This document shows positions 1 to 64,000 of a stretch of 64,000 bases of DNA, one piece after another (the first letter of the stretch is position 1; each line of letters begins with the position of its first letter). This DNA is from Leadbettera azotonutricia ZAS-9. Its GTDB lineage: Bacteria > Spirochaetota > Spirochaetia > Treponematales > Breznakiellaceae. The DNA lies in contig NC_015577.1 in assembly GCF_000214355.1 (NCBI RefSeq), forward strand, positions 3,277,389-3,341,388, in the 5' to 3' direction. The notes below the pieces were generated by a model. That model worked only from the letters and a program-made list of their open reading frames with translations. It had not been told where the DNA came from and did no database searches. The position numbers were made by a program, and so were the translations under genes.

Positions 1-2
1 TC

Positions 3-164
3 TTCATTTTCCGGGACAGCGTGCTCTATATTGCGCCGCCCTTTTTGGCGGCTGGGGTAATCACGGGAATTGTCCTGGGGTTGTTCTGTGAATATTTTAC
101 CCGCAGCTCCCAATGGTACGCCCAGCGCAGGCGCCCTTTGCATAAGCCCGAGGGGGCGTTATGA
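3..164 (+). CDS. C-terminal end of a membrane protein, possibly Gx transporter family (EetB-like)
   Basis: Only the last 53 codons are in the window; the gene starts upstream of position 1. The frame opens with a hydrophobic helix (YIAPPFLAAGVITGIVLG) followed by a short basic tail rich in Arg, which fits the last membrane helix of an inner-membrane protein. The stop codon overlaps the ATG of the next gene (ATGA), so the two are translationally coupled. The suggestion of the Gx transporter family (also annotated as heptaprenyl diphosphate synthase component I, or EetB in electron-transfer loci) rests mainly on the neighbours: an FMN-binding protein, NDH-2 and a polyprenyl synthase. The visible piece alone does not prove the family. 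Confidence 0.45.
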   Translation, partial: FIFRDSVLYIAPPFLAAGVITGIVLGLFCEYFTRSSQWYAQRRRPLHKPEGAL

Positions 165-805
165 AGGCCCTGGAAAAGTTCCGCGCCCGCCGCCGGGAAG
201 TCTACGAAGGGTTGTTCAGCCCCCGATCCCTATGCATTGCCGGGCTCATTATCATGCCCGCGTTGCTCTTTAACCCATATCCCCTGTTCAGGATACTTCA
301 ATTTTTGTTTTTTTGGTTCCTGGCCTGGCTTTCGGGGAAAAAAAACAACCCTCTCATAACCTTCCTGGTAATGCTGTTCATTGTGGCCTTCAACCTTATT
401 GTCCCATACGGGCGGGTTCTGGCGGCTATCGGCCCCTTCAAAATTACCACTGGGGCCCTTATGGCGGGTATTCAAAGGGCCGTAACCCTGGAAGGGCTGA
501 TCATGCTTTCCCGGTTTTCCATCAGGCGGGATCTCCGGATCCCCGGCAAATTCGGGGAGCTTATCGGCGAATCCTTCCGCATTTTCGCAATCATCATGGA
601 CCGGAAAAAGGCGATTACTCGCAAAAACCTTATGGGCGATATTGACAAGCTTTTGATAGAACTAAGCGACGATGTGTCGGAGGATGTTTCCTCCACGGGA
701 ACGGCTTCCCGCAAGCGCACCGGCGTTCCGGGCTTTATTGTCCTCGCGGCGGTGGTGATTCTGTCGTGGTTTCCCTGGGCTTTTATGCTTCTGGCGCGGA
801 GGTAG
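161..805 (+). CDS. Membrane protein with EcfT/CbiQ-like features
   Basis: The 214-residue protein has a basic N-terminus, several hydrophobic helices (about residues 27-45, 47-60, 66-85, 103-120 and a last one at 190-210), and a cytoplasmic stretch with RDLRIPGKFGELIGESFRIF and a run of charged residues. The layout recalls the transmembrane (T) component of ECF transporters, which couples a substrate-binding membrane protein to ATPases, but the usual paired Ala-Arg-Gly coupling motifs are not obvious. It overlaps the previous gene by 4 nt and so belongs to the same operon. In flavin-based electron transfer loci an ECF module for flavin or quinone precursor transport is common, which makes this a reasonable but unproven role. 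Confidence 0.5.
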   Translation: MKALEKFRARRREVYEGLFSPRSLCIAGLIIMPALLFNPYPLFRILQFLFFWFLAWLSGKKNNPLITFLVMLFIVAFNLIVPYGRVLAAIGPFKITTGALMAGIQRAVTLEGLIMLSRFSIRRDLRIPGKFGELIGESFRIFAIIMDRKKAITRKNLMGDIDKLLIELSDDVSEDVSSTGTASRKRTGVPGFIVLAAVVILSWFPWAFMLLARR

Positions 806-1265
806 CCGAGAGATCCTTGAACAGCCCCGCATCCTTGAGCATCTGTCTCATTTCCTGTATCTGCTGATCCAGCTCTTTAATTTGCCGAGCATGGCTCTTA
901 ATCTGCTGGTCATGATTCTTAAGCTGTTGGTCTTGGCTCTTAAGCTGCTGCTTTTGCTTTTCGATTGCTTCTTCCCATTCCTTCGCCTCTTCTATCGCGG
1001 ACCAATAGCTCATCATGTCGGCGTTTGCCTGGGTTTCACGAAGATATGCCAGCTGCGCTTCGTCCATTAGTTCTACCACCTGTTCTGCCATGGCTATGTC
1101 CTCCTCTTGCCGGATTATTGCTTCCAGCAGCTCTTTCCTGGTTATGGTAGCCGCTGATTTGCCTGCTATCCTCTCTATCTTTTTCAATTCTACCGTAATT
1201 ATTTGTGTCCGTCTAAGGGGGCTATGGCACTGCGACCCAAGGTTGGCGATTTCTTCCAGCCGCAA
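783..1265 (-). pseudogene. C-terminal remnant of a PD-(D/E)XK (Rpn-type) transposase
   Basis: This 160-residue frame lacks the N-terminal nuclease domain of Rpn/PDDEXK-type transposases but keeps what looks like their C-terminal helical part (ELLEAIIRQEEDIAMAEQ, then MMSYWSAIEEAKEWEE). It ends in a coiled coil made of degenerate heptads (QQLKSQD, QQLKNHD, QQIKSHA, RQIKELD, QQIQEMR). The first about 20 codons look unrelated. It overlaps the 3' end of the upstream membrane-protein gene on the other strand and faces away from an intact Rpn gene, so it is best read as debris of an earlier insertion. It could still be expressed as a small coiled-coil protein. Confidence 0.5.
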
Positions 1266-1312
1266 TCCCTTGAAAATTCAGCAAAAATATGCTAATTTTA
1301 GAATGAGGTATT

Positions 1313-2221
1313 TTGGTGTCGGCAAACCGTGAGTATAAAGACAGTGTGTTTTCCCTGCTTTTTGGGAATCCCGAAACATTGCGGGAGGTCTACGGCGCCC
1401 TGGAAGGGGTGACCATTGACCCCGAAGAACCCATCACCATCAATACCCTCGAAAATGCCCTTTATATGAAACGGATCAACGATCTCTCGTTTACCATCGG
1501 CGAAAAGCTGGTCGTTTTAATTGAGCACCAGAGCACACTCAACAAAAACATGCCCCTCAGGATATTGATGTACATTGCCCGGATATACGAAAAAATCGTG
1601 GAGAATAAGGACATTTACGCCAAAGGGCTTATCAAAATCCCCCGGCCTGAATTCTTCATCATCTACAATGGGCCGGATACCGATTGGGACACCCGGCAAT
1701 TGAAGCTGTCCGATGCCTTTGAGGATGCTTCCGCCCTGGGGACGGGTTCTTCGATATCGCTTGAACTTTCCGCGACTGCGTACAATATTAATCAGGGTCA
1801 CAACAAGGATATAGTCCGCAAGAGCAAGAAACTTTCCGGATACAGCGTTTTTATTGACAAGGTCCGGGAATACGAAAAGGAATTAGGCAATTTGGAAGAG
1901 GCCATTAAAAAGGCCGTGGAATATTGTGTGGAAAGCGACATCCTTAAAGACTTTTTGGAAGCCCACAGCAAGGAGGTTTTGAACATGCTATTCACTGAAT
2001 GGAACCAGGAAGAGGCTCTGGAATACCGGTACAATGAAGGCCGCGAAGAAGGCCGCGAAGAAGGCCGCGAAGAAGGCCGTGAAGAAGGCCGCAAAGAAGA
2101 TGCCAGAAACATGCTGCGCGACAATATACTCCCTGCTAAGGTCGCCCAATACACCGGATTGCCCCTTAAGGCAATACAAGATTTGGCTCTGACAATGAGT
2201 ACACAAACAGCGGGCAAATGA
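1313..2221 (+). CDS. Rpn family recombination-promoting nuclease / putative transposase
   Basis: A 302-residue PD-(D/E)XK nuclease-family protein. The N-terminus (REYKDSVFSLLFGNPE) and the core with NDLSF, then LVVLIEHQST and MPLRILMYIARIYE, are typical of the family; Asp in NDLSF and Glu/Gln in IEHQS are the likely metal-binding catalytic residues. Rpn proteins are endonucleases that promote RecA-independent recombination. The start is TTG 1313 or, more likely, GTG 1316, which has GAGG about 7 nt upstream. The tail carries five GREE/GRKE repeats encoded by a 12-bp tandem repeat, a feature seen in many members. The gene sits between two parts of what looks like one electron-transfer locus. 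Confidence 0.85.
   Translation: MVSANREYKDSVFSLLFGNPETLREVYGALEGVTIDPEEPITINTLENALYMKRINDLSFTIGEKLVVLIEHQSTLNKNMPLRILMYIARIYEKIVENKDIYAKGLIKIPRPEFFIIYNGPDTDWDTRQLKLSDAFEDASALGTGSSISLELSATAYNINQGHNKDIVRKSKKLSGYSVFIDKVREYEKELGNLEEAIKKAVEYCVESDILKDFLEAHSKEVLNMLFTEWNQEEALEYRYNEGREEGREEGREEGREEGRKEDARNMLRDNILPAKVAQYTGLPLKAIQDLALTMSTQTAGK
2036..2095 (+). repeat. 12-bp tandem repeat encoding (GREE)n in the Rpn gene
   Basis: Five near-identical copies of GAAGGCCGCGAA lie head to tail; the fourth has T for C and the last is altered to GGCCGCAAAGAA. They encode Gly-Arg-Glu-Glu units. Such an in-frame 12-bp repeat can gain or lose units by slippage without shifting the reading frame. Confidence 0.85.
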
Positions 2222-2302
2222 ACGTTCCTACCCAACATTATCCTTTAAAAGTTTCAGCTATATGGCATCGGGAAAACATGGGTCATGCCAACGCGCCGTC
2301 AC

Positions 2303-2331
2303 TTTACATATCTTTGTATCCTTGTTACTAT
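2303..2331 (+). promoter_or_regulatory. Predicted sigma-70 promoter for the FMN-binding/NDH-2 genes
   Basis: TTTACA (2303-2308) and TACTAT (2326-2331) are separated by 17 nt, 54 nt before the ATG at 2385, which has GAGGAG as ribosome-binding site. This would restart transcription downstream of the transposase genes. The rest of the 163-nt gap holds nothing else I recognise. Confidence 0.5.
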
Positions 2332-2384
2332 TTCCCTATTACGAATGTTTTTAATTCAGACTAATTATCATTGAGGAGAAGACT

Positions 2385-3155
2385 ATGAAAAAGCTCGTTT
2401 TAGCTGCGGCGATTGCCGCGCTCTGTGTCGCTGCCCTGGCTGCCCAGACCTACAAGGATGGGTTCTATTTTGCCCAGGATTCGGACTATGCCAGCAACCA
2501 GAAGAACCAGGTGGTTATTGAGGTCAAAGGCGGCAAAATCGCCTCTGCAAACTGGAATATCCTCAGCCTGAATGCGGGTTCACGGGATCTTAAGTCCATT
2601 GCCCAGTCGGGCAGCGTGCCTGCGGCCGCAACCTGGGCTACCCAGGCCGGCGTGGTCGAGGCTTTTCTGGTGTCGAGCCAAAATGTCAACGCCGCATCTG
2701 TGCCGGGGGGGCCAAGCAATGTAAAGCCCTTCTTTGACCTGGCAAAAAAGGCGTTGAAGGACAAGGCTATTGCAAAGGGGTCCTATGCCAAAGACGGCTG
2801 GTATTACAATGAATCCTCCGAGGTCGATGGGTACCATACCAAGAATACTGCCCTTATCACGGTGGTAAACGGCACTATCGTGGACGCCCTCTGGAACGGG
2901 ATACTGCAGGGTATGCCTGCAAGCGTTAATCCCTCAAAAATGATCACCTCCAGAGCCAAGGGATACCCCATGACCGGGGCAAAAAAGACCTGGGATCAGC
3001 AGGCGGTGAGTACCACCAATGCCCTGGTCAAAGCCCAAAGCCCTGATAATTTGAAGTTGAAAGCCGACGGGGCTGCCGACGGGATTTCCGGGGTATCCAT
3101 TCATATCAAAGAATATGTTGACGTTGCAAAAGCAGCCCTGCAGGGCGCCCGGTAA
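2385..3155 (+). CDS. Exported FMN-binding domain protein (PplA-like)
   Basis: The 256-residue protein has a Sec signal peptide (cleavage near AALAA-Q, residues 19-21) and two tandem FMN-binding-type domains, each starting with a DGxYY/F motif (YKDGFYF near residue 23 and YAKDGWYY near 134). The second domain ends in DGISGVS (about residues 233-239), which fits the site where ApbE-type transferases attach FMN to Ser/Thr; the first domain has lost this motif (AASVPGGPS). A clear lipobox is absent: the only signal-peptide Cys follows Leu. It is followed at 18 nt by NDH-2, to which it could serve as an extracytoplasmic electron acceptor, as PplA does in Listeria. No apbE gene is in the window. 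Confidence 0.8.
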   Translation: MKKLVLAAAIAALCVAALAAQTYKDGFYFAQDSDYASNQKNQVVIEVKGGKIASANWNILSLNAGSRDLKSIAQSGSVPAAATWATQAGVVEAFLVSSQNVNAASVPGGPSNVKPFFDLAKKALKDKAIAKGSYAKDGWYYNESSEVDGYHTKNTALITVVNGTIVDALWNGILQGMPASVNPSKMITSRAKGYPMTGAKKTWDQQAVSTTNALVKAQSPDNLKLKADGAADGISGVSIHIKEYVDVAKAALQGAR

Positions 3156-3173
3156 AGCAAAAAGGAGTTTTCA

Positions 3174-5132
3174 ATGGGAAACGGGAAAAATATCCTCATT
3201 GTCGGCGGGGGATATGGCGGCATATCTGCCGCGAAAAAGCTGGAGAAAAAGTACAAGCACAATGATGATGTAACCATCACCTTGGTGGATAAGCGGCCTT
3301 TCCATACCCTGATGACGGAACTCCACGAGGTTGCCGGGCACAGGGTAGAGCCGGATTCGGTGCGGGTTCCCTATGCCAAGGTCTTCGGGGCGTCAAAGGT
3401 CAAGGTATCGCTGGATACTATCGATTCCATTGATTTTGGCAAAAACCAGGCCCGTTCCGCTACGAAGGTCTACGACTACGATTATTTGGTCCTGGGCAGC
3501 GGGGCGGAACCGAATTTCTTCGGCATTCCGGGAATTAAAGAAAATTCCTTTACCCTCTGGTCTTTTGACGATGCAATGAAGCTCCGGTATCACATTGATG
3601 ATGTTTTTGAAAAGGCTGTCGCCGAACAGGATCGGGCCAAACGGCAGAAAATGCTCACCTTTGTGGTGGCCGGCGCGGGCTTTACAGGTATCGAAATGGC
3701 CGGGGAACTCATCGAATGGCGCGATACCATGTGCGCCAAGTGGCTGGTTCCCGTTTCCGAAGTGCGGATCATTGTGGTGGAAGCCCTGAACTCCATCCTG
3801 CCTATTCTGGAGGAAGACCTCCGGGACAAGGTCGAGCATTACATGAAAAAGCACGGGGCAGAGCTTTTGACCGGTACCGCGATTGTAGGCGGCGAACCGG
3901 GGCTGGTAAAGCTCAAGGACGGTTCCGCCCTGGCGACCAGCACTTTTATCTGGACCGCTGGTGTGGATGGCAATACCTGGGCCGATGGCCTGGGCCTTTC
4001 CAATGGCCCCTTCGGCAAGGATGCCCCGGAAGGCAAGCGGAACCGCAGGGGCCGCCTCCTCATCACCGATGAGATCCGTTCCGTGGATCACCCCAATGTC
4101 TTCCCTGTAGGGGACAACATTTGGTTCATCGAAAATGAAAAGCCCCTCCCCCAAATCGTGGAAACTGCAGTGCAGACCGGAGAAACCGCGGCCCACAATA
4201 TCATTGCCGCTATCGACGGGTCTGCGCCGAAGAAGTTCAAATCCAACTTCCATGGCTTTATGGTTTCTGTTGGAGGCAAATACGCCGTGTCCAACGCCAT
4301 GGGGATCAAGCTTTCGGGTCTGTTTGCCATGGCTATGAAGCACATCGTCAACCTCCACTACTTGATCGGGGTGGCGGGCTTTAACCAGTGCTGGGAATAC
4401 CTGAAGCACGAATTCCTCAACAACGACAGCGGCAGGACCATTGTCCACGGCTTCGGTTCCTACAAAACCAGGGGCTACTGGCTTCTGCCTATCCGGCTAT
4501 GGCTGGGGCTTATGTGGGTCTTTGAAGGGATCAACAAGATTGGCGAAGGCTGGCTAAACTGGGCCCAGGGTTCCAAATCGGGCTGGATGTTCTCCTCGGG
4601 GATAGTGCAGTCCGGCGTGCCCCCGGCTGCGGATGATCTCTTTGGGGCTGCCGAGGATCTCTTCGGGTCGGTTGCCGTGGAAGCAGCCGATGCGGTGAGT
4701 TCCGCCACGGTTACGGTGAACACCACCTTTGAAGGTGTCTGGGATTTTTCCAGGACGATTTTTGCTACCGATGGCGCGGTGGCAACCTGGTTCAGAACGA
4801 CTTTCATGGATAATCTTCTTGCCTATGTCCCCTTCCAGGGCTTCCAGTTAATGGTAGTTTTGGTGGAGATTTTGATTGGGCTGGCCTTGGTAGGCGGTTT
4901 GTTCACCTGGTGGGCTGCTGCAGTTTCCTGTGTCATGTGCGTGATATTCTCCCTTTCGGGCTTGTTTTACTGGTATCAGCTATGGTTCTTATTTGCAGGG
5001 ATCTTGTTCCTCGGCGGCGGCGGCAGGGCCTTCGGCCTGGATTGCTGGGTGGTTCCCTTCTTTAAGAAATGGTGGAATGGAACCAAGATTGCCCGCAGGC
5101 TCTATTGGTATCAAGATGGGCCTTCAAAATAG
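3174..5132 (+). CDS. ndh: Type II NADH dehydrogenase with C-terminal membrane domain
   Basis: NDH-2 passes electrons from NADH to quinone without pumping ions. The first about 420 of 652 residues hold two dinucleotide-binding motifs (VGGGYGG at 10-16 for FAD, AGAGFTG near 165 for NADH) and the FAD motif VFPVGDN near 310. From about 435 on the protein has extra membrane helices (RLWLGLMWVFEGINK, then three helices between about 560 and 635) with a DoxX-like look and a loop between them. Ordinary NDH-2 has about 400-450 residues; the extended membrane form is the one found in flavin-based extracellular electron transfer loci. AAGGAG lies 9 nt before the ATG, and the FMN-binding gene is just upstream. 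Confidence 0.88.
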   Translation: MGNGKNILIVGGGYGGISAAKKLEKKYKHNDDVTITLVDKRPFHTLMTELHEVAGHRVEPDSVRVPYAKVFGASKVKVSLDTIDSIDFGKNQARSATKVYDYDYLVLGSGAEPNFFGIPGIKENSFTLWSFDDAMKLRYHIDDVFEKAVAEQDRAKRQKMLTFVVAGAGFTGIEMAGELIEWRDTMCAKWLVPVSEVRIIVVEALNSILPILEEDLRDKVEHYMKKHGAELLTGTAIVGGEPGLVKLKDGSALATSTFIWTAGVDGNTWADGLGLSNGPFGKDAPEGKRNRRGRLLITDEIRSVDHPNVFPVGDNIWFIENEKPLPQIVETAVQTGETAAHNIIAAIDGSAPKKFKSNFHGFMVSVGGKYAVSNAMGIKLSGLFAMAMKHIVNLHYLIGVAGFNQCWEYLKHEFLNNDSGRTIVHGFGSYKTRGYWLLPIRLWLGLMWVFEGINKIGEGWLNWAQGSKSGWMFSSGIVQSGVPPAADDLFGAAEDLFGSVAVEAADAVSSATVTVNTTFEGVWDFSRTIFATDGAVATWFRTTFMDNLLAYVPFQGFQLMVVLVEILIGLALVGGLFTWWAAAVSCVMCVIFSLSGLFYWYQLWFLFAGILFLGGGGRAFGLDCWVVPFFKKWWNGTKIARRLYWYQDGPSK

Positions 5133-5147
5133 GCCTTTGTAAAATCG

Positions 5148-6113
5148 ATGTCTTCGTATTGGAGTGATTTCCCCGGAATACCGGAAGCTTTGGAAAAAGT
5201 TTCCGGTATTATACGGAGTTCGTCCGAATCGCAAAATCCAATAATTTCTGAGGGACTTAGTTCGCTTTTTAACGGAAAGGGCAAACTGCTCCGGCCGGGT
5301 TTATTCATGCTGGCAGCCCAATTCGGGAAGCCCCAGGAAAAACACTATAAACTGGCAGCTTCCCTCGAAATGCTCCACATGGCAACCCTCATCCACGATG
5401 ACGTGATTGACGATTCCCCTATGCGTCGGGGGGTTCCTGCGGTGCATACCCGGTACGGAAAACGGGACGCTGTCCTTATAGGGGACTACCTTCTTTCCCG
5501 CTGTTTTATCCTTACTGCGGAATACACGTCCCCGCAGAATGCCGTCAATTTGGCCAAACTCATTTCGACTATATGCTTGATGGAAATTGAGCAGAACAAT
5601 GACAGGTTCAGGAGCAATACCTCCCTGCGGACTTATATGCGGAAAATCCTGGGAAAGTCGGCGCTGCTTTTTTCTCTTGCCTGTTATGCAGGGGCCTTCG
5701 AGGCAAAGGCTTCCAGGGATACTTGCGAACGCCTCAGGCGGATTGGGTATAACATCGGCATAGCCTTCCAGATTATCGACGATATACTGGATTATGCCGG
5801 GAAGCAGGATCTGGTACGGAAACCCCTGGGGAACGATATCAGCTCCGGGCTTATAACTCTGCCGGTGCTCTGCGCCCTGCCCCTTGACAATACCGGAACG
5901 TTGCAGGAAATTTTTTCCCGGGCTTCCTTTACTCCTGAGGAAGGGGCGGTTATTTTTAATCTGGTCAACAATTCCGGCGGGGTGGAAGCGGCCGGCAAAT
6001 ATGCCGAAAAATACACCAACAGGGCTCTCCGGGAAATCAGCGCACTCCCTCCAGGAAAAAACCGGGATATGCTGGACACCCTGACCCGGCGGCTATTGAT
6101 CCGGGACAAGTAA
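5148..6113 (+). CDS. Polyprenyl (heptaprenyl-type) diphosphate synthase
   Basis: This trans-isoprenyl diphosphate synthase extends an allylic diphosphate with isopentenyl diphosphate to make the side chain of a quinone or of undecaprenyl-like lipids. The 321-residue protein has both Asp-rich motifs: LIHDDVIDD with MRRG (about residues 80-95) and FQIIDDILDY (about 207-216). It starts 15 nt after the ndh stop and is in the same operon. In electron-transfer loci the enzyme in this place (DmkB) makes the tail of a demethylmenaquinone. The chain length cannot be read with certainty from the sequence. No strong ribosome-binding site precedes the ATG. Confidence 0.85.
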   Translation: MSSYWSDFPGIPEALEKVSGIIRSSSESQNPIISEGLSSLFNGKGKLLRPGLFMLAAQFGKPQEKHYKLAASLEMLHMATLIHDDVIDDSPMRRGVPAVHTRYGKRDAVLIGDYLLSRCFILTAEYTSPQNAVNLAKLISTICLMEIEQNNDRFRSNTSLRTYMRKILGKSALLFSLACYAGAFEAKASRDTCERLRRIGYNIGIAFQIIDDILDYAGKQDLVRKPLGNDISSGLITLPVLCALPLDNTGTLQEIFSRASFTPEEGAVIFNLVNNSGGVEAAGKYAEKYTNRALREISALPPGKNRDMLDTLTRRLLIRDK

Positions 6114-6120
6114 GGTTCCT

Positions 6121-6909
6121 ATGCGGATAATCGAATGGTCCCGATTTTTAACGGAAGGTCTTCCGGGTACAAAGAATTTCACCGCCATGACTATCGGGGT
6201 CTTTGATGGTATACACCGGGGGCATAAAGCCCTTATTGACCGCGTAGTCTCCCACGTCAGCTCTGCGTCCCCTGTGGTTGTCACCTTCAGGCAGAATCAT
6301 AAAAAAAACTTGCAACAGCAGCACACCCCGCTTAATCACCGGGGGGATATATTCAGTTTCCGGCAAAAAATGGACAGCCTCGAAAATCTGGGCATAGCCC
6401 TGGCCATTGTGATTGATTTTTCAGAATCCATAAGGCACATGCCGGGGCTGGAATTTATCCGGATCCTGCAGGAGCATGGAAAGATGGGCTACCTGGCGGT
6501 GGGCAGCAACTTCCGCTGCGGCTATCATTTGGACACCGATGCGCCGATGATTCAAAAAATAAACGAAAAGCTGGGTATCCCCACGGATGTTGTAGAGGTC
6601 CTTTCGGAAGATTCCCTGCCCATAAGCTCAAGCCGCATACGCAGCGCCATCGCCCAGGGGAATCTGCAGGAAGCTGCAGCCATGCTTGGCCATCCCTATG
6701 TTATTGACATTAGTGATGCCGGCGATTCATCCGCCCAGGGCGTTTACGATCTTGCCGCCCAGGGCCGAATTCTGCCGCCCCCCGGAAAGTACCCGGTCCG
6801 CCTCTATGAAGGCATCCGGGGAGCAGGAACACCAACCGAAATACAAGTTGAACAGGGGGTTATCCGTATCCCCGGGTCCCAATGGGAATATGTTGAGTTC
6901 TTGATCTAG
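6121..6909 (+). CDS. ribF: FAD synthetase, RibF-like, apparently without the riboflavin kinase domain
   Basis: The N-terminal about 185 residues match the FMN adenylyltransferase half of RibF: GVFDGIHRGH (27-36) binds ATP phosphates and SSSRIRSAI (near 170) is the C-terminal signature. The following about 75 residues do not show the kinase motifs of bifunctional RibF (no Gly-rich loop with the PTAN signature), only a short stretch with LPPPGKYPVRLYEG that recalls its beta-barrel. It may therefore make FAD but not FMN. The gene is 8 nt downstream of the prenyl synthase. Placement with an FMN-binding protein and a flavoenzyme suggests it supplies FAD for protein flavinylation. Its length (262) is below the usual about 310. 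Confidence 0.8.
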   Translation: MRIIEWSRFLTEGLPGTKNFTAMTIGVFDGIHRGHKALIDRVVSHVSSASPVVVTFRQNHKKNLQQQHTPLNHRGDIFSFRQKMDSLENLGIALAIVIDFSESIRHMPGLEFIRILQEHGKMGYLAVGSNFRCGYHLDTDAPMIQKINEKLGIPTDVVEVLSEDSLPISSSRIRSAIAQGNLQEAAAMLGHPYVIDISDAGDSSAQGVYDLAAQGRILPPPGKYPVRLYEGIRGAGTPTEIQVEQGVIRIPGSQWEYVEFLI

Positions 6910-6965
6910 TACTATTCGTATGTTACGATAGTATTATCTTTAAAAATTTTATCAGAGGTAGTCCT

Positions 6966-9272
6966 ATGTTTAAGAATTTAAGCTTGAAAACCAAAATGTT
7001 CTTCCTGGTTTCGGCTGTTGTCATTGTCTCGTTTTTGACACTTACCATAATCGTTTCCAACAGGTCCATCGAAATGGCTCAGAAAGACGCTTTCAATCTG
7101 GCCCAGGAAACGGCCGATAAATACAAGAATGAAATTATAGCGGAATTGCAAGGCGCCCGGATAACTGCCGAAACACTCTCGACGGTATTTGAAACATTAA
7201 AGGATCATAACCTCACCGACAGGGATATGATGAACGACATACTCAGGAATGCGCTGGCAAAAAAAGAATACATCACCGCTTTTTGCATAGCCTACGATCC
7301 TGACGCCCTGGACGGGAAGGACGACCAGTATGCGGGGCAAGGGCCGGCTTATGACGAGACAGGACGCTATGCCCCTTATTGGAATAAACTGGGCGGCACT
7401 ATTGACGTTGAGTTCTTGCCTGATATCGATAGCGAGGATTGGTATATTGTTCCAAAGGCTGAGCGGCACGAATATATCACCGATCCCTACCCCTATGGGC
7501 TTCAGGGAAAAACAGTTATGCTGGCCAGTTTGATTTTCCCGATTATTCATAACAAAGAATTTATCGGCATCATCGCTTCCGACATCGTACTGGACAAACT
7601 CCAGGAAATGATCTCAAAAGTAAATCCCCATGGGCAGGAAGGGTATACGGAAATTATTTCAAACTCAGGTACTATTATTGCGCATCCTGATAAAGAATAT
7701 TTAGGGAAGGATTTGGAAGAAATTCTGGCATATTCAAAAGAAGCAAAAGACGCCATAAAAAAAGGCGAAATGTATATTTCAAGGGCCAAAGATTTTTATA
7801 CCGTATATATGCCGATCAAATTCAGTATTGTTACCAATCCCTGGTCGGTTGCGGTCAGTATTCCCATGGCGAAAATTCTGAATAATGCCAACAGGATACG
7901 TAATTACGTTATCCTGGTTTCACTTATCGCAATATGCGTAATTGCGACTATTTTGTATTTTATCGTGCAAAGCGTTACAAAACCCATACTTATACTCTCG
8001 GAAACTGCAAAAACTCTCGGTGAAGGCCATTTCGATACCGAGGTTCCCCTCATACAAAGCGATGATGAAATCGGCGCTTTGTCAAAAGCCTTTAAATTTA
8101 TGGTAGAAAAATTGAACAGCGCCATGACGGCAGCCATGGACGCAAGCAAGGCAAAAAGTCTCTTCATGGCCAACATGAGCCATGAGATTCGTACGCCCCT
8201 GAATGCTGTCATAGGGTTGAATGACCTCCTGCTTAAAACTCGGCTGGATGATAAACAACGGGACTACACAGAAAAAATGCGAAGCTCATCCGCTACCTTG
8301 CTCCGCCTTGTCAACGATATCCTCGATTTTTCTGATGTTGATTCCGGCCGCATGAAACTCGAAAACGGCGTCTTTGATATTCGCAAGATGTTTGATGAAC
8401 TTCAGGCATTTTTCCGGGAGAAAAACCCTGGCTCTCCTCTTGCCCTGTATTTTGAACTTGATCCTGCCCTTCCTTCCTCCCTCGTAGGGGACGAGAGACG
8501 GCTGAGGCAAATCTTTATTAATCTCACCGGCAATGCGTATAAATTTACAGAAAAGGGTTCCATCACAATCCGGGCTGCCATTTCCGGTCGTAACAGCAAT
8601 AGTGTGAATGTGGACTTCGCCGTTGAAGACACGGGCATAGGCATGAGCCGGGAGCAGACAGACAAGTTATTCTCCGTTTTTACCCAGGCAGATAATTCCT
8701 CAACCCGAAAATACGGCGGAGCGGGTATTGAGCTTGCCGTTACCCGCGAGATAGTCGAGCTCATGGGCGGGAAGATTTCTGTCACAAGCGAAGCAGGACA
8801 CGGTACAACCTTCATGTTTTCCTGCTCCTTCCCCCTTGCGGGAGACGGGGCTGCAGATACCAGGAATGCTGTATTGCATGGCGCGCGCGTCTTACTGGTA
8901 GAAGACAATGAGATCAATGTCATGATCGTCATGGAACTTTTAAACACCGTCGGCATGGAAGTTGCTACGGCGCAAAACGGCAAAGAAGCTTTGGATGTCC
9001 TGGCGGATGCGGCCAAAACTCATGGCCTTCCGCCTTTTGACGTAGTGCTGATGGATCTTCAAATGCCGGTCATGGACGGTTACGAGGCCACCAGGATCAT
9101 CAGGGAAATGCCTGAATACAACGATATGCCGATTTATGCACTGACAGCCCATGCGTTCCCTGAAGAAAGGGAGCGCTGCCTTCGTTTGGGAATGAAAGAT
9201 CACCTGACCAAACCCATCGATGTGGATTTGTTCTACAGTGCCTTGCGGAATGCGGTAGCCTCGAAAAAATAG
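6966..9272 (+). CDS. Hybrid sensor histidine kinase/response regulator (dCACHE-HAMP-HisKA-HATPase-REC)
   Basis: The 768-residue membrane sensor has a first helix (about 11-30), an extracytoplasmic dCACHE-type sensor domain (to about 310, with GYTEIISNSGTIIAHPD), a second helix, HAMP (about 335-390), HisKA with phospho-acceptor His near 406 (MSHEIRTPLN), HATPase (N-box NAYKFTEKG near 530) and a C-terminal receiver with the acceptor Asp near 697 (LMDLQMP). The G2 box reads GGAGIELAV, with Glu where most kinases have Gly. There is no HPt domain, so signal must pass to a separate HPt protein. GAGG precedes the ATG. It is transcribed alone, 56 nt after the FAD synthetase gene. The ligand is unknown. 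Confidence 0.88.
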   Translation: MFKNLSLKTKMFFLVSAVVIVSFLTLTIIVSNRSIEMAQKDAFNLAQETADKYKNEIIAELQGARITAETLSTVFETLKDHNLTDRDMMNDILRNALAKKEYITAFCIAYDPDALDGKDDQYAGQGPAYDETGRYAPYWNKLGGTIDVEFLPDIDSEDWYIVPKAERHEYITDPYPYGLQGKTVMLASLIFPIIHNKEFIGIIASDIVLDKLQEMISKVNPHGQEGYTEIISNSGTIIAHPDKEYLGKDLEEILAYSKEAKDAIKKGEMYISRAKDFYTVYMPIKFSIVTNPWSVAVSIPMAKILNNANRIRNYVILVSLIAICVIATILYFIVQSVTKPILILSETAKTLGEGHFDTEVPLIQSDDEIGALSKAFKFMVEKLNSAMTAAMDASKAKSLFMANMSHEIRTPLNAVIGLNDLLLKTRLDDKQRDYTEKMRSSSATLLRLVNDILDFSDVDSGRMKLENGVFDIRKMFDELQAFFREKNPGSPLALYFELDPALPSSLVGDERRLRQIFINLTGNAYKFTEKGSITIRAAISGRNSNSVNVDFAVEDTGIGMSREQTDKLFSVFTQADNSSTRKYGGAGIELAVTREIVELMGGKISVTSEAGHGTTFMFSCSFPLAGDGAADTRNAVLHGARVLLVEDNEINVMIVMELLNTVGMEVATAQNGKEALDVLADAAKTHGLPPFDVVLMDLQMPVMDGYEATRIIREMPEYNDMPIYALTAHAFPEERERCLRLGMKDHLTKPIDVDLFYSALRNAVASKK

Positions 9273-9295
9273 TTACCTGTTTCGGAGCCTCGGCG

Positions 9296-11347
9296 CTATT
9301 TATACAACACCTTGAACATATGGAACAATTCCAGGGGCGGCATATCGAATTTGATTTTGCCCCCTGCTTCGGTAAAAGCCAACTCCTTTTTTCCGGGGAG
9401 GAGCAGCACCCTTGCGCATTGCTTGCCCTTCAAATCCAGGGCGATATGCAAATCATGGACGGTAACCGGTGGCAGTACTGCCTGGGTGTTAAGAACGCTG
9501 ATGATTATGCCGTCATCCTGGGCAAAGCAAATAGCCTCGGTAGAAACCGGGGCTTCAAATTCCACCGACTTGGCATTGTCCAGAAGATCTTCGATGCAGG
9601 CGATAAATGCCTTGTCCTGGAAATTCTGGCCGTGGCTTTCGATGGGGCCTGCCGCCCAGATGATCCTGCCCTTGCCAAAATTGTTTTTTACCAGCGCAGG
9701 ATTGCCCGTGGCTTTACCGGGCGGGTTGGAATGAATCGACGCAAAGCAACCAGTGTCGGTCCTCTCGGTATAGGGAAGGGTTTGCGTGGCAAGCACTTCC
9801 GCAGCGGGCAAGGCTTTTACTATCTGCTGCTCCGTATTAAGGGCCAGGGGATATTTGGCGCTTGAGTCAGCCAGGTATTTTTTCCCCTTATCTGTTGGGG
9901 CAAGATAGGTAAGCCGCTGGGTAGTCTCGCCAAGATATTCTATGCCAAACACGTCGCCGAGCCTTGAAAGCCCCGAATGGCCTGATGCATAAACCTTGCC
10001 GCCTGCTTTTACAAAGGCCCGGATATCTTCCGCGGCTTCATCGGAAAGGCGCAAAATATCGGGCATGATAATGACTTTGTATTTAGCAATCGCATTCTTG
10101 AGGTTCCTCCGGCCTATGACCGTATAGGGAATATGCTTCTCTTTAAGACAGCGGGCAGCGCTGACTACCGCGTCAAGGTGAGGCATCTTTTGGGCAGTAG
10201 GATCCATAACGCTCTTGCCAGAATCATGGAAATCGAACTTGGACCACATGTCGTAGAGTATGGCCGTATCGGCAATAATACTGCCCCCAAGGTAGGTTTC
10301 ATATTCCTGGAACTCTTTCAGTATAATTCCCATCTTTTTATAGAAATCTAGGTTCATAGTACCTACAGGATCTATGGCATCGATAAAGAGGAAAGCGCCG
10401 TTATGAGCCAGGGCAATGCAGGACTGAAGCTTGAGGTGCTCCATGGTCTTGATGGTAGTATGATCCCCAAGGCCTATGCAGCGAGACGTGTGAAATTCGA
10501 AACTCCCCGAAAGGGAATTGAAAAGCTTGCAAATAAGCCCCTGCTCGGTAGTACCTGCATAAAAATCTCCGCCCACATAATCGCAGGGGTCGGTATGATC
10601 TTCAACAACACCGCGTATCCAGCTTTGGGTAATGAGGGAATATTGATGATTCACTGTCACCTGGGGCTTAAGACCTTTGACAATATTAGTGCAATAAAAG
10701 GCGAATTCGTTAAGCCACTTCTCGCGCTTGTCCTGGAAGGCATTCCATTTATCATCTTTCCAATTGATGATCCTGGGCATTACGCCGCCAATTTCTTTTT
10801 CAAACCGGCCTTTACAATTAGGGCAATAGCACACCGAAGGCCAAAAAGTCATGTCAAAAAAGATGCTTTCGAATTCATATTTTGTGACTAAATCTGTCAC
10901 CTGTTTTTTGGTGAATTCCCTGTAGCCTTCAGAATTGGGGCAGGCCAGTCCATAACGGCCCTGATTTTCATCCTCATGCTCCATGCCCGAAGTTCCGTCA
11001 GCCTGAACAATGCGCCAAACCGGATCGCGGTTATACGCCCAGTTATCATAAATAAGGGTGTAATAGGCAATGACTTCGATGTTGTTCTTATGGCAGAGAT
11101 CCACCACCTCGCCAAAGATATCCCTGCCCTTAAGACCAGGATGCTGGTTGCCGTCAGGGGCAGGCCAGTACGCATAGCCGGCATGGGAATTGGCATAAAC
11201 CATGCAGCAGCTTACATTGGCTGCAACCATGCAATCCACATAGGCCTTGGGATCGAATTGGCTCATGAATTCCGGATCCCATGCATTGATATGCATGTCC
11301 ACAAGGTTCCTGCGATAATTCTTTTTATGCCAGTTTGGGTTATTCAT
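9296..11347 (-). CDS. Putative glycoside hydrolase with a beta-galactosidase trimerisation-like domain
   Basis: The N-terminal half of the 683-residue protein looks like a TIM-barrel of the hypothetical glycosyl hydrolase type (GHL6/alpha-amylase-like): HAGYAYWPAP, DLCHKNNIEVIAYYT, ESIFFDMTFWP and a CYCPNCKGRFE motif. The second half (about 370-600), with IMPDILRLSDEAAEDIRAFV and GGKVYASGHSG, resembles the glutamine-amidotransferase-like trimerisation domain of GH42 enzymes. There is no signal peptide, so it acts in the cytoplasm on an imported oligosaccharide. It is the last gene of the minus-strand sugar operon and lies 12 nt after the cupin gene. The substrate cannot be named; the exact family is uncertain. 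Confidence 0.65.
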   Translation of the reverse strand: MNNPNWHKKNYRRNLVDMHINAWDPEFMSQFDPKAYVDCMVAANVSCCMVYANSHAGYAYWPAPDGNQHPGLKGRDIFGEVVDLCHKNNIEVIAYYTLIYDNWAYNRDPVWRIVQADGTSGMEHEDENQGRYGLACPNSEGYREFTKKQVTDLVTKYEFESIFFDMTFWPSVCYCPNCKGRFEKEIGGVMPRIINWKDDKWNAFQDKREKWLNEFAFYCTNIVKGLKPQVTVNHQYSLITQSWIRGVVEDHTDPCDYVGGDFYAGTTEQGLICKLFNSLSGSFEFHTSRCIGLGDHTTIKTMEHLKLQSCIALAHNGAFLFIDAIDPVGTMNLDFYKKMGIILKEFQEYETYLGGSIIADTAILYDMWSKFDFHDSGKSVMDPTAQKMPHLDAVVSAARCLKEKHIPYTVIGRRNLKNAIAKYKVIIMPDILRLSDEAAEDIRAFVKAGGKVYASGHSGLSRLGDVFGIEYLGETTQRLTYLAPTDKGKKYLADSSAKYPLALNTEQQIVKALPAAEVLATQTLPYTERTDTGCFASIHSNPPGKATGNPALVKNNFGKGRIIWAAGPIESHGQNFQDKAFIACIEDLLDNAKSVEFEAPVSTEAICFAQDDGIIISVLNTQAVLPPVTVHDLHIALDLKGKQCARVLLLPGKKELAFTEAGGKIKFDMPPLELFHMFKVLYK

Positions 11348-11359
11348 GTCCTTTCCTTC

Positions 11360-12601
11360 TTACCTTGTTTTGACGAGATGAGCTGCTTCGGCGTTATCCG
11401 GCCCAAAGTGCTTAAGCATCACGATATTCTCATAATCACTATTATTCGTGATTACCACACCCTTCTTGGCAGCATCCTCGGTGACAAAGAATTCGTCGGA
11501 AGTCAAATCGCCGAAGCGTATCATATTGGGGGTCTCGATCTTCGCCTTGTTGAGAGTGCCATAACCCTGCATCATGATGAGGCCGTAAGCCTGGGCATCG
11601 GTTATGGTAACGCTCCTTCCGGGGAATACTGTAAGCTCCTTGGCGCAGAAATGGCTTGAGCCATAGACCACCCATTTTTCTGAATACCCCTTTTCTTCCA
11701 TTGCTCTTGTGTCCGCTACCGGTACAGGCTTGAGGAAGCGGTTTTCCTTGAAGTTAGGATCAACATTGAGATCCCAATCAAGTATGGAAAAAAGATATTC
11801 GTAGTCGTAGTATTTATCCTTGGGCACATCCTTTACCAGGGTTGCCCGGTCATTGTGCCGGCCTTCAACCTGGGACTGGAAGAAGATGGACACATCGCTG
11901 GCACGCTGGGGCTCGTAAGTAAGCAGGGAACCGGGGGCATGCAGCGTTCCGGGGGGTACGTCCCAGCCGGTACCGATTTCGAGGCGGTAGGCTTTCGCTA
12001 AATCGAGGATATTGTTATCTCCCCTGTCAGCCCAAATCTTAAGGCAATTGATCACATCGTCCTTGGTAACGCCGGGGTTAAGCCCGAAATAGGTATGTGG
12101 GAAGTTGTTGTACACATTGTTTTGCTGGGGCGGGAAATAATAGCCTTCGGGCTTGCCCAGCATATTCACATTTGCGGCATGCTCATTCTTGAGGTGCACA
12201 TGATGGGCAATGGGCCCCATATTGTCGAAGAATTTGGAGAACATCATCCAGCGGCCGTACTTGTTCATCATGTACTCGCCGATAATCTCGTTCCCCATGA
12301 TGTCGATAATTTCTTTGAAGAGGACCTGCTCTATTCCTGAGGAAGTCTTGGTCGTGACAAAGCTTAGCCCTTCGTTCTCAATGGTGAACTCCGCATTGTC
12401 CGCAGGGGTGGTAGAAGCGAACCAGCGCTCATCGATGCCTCCCTTGGCCCCGCCGTAAGCGTAGTAATCCCTTGGATCAAGTTTGAGCCTGCGCCCGGGC
12501 TGCATAAAGTTACGGGCCACCCAGCAGGGGGCAAAACGCAATACCCCGCCGTTCTTCTGCAGTTCACTCTGAACCAGCTGCTTTTTCTCGTTGCTTGTCA
12601 T
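11360..12601 (-). CDS. Cupin-fold protein resembling mannose-6-phosphate isomerase
   Basis: The 413-residue protein contains paired cupin-like metal motifs: HHVHLKNEHAAN (about residue 132) with two His and a Glu, and WDVPPGTLHAPG (about 212) with a His, the arrangement seen in type I phosphomannose isomerases and related sugar isomerases. A second beta-rich region follows (ELTVFPGRSVTI). No signal peptide is present. It sits between a UroD-like gene and the glycosidase in one operon (gaps of 16 and 12 nt), so it likely converts a sugar released by the glycosidase or taken up by the ABC transporter. The true reaction is unknown. Confidence 0.6.
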   Translation of the reverse strand: MTSNEKKQLVQSELQKNGGVLRFAPCWVARNFMQPGRRLKLDPRDYYAYGGAKGGIDERWFASTTPADNAEFTIENEGLSFVTTKTSSGIEQVLFKEIIDIMGNEIIGEYMMNKYGRWMMFSKFFDNMGPIAHHVHLKNEHAANVNMLGKPEGYYFPPQQNNVYNNFPHTYFGLNPGVTKDDVINCLKIWADRGDNNILDLAKAYRLEIGTGWDVPPGTLHAPGSLLTYEPQRASDVSIFFQSQVEGRHNDRATLVKDVPKDKYYDYEYLFSILDWDLNVDPNFKENRFLKPVPVADTRAMEEKGYSEKWVVYGSSHFCAKELTVFPGRSVTITDAQAYGLIMMQGYGTLNKAKIETPNMIRFGDLTSDEFFVTEDAAKKGVVITNNSDYENIVMLKHFGPDNAEAAHLVKTR

Positions 12602-12617
12602 AATTTAACTCCTTATG

Positions 12618-13859
12618 TTAATTGTAAAAACTATTAATGATACTCATAACCGTATTGTTCCAGTCAATAAGGTTTTGAGGTTTATAAGTTACCGTGCTAA
12701 TATCCTTTAGCACAAATTCATAAGGGCATTTATTTTCGATGCAGCATTCCACTGTTTCGGTTATTTCCTTTTTTACTGCCTCCGGGTTAAAAACACCTGC
12801 CACATTGGCCGGATTAGGCTTGCGGGCCAGCACATAGTTTCCGCCTATTTGCTCAGCAGAACTTCTGACATTTGCCCAGGGACTAACCCCAATTTTCCGG
12901 AGATTGGGAACCTTTTTTAAATAGGGGATAAACCTGTCGAGAGGTTCGCAGCATCCATAATAAGATATCGCGCACTTATCCATCAATTCACGCATATACT
13001 GAAGATCATATTCATCCTGCATGGCAGGGGAAGCTGAAGAAAAAAGCTGTGCGGCACCCCGAAACCACACATCCTTAAGCCGGATCTTGCCGCCTGTATA
13101 ATCTTTTGCCGGCGTATCATCGCAATATGGGGGAGTACAATGAATAGCAGAAATATTGAAATCTAGGAGCCCTTGCTCTTCCATCTGGGTATATTTGCAT
13201 AAGCCCGCATCTGTAAATTTTCTTATCATCTTATGGACAAATTCAGGCCTGTCCGCCATATCAATAAAACAATTCTCCACCCCCCGAAGCCAGGAAATAT
13301 GATCCCAGGGGGAATGAAGGCAAGGATAACCCCTAAGCTTTACCGGCATAATATCCCCAATCATTTCTTCAGCGAATTCAAAGTTGGCTTTATCAATATC
13401 GGGCAGAGCCTTAATAACAGGCATCTTCAGGGAATCAAGTTTTTTGTCTGTATCAAGCTGATCAATCATCTGATGAGACACGATGCTATTATTCTTGTCC
13501 GAAGAGAGGATATTTTCTTTTGCTTCGATGCCAATGCCGCTGTCGGTATATGCTTTTTCTATATAATAGGCATTTTCTACAACCATATCTGCCTGGATAT
13601 ATTTCCATCTAAAAAGAATGCGCCTAAAGTATCGCTCCATCTCTTTTGCTTTTTCAGATTCACAGCGTAAAGCAAGCTGCCCGTCTATATCCATTTCATG
13701 CCAGGGAAGCTCATCTATCCAGACCAAGGGACGCACAGGCTTCAGGCCGTTCATTTGGCGCATGCGCCGGATACGTTCCTGATTAATATCTCTTGCCGAA
13801 AGTTCAGCTGTTTGTCTAGCCAGCTCCTGCAGCAGGTTTTTGTCTTGTTGGTTTACCAC
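12618..13859 (-). CDS. Uroporphyrinogen decarboxylase (UroD)-like protein, possible methyltransferase
   Basis: A 413-residue TIM-barrel protein of the UroD/MtaA superfamily: the C-terminal region with CAISYYGCCEPLDRFIPYL, then LRKIGVSPWANV and NPANVAGVFNPEAV matches the zinc-type methyltransferase branch rather than haem-biosynthetic HemE, because the HemE N-terminal substrate motif is missing. A Cys pair (YYGCCEP) could hold zinc. Members in sugar operons are often annotated only as uroporphyrinogen decarboxylase family. It lies between an alcohol dehydrogenase and the cupin gene in the same operon. A methyl or corrinoid partner is not encoded nearby, so the role here is open. Confidence 0.65.
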   Translation of the reverse strand: MVNQQDKNLLQELARQTAELSARDINQERIRRMRQMNGLKPVRPLVWIDELPWHEMDIDGQLALRCESEKAKEMERYFRRILFRWKYIQADMVVENAYYIEKAYTDSGIGIEAKENILSSDKNNSIVSHQMIDQLDTDKKLDSLKMPVIKALPDIDKANFEFAEEMIGDIMPVKLRGYPCLHSPWDHISWLRGVENCFIDMADRPEFVHKMIRKFTDAGLCKYTQMEEQGLLDFNISAIHCTPPYCDDTPAKDYTGGKIRLKDVWFRGAAQLFSSASPAMQDEYDLQYMRELMDKCAISYYGCCEPLDRFIPYLKKVPNLRKIGVSPWANVRSSAEQIGGNYVLARKPNPANVAGVFNPEAVKKEITETVECCIENKCPYEFVLKDISTVTYKPQNLIDWNNTVMSIINSFYN

Positions 13860-13872
13860 AGTTGTATCTCTT

Positions 13873-14865
13873 TCATATTCTTGTTAACAGTATTTTCCCT
13901 GCTTGGCCGCCAAAAAAACTTTCAAATGCCTGTGGGGATTCATCCAACGGTACTTTTTGGCCGACTGCTTTCAAAGGATCGAAACCGAGCGAATAAAGCC
14001 GGCAGAGATTGTAGAAATCATTTTTATTAAAGTAAAAAGCCCCGGTAAGGGTAACTTCTTTATGAATAATATCTACAGACGGTATAATAGTCAGCCCTTT
14101 AGTATTTTCCCCGCAAAAAACTACAGTACCACCCGCTTTTACCCAGGACAACGCATTTTTCTGAGCCTCTGCATTGCCAGAACATTCAATCACAACATCA
14201 GGGCCTATTTGCCCGTACAAATCAAAAAGCCTTTTCTTGATATCTGTTTTTGCAGGATCACATGCTTCATTGACGCCAATTTCATTAAGAATAAAATTCC
14301 GTCTCCTATCTATTGACTCTACAGCCAGAACATAATAACCACAATATTTCAACATCAGCGATACGCCAATACCGATAGGGCCGGCCCCACTCACCACCGC
14401 TATCTTTCCAGTACCGGAAGGCAGCTTTGACACAGCACGATGGGCTACTCCAAATGTATCGCCCCCTAATAGAACACCGATATCCCATGGCATATTTTTG
14501 GGAAGTGGAAGACAGCAGCGTTCTGCAACAACTGCATATTCAGCATGCCCCCCCGCACAACCTGCAGAATCATGGCACAATTGCGGACTGCCGGTTTGGC
14601 AATACAAACATTCCCCGCAGCCCTTTATTACATTAATAGATACACGATCTCCCGGTTTAACATTCCTGCAATTGTTTATTTCAGCAACTTCACCGGCAAA
14701 CTCATGGCCGGAAATAAAATCACAGCCATTGAGATAATCGCGCCGTTCGCTGCCACAGATTGCGGAAACGGCAATTTTTATAAGCGCTTCGCCGGGGCCT
14801 GGCTGAGGTATGGGAACATCTTCTATTGCGGATTTACCACCGCCTAAAAATTTTAATGCCTTCAT
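13873..14865 (-). CDS. Zinc-dependent medium-chain alcohol/polyol dehydrogenase
   Basis: Medium-chain dehydrogenase of about 330 residues. It shows ICGSERRDYL, GHEFAGEV, a structural zinc loop CGECLYCQTGSPQLC, and the nucleotide-binding GAGPIGIG. The start was set at ATG 14865 (MKALKFLGG), because the 13 codons before it do not look like part of the family; AAGG stands 6 nt upstream. It oxidises a sugar alcohol or sugar with NAD(P)+. It follows the ABC binding-protein gene after 91 nt and is 13 nt before the UroD-like gene. Confidence 0.85.
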   Translation of the reverse strand: MKALKFLGGGKSAIEDVPIPQPGPGEALIKIAVSAICGSERRDYLNGCDFISGHEFAGEVAEINNCRNVKPGDRVSINVIKGCGECLYCQTGSPQLCHDSAGCAGGHAEYAVVAERCCLPLPKNMPWDIGVLLGGDTFGVAHRAVSKLPSGTGKIAVVSGAGPIGIGVSLMLKYCGYYVLAVESIDRRRNFILNEIGVNEACDPAKTDIKKRLFDLYGQIGPDVVIECSGNAEAQKNALSWVKAGGTVVFCGENTKGLTIIPSVDIIHKEVTLTGAFYFNKNDFYNLCRLYSLGFDPLKAVGQKVPLDESPQAFESFFGGQAGKILLTRI

Positions 14866-14956
14866 ACAATGCCTTATTGCCCCAAAACAAACAATAAAAT
14901 CCAATAACAGCTCCTGGGAAATTCCAAATGGAAAATTTCCCAGGAATTATATATTG

Positions 14957-16258
14957 CTAACGTCGTGTCCTTTCTGCGGCATGGGAGGCTTCAATATTCT
15001 TTAAAGCCTGATCGACACTTTCTGCTCCGGTCATAGCCTTTTGCAGTTCAACCTTGATAACCTCAATGGTTGGGACTGGTACAGCATGATCCATATACCC
15101 CATCTTGGGCAGGCTAGCCTGCATGGTAAGGGGTTCAGTCATAAAAATCGGAGCCAAATCAAGATGTTGGTTAACAGTAGGATTAAAGGTAAAAGTACCG
15201 CTGTCTTTCATCTGGGCCCGGGCATAATCTTCGCTGACAAGATAATCAACAAAGTCATACGCGGCTTGCACATTCTTGGTCTTCGAATTGATGAAGATAG
15301 TACTATCGCTCCAGAACTGAGTTCCTTTGATGCTTGAACTGGAATTAATCAAAGGCAAGGAAAAGGATCCCAACTCAAAAGTTAGGGCTTCAAGGCCGCC
15401 CTCAACATTTCCGGACCACCAGGTACCCATATACAGCATTGCACTGACGCCGCCTACAAAGGACTGGATCGCAGCAGTATGATCCTGGGATTCCCAGCCG
15501 GGGACAAAACCGCCGCCCTGGGCAAGGCGGACCATGGCATCAACAGCAGCCCTGGTTTCGGAAGCAGTATCCCAATGGGCCTGCCCGTTATTCAGGCGAT
15601 CAATGAGGGAAGGATCACTGGCTTGCAGCAGATAATCACCGATCATAAGGATTGCGGGCCATCCGTCTTTATCGCCAAATGCAATAGGCTGCATGCCGCT
15701 TGCTTTTACCTGGGCAGCCACTTTTACAAAATCTTCAATAGTAATCTTATTGGGGATCTTAATACCTGCGGCATCAAGCTTGGTCTTGTTGTAATAAACG
15801 GTCTGCCAAAGGTGCATACCTGCAAAGCTTATTCCATACACTCTGCCATTCTTTGAATTGGCTTGCTGAAATTCAGGATAGGTTCTCTTGTCCCAGCCCC
15901 GTTTAAAATATTCGTCGGTAATATCCAATACGAAGCCATTGTCCACATACTCCATAAAATCCGAACCCGCATTGGTCTGGCTAACATCCGGAGCAGCACC
16001 TGACTGGAAGGCAAGCCTAGTCTGGGTTTTCAAATCTTCGCTGGGATAGCGAACCATATTAAAACCGTATTGCGGATACTTTTTGGCAAACCCCTCTTCA
16101 TGTGCCAAGGTATTTGGCTGGATATTGGTCATCCACATGACAGATAATGTCGGTTTGCCCGATGATGCTGAGCCGCCGCCTGCGAAGGCATTCTGGGTTA
16201 CAAAGACCATGGCTGCTATTGCCAGGATCAAAGCCAAAGAACTACAGATTTTCTTCAT
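14957..16258 (-). CDS. ABC transporter sugar-binding protein (family 1 extracellular solute-binding)
   Basis: Periplasmic sugar-binding protein of 433 residues. It has a Sec signal peptide (MKKICSSLALILAIAAMVFV, cleavage near AFA-GG) and motifs of the maltose-type family such as GRVYGISFAGMHLWQTVYYN and the C-terminal ALKNIEASHAAE. The start at ATG 16258 has GGAGGA 4-9 nt upstream; the longer frame adds only four codons. No lipobox Cys is present, so it should be free in the periplasm. It follows two permease genes and precedes the catabolic genes. No ATPase is in the operon; a shared MsmK-type ATPase elsewhere is likely, as is usual for such clusters. Confidence 0.9.
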   Translation of the reverse strand: MKKICSSLALILAIAAMVFVTQNAFAGGGSASSGKPTLSVMWMTNIQPNTLAHEEGFAKKYPQYGFNMVRYPSEDLKTQTRLAFQSGAAPDVSQTNAGSDFMEYVDNGFVLDITDEYFKRGWDKRTYPEFQQANSKNGRVYGISFAGMHLWQTVYYNKTKLDAAGIKIPNKITIEDFVKVAAQVKASGMQPIAFGDKDGWPAILMIGDYLLQASDPSLIDRLNNGQAHWDTASETRAAVDAMVRLAQGGGFVPGWESQDHTAAIQSFVGGVSAMLYMGTWWSGNVEGGLEALTFELGSFSLPLINSSSSIKGTQFWSDSTIFINSKTKNVQAAYDFVDYLVSEDYARAQMKDSGTFTFNPTVNQHLDLAPIFMTEPLTMQASLPKMGYMDHAVPVPTIEVIKVELQKAMTGAESVDQALKNIEASHAAERTRR

Positions 16259-16324
16259 ACTTTCCTCCAAAAAAAAATTTTTATCGTAATCACCTAATCT
16301 CTATGAGATCTGTGACTGCTCACC

Positions 16325-17218
16325 CTAATAACCGACATTCTCTCTGACCTTCTCATTCAACTTATTGAAAACATAGGTAAAAATAAATATCATTATAAAT
16401 ATAACAACCGCGATGGCCGTGGAATATCCAAATTTGTTATCAACAAAGGCTTGCCGGAATATATACAAAGCAGAAACCATGGTAGCGCCGCCGGGCCCTC
16501 CGGCAGTCATGGTATAAATTAAGTCAAAGGCCTTAAAACCTCCAATCAGATGGAGAGTAGCGCAGGTAAATATGGTTGGCATCAGCAGGGGCAATATAAT
16601 ACGGAAAAATTGTTTAGGCCTGCTGGCTCCGTCCACGGCAGCCGCCTCCAAAAGCTCCTGCGGGATATTCATCAGGGCTGCCGATATAATCACCATGCCA
16701 AATCCGGACCATTGCCAAACCGCAGGAAAAAAAGCGGCAAATATCGCGGTATTGGCTGTACCCAGCAGGTTCAGCGGCTCCATGGGATTAATCAAATTAA
16801 TTCTAACCAATAAGGCGTTTAACAAACCCAAGGTCGGATTGAAAATGAGAGACCACAGCAACCCCACAGCCACCAGGGACATCATCATGGGCATGAAAAG
16901 AATGGTCCTGCTTAAGCCAGCCATTACCCGCGCTGTAGTGGTATATTCAACCAGCATTGCCAGAATAAGGCCACCGATAGGAAGAATCACGACACTCAAA
17001 AGCACCCATAAAAAAGTGAGCCGCAGGGAATGCCAAAAAGTTTCATCCGTCAGAAGGTGGGCATAATTTCCCAGGCCGATGAATTTCTTAGGCCCCATGC
17101 CGCTCCAATCATTCAGGGAAGTTTCCAGAGCGCCAGCTATAGGATAATATAAAAATAGTATCAGCATTGCCGCTGCAGGGAGAATAAACAAATAGGGTGT
17201 ATAATTCCTTTTCTTCAT
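16325..17218 (-). CDS. ABC sugar permease, MalF/UgpA type
   Basis: Six-helix inner-membrane permease of 297 residues. The EAA loop that contacts the ATPase is clear (EAAAVDGASRPKQFFRIILP, near residue 190). The start was set at ATG 17218 because AGGGG lies 7 nt upstream of it; an ATG two codons earlier leaves no room for a ribosome-binding site. It pairs with the permease gene ending 4 nt upstream to form the membrane channel for the binding protein encoded next. Confidence 0.92.
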   Translation of the reverse strand: MKKRNYTPYLFILPAAAMLILFLYYPIAGALETSLNDWSGMGPKKFIGLGNYAHLLTDETFWHSLRLTFLWVLLSVVILPIGGLILAMLVEYTTTARVMAGLSRTILFMPMMMSLVAVGLLWSLIFNPTLGLLNALLVRINLINPMEPLNLLGTANTAIFAAFFPAVWQWSGFGMVIISAALMNIPQELLEAAAVDGASRPKQFFRIILPLLMPTIFTCATLHLIGGFKAFDLIYTMTAGGPGGATMVSALYIFRQAFVDNKFGYSTAIAVVIFIMIFIFTYVFNKLNEKVRENVGY

Positions 17219-17227
17219 AACCATCCC

Positions 17228-18061
17228 CTAACCTTTTACCGCACCCGCAGTGAGGCCTTTAATAAAATATTTCTGCAAAAATAAATACAATATCAGTACC
17301 GGCACAACAGTCATGGTCAATGCTGCAAAAACCCCGGGCCAATCGCTTTGATATGCGCCGAAGAAATTCTTCAATTCCAGGGTTATGGTGCGGGAACGTT
17401 GCTGGCTAAGGAAAGTCAAGGACAGCAAATATTCATTCCAGACACCCAGGGCCTGAAAAATGATCACGCTGGCAAATATAGGCATCGTAAGGGGCAGCAG
17501 AATACGGAAAAAATACTGCAGCCGGGAGCAGCCATCGATTTCAGTGGAATCATCTATTTCCTTGGGTATTTCCCGAAAGGCATTTACAAAGAGCAATGTA
17601 GAAAAGGGAATGCTCCCCGCAGCTACAGCAAGCATAACAGACCCCAAAGTGCCCAATAGATGCATATCGCGGAACAATACAAACAGAGGGATCAAAATTA
17701 TCTGGGCCGACACCATTTGGCCGCTGATAATGGCCATATATAAAAAACCCCGCCCCTTAAACTGCATACGGGCCAGAGGATATGCGGCGAGAGAAGATAA
17801 TACTACCGTAATAATTACCGTTGTCACGGTAAGGATAATGGAATTTCTCAAAGCATAACTAAAATGGCCCCTATCCCATGCCCGGACAAAAACGCTAAAA
17901 TCCAAACCGGTCGGCAAGCCCAGGGGATTTGTATACAATTCATTATTGGTCCTGAATGAATTCATAACCATCCATATCAAGGGGAAAAAACAACAAATCA
18001 TTATAACCAGCATGATAAGGATAATGACACTCTGGCTGACGCTAAAGGAGTTTTTCCGCAC
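17228..18061 (-). CDS. ABC sugar permease, MalG/UgpE type
   Basis: The 277-residue permease has six helices and the EAA loop IDDSTEIDGCSRLQYFFRIL (about 185-204). The N-terminal helix, then PLIWMVMNSF and the C-terminal FIKGLTAGAVKG are typical of MalG-type proteins. The start codon is GTG, preceded by AGGAAGGG. It is the first gene of the operon and is preceded by a strong predicted promoter (18133-18161). Confidence 0.92.
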   Translation of the reverse strand: MRKNSFSVSQSVIILIMLVIMICCFFPLIWMVMNSFRTNNELYTNPLGLPTGLDFSVFVRAWDRGHFSYALRNSIILTVTTVIITVVLSSLAAYPLARMQFKGRGFLYMAIISGQMVSAQIILIPLFVLFRDMHLLGTLGSVMLAVAAGSIPFSTLLFVNAFREIPKEIDDSTEIDGCSRLQYFFRILLPLTMPIFASVIIFQALGVWNEYLLSLTFLSQQRSRTITLELKNFFGAYQSDWPGVFAALTMTVVPVLILYLFLQKYFIKGLTAGAVKG

Positions 18062-18132
18062 TTCCGATTTCCCTTCCTCACCTTATATTAAACCATCTAA
18101 ACAAAATCTTTTAAGTTAGACCAGATAAGATA

Positions 18133-18161
18133 ATAATAACCTCGGTTTATGGATTTGTCAA
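18133..18161 (-). promoter_or_regulatory. Predicted sigma-70 promoter of the sugar ABC operon
   Basis: On the minus strand TTGACA (18156-18161) and TATTAT (18133-18138) are separated by 17 nt, about 70 nt before the GTG start of the first permease gene. The -35 box is perfect. The surrounding ACTTGACAAATC is repeated at the promoter near 20.7 kb. Confidence 0.7.
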
Positions 18162-18203
18162 GTAAAATTTTCAAAAACTTTTCAAAAAGCTTATAAAACC
18201 CAT

Positions 18204-18285
18204 AACCAACCCCGCCGCAGAGTGGTCGGGGTTGGTTGTTCTTTAAAGGTATTAGACTCGGGTACATACCCTCGCTACGAATCAA
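18204..18285. repeat. Dispersed hairpin repeat, copy 1
   Basis: This 82-bp element begins with a perfect inverted repeat, AACCAACCCCG and CGGGGTTGGTT, around a CCGCAGAGTGGT loop that can itself pair. It continues with TCTTTAAAGG, the palindrome-like GGGTACATACCC and CTCGCTACGAATCAA. Nearly the same sequence recurs at 45867-46001. Confidence 0.85.
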
Positions 18286-18395
18286 TCTTGTTGAATATAA
18301 ATTCGTATTATTTCAGTATAATTTATAGGATATAATACTGTTATTATTGCATTGTTTTTTTCAATATCATGGCAATGAACGCGGCGCTGAATGAA

Positions 18396-18575
18396 TCAAC
18401 ACCCTACTATCGTAATCTCATCTTTTGCTAACCACTTGAGCCGCTCGCCCCAGGACGGTTTTTTCTTGCGGCGGCCAAAAATAAAGAGATAGCGCTCCTC
18501 AGGAGGCAGCATATAATGATCAAAAGGATTACAGGGACCGGTAGTATTAAAAAACCGAACTTTCCGCTTTTCCAT
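18396..18575 (-). pseudogene. Short remnant resembling the N-terminus of an AAA-ATPase-like protein
   Basis: About 59 codons. The start (KVRFFNTTGPCNPFDHYMLP) resembles the opening of the AAA-ATPase-like/PD-(D/E)XK proteins that are abundant in gut bacteria, where FNTxGPC..DHYMLPP.ER leads into the Walker A region. Here the frame stops after GERLKWLAKDEITIVGC with no ATP-binding motif, so it is probably a truncated copy. The alternative is a small independent protein. ATG 18575 was preferred to the upstream TTG. Confidence 0.4.
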
Positions 18576-18634
18576 CTTATCCAAAGTATACCTTGAGATG
18601 GCAAAAAAGAAAACGCGAGGCTTCTGGGTTTTCC

Positions 18635-19735
18635 CTAAAATGGATTCCCCATCTTATAAAAAGCCCCGTCCTTGAATCCCGCAGGGTAGTTCTGCTCAGG
18701 CAGTACCCTTTTCAGTTCCGCGATGGCATCTTTCACTTCGCCTTGAATGGGAATATCCACACGGATGTTTTCCAGGGCGCTCTTGTAGAGGCCCTCGATG
18801 ATCTCAAAGCCGTGGAGGCTTATGTCGATGTTGCAGGAATGTTTTTTCTTGTCATCGTCAAGCCATTCGGCAAAGTCGCGGTAATAGGGGGTTTGGGTAT
18901 CTTCACACTGGATGCCGAATTTGGGGTACTGGAAGAGTTCCACCTTGCCCTTGGTTTCGGGGGTGAAGAAGCCGCAGCAGCCATTGGTTTCGGCCCAGGC
19001 GTAACCGTGCTTCCCATAAACGGTAATGCGGTTATTGCACCAGAATTCTTCGTCGCTCATGGTAAAGGGGGCAAGGTATCCGCTTTCGATGAGGAGGGTG
19101 GCGCCGTTTTTTAGGCGGGCTTCGCCAAAAAGAAAATCCGGCGATGGGTGGTTGTCGCTGAGCTTGGTGCGGCCGTGGGCATGGCCCACCACCCATTCGG
19201 CGCCTACGCCCCCGTTCGCCCAGAGGGCATAATCCACGAAGTGGGTACCCAGCTGGGAAGCCCAGGGGCGCATAAAGATACGGATCAATTCAGGCTCGCC
19301 TATGACGCCTGAACGCACCACATTATACATTTGCTGCATCTGGGTCATGTACTTTTGCTGATGGCTGATGATGGCCTTTATTTTGTGGGCGCTGCAAATT
19401 TTTGCCATTTCACGGGCATCGGCGAGGGAGACAGCCATGGGCTTTTCAAAGGAAAGGCCCTTGACATTGTACTTGGCGCCGAGCTTGACATACTCCATCC
19501 TGATCTCAGGATGGGTGACAAAAGCAAAAACCTCGGCCTTGGTTTTTGAAAGCATTTCTTCGGCAGAAGAAAAGACCGGGCATTTGACATTGAATTTTTC
19601 GACTGCCAGTTTTACTGCTTCCGGCTTGGGATCAAAAATACCCAAAAGTTCAAAGCGATCGGGGTTTTCCAGAATGCCTTTAAGATGGATCTTTCCCCGG
19701 CTTCCAAGGCCGGCTTGCACAATAGTATGTTTCAT
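18635..19735 (-). CDS. Gfo/Idh/MocA family NAD(P)-dependent oxidoreductase
   Basis: The 366-residue protein starts with a Rossmann motif (GLGSRGKIH, residues 10-18) and has the family's SFEKPMAV motif (about 95-102), whose Lys takes part in catalysis, and THFVDYALW (near 165) in the C-terminal beta-sheet domain that binds the sugar. Such enzymes oxidise or reduce sugars, inositols or sugar acids. It follows a TIM-barrel isomerase gene after 15 nt and should be co-transcribed with it from the promoter near 20.7 kb. Confidence 0.88.
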   Translation of the reverse strand: MKHTIVQAGLGSRGKIHLKGILENPDRFELLGIFDPKPEAVKLAVEKFNVKCPVFSSAEEMLSKTKAEVFAFVTHPEIRMEYVKLGAKYNVKGLSFEKPMAVSLADAREMAKICSAHKIKAIISHQQKYMTQMQQMYNVVRSGVIGEPELIRIFMRPWASQLGTHFVDYALWANGGVGAEWVVGHAHGRTKLSDNHPSPDFLFGEARLKNGATLLIESGYLAPFTMSDEEFWCNNRITVYGKHGYAWAETNGCCGFFTPETKGKVELFQYPKFGIQCEDTQTPYYRDFAEWLDDDKKKHSCNIDISLHGFEIIEGLYKSALENIRVDIPIQGEVKDAIAELKRVLPEQNYPAGFKDGAFYKMGNPF

Positions 19736-19750
19736 CGTTTTCTTCTCCTG

Positions 19751-20638
19751 TTATAGATTTATACCCAGTTCTTTTCCGGTTTTGCGTACATATTCTGCAG
19801 CGCTGTCATATTCAGCTTCAGTTTTAAGATGTTCCAGCATAAAGGGGATGGGACGGGAAAGTCCCTCAATCTGCCGCATAAAGGTTTTAAGATCTATATT
19901 TCCCTGGCCCATGAGCACTTCTTCCAGAATCACGCTGATGGAGGGTTCCTTCATCTTGATATCTTTTGCATGGCAGGACACGATCCGGTCGCCGAAACGG
20001 CGTACGCATTCCTTGGCTATATCGCCGGAGGAAAAATATGCCCTGGGACAGTTGATAAGATTTACCAGATCCAGGTGGACGCCGAATTGCTTGCGATCCA
20101 CCGCTTTGATAAGCCGTTCGATATTTTCAACCGAATCTGTAATATCAAAAGGAAAAATTTCGTACGTGAAAAAGGCAGTCTTGGGTTTGACGGTATCAAG
20201 GAAATAGCGGGCCATCTCCACTGCTGCCTCGAATGCTTCGTCGGTAAAATTCAGGGCTTTATGCTGGGAATTGCCGTTGCCATGGCAGTAGGAGCCAAAA
20301 ATATTCACCGAACAGACGGCGCCGATTTCCTCGGCAAGATAAAGGGAATCAAGCTGGCGGTTCCGGTGATAAGCCCGGCTTTCCGCTTCGGTATCCATAA
20401 TATTTTCCCAATAGCCTGCTTCCGAAAGCATGACACCTTCTTTTTGAAAGGCCTCCCTTGTTGCCATGACAAGGGCGGTATCTTTGGCATCGATCTGGGG
20501 AACATAGGCAGCGGTGAATCCTTTTTCCTTGTGTTTCCTTGCAAGAAGTACCGGATCAATCCCTGCCGCGCCGTGGCTTTCGCCTGCCCCTGCGGCCTTT
20601 TGCTGGGCCATGAAGACTGGCCCTCCAAGTTTAATCAT
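19751..20638 (-). CDS. Sugar phosphate isomerase/epimerase, xylose isomerase-like TIM barrel
   Basis: The 295-residue protein has the motifs of the AP2EC/xylose isomerase-like superfamily: SVNIFGSYCHGNG, HLDLVNLINCPRAY (about 180-193) and VSCHAKDIKM (about 215-224), with Glu and His residues that would bind a divalent metal. Members interconvert keto-sugars or dehydrate inosose. It is the first gene of a two-gene operon with the Gfo/Idh/MocA dehydrogenase, a frequent partnership in polyol and sugar-acid catabolism. Confidence 0.85.
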   Translation of the reverse strand: MIKLGGPVFMAQQKAAGAGESHGAAGIDPVLLARKHKEKGFTAAYVPQIDAKDTALVMATREAFQKEGVMLSEAGYWENIMDTEAESRAYHRNRQLDSLYLAEEIGAVCSVNIFGSYCHGNGNSQHKALNFTDEAFEAAVEMARYFLDTVKPKTAFFTYEIFPFDITDSVENIERLIKAVDRKQFGVHLDLVNLINCPRAYFSSGDIAKECVRRFGDRIVSCHAKDIKMKEPSISVILEEVLMGQGNIDLKTFMRQIEGLSRPIPFMLEHLKTEAEYDSAAEYVRKTGKELGINL

Positions 20639-20684
20639 AATCTTTCCCTTTACTTCAACCTATTAAATTAGAGCATTTAATAAA

Positions 20685-20713
20685 ACACTAAAGCAGATTT
20701 GATGATTTGTCAA
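20685..20713 (-). promoter_or_regulatory. Possible promoter of the isomerase/dehydrogenase operon
   Basis: A perfect TTGACA (20708-20713) on the minus strand is followed after 17 nt by the weak -10 TAGTGT (20685-20690). The -35 context ACTTGACAAATC is identical to that of the ABC operon promoter at 18.15 kb, which suggests a common activator or operator. Confidence 0.4.
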
Positions 20714-20762
20714 GTAAACGCCTGGTCTTGAAAAAAGCCGGCGATGCTATCGCAGCGGGCTG

Positions 20763-21986
20763 CTATATCGGCAGGGTTCGCCTTGCCCAAAGGGCGTTGG
20801 TAAGCGCCCGTGAAGCGCCTATGGCAGTCGAGTATTCATCCATGGTCCCAGCGGTGAGGATGACGCTGCGGTTGGCTTTGGTCACCAGGTGCTCTTCCAT
20901 GCTGGCTTTTATCTTGTCCAGAAATGTAGAATCCCCGCACATGAGTCCGCCGCAGATCACAACCCTGTCGGGATCGAGGATGTTGACTGCCATGGAGACG
21001 CCTATGCCGATGTTTACTGCCGCATAATTGATGATCTTAAGGGCGGGTTCATCGCCTTTCCTTGCAGCTTCGAAAACCATTTTGGTGTCTATCAGCGAAG
21101 CATTGCCCCCGCAGAGTTCCGCGATCTTTGATCGGGCATGGTGGGAGATAATGGTCTGCGCCTGGCGGGCTATGGCTTCGCCCGAAGAGACCGCTTCGAG
21201 GCAGCCCCTGTTGCCGCACTTGCAGAGGGGGCCGTCACGATCAACCACGCAGTGGCCAAGTTCGCCGGAAATTCCCCCAGCGCCGTCGTTGAGGGTTTCG
21301 CCGGTGATGATGGCAGCGCCTATGCCGTAGCCCAGGTTTACGCAGAAGGTAGTTTGGATTTCGTCAGTTCCCAGAGCCTGGCTTTCGTTCACCGCCAGGG
21401 CATGGGTGGAATTTTTTACCAGCACCGGATAGGGCACGCCGGCCTGGAGCCAGTCCTGAAGGGGTATGTCCTTCCAGCCGAAGTCGGGGGCTACGATGAG
21501 TTTCCCCGTGCCCTTTTCGATGAGCCCCGGCATGGCCATGCCTGCGCCGAGTATGCGGGCAGGATCGATCTTGAGCTTCTTGACAAATTTGAGCATGAGC
21601 TTTTTTACATGGGTGATGAATTCTTTTTCCGGGAAGGGGTCCCCTGTAGGCTCCTTCATGGATGCGGTTTGTTTGCCTGCGGCATTATTCACAATGATGC
21701 GGACAGTACTGCGGCCTATATCGACTCCTATGGAATAAAATGCTTCCGGCTCTATGGCGAGGATCTCGGGCTGCTTGCCCACGCCGGATTCAACCTTGCC
21801 TTCGGAGCGGACTGTTTTCTTTTCGAAGAGATCGTCTACAATAGCCATGACCGTAGGGATACTCAATTCCAAACGCTTTGCGATGGCAGACCTGTTGATG
21901 GGGCCTTCCCTGGAGATGCACCTGAAAACATTGTACTTGTTTGTCTGTGCGATCTGGAACTGGTTAAGCTTCTTGTCGTAAGGCAT
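20763..21986 (-). CDS. ROK family transcriptional repressor (NagC/XylR type)
   Basis: The 407-residue protein has an N-terminal winged helix (ISREGPINRSAIAKRLELS, about 25-43, then SIPTVMAIVDDL) and a ROK sugar-kinase-like domain with the zinc motif CKCGNRGCLE (near 260). The kinase phosphate loop is present as GVDIGRSTVRI. It should bind an operator until a sugar or sugar phosphate is sensed. Catabolic operons lie on both sides (minus-strand 18.6-20.6 kb and plus-strand 22.05-25.7 kb), so it is the probable local regulator. Its own promoter is directly next to the ATG. Confidence 0.88.
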   Translation of the reverse strand: MPYDKKLNQFQIAQTNKYNVFRCISREGPINRSAIAKRLELSIPTVMAIVDDLFEKKTVRSEGKVESGVGKQPEILAIEPEAFYSIGVDIGRSTVRIIVNNAAGKQTASMKEPTGDPFPEKEFITHVKKLMLKFVKKLKIDPARILGAGMAMPGLIEKGTGKLIVAPDFGWKDIPLQDWLQAGVPYPVLVKNSTHALAVNESQALGTDEIQTTFCVNLGYGIGAAIITGETLNDGAGGISGELGHCVVDRDGPLCKCGNRGCLEAVSSGEAIARQAQTIISHHARSKIAELCGGNASLIDTKMVFEAARKGDEPALKIINYAAVNIGIGVSMAVNILDPDRVVICGGLMCGDSTFLDKIKASMEEHLVTKANRSVILTAGTMDEYSTAIGASRALTNALWARRTLPI

Positions 21987-21992
21987 AGCTAG

Positions 21993-22021
21993 AGAGTAAC
22001 CCTATTGCAAAAATTGGTCAA
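21993..22021 (-). promoter_or_regulatory. Promoter of the ROK gene, -10 box 6 nt from the ATG
   Basis: TTGACC (22016-22021), 17 nt, TACTCT (21993-21998), then only 6 nt to the ATG at 21986. There is no ribosome-binding site, so the mRNA is probably leaderless. It overlaps the divergent promoter of the next gene. Confidence 0.6.
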
Positions 22022-22033
22022 CTTATCTATTTT
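22005..22033 (+). promoter_or_regulatory. Possible divergent promoter of the 22.05-kb operon
   Basis: TTGCAA (22005-22010) and TATTTT (22028-22033) are spaced by 17 nt, 20 nt before ATG 22054; AGAGG (22037-22041) would be the ribosome-binding site. It shares bases with the ROK promoter, so a repressor bound here could block both. Confidence 0.4.
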
Positions 22034-22053
22034 AACTTAGAGGTATTAAATTA

Positions 22054-22950
22054 ATGAGCTACCGTCTTGGAATCAATCTTGGCTTTGCCATCAACAAGTA
22101 CATTGAGCCCGAGGTCTGGGCTTCCATAGTGGGGAAGGACCTGGGCCTCAGGTACGTGCAGTTTGTCGCGGATCTCCTCAACCCCTTTTGGCCCAAGGAA
22201 TATATCGAAAGCCAAATCAAGCGGATTCTGGCAGCTACGAAAGAAAACAACATTTTTATAGAAAGCCTTTTTACCAGTTCGTTCACCCGTGTTAACCACC
22301 TGATGAACCCTGACGCCGAAGCCCGCAGACTCTGGATCAATTGGTTCAAAAGCTTCCTGGATATTGGCAGCAAGTTCGGCGCGAAAAACGCGGGCTCCCA
22401 TTTTGGGATTATGACTTTTGACACTTATAATAATGAGGACAAGCGCAAATTCATTCTTGACGAGGCTGTCAAAGGCTGGCAGGAGCTGACTTTTTATGCC
22501 AAAGAGAAGGGCTATGAATGTCTCATTTTCGAACCCATGAGTGTGCCCCGTGAAATGGCGAACACCATCGAGGAAACAAAAGAGCTCCTGGCCCTGGTGA
22601 ATGCCCACTCCGGGGTTCCCCTCAAGGTATGCCTTGACGTGGGCCATGCTCCCCATCCTTCCCAGCGGGACCCTTATCCATGGATCGAAGAGTTGGCTGC
22701 GGTAAGCCCCATTATACACCTGCAGCAAACGGTGCTGCATAAGTCCAACCATGCCCCTTTTACCGCAGAGAACAACAAAACCGGGATCATAACCCGCGAA
22801 AAGGTAATGGAAACCGTAAAAAAGGCGGGCTGCACTGATGCCCTCTTTGCCTTTGAAATTTCCCACCGGGAACATTGGGACACGGATTTTAAGATTATCC
22901 AGGATCATAAAGAAAGCGTTGATTACTTCAGGGCTGTGATAAAGGAATAG
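22054..22950 (+). CDS. Sugar phosphate isomerase/epimerase, TIM barrel (UlaE/IolI-like)
   Basis: A 298-residue TIM-barrel protein with SHFGIMTFDT (near 122), YECLIFEPMSVPRE (about 157-170) and KVCLDVGHAPHPSQR (near 195), which place metal-binding His, Glu and Asp as in 3-epimerases of ketoses. It is the first gene of a four-gene operon with two dehydrogenases and a pentulose-phosphate epimerase; the next gene starts 5 nt after its stop. The sugar is not known. Confidence 0.82.
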   Translation: MSYRLGINLGFAINKYIEPEVWASIVGKDLGLRYVQFVADLLNPFWPKEYIESQIKRILAATKENNIFIESLFTSSFTRVNHLMNPDAEARRLWINWFKSFLDIGSKFGAKNAGSHFGIMTFDTYNNEDKRKFILDEAVKGWQELTFYAKEKGYECLIFEPMSVPREMANTIEETKELLALVNAHSGVPLKVCLDVGHAPHPSQRDPYPWIEELAAVSPIIHLQQTVLHKSNHAPFTAENNKTGIITREKVMETVKKAGCTDALFAFEISHREHWDTDFKIIQDHKESVDYFRAVIKE

Positions 22951-22955
22951 GAAGC

Positions 22956-24014
22956 ATGAAAAACACCATGATGGCCTGCAATCTTCACGGCATTGGAGAT
23001 CTGCGTTATGAAGAAGTGCCAATGCCGAAGCTTGAAAAAGATGAAGTATTGCTGGAGATAAAAGCAGCGGGCATCTGCGGCTCGGACATACCCAGGGTCT
23101 TTGAAAAAGGAACCTACCACTTCCCCACCATACCGGGCCATGAATTTGCAGGGACAATAGTGCAGGTCAACCCTGGGGACGAAAGCCTCATAGGAAAGGC
23201 GGCGGCGGTATTCCCCCTCATCCCCTGCGGGAAATGCGAAGCCTGCCAGATTGGCGAGTATGCCCAGTGCCATGATTACGATTACTACGGTTCGAGGCGC
23301 GATGGCGCTTTTGCGGAATATATCGCCGTTAAAAAGTGGAACCTTGTTTTTGTGCCGGAAAGCGTCTCCCTTGAGCATGCTGCCATGTGCGAACCCTGCG
23401 CAGTGGCTATCCATGCCTTAAGCCAGGTAGGCATAGGCTTGGGCGACACAGTCGCGATTTTTGGGGCAGGGACCATAGGCCTCCTGGCTGCCCAGATTGC
23501 CAAGGGCTGGGGCGCGAGCCAGGTGGTGCTGGCGGATGTGGACAAGGCCAAGCTTGATTTTGCCCGCGAACTGGGCTTTACCCACATAATTGACAGTAAA
23601 ACTGTTGATCCCGCCGAGTACATTAAAAGCATTACTGCGAACCGGGGGGCGGACGCAGCCCTAGAAGCCGCAGGGGTTTCCGCTACAGTGGAAGCATGCC
23701 TTAAATCAGTCAAAACCTTTGGGAAGGTTGCCTTGATGGGGAATCCGGCGAAAAATATGGATATCAGCCAGAAGGCCTACTGGGAAATATTAAGGAAGCA
23801 GCTTACCCTGAAAGGGACCTGGAATTCAGGGTATAATGATGCCCACAATGACTGGCGGCTTGCAATCAAGTGCATGGAGAACGGTGTTTTCGATCTTTCA
23901 AAATTGATAACCCACCGTTTCAGCCTTGCTGAATGCGGCAAGGCTTTTGACCTTGCCCGAAAGCGGGAAGAATTTTGGGTTAAAATTATGTTTGTGAACA
24001 AGGAGCAGCAATGA
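22956..24014 (+). CDS. Zinc-dependent medium-chain dehydrogenase (sorbitol/galactitol-phosphate type)
   Basis: The 352-residue enzyme shows ICGSDIPRVFEKG and GHEFAGTIV (catalytic zinc Cys and His), the structural zinc loop CGKCEACQIGEYAQC, and the Rossmann motif GAGTIGLL. The IPRVFEKGTYHFPTIPGHE signature is typical of galactitol-1-phosphate and related dehydrogenases that follow sugar alcohol phosphorylation. It overlaps the next dehydrogenase gene by 4 nt. GGAAGC precedes the start. Confidence 0.88.
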   Translation: MKNTMMACNLHGIGDLRYEEVPMPKLEKDEVLLEIKAAGICGSDIPRVFEKGTYHFPTIPGHEFAGTIVQVNPGDESLIGKAAAVFPLIPCGKCEACQIGEYAQCHDYDYYGSRRDGAFAEYIAVKKWNLVFVPESVSLEHAAMCEPCAVAIHALSQVGIGLGDTVAIFGAGTIGLLAAQIAKGWGASQVVLADVDKAKLDFARELGFTHIIDSKTVDPAEYIKSITANRGADAALEAAGVSATVEACLKSVKTFGKVALMGNPAKNMDISQKAYWEILRKQLTLKGTWNSGYNDAHNDWRLAIKCMENGVFDLSKLITHRFSLAECGKAFDLARKREEFWVKIMFVNKEQQ

Positions 24015-25054
24015 AAGCAGCAGTGTATCTCGACAAAGATAAAATGGAAGTAAAGGAAGTCCCCACGCCAAAGCCCGATGCAGACAGCATACTGGTAAAG
24101 GTGAGGGCCTGCGCGGTCTGCGGTTCGGACATACGCATATTCCACCATGGCAATTCCCGGGTAAAGCCCCCTCAAATCCTGGGCCACGAGGCAGCCGGCG
24201 AGGTTGTCGAGGCCGGGGCCAATGTGACCCGCTTTAAAAAAGGCGACAGGGTCGCCATTGGTGCGGATGTACCCTGCGGCGAGTGCCCTTTCTGCGAAGC
24301 GGGAATAGGCAACAACTGCCAGATAAATTACGCCATGGGCTATCAATTTGCAGGCAGCTTTGCAGAATATGTGCTCCTCAATAAAACAGTGGTCAACTAC
24401 GGCCCGGTGCATAAAATACCCGCCAATCTGGGCTGGGACGAAGCAGCCCTGGCCGAACCTCTTGCCTGCGTGCTTAACGCGGTAGAACTCACCAATATAC
24501 GCCTGGGCGACACGGTGGTCATAATCGGCGCAGGTCCAATAGGCTGCATGATCATCCCCATCGCCTATATGTCGGGGGCTTCAAAAGTAATTGTAGTGCA
24601 GCGTTCCCGCCCCCGGCTCGAAAACGCCCGGAAGTTCAATGCCGATGCCTATATCTGTTCAAGCGAAGAAGACGCCATCAGCCGGGTGCTCGAAGAAACC
24701 GGGGGCCTTGGCGCGGATGTTATTTTTACTGCGAATCCTTCGCCTCAGTCCCATGCGGATTCCCTCAAGATGGCAAAGAACCGCGCGCGTATCAACTTTT
24801 TCGGCGGCCTCCCAGCCGGCAGCACTGTTACGCTTGATACCAATATCATTCATTATAAAGAGCTCATAGTATGCGGTGCCCACGGTTCCCTGCCCCGGCA
24901 CCACCAGCAGGCACTGGATCTCATCGCCGCAGGAAGGCCCGACATCAAGCCCTTCATCTCTCATCATTTTGCCCTGGATGATATTAACGAAGCTTTTGCA
25001 ACCGCCGAAGGGCACAAGGGCATGCGGGTAGTTGTCCAGCCCTGGGGAGCCTAG
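24011..25054 (+). CDS. Zinc-dependent medium-chain dehydrogenase (second of pair)
   Basis: A 347-residue relative of sorbitol and threonine dehydrogenases: AVCGSDIRIFHHG, GHEAAGEV, zinc loop CGECPFCEAGIGNNC, and GAGPIGCM for NAD binding. It overlaps the previous gene (ATGA), which means coupled translation. The two dehydrogenases share the fold but differ widely in sequence, so they likely catalyse two steps rather than being recent duplicates. Confidence 0.88.
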   Translation: MKAAVYLDKDKMEVKEVPTPKPDADSILVKVRACAVCGSDIRIFHHGNSRVKPPQILGHEAAGEVVEAGANVTRFKKGDRVAIGADVPCGECPFCEAGIGNNCQINYAMGYQFAGSFAEYVLLNKTVVNYGPVHKIPANLGWDEAALAEPLACVLNAVELTNIRLGDTVVIIGAGPIGCMIIPIAYMSGASKVIVVQRSRPRLENARKFNADAYICSSEEDAISRVLEETGGLGADVIFTANPSPQSHADSLKMAKNRARINFFGGLPAGSTVTLDTNIIHYKELIVCGAHGSLPRHHQQALDLIAAGRPDIKPFISHHFALDDINEAFATAEGHKGMRVVVQPWGA

Positions 25055-25055
25055 A

Positions 25056-25727
25056 ATGGGAAAAGCCCAACTCGCGCCCTCAATGATGTGCGCGGACATT
25101 TTCAAGCTAGGCGAAACCATACGGCTCTTTGAAAAACTCAATGTGCCATATCTGCATATCGATGTCATGGACGGCTCCTTTGTTCCGAACCTCATGCTGG
25201 GCACAGCCGAAGTAAAACAGATGCGCCAATTTTCCGGCATCCCCATGGACATACACCTCATGATAGAAGAACCGGGAGACAAGATAGAATGGTTTGCCCC
25301 GCAAAAAGGGGACTATGTTTCCGTCCACGTTGAAACCACAAGACACATCCAGCGGGTTCTCGCCAGAATCCGCAGCCTGGGGGCAAAGCCCATGGCGGCC
25401 CTGAACCCAGCCACCCCCCTCTCCATGATCGAAGAGATATTCCCCGATGTGGACGCCATCCTCGTCATGTGCGTAAACCCCGGCTATGCTGGCCAAAAGC
25501 TGGTTCCCCAAACCCTGGAAAAGATCAGCCGACTGCGATCCCTGCTGGACGACAAAGGCTTTGAGAAGGTCGAAATCGAAGTGGATGGAAACGTGACCCC
25601 GGAAAACGCAGTAAAAATGCGAAAAGCCGGTGCGGATATTTTCGTGGCCGGCACTTCGCTGATCTTCAAGCCTGGGGATATGGAAGAGCATATACTGGGC
25701 TTTTACAAAGAGATGGAGAAGCTCTAG
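25056..25727 (+). CDS. rpe: Ribulose-phosphate 3-epimerase family protein
   Basis: The 223-residue TIM barrel has the family motifs LAPSMMCADI, HIDVMDGSFVPN (about 33-44), DIHLMIEEP (about 65-73), VMCVNPGYAGQ and VDGNVTPEN, with the catalytic Asp residues in place. Ser in the usual SILSAD motif is replaced (SMMCADI), as in alsE-like allulose-6-phosphate epimerases. The start ATG 25056 has GGGGAGC upstream; the longer frame from 25032 would overlap the previous gene. The context is a dedicated sugar pathway rather than the housekeeping pentose pathway. Confidence 0.85.
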   Translation: MGKAQLAPSMMCADIFKLGETIRLFEKLNVPYLHIDVMDGSFVPNLMLGTAEVKQMRQFSGIPMDIHLMIEEPGDKIEWFAPQKGDYVSVHVETTRHIQRVLARIRSLGAKPMAALNPATPLSMIEEIFPDVDAILVMCVNPGYAGQKLVPQTLEKISRLRSLLDDKGFEKVEIEVDGNVTPENAVKMRKAGADIFVAGTSLIFKPGDMEEHILGFYKEMEKL

Positions 25728-26593
25728 CCCTTCTCGTAAATAAACTTCTCCCCCAAAGCCGAGATATGAAACCGCTTCCAGGGGCAGAGCCGGTACATAT
25801 AATCTGCAAAGAGCGCCGGGTTTTCGCTGTTATTGCTGAACATATTGTAATGGGTGGGGATCACCAGATCTATGGGGATTGCCATGGCCAACTTTACCGA
25901 GTCAATGGCGCTCATATTCCCTATGCAATCTTCGGCTGTGCGCATCCAGTCAGTCCCATTGATGGGGAGCATGGCTATGTCCAGGGGGCCCAGGGCCTTG
26001 AGGGTTTCCACCAGGGCCGTGGTAACCCAGGTGTCCCCAGGGTGGTAAATTTTGAGGCCATCTGCTTCGATCACAAAGCCCAGGCTGGTGCAATCGCCAT
26101 TTGCGTCTTGTTCAGCCTCGTCCTGGATAAAACGGGTATGGACAGCGGCTACAGGATGCACAACAATGCCCCCAAGGCTGGTTTTTTCCCCTGCTTTTGC
26201 GCCAATAACCCTGGATTCATCGATTCCAGCCCTTATAAGCTTGTCCCGGCTGGGGTTGGGCACGATAAAGCGGGCCTTGGGACAGGCTTTTGCCAGGGGG
26301 ATGAGGGTTTCGAGGTTGAGGTGATCGCTATGGTCATGGGTACAAAACACATAATCGGCCTTTTGCGGCTCCTGGGGGCCAAAGGGGGCATCAAAACAAC
26401 GGCGGCTTTTCCCCTGGGCATCAAGAAAATCGTTGAGGATCACATCAAAATAGAGGGTCTCCCCGCCCAGATTCAGGGCAAAACCATGCTGCCCCAGGAA
26501 CCAGATATGGGCACTGTTGGGGTTCGGCTTTGACCCCCTGATTTCGTCCAAAAGGGCCTGCCCTTGCTTATACCAGCGGATTTTCCCATCCAT
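25724..26593 (-). CDS. Metallo-beta-lactamase fold hydrolase, UlaG-like lactonase
   Basis: The 289-residue protein contains the metal motif CTHDHSDHLN (about 85-94), HPGDTW (near 192) and a late THYNMF (near 248), as in L-ascorbate-6-phosphate lactonase UlaG. Such enzymes open a sugar-acid lactone in the cytoplasm. It is convergent with the epimerase gene, overlapping by 4 nt. Presence beside a UlaE-like isomerase and an epimerase suggests an ascorbate- or aldonolactone-like pathway, but no Ula PTS transporter is seen. Confidence 0.78.
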   Translation of the reverse strand: MDGKIRWYKQGQALLDEIRGSKPNPNSAHIWFLGQHGFALNLGGETLYFDVILNDFLDAQGKSRRCFDAPFGPQEPQKADYVFCTHDHSDHLNLETLIPLAKACPKARFIVPNPSRDKLIRAGIDESRVIGAKAGEKTSLGGIVVHPVAAVHTRFIQDEAEQDANGDCTSLGFVIEADGLKIYHPGDTWVTTALVETLKALGPLDIAMLPINGTDWMRTAEDCIGNMSAIDSVKLAMAIPIDLVIPTHYNMFSNNSENPALFADYMYRLCPWKRFHISALGEKFIYEKG

Positions 26594-26616
26594 TATTCAA
26601 ATCCCCTTAACAAATC

Positions 26617-26645
26617 TTGACTTTTCGTTATTACGGCTTTACACT
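26617..26645 (+). promoter_or_regulatory. Promoter of the PTS IIA gene, leaderless type
   Basis: TTGACT (26617-26622), 17 nt, TACACT (26640-26645), then 7 nt to ATG 26653. No ribosome-binding site fits, so transcription probably begins at or very near the start codon. Confidence 0.6.
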
Positions 26646-26652
26646 AGATATC

Positions 26653-27099
26653 ATGAACCTGAAAACAGTCTTAACCAAAGAAACCATCAGCCTCCACCTC
26701 AAGGGAACCAGCAAAGAAGAAATCATCAGTGAGCTTCTCGATATCCTGGTAGGGGCCAAAAAAATAGAGGATCGCCAGGCGGCCTTTACAGCCATCATGG
26801 ATCGTGAACAAAAAATGTCCACCGGCATGAAGCACGGCATCGCCATTCCTCACGGCAAGAGCCCCACCATTCACGATCTGGTAGCCTGTATTGGTGTATC
26901 CGATAACCCTGTGGAATTCGACGCCCTTGACCATGAGCCATGCCGGATCTTCATCATGACCCTTTCCCCGGTAGAAAAAACCGGACCCCACCTTCAGTTC
27001 CTTGCCGAAATCAGCCTGCTCTTCAAAAGCGCTGAAAAACGGCAGGAAATCCTGAACGCAGGGTCTTCCGAAGAAATACTCAAAGTACTTTCGGAATAA
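26653..27099 (+). CDS. ptsN: PTS system fructose-type/nitrogen IIA protein (PtsN-like)
   Basis: A 148-residue PTS EIIA type 2 domain, with the phosphorylated His in GIAIPHGKSP (about residue 61) and the N-terminal TKETISLHLKGTSKEEII helix. It would receive phosphate from HPr or NPr and act as a transferase or as a regulator; no IIB/IIC partner is encoded here, which favours regulation as in treponemes lacking complete PTS transport. The start ATG 26653 was chosen because the predicted -10 box ends 7 nt before it; a longer frame would run through the promoter. Confidence 0.85.
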   Translation: MNLKTVLTKETISLHLKGTSKEEIISELLDILVGAKKIEDRQAAFTAIMDREQKMSTGMKHGIAIPHGKSPTIHDLVACIGVSDNPVEFDALDHEPCRIFIMTLSPVEKTGPHLQFLAEISLLFKSAEKRQEILNAGSSEEILKVLSE

Positions 27100-27110
27100 C
27101 AGCCTCTTCC

Positions 27111-28301
27111 TTAATTCCCTATTTTACGCAGGGCATCTGCGGCCAGCCTTTTAACGCTGTCGGTCTGCTTGGGGTGCGCCTGTACCCGGAGAAGGACAGG
27201 GCGGGAGCTGGCACGGCCTGTAGCGCCGATATCACCCAGAGCGGGAATGATTACCCGGACCAATTGATCGTCGCTCCTTGTATTGGTGCCATCCACCACC
27301 CTCTGATGGAGGTTCAGGAGATACTCGGAAAGGAGCCTCGCTGAATCTTCCGAGGCCAGGGCCTTAAGGGCTTCCAGAGCTGCAAGCTGCTCATCCCTGT
27401 CGCCGTTTTTGTAGGACTTGTCGATCTGGGGATAAACTGCCGTGTCCTGGGTGCCGTAGCTGCGGATCATGGCGAGGGCCAGCTTCCGCATCTGGGAAAG
27501 TTCCAGGCGCTGGTGCACATCGCTTGTGGAGGCTATCCAGCCGGCGGTAAGGGCAGCCACCGCCACGGAAGCTTTATGCTCATCCGTGGATTGAGACCTT
27601 TGGCCAGTGCGCAGGGCCAGGTGCTTGATATCGTAGGCGTAGCCGGGGCTGGCCAGAATTTCCAGGAGGAATTCGGTGGGGTCATCCATGATATTGGGCA
27701 GGGAGACAGAAGCCTGGCTCTTGATGCGTTCAGCATACCAGCCTACAGAAGCAAAAAACACCGGGAGATACCCTGAAGGATCTTTGTAATTCTCCAGGGA
27801 AATTATAGCCCCATAGGCAATACGTTCAAAACGTTCCCGCATATCCCGGTCTGCCTGGGGCTGGGCATTCAGATCCTTGAGGAGCTGAACAACCTGGGGC
27901 AAAAGAGCCTTGTTCCCCGTCTGGCCCAGGGCTATCAGGGCATCAGACTTGACCAGGGCATTGGGGAAGTATTCCACAGTCTGCCAGAGGTTGCCTGCAG
28001 CGTCAGCGTACTTGGCCTCGCCAAGGCGGGTTGAAAGTATGCGGGCGGCGGCATCGGCTGCATCCCATTCGGAACGGGTCTTTAGATCCGGGAACTCCTT
28101 GATGAGCTTGTCCAGGGCCTTGGCGTAGAATTCCTCGGCCTCCGAAAGGGCTCCCTCGGAAACATTCTTTATGTAAACCAGCTGTTCTTCCACAGTATTA
28201 GCTTGGTCGAACATATCGGACCAGACAGCCACCTCTTCAGATTGCCCGAAGAGAGCCATCCCGGCAAAACCCAGTAAAACTACAATTAATATACGTTTCA
28301 T
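27111..28301 (-). CDS. Exported HEAT-repeat protein
   Basis: The 396-residue protein has a signal peptide (MKRILIVVLLGFAGMALFG, cleavage before QSEE) and helical repeats of HEAT/PBS-lyase type (for example LIALGQTGNKALLPQVVQLL and PALGDIGATGRASSRPVLL). Such repeats bind other proteins; this one would work in the periplasm. It is divergent from the GH5 gene and convergent with ptsN. The function is unknown. Confidence 0.7.
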   Translation of the reverse strand: MKRILIVVLLGFAGMALFGQSEEVAVWSDMFDQANTVEEQLVYIKNVSEGALSEAEEFYAKALDKLIKEFPDLKTRSEWDAADAAARILSTRLGEAKYADAAGNLWQTVEYFPNALVKSDALIALGQTGNKALLPQVVQLLKDLNAQPQADRDMRERFERIAYGAIISLENYKDPSGYLPVFFASVGWYAERIKSQASVSLPNIMDDPTEFLLEILASPGYAYDIKHLALRTGQRSQSTDEHKASVAVAALTAGWIASTSDVHQRLELSQMRKLALAMIRSYGTQDTAVYPQIDKSYKNGDRDEQLAALEALKALASEDSARLLSEYLLNLHQRVVDGTNTRSDDQLVRVIIPALGDIGATGRASSRPVLLRVQAHPKQTDSVKRLAADALRKIGN

Positions 28302-28310
28302 AGTGTTTTT

Positions 28311-28339
28311 ATTATGATATAGTAAGTTATTATTTTCAA
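28311..28339 (-). promoter_or_regulatory. Promoter of the HEAT-repeat gene
   Basis: TTGAAA (28334-28339), 17 nt, CATAAT (28311-28316), then 9 nt to ATG 28301. The 5' leader would be only 2-3 nt long, another near-leaderless case. Confidence 0.5.
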
Positions 28340-28348
28340 GGGAGAATT

Positions 28349-30214
28349 ATGAAAATACAAGGCCCCCATATATTCGACGATTCAGGCAGAACCCTGCTGC
28401 TCAGGGGGTGCAACCTGGGGGGCAGCTCCAAGCTCCCCTCCGCCCCCGTCGAAGCAGCCGGCCAGAACGCGCATTCCCTGGAAAACCCCGCCGAAGTTTC
28501 CTTTGTGGGCAGGCCTTTCCCCCTTGAGGAGGCAGAGGAGCGATTTGATCAACTCCGTTCCTGGGGCTTCACCTTTATCCGCTTTGTGCTTACCTGGGAA
28601 AGCCTGGAGCATGCAGGCCCAGGCATCTACGATGAATCCTATCTTGCCTATCTCCGAAAGCTCCTCATCATAGCGGAAAAAAAAGGAATCTCGGTCTTTA
28701 TGGATCCCCACCAGGACTCATGGAGCCGTTGGACCGGGGGCGATGGGGCCCCTGCCTGGACTTTGGAGAAGCTGGGCATGGATTTAAGCCGCCTGGACGA
28801 GACCGGGGCGGCCATTACCCGCCAGCATTATGAAGAAGTCCGCCGCAAGCCCTATCCCCGCATGATTTGGCCGGTCAATTACAACCGCTATGCTGCTTTT
28901 ACCCTCTTTACCCTCTTTTTTGCCGGCAATGCCTATGCCCCGGACCTGAAAATCGAGGGGCAAAGCGCCCAGGACTGGCTCCAGGAGCATTATTTCGCTG
29001 CTTTCAGGCACTGTTATCGGCGGCTCAAGAACTGCAAAGCCCTGGCAGGCTGGGGCGCCATGAACGAACCTCATCCGGGCCTCATCGGGTACAAGAACCT
29101 GGAAAACCTTGAAAATATCGTGGTGGCTTTTGGCGCTATGCCCAGCGCTTTCGAAGCCATGAAGGCGGCATCGGGGTATGCGGTTAAAGTCCCGGTCTGC
29201 GCCCCCTGGATCAAGGGCTATATAAAAAAGGGCAGCGAAACCATCAACCCCAAAGGGCTTTCGCTTTTCAAGGAAGGGTACGCCTGCCCCTGGAAGCAAG
29301 CCGGAATCTGGACGGACGAAGGCTGCCCGAAGCTTCTCAAAAAAGATCACTTTGCCTTGTATAAGGGGAAACCCGCAGATTTTGTGGAAGATTTTCTCAA
29401 GCCCTTCATCGTGAATTTTATTGACAGGATGAAGGAGGCGGACAGGCCCAGCCTCTTTTTTATAGAAGGCGTGAATAACGGGAGGCATCCCACCTGGTCG
29501 GCTGCTGACGGCGAGGGGGTGGTGAATGCCTTTCATCATTATGACGGCCCTACCCTTTTCCTCAAGTCCTTCCATCCGGGTTTTACGGCGGATCAGTTCA
29601 CAGGCAAAATAATCCTGGGTAGGAAAAAGGTCGCAGCCCTGTATGCCCAACAGCTTAAAGCGGCAAAAGACTGGACAAAGGCACAAATGGGGAATATGCC
29701 CAGCCTCCTTGGGGAATTCGGCCTTCCTTTCGACATGAACAATAGACGGGGGTATAAAACCGGCGATTACAGCCTCCACGAGGAGGCCCTGTCCCTTTAT
29801 TACGATGGGATAGACAAAAATCTCCTCCACTCCACTATCTGGAACTACACTGCGGACAGCACGCCCGAAGAAGGGGATCGCTGGAACGGGGAAGATCTTT
29901 CTATTATAAGCGGCGGCAAGCCCCGGGCCCTCAACGGCTGGAGGCGGCCCTACCCCATGGCAACAGCGGGCATGCCTCTCTCCATTGGGTGGGACAGGAA
30001 AACACGTTGCTTTAGCTACCGCTTTACGGCGGACCCAAAAATAGAAGCCCCCACGGAGATTTTCATTCCGTTGGAGTGTTTTGGAACCGATGTGGAAATT
30101 GCCACAACCTTAAAGCATGAATACAAGGGCGAAGAAGGAAGGCTCTATATTTATAATGAAGGCTTTGAAGGCGAAGCCGAGGTCAGCGTCCGCCCAGGGG
30201 CGCTAAAAGGCTGA
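28349..30214 (+). CDS. GH5 glycoside hydrolase, endoglycosylceramidase-like
   Basis: The 621-residue protein has the GH5 barrel with FIRFVLTWESLE (near 75), DPHQDSWSRW, the acid/base in MNEPHPG (near 239) and the nucleophile in GEFGLPFD (near 455). The DPHQDxWSR and the late SIGWDRKTRCF region with a small beta-sandwich recall endoglycosylceramidases and related GH5 enzymes. No signal peptide is seen, so it would act in the cytoplasm. AAGGGAG precedes the ATG by 5 nt. The natural substrate is uncertain; a beta-glycoside with a hydrophobic or glycan aglycone is possible. Confidence 0.8.
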   Translation: MKIQGPHIFDDSGRTLLLRGCNLGGSSKLPSAPVEAAGQNAHSLENPAEVSFVGRPFPLEEAEERFDQLRSWGFTFIRFVLTWESLEHAGPGIYDESYLAYLRKLLIIAEKKGISVFMDPHQDSWSRWTGGDGAPAWTLEKLGMDLSRLDETGAAITRQHYEEVRRKPYPRMIWPVNYNRYAAFTLFTLFFAGNAYAPDLKIEGQSAQDWLQEHYFAAFRHCYRRLKNCKALAGWGAMNEPHPGLIGYKNLENLENIVVAFGAMPSAFEAMKAASGYAVKVPVCAPWIKGYIKKGSETINPKGLSLFKEGYACPWKQAGIWTDEGCPKLLKKDHFALYKGKPADFVEDFLKPFIVNFIDRMKEADRPSLFFIEGVNNGRHPTWSAADGEGVVNAFHHYDGPTLFLKSFHPGFTADQFTGKIILGRKKVAALYAQQLKAAKDWTKAQMGNMPSLLGEFGLPFDMNNRRGYKTGDYSLHEEALSLYYDGIDKNLLHSTIWNYTADSTPEEGDRWNGEDLSIISGGKPRALNGWRRPYPMATAGMPLSIGWDRKTRCFSYRFTADPKIEAPTEIFIPLECFGTDVEIATTLKHEYKGEEGRLYIYNEGFEGEAEVSVRPGALKG

Positions 30215-30255
30215 ACCTGAAACCAGCAGCGTCTTCAGCTTCCGCTTCCTGGGCT

Positions 30256-30942
30256 TCAGCAAGCTTGAGGGCCTCGGCGAGGAAAGCATCCTCGATCTTC
30301 TGCTGGCGTTTGAGTATGCGGGAAATATAGTCCAGGGTGTTTTTGGGGTCCCCCGTTTCGTACCCGCCCTGTGCCTGCGTTATACATGGCTAAACCCGCT
30401 ACCTCAGTCCCTGCGTTATCCAGGCACCAGCGGAGATGGGAAAGGCCGTACCAGGCATTGATGCTGGGGTTATAGAAATCCTCTTCTTCAAGATCCGGGA
30501 AAGAGGCGCTGTTGAGCTGAAAAAGGCCCCGATCTATGGTAAGGTTGCGATTTTTTTTGTTGACAGCCCGGGGGTTATAGCAGCTTTCTTCCCAGCAGAG
30601 CGAAAAAGCCAGGGCCGGGGAGACACCGACGGCAGCGGCATTGCTTAAAACCACTGCCGCAAGCTCCCTGGAATTGGTGATCTTCTCAAAGAAAGCAACC
30701 ACCTGATCCCGGGTCGTTTCATTTCTGTAGGCGTCGAGTATGGTGTCGGCGTTTTCGTGGGCAGTAAAGCCCGAAACAGGGCCTGCCAATTCCCTGAAGA
30801 AAAGATTTTCCTTTTCAGCTTCGCTTAGCTCGGCGGCTATTTGCGCAGGTTTCTCCTCATAGGTACAGGAAAAGATTGATAAACTGATCAAGCCAACTGC
30901 CAAAAACACCCAAAAAACCGTAAAAATTTCTTTTGTCCTCAA
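30256..30942 (-). CDS. SLT-type lytic transglycosylase lipoprotein, frameshifted near the C-terminus
   Basis: The N-terminus is a lipoprotein signal (VGLISLSIFSC, Cys 26). The SLT domain carries the catalytic Glu in SLCWEESCYNPRA (near 122), RGLFQLNS (near 144) and AMYNAGTGRV (near 195). After GRVRNG the frame turns into unrelated sequence and stops at 30256. One base removed from the run of five G on the coding strand (30350-30354) restores a sensible tail (GDPKNTLDYISRILKRQQ and a charged helix) that ends at 30183 and overlaps the GH5 3' end. So the gene is either a pseudogene, phase-variable, or contains a sequencing error. Confidence 0.75.
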   Translation of the reverse strand: MRTKEIFTVFWVFLAVGLISLSIFSCTYEEKPAQIAAELSEAEKENLFFRELAGPVSGFTAHENADTILDAYRNETTRDQVVAFFEKITNSRELAAVVLSNAAAVGVSPALAFSLCWEESCYNPRAVNKKNRNLTIDRGLFQLNSASFPDLEEEDFYNPSINAWYGLSHLRWCLDNAGTEVAGLAMYNAGTGRVRNGGPQKHPGLYFPHTQTPAEDRGCFPRRGPQAC

Positions 30943-30987
30943 TATGCCCCTAATATACTGATAATTACGGCAAGGGTAAATAGCTTT

Positions 30988-32166
30988 TCACCCTGCCCTG
31001 GTCTCGATGCTCCTTACCCGGATTATGCCTTCAACAGCCTTAATCTGGTTCAGGGCATCCGGGGAGATCGCCTGCTCGGTATCGATGATGTTGTAGGCAT
31101 AGTCGTCCCGGTGGTGGTTGATGAGGTCGCCGATATTGATGCTGGCTGCGGCAAGTATCGTGGTGATCTGTCCCACCATGTTGGGGATATTGCGGTTCAC
31201 CACGAGGAGGCGGTAGGGCACCCGCTGGTCGAGCCTGCAGCGAGGCAGGTTCACCGCATTCTTGATGGCCCCGGATTCGAGGAAATCCATGATCTGCTGA
31301 ACCGCCATGACCGCGCAGTTGTCTTCGGCCTCGGGGGTAGACGCCCCCAGATGGGGGATGGAAATGACCTTGGGGCAGGCGAGAAGCTCAGCCGACGGGA
31401 AGTCCGTAACATAAGCCGCAAGCCACTCGGCATTGAGGGCGTCGATGATGTCCCCCTCGTTTACAAGGCCGCCCCGGGCAAGATTGATAATCCTGGCGTC
31501 CTTCTTCATAAAGCGGAATTTTTCAGCATCCAAAAGGCCCTTGGTAGTGTCAGCCAGGGGCAGGTGGAGGGTGATATAGTCGGATTTGGCAAGAAGCCCT
31601 TCCAGGGTGTCGGCCCGGACCACCGCACGGGAAAGGTTCCAGGCAGCCTCCACCGAAATGTAGGGGTCGTGGCCTATGACCTGCATGCCAAGAGCCACCG
31701 CGTCGTTTGCCACCATAACCCCGATAGCCCCGAGGCCAACCACTCCCAGGGTCTTGCCCTTGAGCTCGGGCCCTTCAAACTTGGATTTTCCCTTCTCCAC
31801 AAGGTCGGGCACTTCGTCGGCCTTGTCCGCTATGGTACGGCACCAGTTGATGCCCCCGATTATGTTGCGGGACGAGAGGAGCATGGCGGTGATGGCAAGC
31901 TCCTTGACCGCATTGGCATTCCCTCCGGGGGTATTGAAAACCGCAATGCCCCTGCTGCTGCATGCATCGACCGGAACGTTGTTGTAGCCCGCGCCGGCCC
32001 GGGCAATAGCCAGCACTGTGTCGGGTATCTCCACAGAGTGAAGATCGGCGCTCCGCACCAAAATGGCATCGGGGTTGGGTATCTCGCTGGCTACTTCGTA
32101 CTTGTCCCTGGGGAAAAGATCCAGCCCTATGGGGCTGATTTTATTCATGGTCCTGATTTTAAACAC
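30988..32166 (-). CDS. serA: D-3-phosphoglycerate dehydrogenase
   Basis: First enzyme of serine synthesis: oxidises 3-phosphoglycerate to 3-phosphohydroxypyruvate with NAD+. The 392-residue protein has GLGAIGVMVAND (Rossmann motif near 145), LARGGLVNEGDI (catalytic region with Arg) and HLGASTPEAEDN (catalytic His), and ends in an ACT domain (VGQITTILAAASINIGDL), which in this family senses serine. It is 33 nt after serC and is the last gene of the rex-serC-serA operon. Confidence 0.93.
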   Translation of the reverse strand: MFKIRTMNKISPIGLDLFPRDKYEVASEIPNPDAILVRSADLHSVEIPDTVLAIARAGAGYNNVPVDACSSRGIAVFNTPGGNANAVKELAITAMLLSSRNIIGGINWCRTIADKADEVPDLVEKGKSKFEGPELKGKTLGVVGLGAIGVMVANDAVALGMQVIGHDPYISVEAAWNLSRAVVRADTLEGLLAKSDYITLHLPLADTTKGLLDAEKFRFMKKDARIINLARGGLVNEGDIIDALNAEWLAAYVTDFPSAELLACPKVISIPHLGASTPEAEDNCAVMAVQQIMDFLESGAIKNAVNLPRCRLDQRVPYRLLVVNRNIPNMVGQITTILAAASINIGDLINHHRDDYAYNIIDTEQAISPDALNQIKAVEGIIRVRSIETRAG

Positions 32167-32199
32167 AAGCTGCTCCTTTGAAGCCGAAGGCTTCCCAGC

Positions 32200-33303
32200 C
32201 TAAAGGCTTCCCTCAAACTTTTCAGCAAATGCAATGAGGGCTTTAACCCCCTCGATGGGCATGGCGTTGTAGATGCTGGCCCTCATGCCCCCCACGAGGC
32301 GGTGGCCCGCCAGGTTCACCAATCCCGCAGCTCCCGCCTCTTTGACAAAGCGGGTCTCGATATCCTTGCGCTTTTCGGGATCGGTTTCCCTGGGTACAAA
32401 GGGGATATTCATGAGGCTCCGGCTGACCTTTTCCACAGGGGAGAGAAAGTGTTTTGATGATTCCAGATACGAATAGAAGAGATTGGCCTTTTCGCGGTTT
32501 TTTTGGGCAATAACCGAAACGCCCCCCAGGTTTTTGAGCCACTCAAGCACCAGCCCTATGATGTAGATGCCGTAGCAAGGCGGCGTATTGTACATGGAAG
32601 CTTCCGCAGCGTGGATGTCGTAGCGGAGCAGGGCCGGAGTCCAGGCCGGCGCATGGCCTATAAGATCCTCCCGGATTATAACCACCGTTGTCCCCGCAGG
32701 CCCCAAGTTCTTCTGGGCTCCGGCATAGAGCAGGCCGAATTTGGAGACATCCAGGGGCTCCGAAAGTATGCAGCTTGAAATATCCGAGATCAGGGGCACA
32801 GCCCCCGTGTCCGGAATGGAAGCCCACTTGGTACCCACAATGGTGTTGTTCAAGGTGATGTGATAGTAAGCCGCATCGGAATCGGCTTTGGGCGCAGCCG
32901 GGATGTAAGCGTAGGCCTTATCCTTGGACGAAGCGGGAATGGAAACCTCGGCATACTTGGCGGCCTCGTCGGAAGCTTTTTTTGCCCATACCCCCGTATC
33001 AATATAAACAGCCTTCTTTTTGGCGCTCCCTTGCTCCCCTGCCGCAAGATTGAGGGGGATCATGGAAAACTGAAGCGACGCCCCTCCCTGGAGGAAGAGA
33101 ACCTTATAATTGGAAGGAATCCCCATGAGTTCCCTGAGAAGGGCCTCGGTCCTTTCGAAGATGGGCTTATAGTCCTTGGAACGATGGCTCATCTCCATTA
33201 CCGACTGGCCTGTGCCGTTGGTATCGGTCATCTCTTTGGCGGCGCGTTCAAGCACCTCCAGGGGCAGGGCCGAAGGCCCGGGTGAAAAGTTGTATACACG
33301 CAT
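32200..33303 (-). CDS. serC: Phosphoserine aminotransferase
   Basis: PLP-dependent enzyme converting 3-phosphohydroxypyruvate to phosphoserine with glutamate. The 367 residues include FSPGPSALPLEVLERA at the N-terminus, GGASLQFSMIPLNL (near 75), and YAGAQKNLGPAG with the PLP-binding Lys (near 205). Downstream of rex by 51 nt and upstream of serA, it gives a two-step serine pathway under redox control. GGAG stands upstream of the ATG. Confidence 0.93.
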   Translation of the reverse strand: MRVYNFSPGPSALPLEVLERAAKEMTDTNGTGQSVMEMSHRSKDYKPIFERTEALLRELMGIPSNYKVLFLQGGASLQFSMIPLNLAAGEQGSAKKKAVYIDTGVWAKKASDEAAKYAEVSIPASSKDKAYAYIPAAPKADSDAAYYHITLNNTIVGTKWASIPDTGAVPLISDISSCILSEPLDVSKFGLLYAGAQKNLGPAGTTVVIIREDLIGHAPAWTPALLRYDIHAAEASMYNTPPCYGIYIIGLVLEWLKNLGGVSVIAQKNREKANLFYSYLESSKHFLSPVEKVSRSLMNIPFVPRETDPEKRKDIETRFVKEAGAAGLVNLAGHRLVGGMRASIYNAMPIEGVKALIAFAEKFEGSL

Positions 33304-33354
33304 GCAGAACTCCTTTTTAGCCTCCCCTGCGTAAGCAGGTTCTAAGCCGCTACT

Positions 33355-33975
33355 TTAATTTATGGCTATCGCCAAAGCTCTCAATTCATCCGCCACATAG
33401 ACGTTCCTCACCGCCACCGAGGGCGGCACGGTCAGAACCTGGGGCGCAAAATTCACAATGCCCCGTATCCCCGAAGCGGCCAGCTTCTCTGCCGCAGCCT
33501 GGGCGTTCTCCGCGGGAACGCAGAGCAGGGCAATCTCAATTTCGAAACGGCCAATCACCTCGCCCATCTTGTAGGCAGGGTACAGGGGAACAGGGGACTT
33601 CAGGATCTCCGTGCGGTTCACATTGGTGTCGAACCCTGCGGCAAGCTCAAAACCGCCGAATTCCATGGTTCCGCTGTTAAGGTATGCCGATCCCAGCCGC
33701 CCCAACCCAACTACGCAGAATTTCCGCCGCCGATCAAGGCCCAAAGCCCTGCTGATAGCCGGAAGCAGAACCTCAGGCGCATAACCCGAGGACGAACCCA
33801 CTGCAGCGCCCGTCTCATCGCCTCCAAGGTAGGAAATATCCTTCCTGATGGTATTGCTCGACCAGCCCGTGAGGGCTTCAATCTGGGCAGAGGTGAGAGG
33901 TTCCCCCGAATGTTCCAGTATCCTCATAAGGTGGAGAAGCCGTGCTTTTGCTACGAAAGGAATTAAAGGTGCCAG
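33355..33975 (-). CDS. rex: Redox-sensing transcriptional repressor Rex
   Basis: Rex binds NADH/NAD+ and represses fermentation and respiration genes. The protein has a winged helix (TSAQIEALTGWSSNTIRKDI) and a Rossmann domain (VVGLGRLGSAYL). An ATG-only reading (33927) gives 190 residues and no ribosome-binding site, and it lacks the first helix of Rex. In frame upstream, CTG 33975 has AGGAGG exactly 6 nt before it and adds PLIPFVAKARLLHL, which matches the conserved Rex N-terminus and yields the usual about 206 residues; it was therefore chosen. A perfect Rex operator overlaps the transcription start, so the gene should control itself. Confidence 0.85.
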   Translation of the reverse strand: MAPLIPFVAKARLLHLMRILEHSGEPLTSAQIEALTGWSSNTIRKDISYLGGDETGAAVGSSSGYAPEVLLPAISRALGLDRRRKFCVVGLGRLGSAYLNSGTMEFGGFELAAGFDTNVNRTEILKSPVPLYPAYKMGEVIGRFEIEIALLCVPAENAQAAAEKLAASGIRGIVNFAPQVLTVPPSVAVRNVYVADELRALAIAIN

Positions 33976-33987
33976 GCACCACCTCCT
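33973..33987 (-). promoter_or_regulatory. Ribosome-binding site and probable CTG start of rex
   Basis: AGGAGG (coding strand, 33982-33987) is followed after GGTGC-type 6 nt by CTG (33973-33975), in frame with rex. No ATG, GTG or TTG occurs in frame between it and ATG 33927. Confidence 0.6.
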
Positions 33988-34003
33988 GTGAAATATTTCA
34001 CAG
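33986..34003 (-). promoter_or_regulatory. Rex operator
   Basis: CTGTGAAATATTTCACAG is a perfect 18-bp palindrome containing TGTGAAATATTTCACA, the known Rex consensus. It starts 2 nt after the -10 box of the rex promoter, so bound Rex would block transcription start. Confidence 0.9.
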
Positions 34004-34005
34004 AT

Positions 34006-34034
34006 AGGATAGATAATTTGGGGAAATATGTCAA
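34006..34034 (-). promoter_or_regulatory. Promoter of the rex-serC-serA operon
   Basis: A perfect -35 TTGACA (34029-34034) and TATCCT (34006-34011) are spaced 17 nt apart on the minus strand. Confidence 0.8.
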
Positions 34035-34104
34035 GAGGAATTCACAAGATTTTATAAAAAAGCGAAGGCGCCGTACCTTTCCCTTGGCTGGTTTAAGCCT
34101 TTGG

Positions 34105-34119
34105 GTTAAACACTTTAAC
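34105..34119. promoter_or_regulatory. Palindrome GTTAAACACTTTAAC, site 1
   Basis: Perfect inverted repeat of 6 bp around CAC, about 70 bp upstream of the rex -35 box. The identical 15-mer occurs again at 34359-34373. The intergenic region 33976-34437 also holds A/T-rich DNA with no recognised gene. Confidence 0.6.
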
Positions 34120-34335
34120 TCGGTGGTATAAAAATTCATAAAAACGGTCAAAACAGCCATCAAAACAGAGTATTGATTCATTACCGGGAAGGTTTTACTA
34201 TACACGCTTGCAGGTATATCATGCCGGCAGACGGCTCTGCGGATAAAAATGTATGGTCTATCATGGATTTTACCCCGCCGATGGGCTGAAACACACCGTT
34301 GTTTATACCTGTTGAACAGTATGTTTATATGTTTG

Positions 34336-34401
34336 GCATAAATGCTTTAAGGGACGGGGTTAAACACTTTAACGAAGCTGGTCAAATGCTTTGACCAAGC
34401 T
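34336..34401. repeat. Three 22-bp units, each with a palindromic site (operator array)
   Basis: Unit 2 (34358-34379) contains GTTAAACACTTTAAC, unit 3 (34380-34401) contains GTCAAATGCTTTGAC, and both end in AAGCT. Unit 1 (34336-34357) has a degraded site CATAAATGCTTTAAG. The centres at 34344, 34366 and 34388 are exactly 22 bp apart, which places them on the same face of the helix. The T-to-C and A-to-G changes between units keep the symmetry. The binding protein is unknown. Confidence 0.65.
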
Positions 34402-34437
34402 GGACCCTCTGTCATAATTCCAATACCCTAACCATAT

Positions 34438-34818
34438 TCAGATAATGGATTTAACCGTAAGTCCGGGCCAACGGAGGTTTAGTAAATGAGGATCATTGGA
34501 AAGAAGCGTAGCGTTTAATATGACGGCGGTTGCGGCGATGACTGCATCCGGCAGTTTGAGCTTGGTAGATCGGCGAATGGCAATGGTCTCGTATTTTATG
34601 GGATCGGTAATGGGAATCTCGACAAACCGGGCTAGAAAATCCTCTACTTCTTTCTGTTCTTCCTGGAGCATATTCGGTTTTGACAAGACTTCTATAGACG
34701 CAATAATACTCGCATATTGGTCAGATTCCCCCTGTGCATCAAGAAAGGATAAATCCAATGCTTTGTTGATATGGCTTATGAGTATACTGGAATCGGGTGT
34801 GAACCGGGCCTTAGCCAT
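34438..34818 (-). CDS. PIN-domain ribonuclease toxin (VapC-like)
   Basis: The 126-residue protein has the PIN acidic residues: Asp 9 in FTPDSSILISHI, Glu in ASIEVLSKP (near 43) and the Asp pair in LPDAVIAATA (near 92) and LLSNDPHLL (near 108). PIN toxins cut RNA. Its start overlaps the end of the upstream small protein by 8 nt, the usual toxin-antitoxin layout with the antitoxin first. Confidence 0.82.
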   Translation of the reverse strand: MAKARFTPDSSILISHINKALDLSFLDAQGESDQYASIIASIEVLSKPNMLQEEQKEVEDFLARFVEIPITDPIKYETIAIRRSTKLKLPDAVIAATAVILNATLLSNDPHLLNLRWPGLTVKSII

Positions 34819-35257
34819 TAGCCGCCGTCTTAACGGGCTTTACCCAAGCCGCTTGCACCGCCGGGTCCCAGGGGTCATCCCATTCAGCACGCATTTCACG
34901 TACGGTTCTGACCGCTTCGTCCCAAAGTTCGCTATGTTCAAGATAATAACGGAATCTGCCCGCCATACGTCGGAATTCTTCGGCTTCCGCACCTACTGTC
35001 CGCCGCGCCGCTTCTTCCAATGCGCTTTCAATGGAAGTGAAAGAAAGGGGAAGGTCAAGCTGCTCAACCCGTTCCCGAATTTGGGATATTTCTTCCAACG
35101 AGGGAGGATCGGCAGAGGTATCATACGCATTAGGGGGTTCTGCCGGGGGCACAATGGTAAATACCACTGTTGCACCTGGGGTAAAGGCTTCCGGCAGGTC
35201 AAAATCCAAATGCAGATGCCGATCGGCAGGTATTTCGACGGTTCTTTCTATGACCAT
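34811..35257 (-). CDS. Probable antitoxin of the PIN toxin
   Basis: A 148-residue acidic protein without a recognised DNA-binding motif. The N-terminus (ERTVEIPADRHLHLDFDLPE) resembles short beta-hairpin antitoxins from treponemes; the C-terminal half is helical and charged (SALEEAARRTVGAEAEEFRR). It directly precedes and overlaps the PIN gene, which is the main reason for the call. The start ATG is 6 nt from a -10 box. Confidence 0.65.
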   Translation of the reverse strand: MVIERTVEIPADRHLHLDFDLPEAFTPGATVVFTIVPPAEPPNAYDTSADPPSLEEISQIRERVEQLDLPLSFTSIESALEEAARRTVGAEAEEFRRMAGRFRYYLEHSELWDEAVRTVREMRAEWDDPWDPAVQAAWVKPVKTAANG

Positions 35258-35263
35258 GATTTT

Positions 35264-35293
35264 AGAATAGTAAAAAAGGCATTGGGAGTCAAT
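35264..35293 (-). promoter_or_regulatory. Promoter of the antitoxin-toxin operon, leaderless type
   Basis: TTGACT (35288-35293), 18 nt, TATTCT (35264-35269), then 6 nt to ATG 35257, with no ribosome-binding site. Confidence 0.6.
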
Positions 35294-35316
35294 TACGCGG
35301 CGGCGCTGTTATAAGA

Positions 35317-35342
35317 AAGCTGCCCCATTACGGGCAGCTTTC
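35317..35342. terminator. Bidirectional intrinsic terminator after enolase
   Basis: A perfect 10-bp stem, AAAGCTGCCC and GGGCAGCTTT, closes a 6-nt loop and is followed on the plus strand by TTCTTTA and on the minus strand by CTTATAA. It lies just downstream of the enolase stop. Confidence 0.75.
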
Positions 35343-35364
35343 TTTACACTTACCTGAAAAAATC

Positions 35365-36726
<1,362 letters not shown>

Positions 36727-36742
36727 TGGTTGAGCTCGAAAA

Positions 36743-37615
36743 TCAGGAATGGACAATCTGGAGATATTCGCCCTTGCAAAGCCGGCGGTATATTGTGGGG
36801 GTAACGCCGGTTTCTTCTTTAAACACCTTGGTAAAATAATTGAAATCGGGAATTCCCACATCTTCGGCAATACGCGCCACAGGCTTATTGCTTGAATGGA
36901 GCAGATTTTTGGCTTCTTCAATACGAACAGAGCGGATTAGCTCGCCCACAGTAAGGTTAAGATCGCTCTTGATGTTTTTGCAAAGCGATGTCTTCCCCAC
37001 CTTGAAATGCTCCATGAGCAGCGAGAGGCTCAAAGGTTCGGCAATATGCTCTGCTATATATTTCTGCACCTGGGCCGACAAAGGCTCGTTCTGGACGCGG
37101 ATATAGTTGTCGAGCCACACATAGGTCGCCAGAGCCTGAAGCACATTGGCACTGGCTCTGAGCTGATCCATCTTTATAGAAGGAAGTTTTTGATAGGCCG
37201 CTTTTAATTTGGACAAATCGGTATGTAGGGGTTTTACCTTGCCGCAAATCTCTTCCCATTGCCTGGCTCGATCCTCGCCCAGAGGCGGCTGGATCTGTCC
37301 TATCATAAGATAGCCGATGCGTTCTTCGCCGGAGCCCAGAATGGGGGCAATAGCCTCGGTTAGCCCTGCGTGGCATTGGTAGATGTAGAGACCGTGATGG
37401 CTCACCGCATAGTGATAGGACGCAAGATCGCAGCGGCGGCAGGCAGTCTCGCCCCTGTTGTCCGCCCGAATGAGCTTGCAGAAATCACTGCGCGGTTCGG
37501 GATAGGCTATGATCTCCTTTCCATCGGGATCGAAAAAACCGCTCCTCACATTGCTGATCCGGTGAAAGCTCTGCAATAGATTCATCATGCGCGGCTGATT
37601 CCAGACTACATCCAT
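36743..37615 (-). CDS. AraC family regulator with PocR sensory domain
   Basis: The N-terminal about 170 residues match the PocR domain, a ligand-binding sensor, with the Cys-rich ETACRRCDLASYHYA motif and GYLMIGQIQPPLGE. The C-terminal about 100 residues are an AraC-type double helix-turn-helix (LLMEHFKVGKTSLCKNIKS; FNYFTKVFKEETGVTPTIYR). ATG 37615 was chosen (AGGGG 4 nt upstream) over an earlier TTG. It is divergent from a UroD-like gene with a perfect palindrome between them, so it likely controls that gene in response to a small organic ligand. Confidence 0.85.
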   Translation of the reverse strand: MDVVWNQPRMMNLLQSFHRISNVRSGFFDPDGKEIIAYPEPRSDFCKLIRADNRGETACRRCDLASYHYAVSHHGLYIYQCHAGLTEAIAPILGSGEERIGYLMIGQIQPPLGEDRARQWEEICGKVKPLHTDLSKLKAAYQKLPSIKMDQLRASANVLQALATYVWLDNYIRVQNEPLSAQVQKYIAEHIAEPLSLSLLMEHFKVGKTSLCKNIKSDLNLTVGELIRSVRIEEAKNLLHSSNKPVARIAEDVGIPDFNYFTKVFKEETGVTPTIYRRLCKGEYLQIVHS

Positions 37616-37625
37616 ATCACCCCTA

Positions 37626-37640
37626 GTCCGCACTGCGGAC
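37626..37640. promoter_or_regulatory. Palindromic operator candidate between the PocR regulator and UroD-like gene
   Basis: GTCCGCACTGCGGAC is a perfect palindrome of two 7-bp arms around one base. It lies in the 90-bp divergent gap, 11 nt before the regulator ATG. Confidence 0.5.
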
Positions 37641-37705
37641 AATTTTTCTATAACATGAACAATTTACCCTAGCGGAATTTTTTCTTCAAGCCGTATCCTG
37701 ATTGT

Positions 37706-38725
37706 ATGAATCGAAGGGAAACTGTCCTGGAAGCCTTGAACCACCGTGCTGCAAAACCTATACCGTATCATATTGAATACACCGCCCAATCCCTGAAGCG
37801 TCTCATAGACACTACGGGCGATCCTGGCATTGAAGCAAAACTCGGAACTTATCTCCACTATGCCCAATACTGGGGCTGGCCCGCCGAGATGCCGGGGAAA
37901 CCCGAACACTTCAGGGATGAATTCGGCGTAGTCTGGAACCGCAGCGGCGCCGACAAGGATATCGGCGTTGTGGAGAATCCCCAAATTGCGGATGTGGAAA
38001 ACAACACCTATCAATTCCCCGTTCCCGATACCGCAAGGCTGCGCAGGGATATCGAAACCCTGCTTGCAACCAAACAGGATCGCTTTACCTTTATGGGTTT
38101 TGGTTTCTGCATGTTCGAGCGTATCTGGAGCCTTATGGGGATGGAAAATGTTCTGGCCTCCATGATTGTAAGCCCCGAGGCCCTGGACGAACTTTTCGAC
38201 CGTATCTGCGATTTCTTTATTGCGCTTTTGGATATAGCCCTGGAATACGATGTGGACGGCATTTACTTCGGCGACGACTGGGGCCAGCAGCAGGGGCTTA
38301 TTATGGGGCCTGATCATTGGCGGCATTTTATAAAACCCCGCATGGCCCGTCTTTACCAGAGGGTTAAACAAAAAGGAAAATACGTGATCCAGCATTCCTG
38401 CGGGGACTGTCACGAGATATTTCCCGATTTAATCGAAATAGGCCTTGATTGCTACCAGACTTTTCAGCCCGAAATTTATGACATTGTTGATATTAAAAAA
38501 CGTTACGGAAATAAAATAACCTTCTGGGGCGGTGTATCGACACAGCAGGCCCTGCCCCGCATGAAGCCCAAAGAATTGCAAAGTGAAATTGTGCGCATAG
38601 TAAAGGCCCTGCGCGAATCAGGGGGCCTCATAATCGCGCCTACCCATGCCCTGCCTTTCGATGTGCCTGTAGAAAATATCCTGGCCATGGCGGAAGTGTT
38701 TCAGAACCAGGAGAGGTTTTTCTGA
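37706..38725 (+). CDS. UroD-like protein, probable methyltransferase (MtaA/CmuA-type)
   Basis: A 339-residue member of the UroD superfamily: HRAAKPIPYHIEYT at the start, GIYFGDDWGQQQG (near 189), IQHSCGDCHEIF (near 230) and FWGGVSTQQ (near 275). The His-x-Cys of IQHSCG is the zinc site of cobamide-dependent methyltransferases in this superfamily and is absent from HemE. The neighbour regulator has a PocR domain, which elsewhere goes with corrinoid-related pathways. No corrinoid protein gene is adjacent. A -10-like TATCCT ends 6 nt before the ATG and no ribosome-binding site is seen. Confidence 0.72.
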   Translation: MNRRETVLEALNHRAAKPIPYHIEYTAQSLKRLIDTTGDPGIEAKLGTYLHYAQYWGWPAEMPGKPEHFRDEFGVVWNRSGADKDIGVVENPQIADVENNTYQFPVPDTARLRRDIETLLATKQDRFTFMGFGFCMFERIWSLMGMENVLASMIVSPEALDELFDRICDFFIALLDIALEYDVDGIYFGDDWGQQQGLIMGPDHWRHFIKPRMARLYQRVKQKGKYVIQHSCGDCHEIFPDLIEIGLDCYQTFQPEIYDIVDIKKRYGNKITFWGGVSTQQALPRMKPKELQSEIVRIVKALRESGGLIIAPTHALPFDVPVENILAMAEVFQNQERFF

Positions 38726-38764
38726 ATGAGATCTTCAGAAAAACCAGCTAGTTAGAAGATTAAC

Positions 38765-38791
38765 CGCAAAATTCATATTTTGCGATTTTTT
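38765..38791 (+). terminator. Intrinsic terminator of the UroD-like gene
   Basis: A perfect 8-bp stem, CGCAAAAT and ATTTTGCG, with a TCAT loop, is followed by ATTTTTT, 40 nt after the stop codon. Confidence 0.8.
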
Positions 38792-38882
38792 GTACCTTCC
38801 CCTCTATTCCAAAAATTGCCTGTTTCCCTTATACTTACGCTATGCGATGTTTTAGCCCATGCTTTCATATAGGGGAAAATAC

Positions 38883-39707
38883 ATGAAAAAAACAGCTTTT
38901 GCCTTGATGTTCCTCCTCACCGCCCTGACAGCCTTCTCGCAGAGGCTTTCGATAGTAGCCGTATTCCCATTTGAATTCACCGGTACAGGACTTACTGCGG
39001 GGGATGCCGCAAGCCTGACGGATCAGCTCATAACTGAGCTGAATTCCTGGGGCACACTGAACCTTTTGATCGGGGATAACCCCGAAAACGCGAAAAACGC
39101 TGAATACCTTGTGAGGGGCCAGCTTGCCAGGCAGAGCAACCAGGTGGTTTTGACCGCTACCACTTACGACGCAAAAACCAATAAAGCTTTGAATACTGCC
39201 AAGGCACAGGCTGATACGCCTGCGGCTTTGTCTTCCCAAATGTTCGTCTTTGCTGCCCAGGTGACCGAGAATGTGCCTTTCCCAAATTACCTGCTGGGAA
39301 AGTGGCGGGCGGTTATCAATATGGACGATGGGCCTCTCACCTGTATTCTGGAATTCCGTTCAAACCGCACTATAATAGTAGAACGTTACGATACCTGGGA
39401 GCACAGGGGTGATAATGCCCTGCGTTACCAGGGTTTTGGGACCGGCGCTTATTCCTACTGGGGCCATGCCCGCAGGACGGTACGGGGCGTGCCGGTGGAT
39501 GGCTTTGTTACTATCAATCTTAAACTTGAAGATGCCCTCCCAAAATATACTGCCTTAAGCCAGTCGAGGCTCAACCTCAATTTTGATGAAGAGAAGAACA
39601 ACTTTGAGCTGGTGAGCGCAGGCTTTTCATGCGGGGATAATTTCAGCGGGCCATCGGTCTACCCCAGCTCCGCTGTGGCTTATACCCAATTCACTAAAAT
39701 ACAATAG
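38883..39707 (+). CDS. Exported protein of unknown function
   Basis: The 274-residue protein has a signal peptide (MKKTAFALMFLLTALTAFS, cleavage before QRL). The first about 120 residues (SIVAVFPFEFTGTGLTAGDA, LITELNSWGTLNLLIGD, YLVRGQLAR) resemble the CsgG/LpoB-like fold of envelope proteins. The second half is a beta-rich region (TCILEFRSNRTIIVERYDTW) like lipocalin-type or DUF domains. ATG 38883 was chosen because the eight codons before it precede the signal peptide. It is 5 nt before the next gene and probably shares an operon. Confidence 0.7.
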   Translation: MKKTAFALMFLLTALTAFSQRLSIVAVFPFEFTGTGLTAGDAASLTDQLITELNSWGTLNLLIGDNPENAKNAEYLVRGQLARQSNQVVLTATTYDAKTNKALNTAKAQADTPAALSSQMFVFAAQVTENVPFPNYLLGKWRAVINMDDGPLTCILEFRSNRTIIVERYDTWEHRGDNALRYQGFGTGAYSYWGHARRTVRGVPVDGFVTINLKLEDALPKYTALSQSRLNLNFDEEKNNFELVSAGFSCGDNFSGPSVYPSSAVAYTQFTKIQ

Positions 39708-39712
39708 GGGGG

Positions 39713-41503
39713 ATGATGAATAAAACCAAAATCCTTTTGGCATTTTTTGTCCTTACTCTTTTTGCGGGCTTCGCAAATGCCCAGAACCGGAATTCAGGCA
39801 GGGTGTCGCCTGCTGATATGCCCGTAAGCTCTGCCCCTATATGGGAACGGGACATCGACGATATCGTGGTGGGGCTGCCTTTTCTCCAGGCTGAATCGGT
39901 GGTAGTGGCATGCCAGGACGGCTCTCTTAAATCTTGGAGCATGAGCGGCACTGCCCTTTGGGAATTCGACCCCCACGGCAAACCGAGCCCCCATACTTCG
40001 CGTTCCCCTGAAGGGACTTCCTATGCAAGCAACTTGGAAGGTGTCTTTATGGCGGTTAACCGGGTGGGCCGGGAACTGTGGCGCATACAACTGGGAAACC
40101 CCATGTCTTTCCCCGCGGTGGTGGGCTGGGACGGAAGGCTCCTCATTGCGGTAGGTCAGGAAATGTTCTGTCGCACTGCTTCGGGCATTGCCCTGTGGAC
40201 CCAGGATCTGGGAAGCCCCATGGCCATGGCGCCTGTCCTGGATCATGCCGGGGGGGTTGCCACCTTCCTTGAGAACAGCGACTTTGTACGCATCAGCCAC
40301 CTGGGGGCCATCGAGCGCATCAGGCTGGACAGGCAGCCTGCAATCATCGTTCCCATCATCACCGGCGACAGCAACAGCTTCCTTCTCCTCTACCAGAATG
40401 GCGAAGTTGAAAATATCAAACTGGATTTAAAAGGCTCAAGAAACGGCATGCTTTCGCGGAGCCGTCTGCCTGCCCTGCCGGTGACACCCATCGCTGCTAT
40501 AGGCTATGAGGATCAGGCTGCGGTAACTCTAAAAGACGGCAGGGTAGCTTTGATCTCCGGCACCAGCGCCAGGATAGCCTGGACTGGAAACAGCCACGAG
40601 ACCACAGCTGAAAAAGGCGCCGGGAACCTCAACCCCGGTGATGCTTCCATGACCTTCGACGAGAGGGGGATCTTCTCGTTCAGCCGCCATGGGGGAACAG
40701 CTTTTGCTGAAGACGGCAGGCGTCGCTGGCTGCTTCGGGTTCCTGAAACCTCCGCAATACCGGTCTTAAGCACCGAAGGCCTTGTCTATGCCTGCGGAAA
40801 GGATCAGGTACTCCGCACCTACAAGATAGATAACCAGGTGAGGAAAATTCCCCGCTCAATGTACGGCCCTGAACCCGAAGGGACCTATGGCCTTGGCAAC
40901 CCCCCGCCCTCCCCCTGGGCCAGCGATTCAGGCCGTTACGACGAGGCCATCATGGCTGCTCTTTATGCTGAAATAGACAAAGCCACTTCGAGCGGACAAG
41001 TGGGCGAGAACGAACCTCTTTACGTGGGCTACCTTATGGAGATGATTGGATACTTTTTGAATAATCCCAATGCTTCCCTCGTGCGAGCGCCTATCAAGGT
41101 TCCTCAAAGGATCGATCTCCTGCGCCTTCTGGCCCGCATGGGTTCACGGGAAACCATAAAATTCCTTGTTACGATTTATAACCGCGATCCTGAGCCTTCA
41201 ATTAAAGCGGCTTGCTGTGAAGCCATTGGCAAAATCGGCGTGGATCCCAAGGGCGAAGCTATCCAGGCTTACACCTTTCTCCTTTCCCGGGACAATGCCA
41301 ACAGGGATTCGCAAACCCTGCTTTCGGCTTCCGACTCGATTGCGGCCCTCTGCCGTTTCTCGGGACCGCCTCTGGCAGGAGACGGCATTCTGCTCCTGAC
41401 CCAGATTGCCCGCTTCCCAGACTTTCGTCCCGATGTAAAAAAACGAGCCCAGGATCAGCTCAACGCGTTGAGGCAGGAAGGTCTGGACAAGGTTATTCAA
41501 TAG
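39713..41503 (+). CDS. Exported beta-propeller (PQQ-like) protein with C-terminal HEAT repeats
   Basis: The 596-residue protein starts with a signal peptide (KTKILLAFFVLTLFAGFANA). Residues about 45-400 contain repeated strands of the PQQ-like/quinoprotein propeller type (SLKSWSMSGTALWEF, GRELWRIQLGN, GIALWTQDLG), which bind other proteins rather than a cofactor. Residues about 470-590 are HEAT-like helices (IKFLVTIYNRDPEPSIKAAC). The design recalls BamB-like scaffolds of the envelope. GGGG precedes the ATG. It is co-transcribed with the preceding exported protein and convergent with sbcC, overlapping 11 nt. Confidence 0.72.
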   Translation: MMNKTKILLAFFVLTLFAGFANAQNRNSGRVSPADMPVSSAPIWERDIDDIVVGLPFLQAESVVVACQDGSLKSWSMSGTALWEFDPHGKPSPHTSRSPEGTSYASNLEGVFMAVNRVGRELWRIQLGNPMSFPAVVGWDGRLLIAVGQEMFCRTASGIALWTQDLGSPMAMAPVLDHAGGVATFLENSDFVRISHLGAIERIRLDRQPAIIVPIITGDSNSFLLLYQNGEVENIKLDLKGSRNGMLSRSRLPALPVTPIAAIGYEDQAAVTLKDGRVALISGTSARIAWTGNSHETTAEKGAGNLNPGDASMTFDERGIFSFSRHGGTAFAEDGRRRWLLRVPETSAIPVLSTEGLVYACGKDQVLRTYKIDNQVRKIPRSMYGPEPEGTYGLGNPPPSPWASDSGRYDEAIMAALYAEIDKATSSGQVGENEPLYVGYLMEMIGYFLNNPNASLVRAPIKVPQRIDLLRLLARMGSRETIKFLVTIYNRDPEPSIKAACCEAIGKIGVDPKGEAIQAYTFLLSRDNANRDSQTLLSASDSIAALCRFSGPPLAGDGILLLTQIARFPDFRPDVKKRAQDQLNALRQEGLDKVIQ

Positions 41504-44500
41504 AAGAGCCCGATGCGGATTTAATAACTTCCACACGGCACGGTATGCGGGATTTCATCTCCCCCACATGGGAGATGAGGCCCACCATGCGCTGGCTCTG
41601 GAGTTCATCCAGAATGGAGAGGGCTTTGTCGAGGGTGCCCTCATCAAGGCTGCCAAAACCTTCATCGATAAACACTGCGTCAAGGCGCACACCCCCTGAA
41701 CGGTTCTGTATGGAATCCGCCAAGCCCAGGGCAAGACTGATGCTCGCCATGAAGCTTTCGCCCCCCGAGAGGGTGGCGCAGGGCCGGGTCTTACCTGTAT
41801 GGGCATCGAAAACCGCAAGGTCGAGACCCTGCTTGCCCCTGCCTGAAGTTTCATTATCCAAAAGCAGGGAATACCGGGATTCGCTCATCTTTTCAAGGCG
41901 TTTGGTGGCATAGTCTGCAACTTCCCTTAAGTAACGGCTCAATAACCAGGAATCAAATGTCATATTTTTCGGATTTTTCCCATTAAGATCGTTATCAAGG
42001 CCGGAAAGGCGGGAATGGTTTGATTCAAGCTCTTCATAGCGGGATTTAGCATCCCCCAGGGCTTTAAAATCTTTTTCCAAACCTGAAAGGCCCGCAAAGG
42101 CTTTACCCCGTTCAGCTTCCGCTTCAAGCTGTTCAGCTTCGAGACCAGTTAAGCGCAATACTGCGTCATCCAAACTAAAAACAAATTGCAATACGTTTAA
42201 CTCTTTCTCTATCCCCGCAAGCTGTTTCTTGATTTCCTCTACGCGGGCCTTGAAGCTATCCCGGTCTTTTTTCCAGTTTTCTATTTCCCCCGCTAATTCT
42301 TCTTCTGTTTCAATCGGTAAAAGGGCAGCTTCCAAAGCCTCCTTGCCCTTTATGCCGGATTGAGAAAGGCCATTGGCAAGGGCCGCAGAAGACTTTGCTT
42401 TCTCTGCCTCGCAGTTTTCCTGCTTTTTTTGGGCCTCCTGTGCCCTTGCTTCAGCAGAAGCCAAGGCGAGGTTCGCCCTTTCCCCTGCTTCCCTGGTTGC
42501 GGCTATGAGACCATCGGTTTCCTGAAGATAATTCTCCAGGTTCTCCAGGGCTTCAGCCGCGCTGGTAAGTATTTTGCCTTGTGACAATTCCGGGGGAAGG
42601 CTGTCTAAAAGAAGATGGAGCTTTTCCATTGCTTCGTTGAGGCTTGCGGCAAGCTTGGCCTTTCTTTCAGTGAGAAGGATCGACTCTTTTTCTGCTTCGG
42701 CAAGTGAATTCATTAAATTTTCCGACTCCCGATATTTTTCAGGTCTTGCGCCGGCTGCTTCTTTGCATATTTTAAGCCGGGCTGACAACTTGTTTAACAC
42801 GTTAGCATGCTTTTCCATGATGCCCTTAAGCACAGACAGCGAAGGCAAGGGTGCGGGGTAGTTAAACGGCGCCTGGGGTTCTTCTTTTGGATCGAATGCC
42901 GGGATAGCAGAAATATCCCTGCTCCGCGTTATTTCCCTGTCAAGCTGGGAAATGTTTTCCTCATATCCCTGCAATTCCCTTTTTTGGGAAGCCGTATCCG
43001 ACACTATCCGGGAAAGCCCATTTTCCGCATCCCGCCGGGACTTTTGAAATTCCTTTATTTTGTCATCCGCAGAAAAATGCGACTCCGGAATTATTGCAGG
43101 GCGGGGATGCTCCATTGAACCGCAAACAGGACAGGCTTCTCCGGGCTTAAGGATTGCCCCAAGGCAGCCTGCCATTTCGGCCTTTTCGGATTCAGATTTT
43201 TCGGCTTCAAGCCTGGCTATCTCTTCGTCGAAAATGGAAATCCGTCTTTCCATATCCGGCCTTTGTTTATTCAGATTACCCATTATTTCGTTGCATTTAG
43301 CAGCCTTTTGCTGAAGCTTGTCTTTTTCCCCTGCAAGCCTTATCAGGTCATCCAAATGATCCCTAACAAGCCTCCCGGCTTCAATATCGTTCTCTATTTT
43401 GGAAGCACCCTGGGAGGTTTTCTCCAATTCGTCAATTTCTTTTTTAAGGGAACTGATTTTTTCCTTGATGGTTTCTGCCTGTTTTTCCTGGATCAGACGC
43501 TTCTTTTCGATGGCTTCAAGCTCTGATTTATCATGGGATGATCTTTCTTCGTTTTCTTTTTCCTGGACAAGCCGGACCTTAAAAGCCTGGAGACGGTTTT
43601 TCCTTCCTTCAAGGGCTGGGATTTCCTTTCCTTTCCGATCGGCATCCTTTTTTTCAGCAAGGGCTGCGGATCTGGCTCCGGCAGCTTCGGCATATTCGGC
43701 AATGGCCTCCTGTCCGGCATTTTCCGCTCTCTGTTCCTCACGAAGCAATGCTTCCAAAGGCCTTAAACGGCGGGAAAGTTTCAATAGTCCTTCTTTCCCG
43801 TCTATTGCCGTCTTTTCTTCATTATTCTGCCGGACTTCTTCTTCCGCATCGTCAAGCTGCGCCCTGGCATCTTCCCATCTTTTTTTATACCCTACAAAAG
43901 AAGTAATTTTTTCTTTTTCTTTTTGAAGCTTTATAATCTTTTCTTTGGCTTGGTCGAGAAGTTTTTCAGTATTGCTGCGCCCAGTTTCATAGCTTTCAAC
44001 ACTGATGCGTTTTTGTAATTCCTGGTATGAGTGCAAAGCTTCTACAAGCCGGGATTTCGCTTCTTTTGTTTTTTCCCTGGCTAAGTCTTTTACTGCTGCT
44101 GCTTTTTCTACCGGGAAGAGTTTCCCCAGCACCTCCCTGCGGGCGGTGGTATTCTGCTTAAGGAATTCCGCAAAGGCTCCCTGTGGCAACAGGACAATTT
44201 TGAAAAATTCTTCAGCTTCAAGGCCTATGAGGCTGAGCAGCTTGTCATCAGCTTCATTTTTTGAAAGGGACAGCTTGGTTTTGACTCCGTTTATAAATTC
44301 ATAAACATCTACCGATTCACCTTTTAAAATGAAACCATCGCCTTTTTTCCTGGGCCTTTCGTATTTTGGATACCGTTCCGCATAATAACGGGTTTCGCCC
44401 AGGGAAAATTCAAGGGCAGCCATGCAGTCTTCGTCAGGCGCAGCGTGATCGCTTCTCAGCCTGGCTATATGCTCCCCCCTGCTGCCCGGAACCTCACCGT

Positions 44501-44651
44501 AAAGAACAAAACAAATAGCATCAAAAATAGTAGTTTTGCCAGAACCTGTTTCGCCGGTTATGAGGAAAATGTTTTCGAGTTTGGAAAAATCAAGGGAAAC
44601 CTTGCCTTTAAAGGGGCCAAAATTTTCCATGAAAAGTTTTTCTGGTTTCAT
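41493..44651 (-). CDS. sbcC: Exonuclease SbcC (Rad50-like ATPase)
   Basis: Subunit of the SbcCD nuclease that cleaves DNA hairpins and processes ends. The 1052-residue protein has Walker A GETGSGKTT (near 33), long coiled coils, a zinc hook CPVCG (near 508), the signature LSGGESF, and Walker B AVFIDEGFGSLDEG near the end. It overlaps sbcD by 4 nt (ATGA). Confidence 0.93.
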   Translation of the reverse strand: MKPEKLFMENFGPFKGKVSLDFSKLENIFLITGETGSGKTTIFDAICFVLYGEVPGSRGEHIARLRSDHAAPDEDCMAALEFSLGETRYYAERYPKYERPRKKGDGFILKGESVDVYEFINGVKTKLSLSKNEADDKLLSLIGLEAEEFFKIVLLPQGAFAEFLKQNTTARREVLGKLFPVEKAAAVKDLAREKTKEAKSRLVEALHSYQELQKRISVESYETGRSNTEKLLDQAKEKIIKLQKEKEKITSFVGYKKRWEDARAQLDDAEEEVRQNNEEKTAIDGKEGLLKLSRRLRPLEALLREEQRAENAGQEAIAEYAEAAGARSAALAEKKDADRKGKEIPALEGRKNRLQAFKVRLVQEKENEERSSHDKSELEAIEKKRLIQEKQAETIKEKISSLKKEIDELEKTSQGASKIENDIEAGRLVRDHLDDLIRLAGEKDKLQQKAAKCNEIMGNLNKQRPDMERRISIFDEEIARLEAEKSESEKAEMAGCLGAILKPGEACPVCGSMEHPRPAIIPESHFSADDKIKEFQKSRRDAENGLSRIVSDTASQKRELQGYEENISQLDREITRSRDISAIPAFDPKEEPQAPFNYPAPLPSLSVLKGIMEKHANVLNKLSARLKICKEAAGARPEKYRESENLMNSLAEAEKESILLTERKAKLAASLNEAMEKLHLLLDSLPPELSQGKILTSAAEALENLENYLQETDGLIAATREAGERANLALASAEARAQEAQKKQENCEAEKAKSSAALANGLSQSGIKGKEALEAALLPIETEEELAGEIENWKKDRDSFKARVEEIKKQLAGIEKELNVLQFVFSLDDAVLRLTGLEAEQLEAEAERGKAFAGLSGLEKDFKALGDAKSRYEELESNHSRLSGLDNDLNGKNPKNMTFDSWLLSRYLREVADYATKRLEKMSESRYSLLLDNETSGRGKQGLDLAVFDAHTGKTRPCATLSGGESFMASISLALGLADSIQNRSGGVRLDAVFIDEGFGSLDEGTLDKALSILDELQSQRMVGLISHVGEMKSRIPCRVEVIKSASGSSIE

Positions 44652-45832
44652 GCCTTGATTTCAGCGGCCTCCGCTTCCGCAAGAAGCTCTTTAAACAAAG
44701 AGAGTTTCTGTTCATCCGTGCCGCCGTACAATTCTTCGAGAAAAACCGCGAAATCCCCGGCTGTATCCCTCCGTTCCCCGCTTGGCAGGGCTGCCTCAAA
44801 AGCCTCGTTATTTCCCCTTTTAACAGAGTCGAAAGCAGTTTTTTGATTGATGTTCAAAATATACGGATAATTTGATTTCAGAAATGCCATGGCATTAACC
44901 TTGATTTCCTTGTCCGTGAGATTTATTTCCAGATAATCATTTTTGATTTTCTGTATTTCCGGATCGTGCAATGCTTCGCCCTGGAGCCAGTCAAAAGCGC
45001 CTTCAAGGCGGCTCACTTTCCGCAATGGCTCTATGGGGACAGGCGTTACTTTAGGCCCGGCTTCCCCTAATTCCACAGAAAGAAACACCTTGTCAGTTCC
45101 GGCTTCTCCAAAAGAATAAGCCAGAGGGCTTCCCGAATACCAGCCGTTTTTCCCGGCTTTTTGATACCGGTGAAGATGCCCCAGGGCAGCATAATCAAAA
45201 CCGGAAAAAATCCCCATGTTCACTTGTTCTGCATTGCCCAGAAATATCCGTTCCGATTCTGATTCTTTGCCCCCCGACGCAAAAAGATGGGCCAAAAGTA
45301 CGGAATGGTTTATGCCTTTCTTTTTGCATTCGAGCCTTGCGTCTTCAAGTTTCTTTGCGGCCAAAACCGCAAGCTTTTCCTGGGAATGGATAGGCGCCCC
45401 ATCTTTGCCCATGAAGCTCCCCGGATTGAGGAAGGGCAGGAGGAAAAAAGCGCAGCCCTCATCCCCTTCGCCGACGATCACAGGATTGCAGCAGTCGTCA
45501 GGATTGGAATTGATCTTTACCCCCATGGGGGAAAAGAGTTCCCTGCCATAGCCAAGGCGCAGAGGCGAATCGTGATTGCCGGGAATAACCATGACGATCA
45601 AATTCGGATTACGCGCTTTCACATCACCGAGAAAAGAACCAAAAAGATCCATAGCGCCGGGTGAGGGTATGGAACGATCATACACATCACCTGCTATGAT
45701 CAGGGCTTTATAAGAAGGATCTGACAATATTCCAGCCAGTGCCCGGAGCATGAATTTTTGATCTTCCTCAAGGTTTTGGTCGTGAAAAAGTTTGCCAAGG
45801 TGAAGATCGGCAGTGTGGAGAAATTTAAGCAT
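44648..45832 (-). CDS. sbcD: Exonuclease SbcD (Mre11-like nuclease)
   Basis: Metallophosphoesterase partner of SbcC with LHTADLHLGKLFHD (metal His and Asp), AGDVYDRSI and PGNHDSPLR motifs. The frame runs on upstream to 45931, but those 33 codons come from the dispersed hairpin repeat and do not match SbcD, whose typical start is MKxLHTADxHLG; ATG 45832 was therefore taken. The protein is 394 residues. No clear ribosome-binding site precedes this ATG. Confidence 0.92.
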   Translation of the reverse strand: MLKFLHTADLHLGKLFHDQNLEEDQKFMLRALAGILSDPSYKALIIAGDVYDRSIPSPGAMDLFGSFLGDVKARNPNLIVMVIPGNHDSPLRLGYGRELFSPMGVKINSNPDDCCNPVIVGEGDEGCAFFLLPFLNPGSFMGKDGAPIHSQEKLAVLAAKKLEDARLECKKKGINHSVLLAHLFASGGKESESERIFLGNAEQVNMGIFSGFDYAALGHLHRYQKAGKNGWYSGSPLAYSFGEAGTDKVFLSVELGEAGPKVTPVPIEPLRKVSRLEGAFDWLQGEALHDPEIQKIKNDYLEINLTDKEIKVNAMAFLKSNYPYILNINQKTAFDSVKRGNNEAFEAALPSGERRDTAGDFAVFLEELYGGTDEQKLSLFKELLAEAEAAEIKA

Positions 45833-46140
45833 GAGAAAAATAGTAAGCCATAAGGCTGGAACAATCAACCAACCCCACCGCAGAGCGGTCGGGGTATGGT
45901 TGTTCTTTAAAGGTATTAGACTCGGGTACATACCCTTTATAACGCCCTAAGGCTCCCTCGCGGGAGCGAGTTCTTGGGTATGTACCCTCGCTACGAATCA
46001 AGGCGAAACAAGAGATACTATACCCCGGAAGGCATAGAAGTCTCAGGCGGAAGGGAACTGCTGCAGCCCCTAAACAATCTCTATGGCTCCAGGGCCGAAG
46101 TTAAGGTAGTATTGATGCGAGAACCGGCTAAAGCCGCGTC
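45833..46140. other. Intergenic region with hairpin repeat copy 2
   Basis: Most of this 308-bp gap is the repeat element. The rest (46002-46140) has no clear gene except an unconvincing open frame (see next entries). Confidence 0.6.
45867..46001. repeat. Dispersed hairpin repeat, copy 2 (with an extra inverted-repeat module)
   Basis: This copy matches the first from AACCAACCCC through GGGTACATACCC (45867-45935), then has about 40 extra bases, and resumes at GGGTATGTACCCTCGCTACGAATCAA (split at 45976). GGGTACATACCC and GGGTATGTACCC are reverse complements, and the extra stretch contains a hairpin of GCTCCC and GGGAGC. The stem bases of the main hairpin differ from copy 1 at two places that keep pairing. 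Confidence 0.85.
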
Positions 46141-46144
46141 TTAA
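45980..46144 (+). CDS. Small open frame overlapping the repeat, doubtful
   Basis: A 54-codon frame begins at an ATG inside the repeat (MYPRYESRRNKRYYTP) and runs into unique sequence. No ribosome-binding site is present. It could be the tail of a gene truncated by the repeat, or chance. I do not recognise it. Confidence 0.15.
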   Translation: MYPRYESRRNKRYYTPEGIEVSGGRELLQPLNNLYGSRAEVKVVLMREPAKAAS

Positions 46145-46995
46145 ATCCTGTAAAAATCCTCTCCGTTCTTTCTGAAAAGTTTGTAAAGGTCCGCCCTGCT
46201 TGCCCCCTTAACGAGGGTGAGCAGGGTTTCCACGCATTGCGGATAAGAAGCTGCCCGGCTCGATACGGGCCAGTCGCCGGCAAAGGCAGTACGCTCAAAA
46301 CCAAAGGCTTCAAAAATTGCATCCGTAAAGGGCCTTAAATCATCAATCGTCCAGTTTTTATGATCCGCCTCCGTGGCAAGGCTTGAAACCTTGCAGAAAA
46401 GGTTCGGGAATTCCGCCATACGTTTAATTTCACTTTTCCAGGGTTCTATGGTTCCCGCTTTAACCGGGGGCTTGCCGATGTGATCCAGAATGCAGGGCAC
46501 TTCGGGGATTTTTTCAAGCATTTTTATCACATTGCGGTTATGCCTGAAACTGATATTGATATCAAAACTAAAGCCGTATGTGGGGAGAAGATTCAGGCCT
46601 TCGATAAAACCAGGGCGCAGGCAGAAATCAATATCATCTTCAAATTCAATGATCCTGCGTATGCCTTTGACGAGGGGATTCTTTGCAAATTCCGCAAGGT
46701 CTTCTTCAACAGCTGCTCCTTTTTCCAGGGGCGCCCAGGGTACGATGCCTGCGATTCCGGGGTCAACATTTTTTGCAAGTTCCGTGATCCAGGCCGCCTC
46801 TTCCTTATACTGGGAAGCATCAACCTCGCACTGGACAAAAACCATTTTGTCGATTTTTATATCCCCGCAGGCGGCGCGATATTCCTTAAGCGTAAAAGTG
46901 CGGTTAAGGAAGGGATTGTCTTTTAACCAGGGGTAATGGAGTTTATCAAGATCCCAGAGGTGGAGATGGGTGTCGATTATGCCGAAGTCGAGCAT
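46141..46995 (-). CDS. Amidohydrolase-2 family hydrolase (lactonase-like)
   Basis: The 284-residue TIM-barrel protein has IDTHLHLWDLD (metal His pair, residues 7-17), MVFVQCEVDASQY, CILDHIGKPPV (near 165) and TAFAGDWPVSS (Asp near 252), the pattern of amidohydrolase-2 enzymes that hydrolyse sugar lactones or decarboxylate acids (rhamnono- or fuconolactonase-like). It is cytoplasmic. It directly follows the broken ABC exporter gene. The substrate is unknown; a place in sugar-acid catabolism is likely. Confidence 0.8.
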   Translation of the reverse strand: MLDFGIIDTHLHLWDLDKLHYPWLKDNPFLNRTFTLKEYRAACGDIKIDKMVFVQCEVDASQYKEEAAWITELAKNVDPGIAGIVPWAPLEKGAAVEEDLAEFAKNPLVKGIRRIIEFEDDIDFCLRPGFIEGLNLLPTYGFSFDINISFRHNRNVIKMLEKIPEVPCILDHIGKPPVKAGTIEPWKSEIKRMAEFPNLFCKVSSLATEADHKNWTIDDLRPFTDAIFEAFGFERTAFAGDWPVSSRAASYPQCVETLLTLVKGASRADLYKLFRKNGEDFYRI

Positions 46996-47032
46996 GGATT
47001 ATTCTATCTCCAAGATACCTATTTTGTACAGC

Positions 47033-48511
47033 CTAATCCAATTTGCGGTTAAGCGAAAGCTCCCCAAAGCTCCGGCGTATCACTTCTTCGCTTTCATTAT
47101 CAAGGGCGCTGGTGGCTTCATCGAAAATGAGGATAGGCGGATCTTTTAGGAATACCCTGGCTATGCTGATACGCTGCCTTTGGCCCCCTGAAAGAAGAAC
47201 ACCCCGTTGGCCTATGAAGGTATTATACCCATGAGGCAGGATACTGATAAAATCGTGGGCATTTGCCTTTTTGGCAGCGCTGATAACTTCTTCTTCCCTT
47301 GCGCCAGGTTTACCATACATAATGTTTTCCATCACTGTCCCTGCAAAAAGGTAGACCTCCTGCTGGACTACGCCAATATTGCGCCTTAAGGATTCGAGGG
47401 TATAATCCTTTGCATCCTTGCCATCAATGTAAATTATACCGCTCCTCACTTCATAATACCTGGGGATGAGGGAACAGAGGGTGGTCTTGCCCGTACCCGA
47501 TGGCCCTACCACGGCCGCATATTCTCCGGCATTGATGTTTAGGAAGATATTTTTTAGGACCGTATCCCCCTCATTGTGGTACTTAAAACTTACATCCTCA
47601 AAGCGTATATCGCCTTTGAGGGCTGATCCATGAAGGGTTATCTTACCGCCTGAAGGTTCGGGAGACAATTCGAGGATATCCATAAAACGGTTGAAACCAG
47701 CAATTCCGTCCTGGTATTGCTGAACCACTTGGGCTATACGGAGAATGGGAACGGTCAGATAACCGGCGTAAAGCATAAAAACAATTAAATCAGAAACATT
47801 TAGTCTCCCCTGTGAAATATTTAAACCTCCGAATACAACTACTGCGACCAGTACCAGGCTTCATTTTTATAAATATAATTTCTGGTGTTTAGGAATTCAT
47901 TATTGGCAAAAGATTTAACCACCCTGATACCCGAAAGACTGTCTTCAAGCCGGGAATTAACTTCAGCTATCCTTTCCCGGCTTTCACGATAAGCCCTCCG
48001 CAAACGGCCCTGAAGAAACATTGAATACAAGAGGATCAGAGGCAGAAAGGCGAATATCGTCAGTGCAAGGCTCACATTTATTTGTAAAAGTATCACGAGA
48101 GCCCCTATAAACCGGAAAAAAAGAAATAATGATATCCTCAGGACCATGGTGATAGAGTTCCGCAAGGTTAAGAAGATCATTGGTAATGCGGGACATAAGT
48201 GAACCTGTTCCCTGATTATCAAAAAAACTGTAGGGCAGCTTTTGGATATGGGCAAAAAGATCCCTCCTCATGTCCCTTTCCATCATGGCGCCCATGGAGT
48301 GACCCATACCGTCATAAAACACACCACCTCCGGCCTGCAACAGTATAAGGCCTGACATGGTTAATGCCGTATAGAGAACTATTCTCATTATATTTTGAGA
48401 ATCCGATGCCCCTGTCTTTAACACCTCTCCTGTGAGGTATCGGGTACACAGGGGCAAGGCAAGGGAAATAGCTGATACTAACGCTGCACATGAGATATCG
48501 GCTATAAACAA
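47033..48511 (-). pseudogene. Decayed ABC exporter (fused membrane and ATPase domains)
   Basis: Three pieces in different frames make one half-exporter. The first (48511 down to about 48120) covers membrane helices and stops making sense at a run of seven T (coding strand). The second (to about 47845) covers the next helices (INVSLALTIFAFLPLILLYS). The third (47776-47033, frame open from about 47850) has Walker A GPSGTGKTT, signature LLSGGQRQR and Walker B ILIFDEATSALD. Between the second and third about 45 residues seem to be deleted, and the ATPase ends early at SFGELSLNRKLD, before the H-loop. The upstream frame continues to about 48610 with no good start. Confidence 0.8.
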
Positions 48512-48821
48512 TACACGATAAAGTTTATAAAAAGAAAAGAATTTTTTTAACCGTGGGGAGGCAGAGCTTCCCTTAGAACCTGAGAATATAAATTTCCTCC
48601 ACTGGATTTATAGGCGGGGGAATAGCGCCGGAATTAAAAAAATCAATGATCCGAAGCTTAACACCCAGCCTGATAAAGAATAATTTGGTTATTGGTGTTT
48701 AATGTTTTCATGGGTTTCTCCTTTATTTTTTTGCAAACAATAATGAATAATAATTACATAACAGCAATGCCGTCAAGGGTTAAAACCCCTGACAGCTTAG
48801 CATTTAACCTTTAAATCCTGC
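48512..48821. other. Intergenic region after the TIGR03545 gene
   Basis: Besides the likely N-terminal end of the broken exporter, the 310 bases hold a hairpin at 48772-48793 (GTCAAGGGTT and AACCCCTGAC with one mismatch). This could be a weak terminator for the minus-strand genes but has no T run. Nothing else is seen. Confidence 0.4.
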
Positions 48822-51143
48822 CTACCTCTTGAACGGCAAACTGGGCAAGCTCGGCGCAGTCGGCGCCTGGATGCTGGGGGTCTTGCCCTGGCGTAAATCT
48901 TCAATTGCCTGCTGGGCCTGCTCCTTGGCTTCGTCCTTTGCCTGATTTATGGCCTCGTTCGCTGCGGATTTGAGCTTGTTCTCCAGCTCGTCCTTCTTGT
49001 TGTTAAGGTTATTCCTAATCCCGTCCATGGCGGACTTGTCGCCCTTGACTGCTGCAAATACCATATCAAGCTCTTCTTTGCTGACAAAACGCCCGTCGAT
49101 ATATTGATCGATTTTTGCCCGAAGGGCCTTTTCGAGTTCTTCTTCGGCTTTCTTAATGTACTGCTGGGCAGCTTTTTTGAGGGCTTCCATTACTATGTTT
49201 CCAATATTGGTATTTATCGAAAAGTGATCCGAAGCCGAAACATTATGCTCATACTTGATGCCCAAATCCAGAGCTTCCACTTCAGTCATGGCATCGCTTA
49301 TGGCCTTGGCTATTGTATTGGAAGGGTCGATTATGCGGGAGTGCGCCAATGCTGCTCCGCCGGTTCCCGTAAAGCTTCCGCCTGCCATGCCGGTAAGGCT
49401 GAATCTGAAATCGGCGTTTCCGCTAAAACCTCCAACGCCTATCTTGCTTAATCCGCCGGCCCTCATGTTGACAGGGAAGCCTCCAGCATTGATATTGGCA
49501 TTGAAACGTTCAGCGGCTTTGGAACGGAAATCCGCTGCGCCATTAAAAGAAGCTGTCCGGTTAAGGCCGTCCCCGGTTTCTTCCAAAGAAAGCGCCAAAC
49601 TGGTAGGCGCATTGGAAAGATCCGGGTCTGAGCTTACACCCTTAAGATCGAAGCCCCAGTGCCAATTCCCGGGGGTAAACACATCAGTGGCCAATTCGCC
49701 CAGGAAGAACTGGGGATAGCTTGAAGTGGGAAAGGCAACATCCCGGCCTTTGAATTTTTCCTTTTTTGCCTTTACGGGTTTATCGGACTTGGGGATCATT
49801 GCCTGAATCTCCTTAACCTTTTCCAGAATTTCCAAAGCCCTATTCCCATAATCCAGATAAACCAGGGCGCTGTCGGTAAGCAGATTCATAATCACCGGCT
49901 CCACCACTTCCATAGCAGCCCCCGAAGAGAGATCCAGATAGGATTTGAGATGCGCAAGATCTGCGCCTATGGAAGCCTGGGCATTTCTTACCATCTGCTC
50001 GGCGCTCCTCACGTCGCCTTCAATTCCGGTAATGATACCCTGGGCTTCGTCAACAGTAGACTTAACCGTATCAGTAGTAGTATTCAACTCGGCTATAAAA
50101 CCCTGAATCTGGGTCCGTATCCGATTCAATTCATTTATATCTTTTATATTGCCCAGGTTGATATTGGAAAACTGCTTGGCCTCCTCGAGTACCTCATTCC
50201 CGCGGGCTATGAGTTCCTTGCTCCTGGTCTGCACCAATTCAGCCTGACCCTTGTATTTATCGTAGGTAGTGGTGTAAAAAGCCGCTGCTGCGTCGTAGAG
50301 TTTGGGGGTCTGGAGTTTCTCGAATTCCTGGTTGAGAAGGGCCATGGCGTCGAAATTTGCCAAGTCTACAAGAGGCGGTATAGGCTTGTCCTCTTTGGGC
50401 GGTTTTTCCTTGGGGGGCTTCGCGGGCAAAGCCCCGGACACGGTGCGGGCAGTGCCAAAACGTAAGGCATCGGCCCGTATTTCTTCTATATATACCTTGC
50501 CCCTGAGGACAGCCTGGGGTTTAAGCCTTATGTCCATGCGGCTAAACTGGACAAGGTTCTTCATGGGGCTGTCGCGGTCCGCAATGGTGAGGCCGGTCAT
50601 GGCTATCTCAAACTTTATAATACTGAGCTTGAAGTTATCAGCATCCACCTTCGCCTCGAAGATCATTTCGAGGCCGGTTTCCAGGGCTTTTTCAAGCAGG
50701 GGATCCATGAAAAAAAGCACAAATACTGCGATGCCTGCAGCAACAATGGCAGCGATGCCCAGGGGCAGGACATTCACAGAACTCTTGCGGTTTCGCTTTA
50801 TAAAGTTTTTTAATTGGTTGAGGCGTTTAACCTCTTTCACATCAAGATCGGTGCGTATACGGAGGATTTCATAGGTTTCTTCCGGAGGGGAACCTCGTTC
50901 GGCGGAAAGTTCCGGCTTCTTGCCCTTGGCGGGCTTGACTTCGGTTTTCTTTTCGTAACAGGAACTGATAAAGGCTTTATCCGTAGGCACTTCTATAAAC
51001 TTAAGGTACCTTTTTTCAAGCTGCTTTTGCGAAAGAGCTTTCTTATAAAAACCAGGGGCTTTTTTTATCTTTTTGGGCTTGGGCTCTTTAACAGATTTTG
51101 CTTTTTTTGCTTTGGCTGGTTTTGCCGGTTTTTCATCACTCAT
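48822..51143 (-). CDS. TIGR03545-type membrane protein (AsmA-like)
   Basis: The 773-residue protein starts with a Lys/Pro-rich cytoplasmic tail (residues 1-35), a later helix (NVLPLGIAAIVAAGIAVFVL, near 135), and a large extracytoplasmic part that begins like AsmA/TamB proteins (FEAKVDADNFKLSIIKFEIA), then helical segments rich in Gln and charged residues. The family TIGR03545 is normally found next to TIGR03546, as here. AsmA-like proteins are thought to bridge the inner and outer membranes for lipid transfer. This role is an inference; the family itself is uncharacterised. The gene follows its partner by 10 nt. Confidence 0.7.
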   Translation of the reverse strand: MSDEKPAKPAKAKKAKSVKEPKPKKIKKAPGFYKKALSQKQLEKRYLKFIEVPTDKAFISSCYEKKTEVKPAKGKKPELSAERGSPPEETYEILRIRTDLDVKEVKRLNQLKNFIKRNRKSSVNVLPLGIAAIVAAGIAVFVLFFMDPLLEKALETGLEMIFEAKVDADNFKLSIIKFEIAMTGLTIADRDSPMKNLVQFSRMDIRLKPQAVLRGKVYIEEIRADALRFGTARTVSGALPAKPPKEKPPKEDKPIPPLVDLANFDAMALLNQEFEKLQTPKLYDAAAAFYTTTYDKYKGQAELVQTRSKELIARGNEVLEEAKQFSNINLGNIKDINELNRIRTQIQGFIAELNTTTDTVKSTVDEAQGIITGIEGDVRSAEQMVRNAQASIGADLAHLKSYLDLSSGAAMEVVEPVIMNLLTDSALVYLDYGNRALEILEKVKEIQAMIPKSDKPVKAKKEKFKGRDVAFPTSSYPQFFLGELATDVFTPGNWHWGFDLKGVSSDPDLSNAPTSLALSLEETGDGLNRTASFNGAADFRSKAAERFNANINAGGFPVNMRAGGLSKIGVGGFSGNADFRFSLTGMAGGSFTGTGGAALAHSRIIDPSNTIAKAISDAMTEVEALDLGIKYEHNVSASDHFSINTNIGNIVMEALKKAAQQYIKKAEEELEKALRAKIDQYIDGRFVSKEELDMVFAAVKGDKSAMDGIRNNLNNKKDELENKLKSAANEAINQAKDEAKEQAQQAIEDLRQGKTPSIQAPTAPSLPSLPFKR

Positions 51144-51153
51144 AATATCCCCC

Positions 51154-51690
51154 TTATTTCCCTATGCCTTTGACGCCTGCCACAGACGCTATCGCCTCGC
51201 CAAGGGCGGAAATCAAAGGCAGCTTCTTTAGCTTGGTGACAAGCTTGGCGTTCTGTATCCTGGGAACCAGCTTGGTCCGGTAAAGAGGAATCAGGAAAAA
51301 GATGAGGAAAAACACTGGCAGGAAAAGGACTATACCGCCCACAAGGCCCCCGGCTACCAGGGTATTGTTGAATCCCGTAAAGGGCACAAAGGGCATGTTG
51401 TACAGGGTGGTCAAAATAGGCTGGAGGGAATCAACATGAAGGAAGGCCCAGCCCACAGTGTCCAGGGCGGGGTTAATCAAATTTATCAAAAGCTTGATAA
51501 TCGCCAGCACCAGGACTTTTGAGGCGTGGTGGTGCTTAAAAAAGAATGAAATAACAAAGAAGAAAATCCAGAATACATTCCCCGCAGGAATAAGGCCCAG
51601 GAGGACGCCCCAGGAAAACCCTGCTGCAATCTGGCTTTTCTTCAGATTGCCGTTCAGGGCGACTATCAATTTAGCTATAGGTTTAAGCAT
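51154..51690 (-). CDS. TIGR03546-type inner membrane protein
   Basis: A 178-residue protein with about four helices (SWGVLLGLIPAGNVFWIFFFVI, LVLAIIKLLINLI, LVAGGLVGGIVLFLPVFFLIFFLI) and a C-terminal basic tail. It matches the TIGR03546 family recalled for spirochetes and some proteobacteria, whose members always sit next to TIGR03545. Together the two probably form an inner-membrane complex with an extracytoplasmic arm. Confidence 0.72.
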   Translation of the reverse strand: MLKPIAKLIVALNGNLKKSQIAAGFSWGVLLGLIPAGNVFWIFFFVISFFFKHHHASKVLVLAIIKLLINLINPALDTVGWAFLHVDSLQPILTTLYNMPFVPFTGFNNTLVAGGLVGGIVLFLPVFFLIFFLIPLYRTKLVPRIQNAKLVTKLKKLPLISALGEAIASVAGVKGIGK

Positions 51691-51745
51691 ATCTAACTAT
51701 GGGCCATACGGAGGAAAAAAACAAGCAATTGTATATAAAAAAATA

Positions 51746-53131
51746 CTACTTCTTTGCCGGGGTTTTCGGCGCGGCAGCCGCAACCTTGGCGTCTACGGTA
51801 TTGAGTATGACAGTGAGCCTGTCCTTTTCAATAAGATCGATAAGGCGGGCCTCGGTATAGCGTTTGGCTTCTTCAGTAAAATTGCCCACAGTAATGCAGA
51901 TGCCCTTGCCGGCCTTCACTTCTTTAAGGTGGGAATGGAAGTCCCGCACAATGAGCTCGCCAATCGAACCTGGAGTACGTATAAAGCGGAACATGATAAG
52001 ATCTTCCCATTTGGCGGTATCGACTTCGGCGAGTACGTCGGCCCACTCGTTCTTGTTGACCGAGATATTGGTGACCTTCACCTTGGCTTTCTGATAATAG
52101 CTCATGACGATTTTCCGGCAGAGGGCCACAAAATCCCCGGAAGGGGCCATGAGGAAAATTTGGAGATTTTTGTTGGCGTTGAGTTCCTGATAACGGCCTA
52201 TAAGGGGGGACACATCCTTGTAGTTGGGGTTCTCAAGCTGGATGTCTTTGAGATACCCCAAGGCTTTGCCGATTTCATTCTGCTTGATTAAGGTCGTGGC
52301 AGCCTGGTAACGCAGTTCGATGCGCACATCGGCCTTGATGTTCTCATGGCGAAGGCCAAGCTCAAAATCCTGGATAGCTTTGTCGTATTGGCGGGCCTGG
52401 GCGTTGATGGTGCCCGAAATAAGGCAGGCGCTGGCCCCCATGACGGGATCGCCCCGGAGATGGCTAAAAATTCGCTGGGCCTGCTCGGTCTGGTTGGCCT
52501 CGTAGTAGCATTCCGCAAGGGTGTAGAGGGATTCCTTGTCATCCGGGGCAAGGTCTATGGCCTTGCGTATAAAAGTCATGGCCTCCTTGTTCTTCTTCAA
52601 GCGGAAAAAAGAATGGCCAAGGGTTCTTAACGTGGGGGCGTGCTCAGGATCCTGAAGCCTTGCCTGGTTCAATACCTGTATAGCCTTCTCGTAGTTCTTC
52701 TTCTGGAATTCCAGAACACCCAGATTGTAGTTCACATCAAAATTATTCTGATTAAGGCCCCTGGCAGCGGAAAAACCCTTATACGCATCGTCGGTCATGC
52801 CAAGCTTGAGGGCAGAAAGGCCGAAACGATAGTTGTTTTCAAATTCTTTTTCGCCCTGGGCTGAGCCAAGCTCGGTCAGGGTGCCATAGGTCTTGTAAGC
52901 CTGGTTCCAATCCTCTTCCTTGAAATAGAGAGCCCCCAGCTCGCTGAGGGCTTCTGGATCATGGGGATTTTGTGATAGCCTTTTAGTGGTGTTTTTGATA
53001 ATTGCGTCACGGCCCTTAGAGCCTTTTCCGTTGCCGCCCCCGCTTTTGGAGCGGCCCATGATTATCATCACCAGAAAAATGCCGATGACGAGGACCACTA
53101 CTGCTGCCAGTATGGGAATCAAGGAATCCAT
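51746..53131 (-). CDS. TPR protein with N-terminal membrane anchor and C-terminal nuclease-fold-like domain
   Basis: ATG 53131 starts MDSLIPILAAVVVLVIGIFL, a single membrane helix, followed by a Ser/Gly/Lys linker and about eight tetratricopeptide repeats (for example KKNYEKAIQVLNQARLQDPE). The last about 150 residues (QIFLMAPSGDFVALCRKIV, EWADVLAEVDTAKWEDLIMF, ICITVGNFTEEAKRYTEARLIDLI) resemble the Mrr-type restriction endonuclease fold, in which a final Leu-Ile-Asp tail is common, but I do not see the full catalytic set. An earlier TTG start would add 12 codons of poor fit. The domain probably binds DNA or nucleotides, or is only structural. Confidence 0.7.
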   Translation of the reverse strand: MDSLIPILAAVVVLVIGIFLVMIIMGRSKSGGGNGKGSKGRDAIIKNTTKRLSQNPHDPEALSELGALYFKEEDWNQAYKTYGTLTELGSAQGEKEFENNYRFGLSALKLGMTDDAYKGFSAARGLNQNNFDVNYNLGVLEFQKKNYEKAIQVLNQARLQDPEHAPTLRTLGHSFFRLKKNKEAMTFIRKAIDLAPDDKESLYTLAECYYEANQTEQAQRIFSHLRGDPVMGASACLISGTINAQARQYDKAIQDFELGLRHENIKADVRIELRYQAATTLIKQNEIGKALGYLKDIQLENPNYKDVSPLIGRYQELNANKNLQIFLMAPSGDFVALCRKIVMSYYQKAKVKVTNISVNKNEWADVLAEVDTAKWEDLIMFRFIRTPGSIGELIVRDFHSHLKEVKAGKGICITVGNFTEEAKRYTEARLIDLIEKDRLTVILNTVDAKVAAAAPKTPAKK

Positions 53132-53251
53132 ACTATTATTATCGGAGTAAATAGTGATATTCTTCAATAGTCTTCAATTTTAGGTTCAGATTTAGGCCGT
53201 TTTGACCGAAATTTGAAGAAGGAAACTCCATTGAGTTCAAAGGAGCATGAG

Positions 53252-54259
53252 GTGCCTTCTACTATTGGTATAAAAATCGCTAATGGGGAGTTCTACTCCA
53301 TTGTGGAGGAGAATTCTGCGGTAAAAAAGCGGCTGGTTCTCACTACCGTCCATGACAAACAGCGCAGCGTTCAGATCGATCTCTATAAAAGCTTCACCAA
53401 GACCATGGCCGACGCTCTCTATATAGGCAGCCTCGTGGTAGAGAATATCAAGCCAAAGTCTAAGGGCGAGCCTTCTATCGAAATGGTGATTACCTCCAAC
53501 AAAGAGGGGAACATCACTGCCGATGCCATAGATCTCGATTCCAGCGCCAATGGCGAGCACCAGTTCCTCAATGTGTCTCTCAAGTCCATGGATGAAGACG
53601 ACCGCGACATTGAGATCCCGGATTTTGAGCTTGAGCAGAACGAAGCGCCCCCCTCGGGGCTTTACGAAAAGGCCCAGGCTGCAAAAGAAGAGGAAGATCA
53701 CAAGGGCTTCCCCTGGCTCATTGTCATTTTGATCGGCCTGCTTCTGGTGGCAGTCCTTCTCTTCTTCTTGAGAGGGTACTTGCCGGGGGTTTCCAAAGCA
53801 GAATCCTCGAGTTCTTCAAGGACAACAACTCAGCAGCCTGCGGCTCCGGCACAACCGGCAGTTCCTGCCCAGCCCGCACAGACTGCGCCTCAGGAAGCCC
53901 AGCCGCCAGCCCAACCCGCACAGCCGGCCCAGCCTGCGACCCCGGCACAGCCTGCAGCCGAAGCCCCAAAACCTGTGGCCCCGCCTCCGGTGATTGAAGC
54001 CCCTGCCAAGGCCCCTGCCCCCGCAGCGGCAAAATCCAGGACAAGGCCGGTTCCGCCTGTAGCTTCCTACAAAGTGCCTACCACCATTCCCAAGAACGGC
54101 GCGCCTTACAAGATACGCTGGGGGGACACCCTTTGGGACATTGCCGAGGCATTCTACCGCAACCCCTGGCAATATCCCCGTATAGCCCGTTTCAATAATA
54201 TCCGCAACCCGGATCTTATCATTTCCGGGACTACCATACGCATTCCGCCAAGGAACTAG
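53252..54259 (+). CDS. Membrane protein with Hsp70 substrate-binding-like domain and LysM
   Basis: Residues about 1-115 look like the beta substrate-binding domain of DnaK/Hsp70 (STIGIKIANGEFYSIVEENS, KKRLVLTTVHDKQRSVQI, SLVVENIKPKSKGEPSIEM, ITSNKEGNITADAIDLDSS). A single helix (about 153-174, FPWLIVILIGLLLVAVLLFF) follows, then an Ala/Pro/Gln-rich linker, and a LysM domain at the end (YKIRWGDTLWDIAEAFYRNP). So the chaperone-like part should be cytoplasmic and LysM periplasmic, binding peptidoglycan. GTG 53252 was chosen: AAGGAG stands 6 nt before it and it starts exactly at the domain; an earlier TTG at 53213 has no site. Confidence 0.75.
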   Translation: MPSTIGIKIANGEFYSIVEENSAVKKRLVLTTVHDKQRSVQIDLYKSFTKTMADALYIGSLVVENIKPKSKGEPSIEMVITSNKEGNITADAIDLDSSANGEHQFLNVSLKSMDEDDRDIEIPDFELEQNEAPPSGLYEKAQAAKEEEDHKGFPWLIVILIGLLLVAVLLFFLRGYLPGVSKAESSSSSRTTTQQPAAPAQPAVPAQPAQTAPQEAQPPAQPAQPAQPATPAQPAAEAPKPVAPPPVIEAPAKAPAPAAAKSRTRPVPPVASYKVPTTIPKNGAPYKIRWGDTLWDIAEAFYRNPWQYPRIARFNNIRNPDLIISGTTIRIPPRN

Positions 54260-54266
54260 GCAGGGC

Positions 54267-56477
54267 ATAATCAGGGGCCGGGCCGCGTTATTTTTCGCTT
54301 TCCTTTTTCTGCTGAATTTTTCCTCTTGCGGGGCAGCCCAGGAGATTCTGGGCCTTCCCCAAAAAGAGGCAGCCGAAAGGCTTAAAAAGGGAGATATAGG
54401 CTTTATACTGGAAGCCAAACTACCCGACAGGTTTTCCGCAGCCCTTGCCCAATTAAGAACCCTTGCCCGCATTCATCCCCAAGCGCCATTCTATGCGGGG
54501 CTTTTGGCAAAAGATACAGACAGGGCAAACCTTCTCTTTGTCTTGTCCCTGGGAAGCGCTTCCCGGTTGGTGCGTGCTGAAGCATCCGGGGAATTGATGC
54601 TGCCGGTTCTGGAGAACGATCCTGCCTTTGCCGGCGAAATACTCAAGCTCATCAATGCAAAGAAAACCACAGAATTCGACAGCCTCAAGGCCGCCTGCTA
54701 TTACAGGCTTGGGCGTTTCCCGGATTTGGCTAATTTGAAAAATAGCACAGGGGGCGCTGATAAAATACTTGCCCTCCTGGGCCGTCTTAAAACTTCGAAA
54801 AAAGGGGATAGCGATCTGCGCCGGGAGCTGGCGGATTTTTTCTTTACAAACCCTGTGGATGCTGTTTGGCAATGGGCTTTGGACGAGTTGGAGCAGCAGG
54901 ATGGCGATTGCCTGAGCCCTGCTGAAACCGAGGCCCTTGCAGGGAGGAAAGCAGTCATCCGCCTGGATTATAGACAGGGTGTGCTCCATTTCCGCACAGT
55001 TCTTGAAACCGGGAGCGGGCTTTTTCTCCGCTATCCTGAACTCATCACAGACATAGGCAGATCCTTCCAGTATACCCTTCCCGCCCGCGAAGAAGGCGCC
55101 AGGCTCTTTCGCCAGTGGGATGAATTCCTGGAAAACGCTCCCCTCCCCCTTACGAAAGATGAAGGCCAAAATCTCCGCTACCGTCTACTTTATTACGCCG
55201 GGAGAATAGCCCGCCAGCGGGAACAGTACAGGGAATCGGGCGAATACTTTGCCAGGGCTTTGGATCTTGCCCCTGACCATCTCCAATCAGACGCTTGCAT
55301 CTGGTATATGCTGATGAACGCACTCTCGGCCCAAAGCAGCAATGCTGCAAAATTAGTCATGGAAACCATGCCGCGCTGGAATTCTGCGCCGTATTTTGCG
55401 GATGCAATGGATCGTTTGTCACAGCAGCTTGTAAGCCAAAGGCAGTGGGCAACCCTGCTGGAGCTTTACAACACCATGAAGGGGGAAAGGGCCCACGGGG
55501 CTATCCTTGCCCAATATGCATGGATACTCGGCAGGGCGGTTCAGGAAGGCTATCTCAAAGAAACCGAAGCCGGCGATGCGGATGCTTTTTTCAGGACAGC
55601 CTTTGAAGAGGGGAATGCTTCTATCTATTACCGTGTCCTGGCTGCTTCCAGGCTGGGGGCCAGGTTCATCCCAACCGGCGAAAGCGCCATAGGGCAGGCG
55701 GAATCCAAAAACAGAGGGACTGAAAAAATCAACCCTGAACTGGAATTCCTCCTGGGCTTTTTTGAATTTGGCGGAGGGAAATTAATTTCACCCTATATCA
55801 GGAAGTTCGAAAAGAACCTTGGATATCCCGAACTCCGCATCCTTGCAAAAGCTTTGGCAGAAGCAGACCGGCTTGACGAATCCATCAGCCTTGTGTCCCG
55901 TTATATGGCAAGGGAAGATTATAAAATCAGCCATGCGGATCTGGAGCTCTTTTATCCCCGGCATTTTCTGGAGCTCATCGAAAAGAATGCCCGGGATGCC
56001 GGGTTGGAGCCTGAACTCCTCTTTGGCCTGGTACGTACCGAAAGCTCCTTCATGCCCCAGGCGGTCTCCCGTTCCGGGGCTGTGGGCCTTACCCAGCTCA
56101 TGGAGCCCACAGCTATGGATATGGCCGGACGCATTGCCCGGCGGGGCGGGCCGGATTACCGCGCCGAAGGCACGATTGACCTCAAGGACCCCGAGGCAAA
56201 TGTGCATATAGGCACTTTTTATCTTAATTACCTCATCGATCAGATGGGCAGCCCCATGATGGCTCTTCTGGCTTATAACGGAGGCATGGGCCGTCTCAGG
56301 CGCTGGAGGGCCGGGGATCGCCAAACAGGGAATTTGCCTGAGGATGCCTTCCTTGAATCCATTGAATATACTGAAACCAGGGAATACGGCAGGCGAGTGC
56401 TGGGGGCCGCCGCAGTTTATGGCTTTCTCTACTATAATAAGAGCATGGAAGCGGTGGTAGCCGATATCTACCGTTAA
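54267..56477 (+). CDS. Lytic transglycosylase lipoprotein (SLT domain), non-standard start
   Basis: The C-terminal 150 residues are an SLT domain with catalytic Glu in GLVRTESSFMPQA, GAVGLTQLM and LAYNGGMGRL; the middle is a helical superhelix with TPR-like repeats as in Slt70. The open frame extends upstream of the first in-frame TTG (54504) to a TAG at 54183. It encodes a perfect lipoprotein signal (ALFFAFLFLLNFSSC, Cys 21) when read from about ATA 54267. No ATG, GTG or TTG exists in this frame before 54504, so the start is set at ATA/ATC 54267-54270 as the best guess. A start codon mutation or sequencing error is also possible. Confidence 0.75.
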   Translation: MIRGRAALFFAFLFLLNFSSCGAAQEILGLPQKEAAERLKKGDIGFILEAKLPDRFSAALAQLRTLARIHPQAPFYAGLLAKDTDRANLLFVLSLGSASRLVRAEASGELMLPVLENDPAFAGEILKLINAKKTTEFDSLKAACYYRLGRFPDLANLKNSTGGADKILALLGRLKTSKKGDSDLRRELADFFFTNPVDAVWQWALDELEQQDGDCLSPAETEALAGRKAVIRLDYRQGVLHFRTVLETGSGLFLRYPELITDIGRSFQYTLPAREEGARLFRQWDEFLENAPLPLTKDEGQNLRYRLLYYAGRIARQREQYRESGEYFARALDLAPDHLQSDACIWYMLMNALSAQSSNAAKLVMETMPRWNSAPYFADAMDRLSQQLVSQRQWATLLELYNTMKGERAHGAILAQYAWILGRAVQEGYLKETEAGDADAFFRTAFEEGNASIYYRVLAASRLGARFIPTGESAIGQAESKNRGTEKINPELEFLLGFFEFGGGKLISPYIRKFEKNLGYPELRILAKALAEADRLDESISLVSRYMAREDYKISHADLELFYPRHFLELIEKNARDAGLEPELLFGLVRTESSFMPQAVSRSGAVGLTQLMEPTAMDMAGRIARRGGPDYRAEGTIDLKDPEANVHIGTFYLNYLIDQMGSPMMALLAYNGGMGRLRRWRAGDRQTGNLPEDAFLESIEYTETREYGRRVLGAAAVYGFLYYNKSMEAVVADIYR

Positions 56478-56518
56478 ACGCTCTTTCTCCAAAGCCCTTT
56501 TTATGCTAAACTACTATC

Positions 56519-56893
56519 ATGATTAGAACTTTAACAGAAGACGAATGCCAGTACGCTATCAATAATGGTGATTTTGCAGAAAGCCTGCTAAAAGGAAAAG
56601 CAGCTATCCTCATTTTAACCCAAAGCTGGTGCCCCCAATGGATCGCTGTAAAAGCATACCTCAAAGAAGCTGAAAAACAAGCGGCGGAAAGACTCGGAAC
56701 AGCTATTAATATCTATACTGTTGAATACGATATTGCCGAGTGGCACCGCCTTGCCCACGAAGATTTTATGACATTCAAAGAAGATACTTTCAACAATCGT
56801 GAAATTCCGTATATGCGCTATTACAAAGATGGCGTTTTTTCAAGCGATAGCAATTACCTTTCACTGGATGGGTTTTTAAACAGATTACAGTAG
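56519..56893 (+). CDS. Thioredoxin-fold protein with one active-site Cys
   Basis: The 124-residue protein has a thioredoxin-like order: a strand (AAILILTQS), SWCPQWIAVKAYLKEAE in the place of the CxxC helix, a strand (NIYTVEYD) and a cis-Pro-like EIPYMRYYKDG. The motif has Cys-Pro-Gln-Trp rather than Cys-x-x-Cys, so it cannot form the usual disulfide and would work as a monothiol protein or be structural. It stands alone, 41 nt after the transglycosylase stop. Confidence 0.7.
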   Translation: MIRTLTEDECQYAINNGDFAESLLKGKAAILILTQSWCPQWIAVKAYLKEAEKQAAERLGTAINIYTVEYDIAEWHRLAHEDFMTFKEDTFNNREIPYMRYYKDGVFSSDSNYLSLDGFLNRLQ

Positions 56894-56898
56894 AACCA

Positions 56899-57024
56899 AT
56901 GACTGAGACATCTGCTAACTTTCAATCCGAATCGAACATCAAGGGGCGGGGTATTAACCCTCTCGCCACGAATAAAACCGCAAAGGGATACGAAGAAGAG
57001 CCCGCTTGCGGGGGAGAGAATTAA
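56899..57024 (+). CDS. Small open frame in a repeat-like region, doubtful
   Basis: A 41-codon frame (MTETSANFQSESNIKGRG...) fills part of the 237-bp gap before ftsK. The DNA resembles the end of the dispersed repeat (GGGTATTAACCCTCTCGCCACGAATAAA) and contains a CCCGC/GCGGG stem. It may not be a gene. Confidence 0.15.
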   Translation: MTETSANFQSESNIKGRGINPLATNKTAKGYEEEPACGGEN

Positions 57025-57130
57025 TTATATAGAAGAAACTTGTTCATGTACTGTATTCGGCAAATTGTCCGCTCTGCCCTAAAATTCACAAAACAGGCAA
57101 CTTCTTTCAAGTTTCTCCGACAATTAATAT

Positions 57131-59341
57131 ATGATGCACCGTATTCTGCCCAATATGCCTAAAATCCGCCTCACCGCTGTTGCCTGCTCTTTAGGGATGG
57201 GAATCATAGGCGTATTCCTGGGTTTTTCCATAATTTCGGCCCTTTTCGATCTGGGGGGCGCCCTTTCTGCCCCAGGCTATTTCTTTGTCCGTTCCTACGG
57301 GGTACTGGCTTTTATCATCCCTGCTTACCTCATATATGCAGCCTTTCTCCTGATAGATCCCCGTTACAGGCCCGATCGCATCTTTCTCCTTACCAGCGTC
57401 ATTGTCCCCTTCCTTACCCTTGCCCTGGGTTTCTACTGGGTCCGCAATTTTGACGCCATTGCGGTGGGCGCCAATTTTTTTGCCAAAGCCGGAAAAACAG
57501 GCATCTCCTTTATCATCGTGATTGTCACCGTGCTGGAGGGCCTTCTCATCGCCCTGCTCCGCTCCTTCCTCTTTTTTCAATCCCCAATAAGGCGGAGGCC
57601 CTTTACCGCTTCGAGGCCAAAACCGAAAACAATATTGCTTCCCCTGCCTGAACAAAGCGAGGTTGACGATCTCCGGGAAGCGGAAGAAATAATTGACAGT
57701 TTAATTGACGATATCAATGAAGTTATCGATGAAGAAGAGCCTTCCATTCCTGCAGCAGAAGACATTGACAGTGATACTGTTGAACCTGACACTATTACTG
57801 CTAATATGGATGATGAAGATCCCGATGTTGCGCATGCCCTGGCAGAAGCCGAAGAAGCAGCTGTAAAACATAGCCCTGCCGCCCCCTCGACATCTGCTGC
57901 GCCCAAGCGGAAACGGCACGGCCCCTACTCAGTACCTGTGGAGGGTATACTCAACCAGTACCCTGACGGCGAATACTGGATCATTGACGATGCTACAAGA
58001 AGCGCCGCAGTAACCCTCAAAGAAACCCTTAAGGAATTCAACATACAGGCGGAAGTAACGGGGATAAAAAAAGGCCCCGTTATTACTATGTTCGAGATAC
58101 TTCCCGCGCCCGGAGTAAAGCTTTCTAAAATTGTAAACCTCCAGGACAACATTGCCCTGCGCCTTGCCGCTTCTTCGGTGCGTATTGTCGCACCCATACC
58201 AGGCAAACATGCGGTGGGCATAGAAGTACCTAATGCCAAACGCAACATTGTTTCATTCAGGGAAATTATCGAAGGGGACCTCAACCGGGAGGGGAAAAAA
58301 CTTGAAATCCCCATGGTGCTTGGCAAGGACATCACCGGCGATGCTATCACTGTAGACCTCATTGCCATGCCTCACCTCCTCATAGCAGGGGCCACCGGCG
58401 CAGGGAAGTCAGTCTGCGTCAATTCCATGATACTTTCCATACTTTACCAGATGACGCCAGCCGAATGCAGGCTCATACTCATCGATCCTAAGAGGGTGGA
58501 ACTCAAGCTCTACAACGATATTCCCCATCTCCTCACACCGGTAATTACCGAACCGAAACGGGCTTTCCAGGCCCTGCAGTACTGCATTTTCGAAATGGAA
58601 CGCCGTTACGCGTGTCTTGACTCCATGGGGGTCAGGGATATCAGAAGCTACAACAAACGGATCAAAGAAAGGGAAATGGCTGCCGAATACATGCCCTACT
58701 TTGTGGTAGTCATCGATGAATTTGCGGATCTCATGGCGACAACAGGGAAGGAGCTTGAATCCACTGTCGCGCGCCTTGCCGCCATGAGCCGCGCCGTGGG
58801 CATACATTTAGTGCTGGCAACCCAAAGACCTTCCATCGATGTAATTACCGGCCTTATAAAAGCCAACATACCCAGCCGTATTGCTTTCATGGTTGCCAGC
58901 AAGATGGACAGCCGCATCATTATAGACATGGTAGGCGCGGAAAAACTTTTGGGAAAGGGCGACATGCTCTATGCCGGCGCTGTCGATCCCTTCCCGATCC
59001 GCTTGCAGGGCGCCTTCATCTCCGAAGAAGAAGTGGAACGGGTAGTGGACTTTGTAAAGACCCTCGGCGAGCCTGATTATATCGACGATGAAATTTTCTA
59101 CGATGATGATGAAGAAGACGCCTCCCCTTCCCTTTTCTCGGAAGGCGACGACCCCCTCTATGATAAAGCCCTTGAAATTGTGATGGCCCAGGGCCGGGCA
59201 AGCGCAAGCTATATACAGCGCCGCTTAAAAATCGGCTATAACCGCGCTGCCCGCCTGGTTGAAGAAATGGAGCACCAGGGGGTTGTAGGGCCTGCCCAGG
59301 GTTCCAAGCCGAGAGAATTGCTGCGGGGATATGAACGATAA
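57131..59341 (+). CDS. ftsK: DNA translocase FtsK/SpoIIIE
   Basis: Membrane-anchored ATPase that moves chromosome ends through the division septum. The 736-residue protein has four helices in the first 160 residues, an acidic linker (about 175-255), the motor with GATGAGKSV (near 420), IVDEFADLM (Walker B, near 525) and LATQRPSIDVITG, and a C-terminal winged-helix gamma domain (YDKALEIVMAQGRASASYIQRR) that reads orientation sequences. The start is either ATG at 57131 or ATG 57134; a later ATG at 57155 is possible. Confidence 0.94.
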   Translation: MMHRILPNMPKIRLTAVACSLGMGIIGVFLGFSIISALFDLGGALSAPGYFFVRSYGVLAFIIPAYLIYAAFLLIDPRYRPDRIFLLTSVIVPFLTLALGFYWVRNFDAIAVGANFFAKAGKTGISFIIVIVTVLEGLLIALLRSFLFFQSPIRRRPFTASRPKPKTILLPLPEQSEVDDLREAEEIIDSLIDDINEVIDEEEPSIPAAEDIDSDTVEPDTITANMDDEDPDVAHALAEAEEAAVKHSPAAPSTSAAPKRKRHGPYSVPVEGILNQYPDGEYWIIDDATRSAAVTLKETLKEFNIQAEVTGIKKGPVITMFEILPAPGVKLSKIVNLQDNIALRLAASSVRIVAPIPGKHAVGIEVPNAKRNIVSFREIIEGDLNREGKKLEIPMVLGKDITGDAITVDLIAMPHLLIAGATGAGKSVCVNSMILSILYQMTPAECRLILIDPKRVELKLYNDIPHLLTPVITEPKRAFQALQYCIFEMERRYACLDSMGVRDIRSYNKRIKEREMAAEYMPYFVVVIDEFADLMATTGKELESTVARLAAMSRAVGIHLVLATQRPSIDVITGLIKANIPSRIAFMVASKMDSRIIIDMVGAEKLLGKGDMLYAGAVDPFPIRLQGAFISEEEVERVVDFVKTLGEPDYIDDEIFYDDDEEDASPSLFSEGDDPLYDKALEIVMAQGRASASYIQRRLKIGYNRAARLVEEMEHQGVVGPAQGSKPRELLRGYER

Positions 59342-59358
59342 GCAGCAAACCTTAAAGA

Positions 59359-60894
59359 TTATGATTTCCCGGACATGACCACCTTGTTCCTGCCTGAGTT
59401 CTTTGCGCGGTAGAGGGCCTCGTCGGCTTTTTTAATCGCGCTCTCGGGGGTATCGCTTTCTATGCACGGGGCAAAACCTATGCTGCAGGTAACTTTTATA
59501 TCCGAACCGTCATAGGGTATGGCGCTCTCGGATATATTGTTCCTGATGCGCTCAAGAAGCTGCCTGGCCCCTGCTGAATCTGTACCCGTGAGGAACAAGG
59601 CGAATTCTTCGCCCCCGTAGCGGCCCACAAGATCGTAGGATCTGCAGGTTTGCCTTATAATGCCGGCGAATATCTTCAGAACCAGATCCCCCGCCTCATG
59701 GCCTCTGGCGTCATTCACGTTTTTAAAAAAATCAAGATCTATCATCACCGCATACACAGACTCGGAAAGCCTGCGGGATCTTTCCATGGTCATGGATGCA
59801 AGCTCGAAGAAATGCTTCCTGTTGTAAAGGCCTGTAAGGGCATCGGTATAGGCGGCGTTTTCAAGTTCCTTCATAAATTCGACTGCATCGCTGGTATTGC
59901 GAATCAAAATGATCTTTGCCCTAAGATCCCTGGTGTTTGAAAGCACAGGGCTCACGCTGGCCCTGAAATATCTTGTACCTTCCCCTATAAGCGAAAAATC
60001 CGTCGATCCCATTTCGATGCTCTTCAATTCCTCGGGCCATTGGGGCAGGGAAAAAATGGACTCCCCTTTGGACAGCTTTGCAATATCAGGAAAAATCTCG
60101 GCTGCAGGGGCATTGGAGGAGAGATAATTGTTATCCCTATCAAGAAGAATAAAACCTTCGTAAATATGATCCATGGCGGTGATGGTCGCATTCGGGATAA
60201 TTTCAAAAATATTAAAGCGCATAATCCCCAGGCAGCAGCAAAAATTCATGAGCGCCACTGAATGGGGCGTAAAATAAATATGCTGGGTATTAATGCCAGT
60301 AACATTGGTAATGAAATAAACAAGTTCTGCCACCATGGGGATAGCGACGCATATCAGGATTATCACGAGGTGGGTGCGGTATTTATTCTTCCGCTTTCCA
60401 AGCTGAAAAATAATAAGGCATACCGCCAGGAGAAAGCAAAATGTAGTGAATATGGTTATCACGACAAAAACAGGCCCTGCGTTGTACCTCAGGTAATGAA
60501 TGCTGTCCGCATCAAACCAATAATCCCTATAAATCAGGTGATGGATACTGGTAGTCCACATAACAAGGGTAAAAAAACCAGCCAAAAGGAGCAGCGGCAA
60601 CCTGACAAGGAAGGGAGGCAGCTTGACCTCGCAGAAACCGGCGATAAAGAAGAATGCAAAGACCGGCACAAAACAAGCGCCCAGATACAGAACCTTAACG
60701 GCTGTAAAGGCTTCCCCTGCATTGCTGGAAGTAAGCTCCAGAAGGTGGCCCAGGAGAAAGATGATGATGGCAGTCTGGAGGAGGAGGAACTCGTTTTTAT
60801 CCCCGCTCTGGCGCCTGAACAAAACGTAAATTCCGATGAAAAAGGACATAGCCAGGGCCACACAGACAATAGCGACTAAAATTACATTGACCAT
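59359..60894 (-). CDS. Membrane diguanylate cyclase with 7TM sensor, PAS and GGDEF
   Basis: The 511-residue protein has seven or eight helices (to about 215), a short PAS-like domain (FEIIPNATITAMDHIYEGFIL to ATRYF...), and a GGDEF domain. The active-site motif is GGEEF in VGRYGGEEFALFL, and the inhibitory I-site is present as RSYD five residues before it. It makes cyclic di-GMP from GTP and is likely feedback-inhibited. It has its own promoter and is convergent with ftsK. Confidence 0.9.
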   Translation of the reverse strand: MVNVILVAIVCVALAMSFFIGIYVLFRRQSGDKNEFLLLQTAIIIFLLGHLLELTSSNAGEAFTAVKVLYLGACFVPVFAFFFIAGFCEVKLPPFLVRLPLLLLAGFFTLVMWTTSIHHLIYRDYWFDADSIHYLRYNAGPVFVVITIFTTFCFLLAVCLIIFQLGKRKNKYRTHLVIILICVAIPMVAELVYFITNVTGINTQHIYFTPHSVALMNFCCCLGIMRFNIFEIIPNATITAMDHIYEGFILLDRDNNYLSSNAPAAEIFPDIAKLSKGESIFSLPQWPEELKSIEMGSTDFSLIGEGTRYFRASVSPVLSNTRDLRAKIILIRNTSDAVEFMKELENAAYTDALTGLYNRKHFFELASMTMERSRRLSESVYAVMIDLDFFKNVNDARGHEAGDLVLKIFAGIIRQTCRSYDLVGRYGGEEFALFLTGTDSAGARQLLERIRNNISESAIPYDGSDIKVTCSIGFAPCIESDTPESAIKKADEALYRAKNSGRNKVVMSGKS

Positions 60895-60914
60895 CCTAAT
60901 GCCCTTTTTTTTAT

Positions 60915-60944
60915 ATTCTATCCCATTAATAGCAAATTCGTCAA
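60915..60944 (-). promoter_or_regulatory. Predicted promoter of the diguanylate cyclase gene
   Basis: TTGACG (60939-60944), 18 nt, TAGAAT (60915-60920), 20 nt before the ATG, which has AAGGG 7 nt upstream. Confidence 0.55.
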
Positions 60945-60987
60945 CTTCATGGCGTATAGCCCCAGGATGGGCTTAATTATTGCGGTA

Positions 60988-61015
60988 TTGCTATTTCTAT
61001 TCAAAGTGCTATAGT
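60988..61015 (+). promoter_or_regulatory. Promoter of the RsbRD-like gene, near-leaderless
   Basis: TTGCTA (60988-60993), 16 nt, TATAGT (61010-61015) preceded by TGC (extended -10), and only 5 nt to ATG 61021. No ribosome-binding site is seen. It may also transcribe the atp operon. Confidence 0.5.
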
Positions 61016-61020
61016 TTCTT

Positions 61021-61536
61021 ATGGTCGATCATGTATTAATAGATGCTTTGACCCTGGAATCCCGGGATTTTGCCGCCAAATGGAAGGATGCGATTCGCAA
61101 GGCGCCTCAGCTTAAGCGTTACAATGCCCTGGACGACAGCCGGCTTATTGACGAGGGGGCGGGTATCTTCCCTCTTTTAAGCCGCACCCTTGACCGGGGG
61201 TTCGACAGATCCCTTATGGGTGAATTCTTCGTCAAAATGGGCAAGGACCGAATGGCGGAATCCTTTCCGGTTTCGGAAGTTATCTATTCAATAGACCTGG
61301 CACAGAAAATCTTTATCGAATATGTGATGACCGAATTTGCCCCCGAGAACCCGGTACGCATGTACTCGTCCATGGGGATACTTACCCAGGCTGCTGAATT
61401 TTTCCTTCTGGGCTGTTTTTACCTGACCAAGGGTTTCCTCGAGGCGACCTATACCCAGATGAACTCCAAGGATTCAGTTTCCGAGGAACTCTTGAAGAAA
61501 TATTTCAGGGATGATTTTTTCTTCAAAATAAGATAG
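61021..61536 (+). CDS. RsbRD N-terminal-domain-like (globin-fold) protein
   Basis: The 171-residue helical protein resembles the non-haem globin N-terminal domain of RsbR/RsbRD stressosome proteins: RTLDRGFDRSLMGEFFVKMGK, VIYSIDLAQKIFIEYVM and MGILTQAAEFFLLGCFYLTKGFLEATY. It has no STAS domain. It precedes atpB by 25 nt and likely lies in its transcript. The role is unknown; it could sense a signal for a partner kinase or cyclase. Confidence 0.6.
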   Translation: MVDHVLIDALTLESRDFAAKWKDAIRKAPQLKRYNALDDSRLIDEGAGIFPLLSRTLDRGFDRSLMGEFFVKMGKDRMAESFPVSEVIYSIDLAQKIFIEYVMTEFAPENPVRMYSSMGILTQAAEFFLLGCFYLTKGFLEATYTQMNSKDSVSEELLKKYFRDDFFFKIR

Positions 61537-61561
61537 ATTTTGAAAAAGGGGTCTTACGCGG

Positions 61562-62323
61562 ATGGACATAAAGGAGTCGCTTGAGGAGTTTAAGGTAATT
61601 TTCTCCATACCCTTTCCCGAAGGCTTTTCCATAAAGTTTTTGGGCCAGGAGATCCATTCCTTCGACATCACCGAAACCATTCTCGTTTCATGGGTGATAA
61701 TAGCGATTCTCATCATTGGCTCCCTCCTCCTTACACGGAAGCTCAAAGAAGTGCCCAGGGGCGCCCAAGTTTTTCTAGAATGGGCCATTGAATTCTGCAA
61801 TTCTTTTTCCAGGGAGCATTTCGGGCACAAGGCCAAAACATACGGTCCTTATATAGGCACGGTTTTTCTCTTCCTCCTTTTTGCGAACATTATTCCGGCT
61901 ATTTCCCCTATGTCAATTTCGATAATAGGGGCGGAACCGCCCTTCGTCATAAAACCACCAACCCGGGACATCAACCTCACGGCGGCTTTAGCCATCATGT
62001 CCATACTCCTGGTTTTCTTCGGCGGGCTTAAAGCAAGGGGGCCCATAGGCTGGCTTAAGAACCTGCTTAACCCCGTGCCCATGATGCTGCCCTTTAATCT
62101 CCTGGAATACATTATAAGGCCCTTGTCCCTCTGCCTCCGGCTTTTTGGGAATATACTGGGCGGTTTTATTATCATGCTTCTTGTGGAAAAGGCTTTACCC
62201 ATTCCGGCCATAGTGCCGGCAGTGCTTTCGGTTTACTTTGATTTTTTTGACGGCCTCATACAGGCTGTGGTCTTTACCTTCCTTACGACCCTCTTTGTGG
62301 CTGAAGCGGTAGAGACGGAATAG
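61562..62323 (+). CDS. atpB: F-type ATP synthase subunit a
   Basis: Membrane subunit that forms the ion half-channels. The 253-residue protein has five or six helices and the essential Arg in SLCLRLFGNILGG (about residue 200). It has an N-terminal amphipathic region before helix 1, as usual. It opens the atpBEFHA cluster. Confidence 0.93.
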   Translation: MDIKESLEEFKVIFSIPFPEGFSIKFLGQEIHSFDITETILVSWVIIAILIIGSLLLTRKLKEVPRGAQVFLEWAIEFCNSFSREHFGHKAKTYGPYIGTVFLFLLFANIIPAISPMSISIIGAEPPFVIKPPTRDINLTAALAIMSILLVFFGGLKARGPIGWLKNLLNPVPMMLPFNLLEYIIRPLSLCLRLFGNILGGFIIMLLVEKALPIPAIVPAVLSVYFDFFDGLIQAVVFTFLTTLFVAEAVETE

Positions 62324-62364
62324 GGAATACGCCCCCTGGGGCTATATATAAGGAGAGTACTATA

Positions 62365-62583
62365 ATGGAACTGGTTTATCTTATCGGCGCAGGCGTCGCG
62401 GTACTTACGGGCCTTGGAGCCGGCATTGGCATCGGCATTGCCACAAGCGGAACCGCGCAGGCAATTTCACGGCAGCCTGAGGCTTCGGGGAAGATCATGA
62501 CCGCATTCTTTCTGGGCATAGCCCTTGCGGAAGCCACCGCCATTTACGGTTTCGTTACCGCCATACTTTTGGTCACGAGATAG
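62365..62583 (+). CDS. atpE: F-type ATP synthase subunit c
   Basis: Two-helix rotor subunit of 72 residues with GIGIGIATSGTAQ in helix 1, the RQPE loop, and the ion-binding Glu in ALAEATAIYGF. The helix-1 Gln and the Ser next to Glu that bind sodium in Na+-type enzymes are replaced by Ile and Ala, which points to protons. AGGAGAG is the ribosome-binding site. Confidence 0.95.
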   Translation: MELVYLIGAGVAVLTGLGAGIGIGIATSGTAQAISRQPEASGKIMTAFFLGIALAEATAIYGFVTAILLVTR

Positions 62584-62592
62584 CGGCGCATT

Positions 62593-63102
62593 ATGATTGC
62601 CTTTTCTCTATCGACCTTCCTGATAACCATTGTCAATGTAGGGGTGCTCTTTTTTGTGCTGAGGGCTGTGCTCTTTAAACCGGTAACAAAGTTTATGGAA
62701 GATCGCTCTGCCAAAATAGCGGATGCCCTTGCGCAGTCCGAGAAGGAGAGGAATCAGGCCAAGGCCCTGCTTGCCCAGTACGAGGGGCAGCTCAAGAGCG
62801 CCGAATCCGAAGCAGTGGCGATCATACGCGCTGCCAAAGAGAATGCGCAGATTGAAGCAGACAGGATCATCGCCGAGGGCAGGCTGTCTGCAGAAAACAT
62901 ACTCGGCAATGCCAAAAAGCAGATTGAGGCCGAACAGCGCGCGGCCCTTGCGGAATTCCGCAAAGAGGCTGCAGAACTTGTGACCCTTGCGGCAGGCGGC
63001 CTGGTGAAAAGGGAATTCAAAGCAGACGATAATAAACAGTACGCAGAAATGCTGTTAAAAGAAGCTGCTGCCGGGCTTCCCTCGAGGATCGGGAAGAACT
63101 AG
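62593..63102 (+). CDS. atpF: F-type ATP synthase subunit b
   Basis: The 169-residue peripheral stalk protein has one N-terminal helix (FLITIVNVGVLFFVLRAVLF) and a long charged coiled coil (DALAQSEKERNQAKALLAQY). The last codon touches atpH. Confidence 0.95.
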   Translation: MIAFSLSTFLITIVNVGVLFFVLRAVLFKPVTKFMEDRSAKIADALAQSEKERNQAKALLAQYEGQLKSAESEAVAIIRAAKENAQIEADRIIAEGRLSAENILGNAKKQIEAEQRAALAEFRKEAAELVTLAAGGLVKREFKADDNKQYAEMLLKEAAAGLPSRIGKN

Positions 63103-63639
63103 ATGTTCAATCCGGAACGGTGGGCTGCGGCCTTCGTCAATTCCCTCGGCCCTGACTCGGGCGAAGGACTTGAAGCGCTTAAGGCAGTTTCTGCCTGGGT
63201 GAAGAAGCTCCCCGGTGCGGTCTTCGGCAGTTTTCAGGCTGAAAAAGTCAACAGCCTCGTGCTTGAAGCGGGGGCAAAGACCGGCGGAATTCATCCTGCC
63301 CTAAAAATGGCATCCCGTTTCGTTTCCCTCTTAATAAAAAGGAACATGTTCCGTCATATCGATTCGGTAATAAAAGAAGCAGAAAAACTATTGGATAAAG
63401 AACGGGGCGTACTTCGTGTTTTTGCCGAATCGGCCTTCCCGCTTGACGGCGAGACGGAAAAGCGCATTAGCGAAGAAGTCAGGCACAGCACAGGGGCAAA
63501 AGAAATACGCCTTGAAAAGAGTATCAATCCCGGACTCATTGGCGGGTACAGGCTGCGCATAGGGGACGAAATCATCGACGCCTCCATACGCTTACAGCTC
63601 AAGCTTATGGCCAACGATCTGGCCGCTGGAGGAAGCTAA
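63103..63639 (+). CDS. atpH: F-type ATP synthase subunit delta
   Basis: The 178-residue protein connects the stalk to the F1 head. Its C-terminal LIGGYRLRIGDEIIDASIRLQL is the family signature. It abuts atpF directly and overlaps the start of atpA (TAATG). Confidence 0.93.
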   Translation: MFNPERWAAAFVNSLGPDSGEGLEALKAVSAWVKKLPGAVFGSFQAEKVNSLVLEAGAKTGGIHPALKMASRFVSLLIKRNMFRHIDSVIKEAEKLLDKERGVLRVFAESAFPLDGETEKRISEEVRHSTGAKEIRLEKSINPGLIGGYRLRIGDEIIDASIRLQLKLMANDLAAGGS

Positions 63640-64000
63640 TGGCGAATTACGGAGACCTCACCAAGGTCCTGCAGGAACAAATAGAACACTGGGAAGGGCG
63701 CGCCTCTTCCGAATCCACAGGCTTCGTGGTGGAGGTAGGCGACTCGGTTGCCACCGTCTACGGCCTTACAAAAGCCATCTATGGCGAGCTTGTGGAATTC
63801 GCGTCCGGCGCTACAGGCATTGCCTTGAACCTTGAAGAAGACGGCGTGGGCGTTGTGCTCCTCTCGGGGGAAGACGGGGTCAAAGATGGCGAGGAAGTAA
63901 AAGGTTCCGGACGGGTAGTATCAGTGCCGTCGGGTTTGTCCCTCATGGGGCGGGTTGTGAATCCCCTGGGTGCCCCTGTGGACGGTAAAGGCCCGATACA
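63639..64000 (+). CDS. atpA: F-type ATP synthase subunit alpha, N-terminal part
   Basis: The first about 120 residues are in the window, cut off at the end. The N-terminal beta-barrel is seen with VEVGDSVATVYGL, ELVEFASGATGIALNLEEDGVGVVLL and SLMGRVVNPLGAPVDGKGPI. It shares one base with the atpH stop. Confidence 0.93.
   Translation, partial: MANYGDLTKVLQEQIEHWEGRASSESTGFVVEVGDSVATVYGLTKAIYGELVEFASGATGIALNLEEDGVGVVLLSGEDGVKDGEEVKGSGRVVSVPSGLSLMGRVVNPLGAPVDGKGPI

Follow-up and report, generated by a model that had tools for sequence, protein, structure and literature searches.

A FLEET-like gene cluster with a candidate quinone-precursor importer in the spirochete Leadbettera azotonutricia

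Introduction

The closest described system is the FLEET locus of Listeria monocytogenes (fmnA, dmkA, fmnB, pplA, ndh2, eetA, eetB and dmkB). Parts of the locus reported here also recall the EetB/FmnA FAD exporter (PMC9973259), the late steps of the futalosine pathway (MqnP, MqnL and MqnM) and the flavinylated extracellular reductases of Gram-positives, which combine FMN_bind and FAD_binding_2 domains. In gut genomes, late mqn genes were found only alongside the full pathway, and an importer of quinone precursors was expected to exist but could not be named (Ravcheev and Thiele 2016, PMC4746308); the uptake route for a quinone precursor was also left open in Lactiplantibacillus (PMC10746273). 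The open-access literature that we searched contained no report of FLEET in spirochetes, no report of Ndh2 flavinylation and no description of an ABC importer for naphthoate precursors (subscription papers lay outside the search).

The window analysed here is a stretch of 64,000 nucleotides from Leadbettera azotonutricia ZAS-9. The host is a termite-gut-type spirochete. Judging from sequence alone, we read the locus, with moderate confidence, as encoding an electron-export chain of the FLEET type. In this diderm spirochete the chain would draw on a salvaged quinone precursor and deliver electrons to an organic acceptor and not to iron.

Results and discussion

Gene content and comparison with Listeria

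We compared the window genes and the region upstream directly with the Listeria monocytogenes FLEET locus (Table 1). The comparison supported the likeness to the Listeria electron-transfer locus proposed in a preliminary description of the window, and all genes listed there were confirmed as open frames. Their grouping held only in part, as an Rpn-type gene and a small minus-strand ORF split it. The gene cut by the window edge, described as probably Gx-transporter-like, was confirmed by profile search as the C-terminal end of a 200-aa protein (PF07456, E 2.9e-36). The supposition that the missing parts lie upstream also held: eetA, eetB and apbE were found there, with the quinone genes adjoining apbE. 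For the expected quinone ring enzyme, no DmkA/MenA was present; in its place the locus has MqnP, MqnL and MqnM, accompanied by an ABC importer. The label "EcfT-like" for the membrane protein after EetB received only weak support, with no Pfam match, and the reading of the FMN protein as periplasmic and not a lipoprotein held on sequence (signal peptide present, no lipobox).

Table 1. Positions of the features of the locus. Positions marked L009 are in L009 coordinates, used for the upstream genes (window position = L009 position minus 20000); the others are window positions.
Feature	Position	Strand	Remarks
ApbE	L009 4267-5292	+	
UbiD/MqnL	L009 5310-6764	+	
UbiA/MqnP	L009 6754-7617	+	
UbiX/MqnM	L009 7630-8199	+	
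ABC binding protein	L009 8187-9140	+	genome coordinates C1:3265575-3266528
ABC ATPase	L009 9134-9889	+	
ABC permease	L009 9847-10641	+	
FMN lipoprotein	L009 12247-12618	-	
Second FMN lipoprotein	L009 12689-13123	-	
fmnA remnant	L009 13186-13423		
Flavoprotein reductase	L009 13478-15268	-	
DUF362 lipoprotein	L009 16936-18198	+	
ArsP_1 permease	L009 18217-19140	+	
EetA	L009 19216-19599	+	precedes eetB
EetB (Gx transporter, FAD-export ECF S subunit)	starts 438 bases 5' of window, ends 164	+	PF07456
Candidate FmnA, ECF T-like membrane subunit	161..805	+	trails EetB in many loci
Small ORF	783-1265	-	between membrane protein and FMN-domain protein genes
PDDEXK_2/Rpn-type gene	1313..2221	+	PF04754 and PF12784
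PplA-like exported protein, two FMN-binding-type domains	2385..3155	+	
Ndh2, type II NADH dehydrogenase	3174..5132	+	Pyr_redox_2 and DoxX-like membrane tail
DmkB-type polyprenyl diphosphate synthase	5148..6113	+	polyprenyl_synt PF00348, E 1e-59
RibF-type FAD synthetase	6121..6909	+	FAD_syn PF06574, E 4e-29

The gene content and the homologies are shown. Ndh2 was 39% identical to Listeria Ndh2 over residues 5-645, membrane tail included, DmkB was 39% identical to Listeria DmkB, and EetB was 30% identical to Listeria EetB (E 3e-21); EetA and ApbE were homologous to Listeria EetA and FmnB, respectively. The two-domain PplA-like protein matched Listeria PplA by hhalign (98%), and its family HMM matched both domains of Listeria PplA; its score with the curated PplA model, 25 bits, fell far short of the 325-bit cut-off. 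Its AlphaFold model (pLDDT 88) resembled CPE2226 (VIA Z 12.8), A3DHT5 (12.3) and the flavinylated SaFMN3 domain 2 (8.5). Compared with Listeria, however, the host is diderm, the PplA-like protein is not a lipoprotein, FmnA is only weakly similar, DmkA (MenA) is swapped for MqnP-MqnL-MqnM with the ABC importer, a flavin reductase and FMN lipoproteins are added, and the genes occupy about 23 kb, broken up by insertions. Because a MenA-type DmkA is absent, we filed the locus as a FLEET variant and not as a plain member. The set appears complete for electron export from NADH to flavoproteins, an inference for which no function was measured.

The Rpn-type gene is an insertion and does not belong to the electron chain; DNA resembling it was found at other sites of the same genome. 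An IS sits between the flavoprotein reductase and DUF362 genes. These two elements and the fmnA remnant could be taken as signs that the locus is decaying and no longer works in this strain. We consider this very unlikely, as the core genes are all intact open frames and Ndh2 is 82% identical to that of a relative.

Proposed flavin export and attachment

The single apbE of the genome lies 15 kb upstream, beside UbiD, UbiA and UbiX. EetB, the trailing membrane protein and eetA, clustered with apbE, resemble the described FAD exporter, whereas the spirochete T-like partner is highly divergent and, in several relatives, fused to EetB. The similarity of this partner to Listeria FmnA was weak (hhalign 48% probability, E 1.8e-4), its AlphaFold model was too poor for fold comparison (pLDDT 50), and no real match came from searching the PDB with the FmnA profile. 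Pfam matched neither this protein nor the PplA-like protein. A weak match of our FmnA family HMM to Listeria FmnA was discarded, as the HMM took in EetB-FmnA fusions and matches EetB too. No ECF ATPase was recognised within the cluster, and no flavokinase domain was found in the RibF-type protein. In the proposed chain, RibF would make the FAD to be exported by EetB with its FmnA-like partner, and ApbE would attach FMN.

EetB was present in 259/294 genomes of the order and Ndh2 in 72. EetA-EetB-FmnA is near-universal in the order, so these genes alone do not indicate FLEET, and EetB was rejected as a FLEET marker; Ndh2-DmkB with the quinone cassette, unlike them, do indicate it. This difference in distribution favours a rival explanation, that the clients of EetA, EetB, the FmnA-like protein and ApbE are other flavinylated proteins (e.g. 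Rnf), while Ndh2-DmkB is separate and nearby by chance. Against it, one ApbE serves all, and the Ndh2, quinone, ApbE and Eet genes are contiguous in several spirochetes and Clostridia. L159/L102 carry ApbE-UbiD-UbiA-UbiX-SBP-ATPase-permease-x-Ndh2-DmkB, followed on the opposite strand by FmnA-EetB; L185 carries Ndh2-DmkB-ApbE-UbiD-UbiA; other contiguous versions occur in Sphaerochaeta (L219) and Clostridia (L224, L217 and L229). Contiguity of the quinone set with FLEET genes in some spirochetes and clostridia is shown. Ndh2 and DmkB were also neighbours in 20/20 related loci examined, more than chance would give. The separate-modules explanation is unlikely, although partly compatible with a FLEET chain.

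Quinone cassette and ABC importer

MqnL (UbiD-type, SCO4490 family) scored 597.8 bits against the TIGR03701 cut-off of 495.9, and the single UbiA (PF01040) protein of the genome, which clusters with UbiD and UbiX, is MqnP-like. These features match the late futalosine steps, whereas MqnA and MqnD are absent: the MqnA/MqnD model (PF02621) had no match in the L. azotonutricia genome, with positive controls, and none over cut-off in six further genomes that carry it together with this locus's counterpart. Elsewhere in Treponematales, PF02621 matched weakly in 23/294 genomes, with no score above 57 bits; the hits are most likely NMT1-type binding proteins, and we did not score them as MqnA/MqnD.

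The importer is a NitT/TauT-like ABC system whose genes adjoin in 13/22 MqnL loci. Its binding protein and MqnL occurred together in 48 of 51 genomes each (294 genomes; 8.8 expected; p 1e-47), and this co-occurrence persisted where the genes lie far apart; the same linkage was seen in Clostridia. Ndh2 and MqnL occurred together in 48 of the 294 genomes (12.0 expected; p 1e-34). The p values, from a sample of 294 genomes of the order, were not corrected for shared ancestry. MqnL was absent from 21/69 Ndh2-positive genomes, and three MqnL-positive genomes lacked Ndh2 (many assemblies are incomplete), so the Ndh2 and MqnL modules are separable.

Co-occurrence and conserved linkage are shown; the substrate is inferred from genomic association alone, without binding data. 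We propose that the importer is dedicated to a quinone precursor and would bring in a naphthoate precursor of the head group, the likeliest candidates being 1,4-dihydroxy-6-naphthoate and its close analogues. MqnP would join it to the DmkB product, and MqnL, with the UbiX cofactor, would decarboxylate the prenylated naphthoate. It remains possible that the importer carries another substrate, for example a sulfonate, a precursor of thiamine or an aromatic acid with no connection to quinones, and that its linkage is accidental or co-regulatory. The nearest characterised models, which are SsuA/TauB/THI5-like, favour this alternative; the reciprocal co-occurrence with MqnL, even at a distance, the clostridial linkage and the adjacency of the importer genes in MqnL loci argue against it.

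In the salvage reading the quinone would not be made de novo, given the absence of MqnA/MqnD; the search left out MqnB, MqnC, MqnE and Men genes. Absence of a known gene leaves room for an unknown route, so the naphthoate could be made in the cell by an unknown replacement of MqnA/MqnD, without salvage. This is unlikely in view of the dedicated importer within the cassette and the lack of MqnA/MqnD over cut-off in this and the six other genomes. If salvage is right, the cassette provides a concrete candidate for the quinone-precursor importer predicted earlier and never identified, and would allow cross-feeding on quinones within anaerobic gut communities to be tested through a single set of genes.

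Proposed electron chain and acceptor

In the proposed chain, cytosolic NADH would reduce Ndh2, whose NDH-2 domain is shown by homology, and a demethylmenaquinone-like quinone would receive the electrons via the membrane tail of Ndh2. The next carriers would be the PplA-like protein, periplasmic and with covalently bound flavin, and the small FMN lipoproteins. From these the electrons would pass through the cell-envelope flavoprotein reductase to a small unsaturated organic acceptor, probably of the organic-acid type, and not to iron outside the cell. All electron steps, flavinylation and the final acceptor are inferred, as is any reduction of an extracellular acceptor.

The ApbE target motif (D-x-x-[S/T]-G-A-[S/T]) was exact in one lipoprotein (DTISGAT), and variants occurred in other locus proteins: DIVGGAT, the C-terminal DGISGVS of the PplA-like protein and DAVSSAT in Ndh2; modification is only inferred. 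Two features of DGISGVS, V in place of A and the use of S as the acceptor residue, are each reported to lower flavinylation. The flavoprotein reductase carries its own FMN domain and shares domain make-up, a lipoprotein signal and an ApbE-type motif with the Gram-positive flavinylated reductases, but its substrate is unknown. Fumarate reductases have typical residues; none was evident on reading its sequence.

The core genes shared with Listeria would also suit true extracellular transfer, with ferric iron or another solid beyond the outer membrane receiving the electrons. This is unlikely: the PplA-like protein lacks a lipobox, nothing in the vicinity was recognised as an electron conduit through the outer membrane (a porin-like gene there is a weak match), and the flavoprotein reductase lies in the cluster and, in related genomes, near Ndh2 or PplA. 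If the reading as a FLEET-type chain is right, fermentative gut and sediment spirochetes possess a hidden respiratory chain, and FLEET is not limited to Gram-positives.

A motif in the Ndh2 loop

The DAVSSAT of Ndh2 (residues 506-512) lies in an extracytosolic loop of about residues 462-546. We counted [DE]xx[ST][GAS]A[ST] in Ndh2 loops against shuffled loops and control patterns. Spirochaetota contained 109 motifs in 60 loops (shuffled: mean 2.2, maximum 7), and a separate count in Clostridia gave 10 motifs in 18 loops (shuffled mean 0.14). Some 44,600 residues outside the loop held a single match. The control patterns showed no comparable loop enrichment; one had a mild excess. A bolder reading, which we raise only as a possibility and which rests on sequence alone, is that FLEET-type Ndh2 is itself an ApbE substrate, its loop bearing one to several covalent FMN that would bridge membrane quinone and PplA. 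If the motif is a flavinylation site, it would supply the FLEET step between the two. The Ndh2 loops of Listeria and Enterococcus raffinosus contain SGAS and TGAS, and some spirochete loops carry motif arrays (e.g. DAASGAT...DAASGAT).

Gene content and layout of the locus

The genome of Leadbettera azotonutricia ZAS-9 is one contig of 3,855,671 bases, with the window at C1:3277389-3341388. The cluster starts about 16 kb upstream of the window, and its downstream half fills the window's initial 7 kb. The preliminary description had read the partial gene at the window edge as probably Gx-transporter-like, which held: it is the end of EetB (PF07456). Genes overlap or almost touch from ApbE through the ABC permease and again from PplA through Ndh2 and DmkB to RibF, a spacing from which we infer two operons. 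ApbE and UbiA are each the sole family member in this genome.

Genes of the cluster in order (L009, fetched upstream DNA; window position = L009 position minus 20000)
Feature	Coordinates	Strand	Placement
ApbE lipoprotein	L009 4267-5292
UbiD	L009 5310-6764
UbiA	L009 6754-7617
UbiX	L009 7630-8199
NitT/TauT-type ABC binding protein	L009 8187-9140
ABC ATPase	L009 9134-9889
ABC permease	L009 9847-10641
Porin-like gene			between ABC permease and FMN_bind lipoproteins
Two small FMN_bind lipoproteins	L009 12247-12618, 12689-13123	minus
Degenerate fmnA-like fragment	L009:13186-13423	minus
Lipoprotein reductase (FMN_bind + FAD_binding_2 domains)	L009 13478-15268	minus
IS transposase			between reductase and DUF362 lipoprotein genes
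DUF362 lipoprotein, then ArsP_1 permease	L009:16936-19140		between IS and eetA
EetA (NusG_II)	L009 19216-19599
EetB			gene end reaches into window
FmnA-like membrane protein			in window
Rpn-type insertion	window 783-2221
PplA-like protein			in window
Ndh2	window 3174-5132
DmkB			in window
RibF-type FAD synthetase	window 6121-6909

The insertion comprises a PDDEXK_2/Rpn-type gene, which carries glutamate-rich repeats, and a small ORF on the opposite strand; similar DNA was found at several further sites in the genome. The FAD synthetase has no recognisable flavokinase domain and adjoins FAD-consuming flavinylation genes; it likewise lies downstream of DmkB in one relative (L165). The fmnA-like fragment (48% protein identity over 50 residues) adjoins the FMN lipoprotein and reductase genes and suggests a former second copy.

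Comparison with the Listeria locus and distribution

The locus likely encodes a flavin-based extracellular electron transfer (FLEET)-type chain, with families assigned by sequence and without expression, binding or redox data. Compared with the Listeria monocytogenes FLEET locus, taken from a record filed as plasmid, Ndh2 showed 39% identity over residues 5-645, membrane tail included, and ApbE, DmkB, EetB and EetA showed 41%, 39%, 30% and 29%, respectively. For the PplA-like protein the match came from profile comparison, at 98% probability. Its structural prediction (pLDDT 88) has two domains, which match the Clostridium proteins CPE2226 (Z 12.8) and A3DHT5 (Z 12.3), and scored Z 8.5 against SaFMN3 domain 2, an FMN-binding domain. 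The FmnA-like protein had marginal similarity to Listeria FmnA (48% probability); in many relatives it directly follows EetB, and in several it is fused to it. Such single frames (L022, L026, L031, L035, L036, L038) come from a different family within the order, among them one from a 1.1-Mb genome (G013).

Relatives found by sequence included Breznakiella, Gracilinema, Rectinema and many Treponema assemblies. EetB was present in 259 of the 294 Treponematales genomes, usually accompanied in the loci read by EetA and an FmnA-like protein, indicating that the three together serve flavin export in general. This type of Ndh2 was detected in 72 genomes (69 strong matches), with DmkB directly after it in 20/20 loci read. 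Absences are soft because many genomes are incomplete.

Quinone cassette and importer

The UbiD belongs to the menaquinone type (TIGR03701, over cut-off). This type, MqnL, occurred in 51 genomes (one weak match excluded), 48 of them with Ndh2 (12.0 expected). Close relatives of the ABC binding protein (SBP) were also found in 51 genomes, 48 with MqnL (8.8 expected), and this co-occurrence persisted where the genes sat on separate contigs. Such tests assume independent genomes, which these are not; more weight rests on the effect size and on the recurrence of the pattern in Clostridia. Contiguous versions were observed in Spirochaetia MS502-93 (L159: ApbE-UbiD-UbiA-UbiX-SBP-ATPase-permease, a short gap, then Ndh2-DmkB, with FmnA-EetB on the opposite strand), L185 (Ndh2-DmkB-ApbE-UbiD-UbiA) and Clostridium sp. 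UBA701 (L224: permease-ATPase-SBP-UbiX-UbiA-UbiD-ApbE-PplA, with divergent Ndh2-EetA-EetB-DmkB), and similar ones in Anaerovorax (L217), Vallitalea (L229) and a Sphaerochaeta (L219). Enterococcus raffinosus instead has menA genes at the corresponding place, so the cassette looks like a DmkA alternative.

MqnA/MqnD (PF02621) had no match in this genome, where controls were positive, nothing over cut-off in six further locus-bearing genomes (MS502-93, Breznakiella and four in which the cassette adjoins Ndh2), and weak matches only across the order. The most economical reading, towards which we lean without binding data, is quinone precursor salvage. A naphthoate would be imported and prenylated by MqnP with the DmkB product; MqnL, with the UbiX cofactor, would decarboxylate it to demethylmenaquinone for Ndh2, and electrons would pass onward to periplasmic flavoproteins. 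Ravcheev and Thiele (PMC4746308) proposed that unannotated precursor importers exist, and saw mqnP/L/M only together with the complete pathway, whereas here the late genes occur without MqnA/MqnD and with an importer.

In several related genomes PplA or Ndh2 has the reductase or the small FMN lipoproteins as neighbours (L096/L143, L144, L155, L156), with weaker reductase matches in L147 and L142; this speaks more for a small-molecule acceptor than for iron. Whether the end acceptor is organic and within the cell envelope is evenly balanced, without redox data. Among many sub-threshold matches was a vinyl-phenol-reductase model; lignin-derived phenylpropenoids of the termite gut are possible acceptors, as a guess only.

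Putative flavinylation motifs in Ndh2 and the PplA-like protein

The Ndh2 loop between membrane segments one and two (residues about 462-546 here) is inferred to be extracytosolic from three features: an NDH-2 domain in the cytosol, a count of four membrane segments and a basic C-terminus. This loop is enriched in the ApbE-like motif [DE]xx[ST][GAS]A[ST] in spirochetes (109 in 60 distinct loops; mean 2.2, maximum 7 in 500 shuffles) and Clostridia (10 in 18 loops; shuffled mean 0.14, maximum 2), with 1 outside the loop in ~44,600 residues. Reversed, K/R-first and V/I-last control patterns showed little or no enrichment, and the N/Q-first control a mild excess in spirochetes (5 vs 0.9). The loops are low-complexity and often repetitive, and shared ancestry of a repeat may inflate the count; we take the enrichment seriously because in Clostridia the loops are mostly short, with less repetition. 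The ZAS-9 loop has a single copy, DAVSSAT. ApbE-like motifs were seen in this loop and those of L156-L235, and SGAS/TGAS also in Ndh2 loops of Listeria and Enterococcus raffinosus.

The C-terminal motif of the PplA-like protein is DGISGVS; its conserved form among relatives is D-x-[IVL]-[STA]-G-[VAC]-[ST]. According to a review (PMC12052999), the flavinylation motif is DxxS/TGAS/T, A-to-V and G-to-A changes leave about half the efficiency, threonine is stronger than serine, and the aspartate has a minor effect; by these efficiencies, modification is plausible, not shown. ApbE has other likely targets elsewhere in the genome: two FMN_bind domains sit in one open frame of 800 residues (G000:C1:2129544-2130059), and there are two further FMN_bind frames (3577592 and 3371291).
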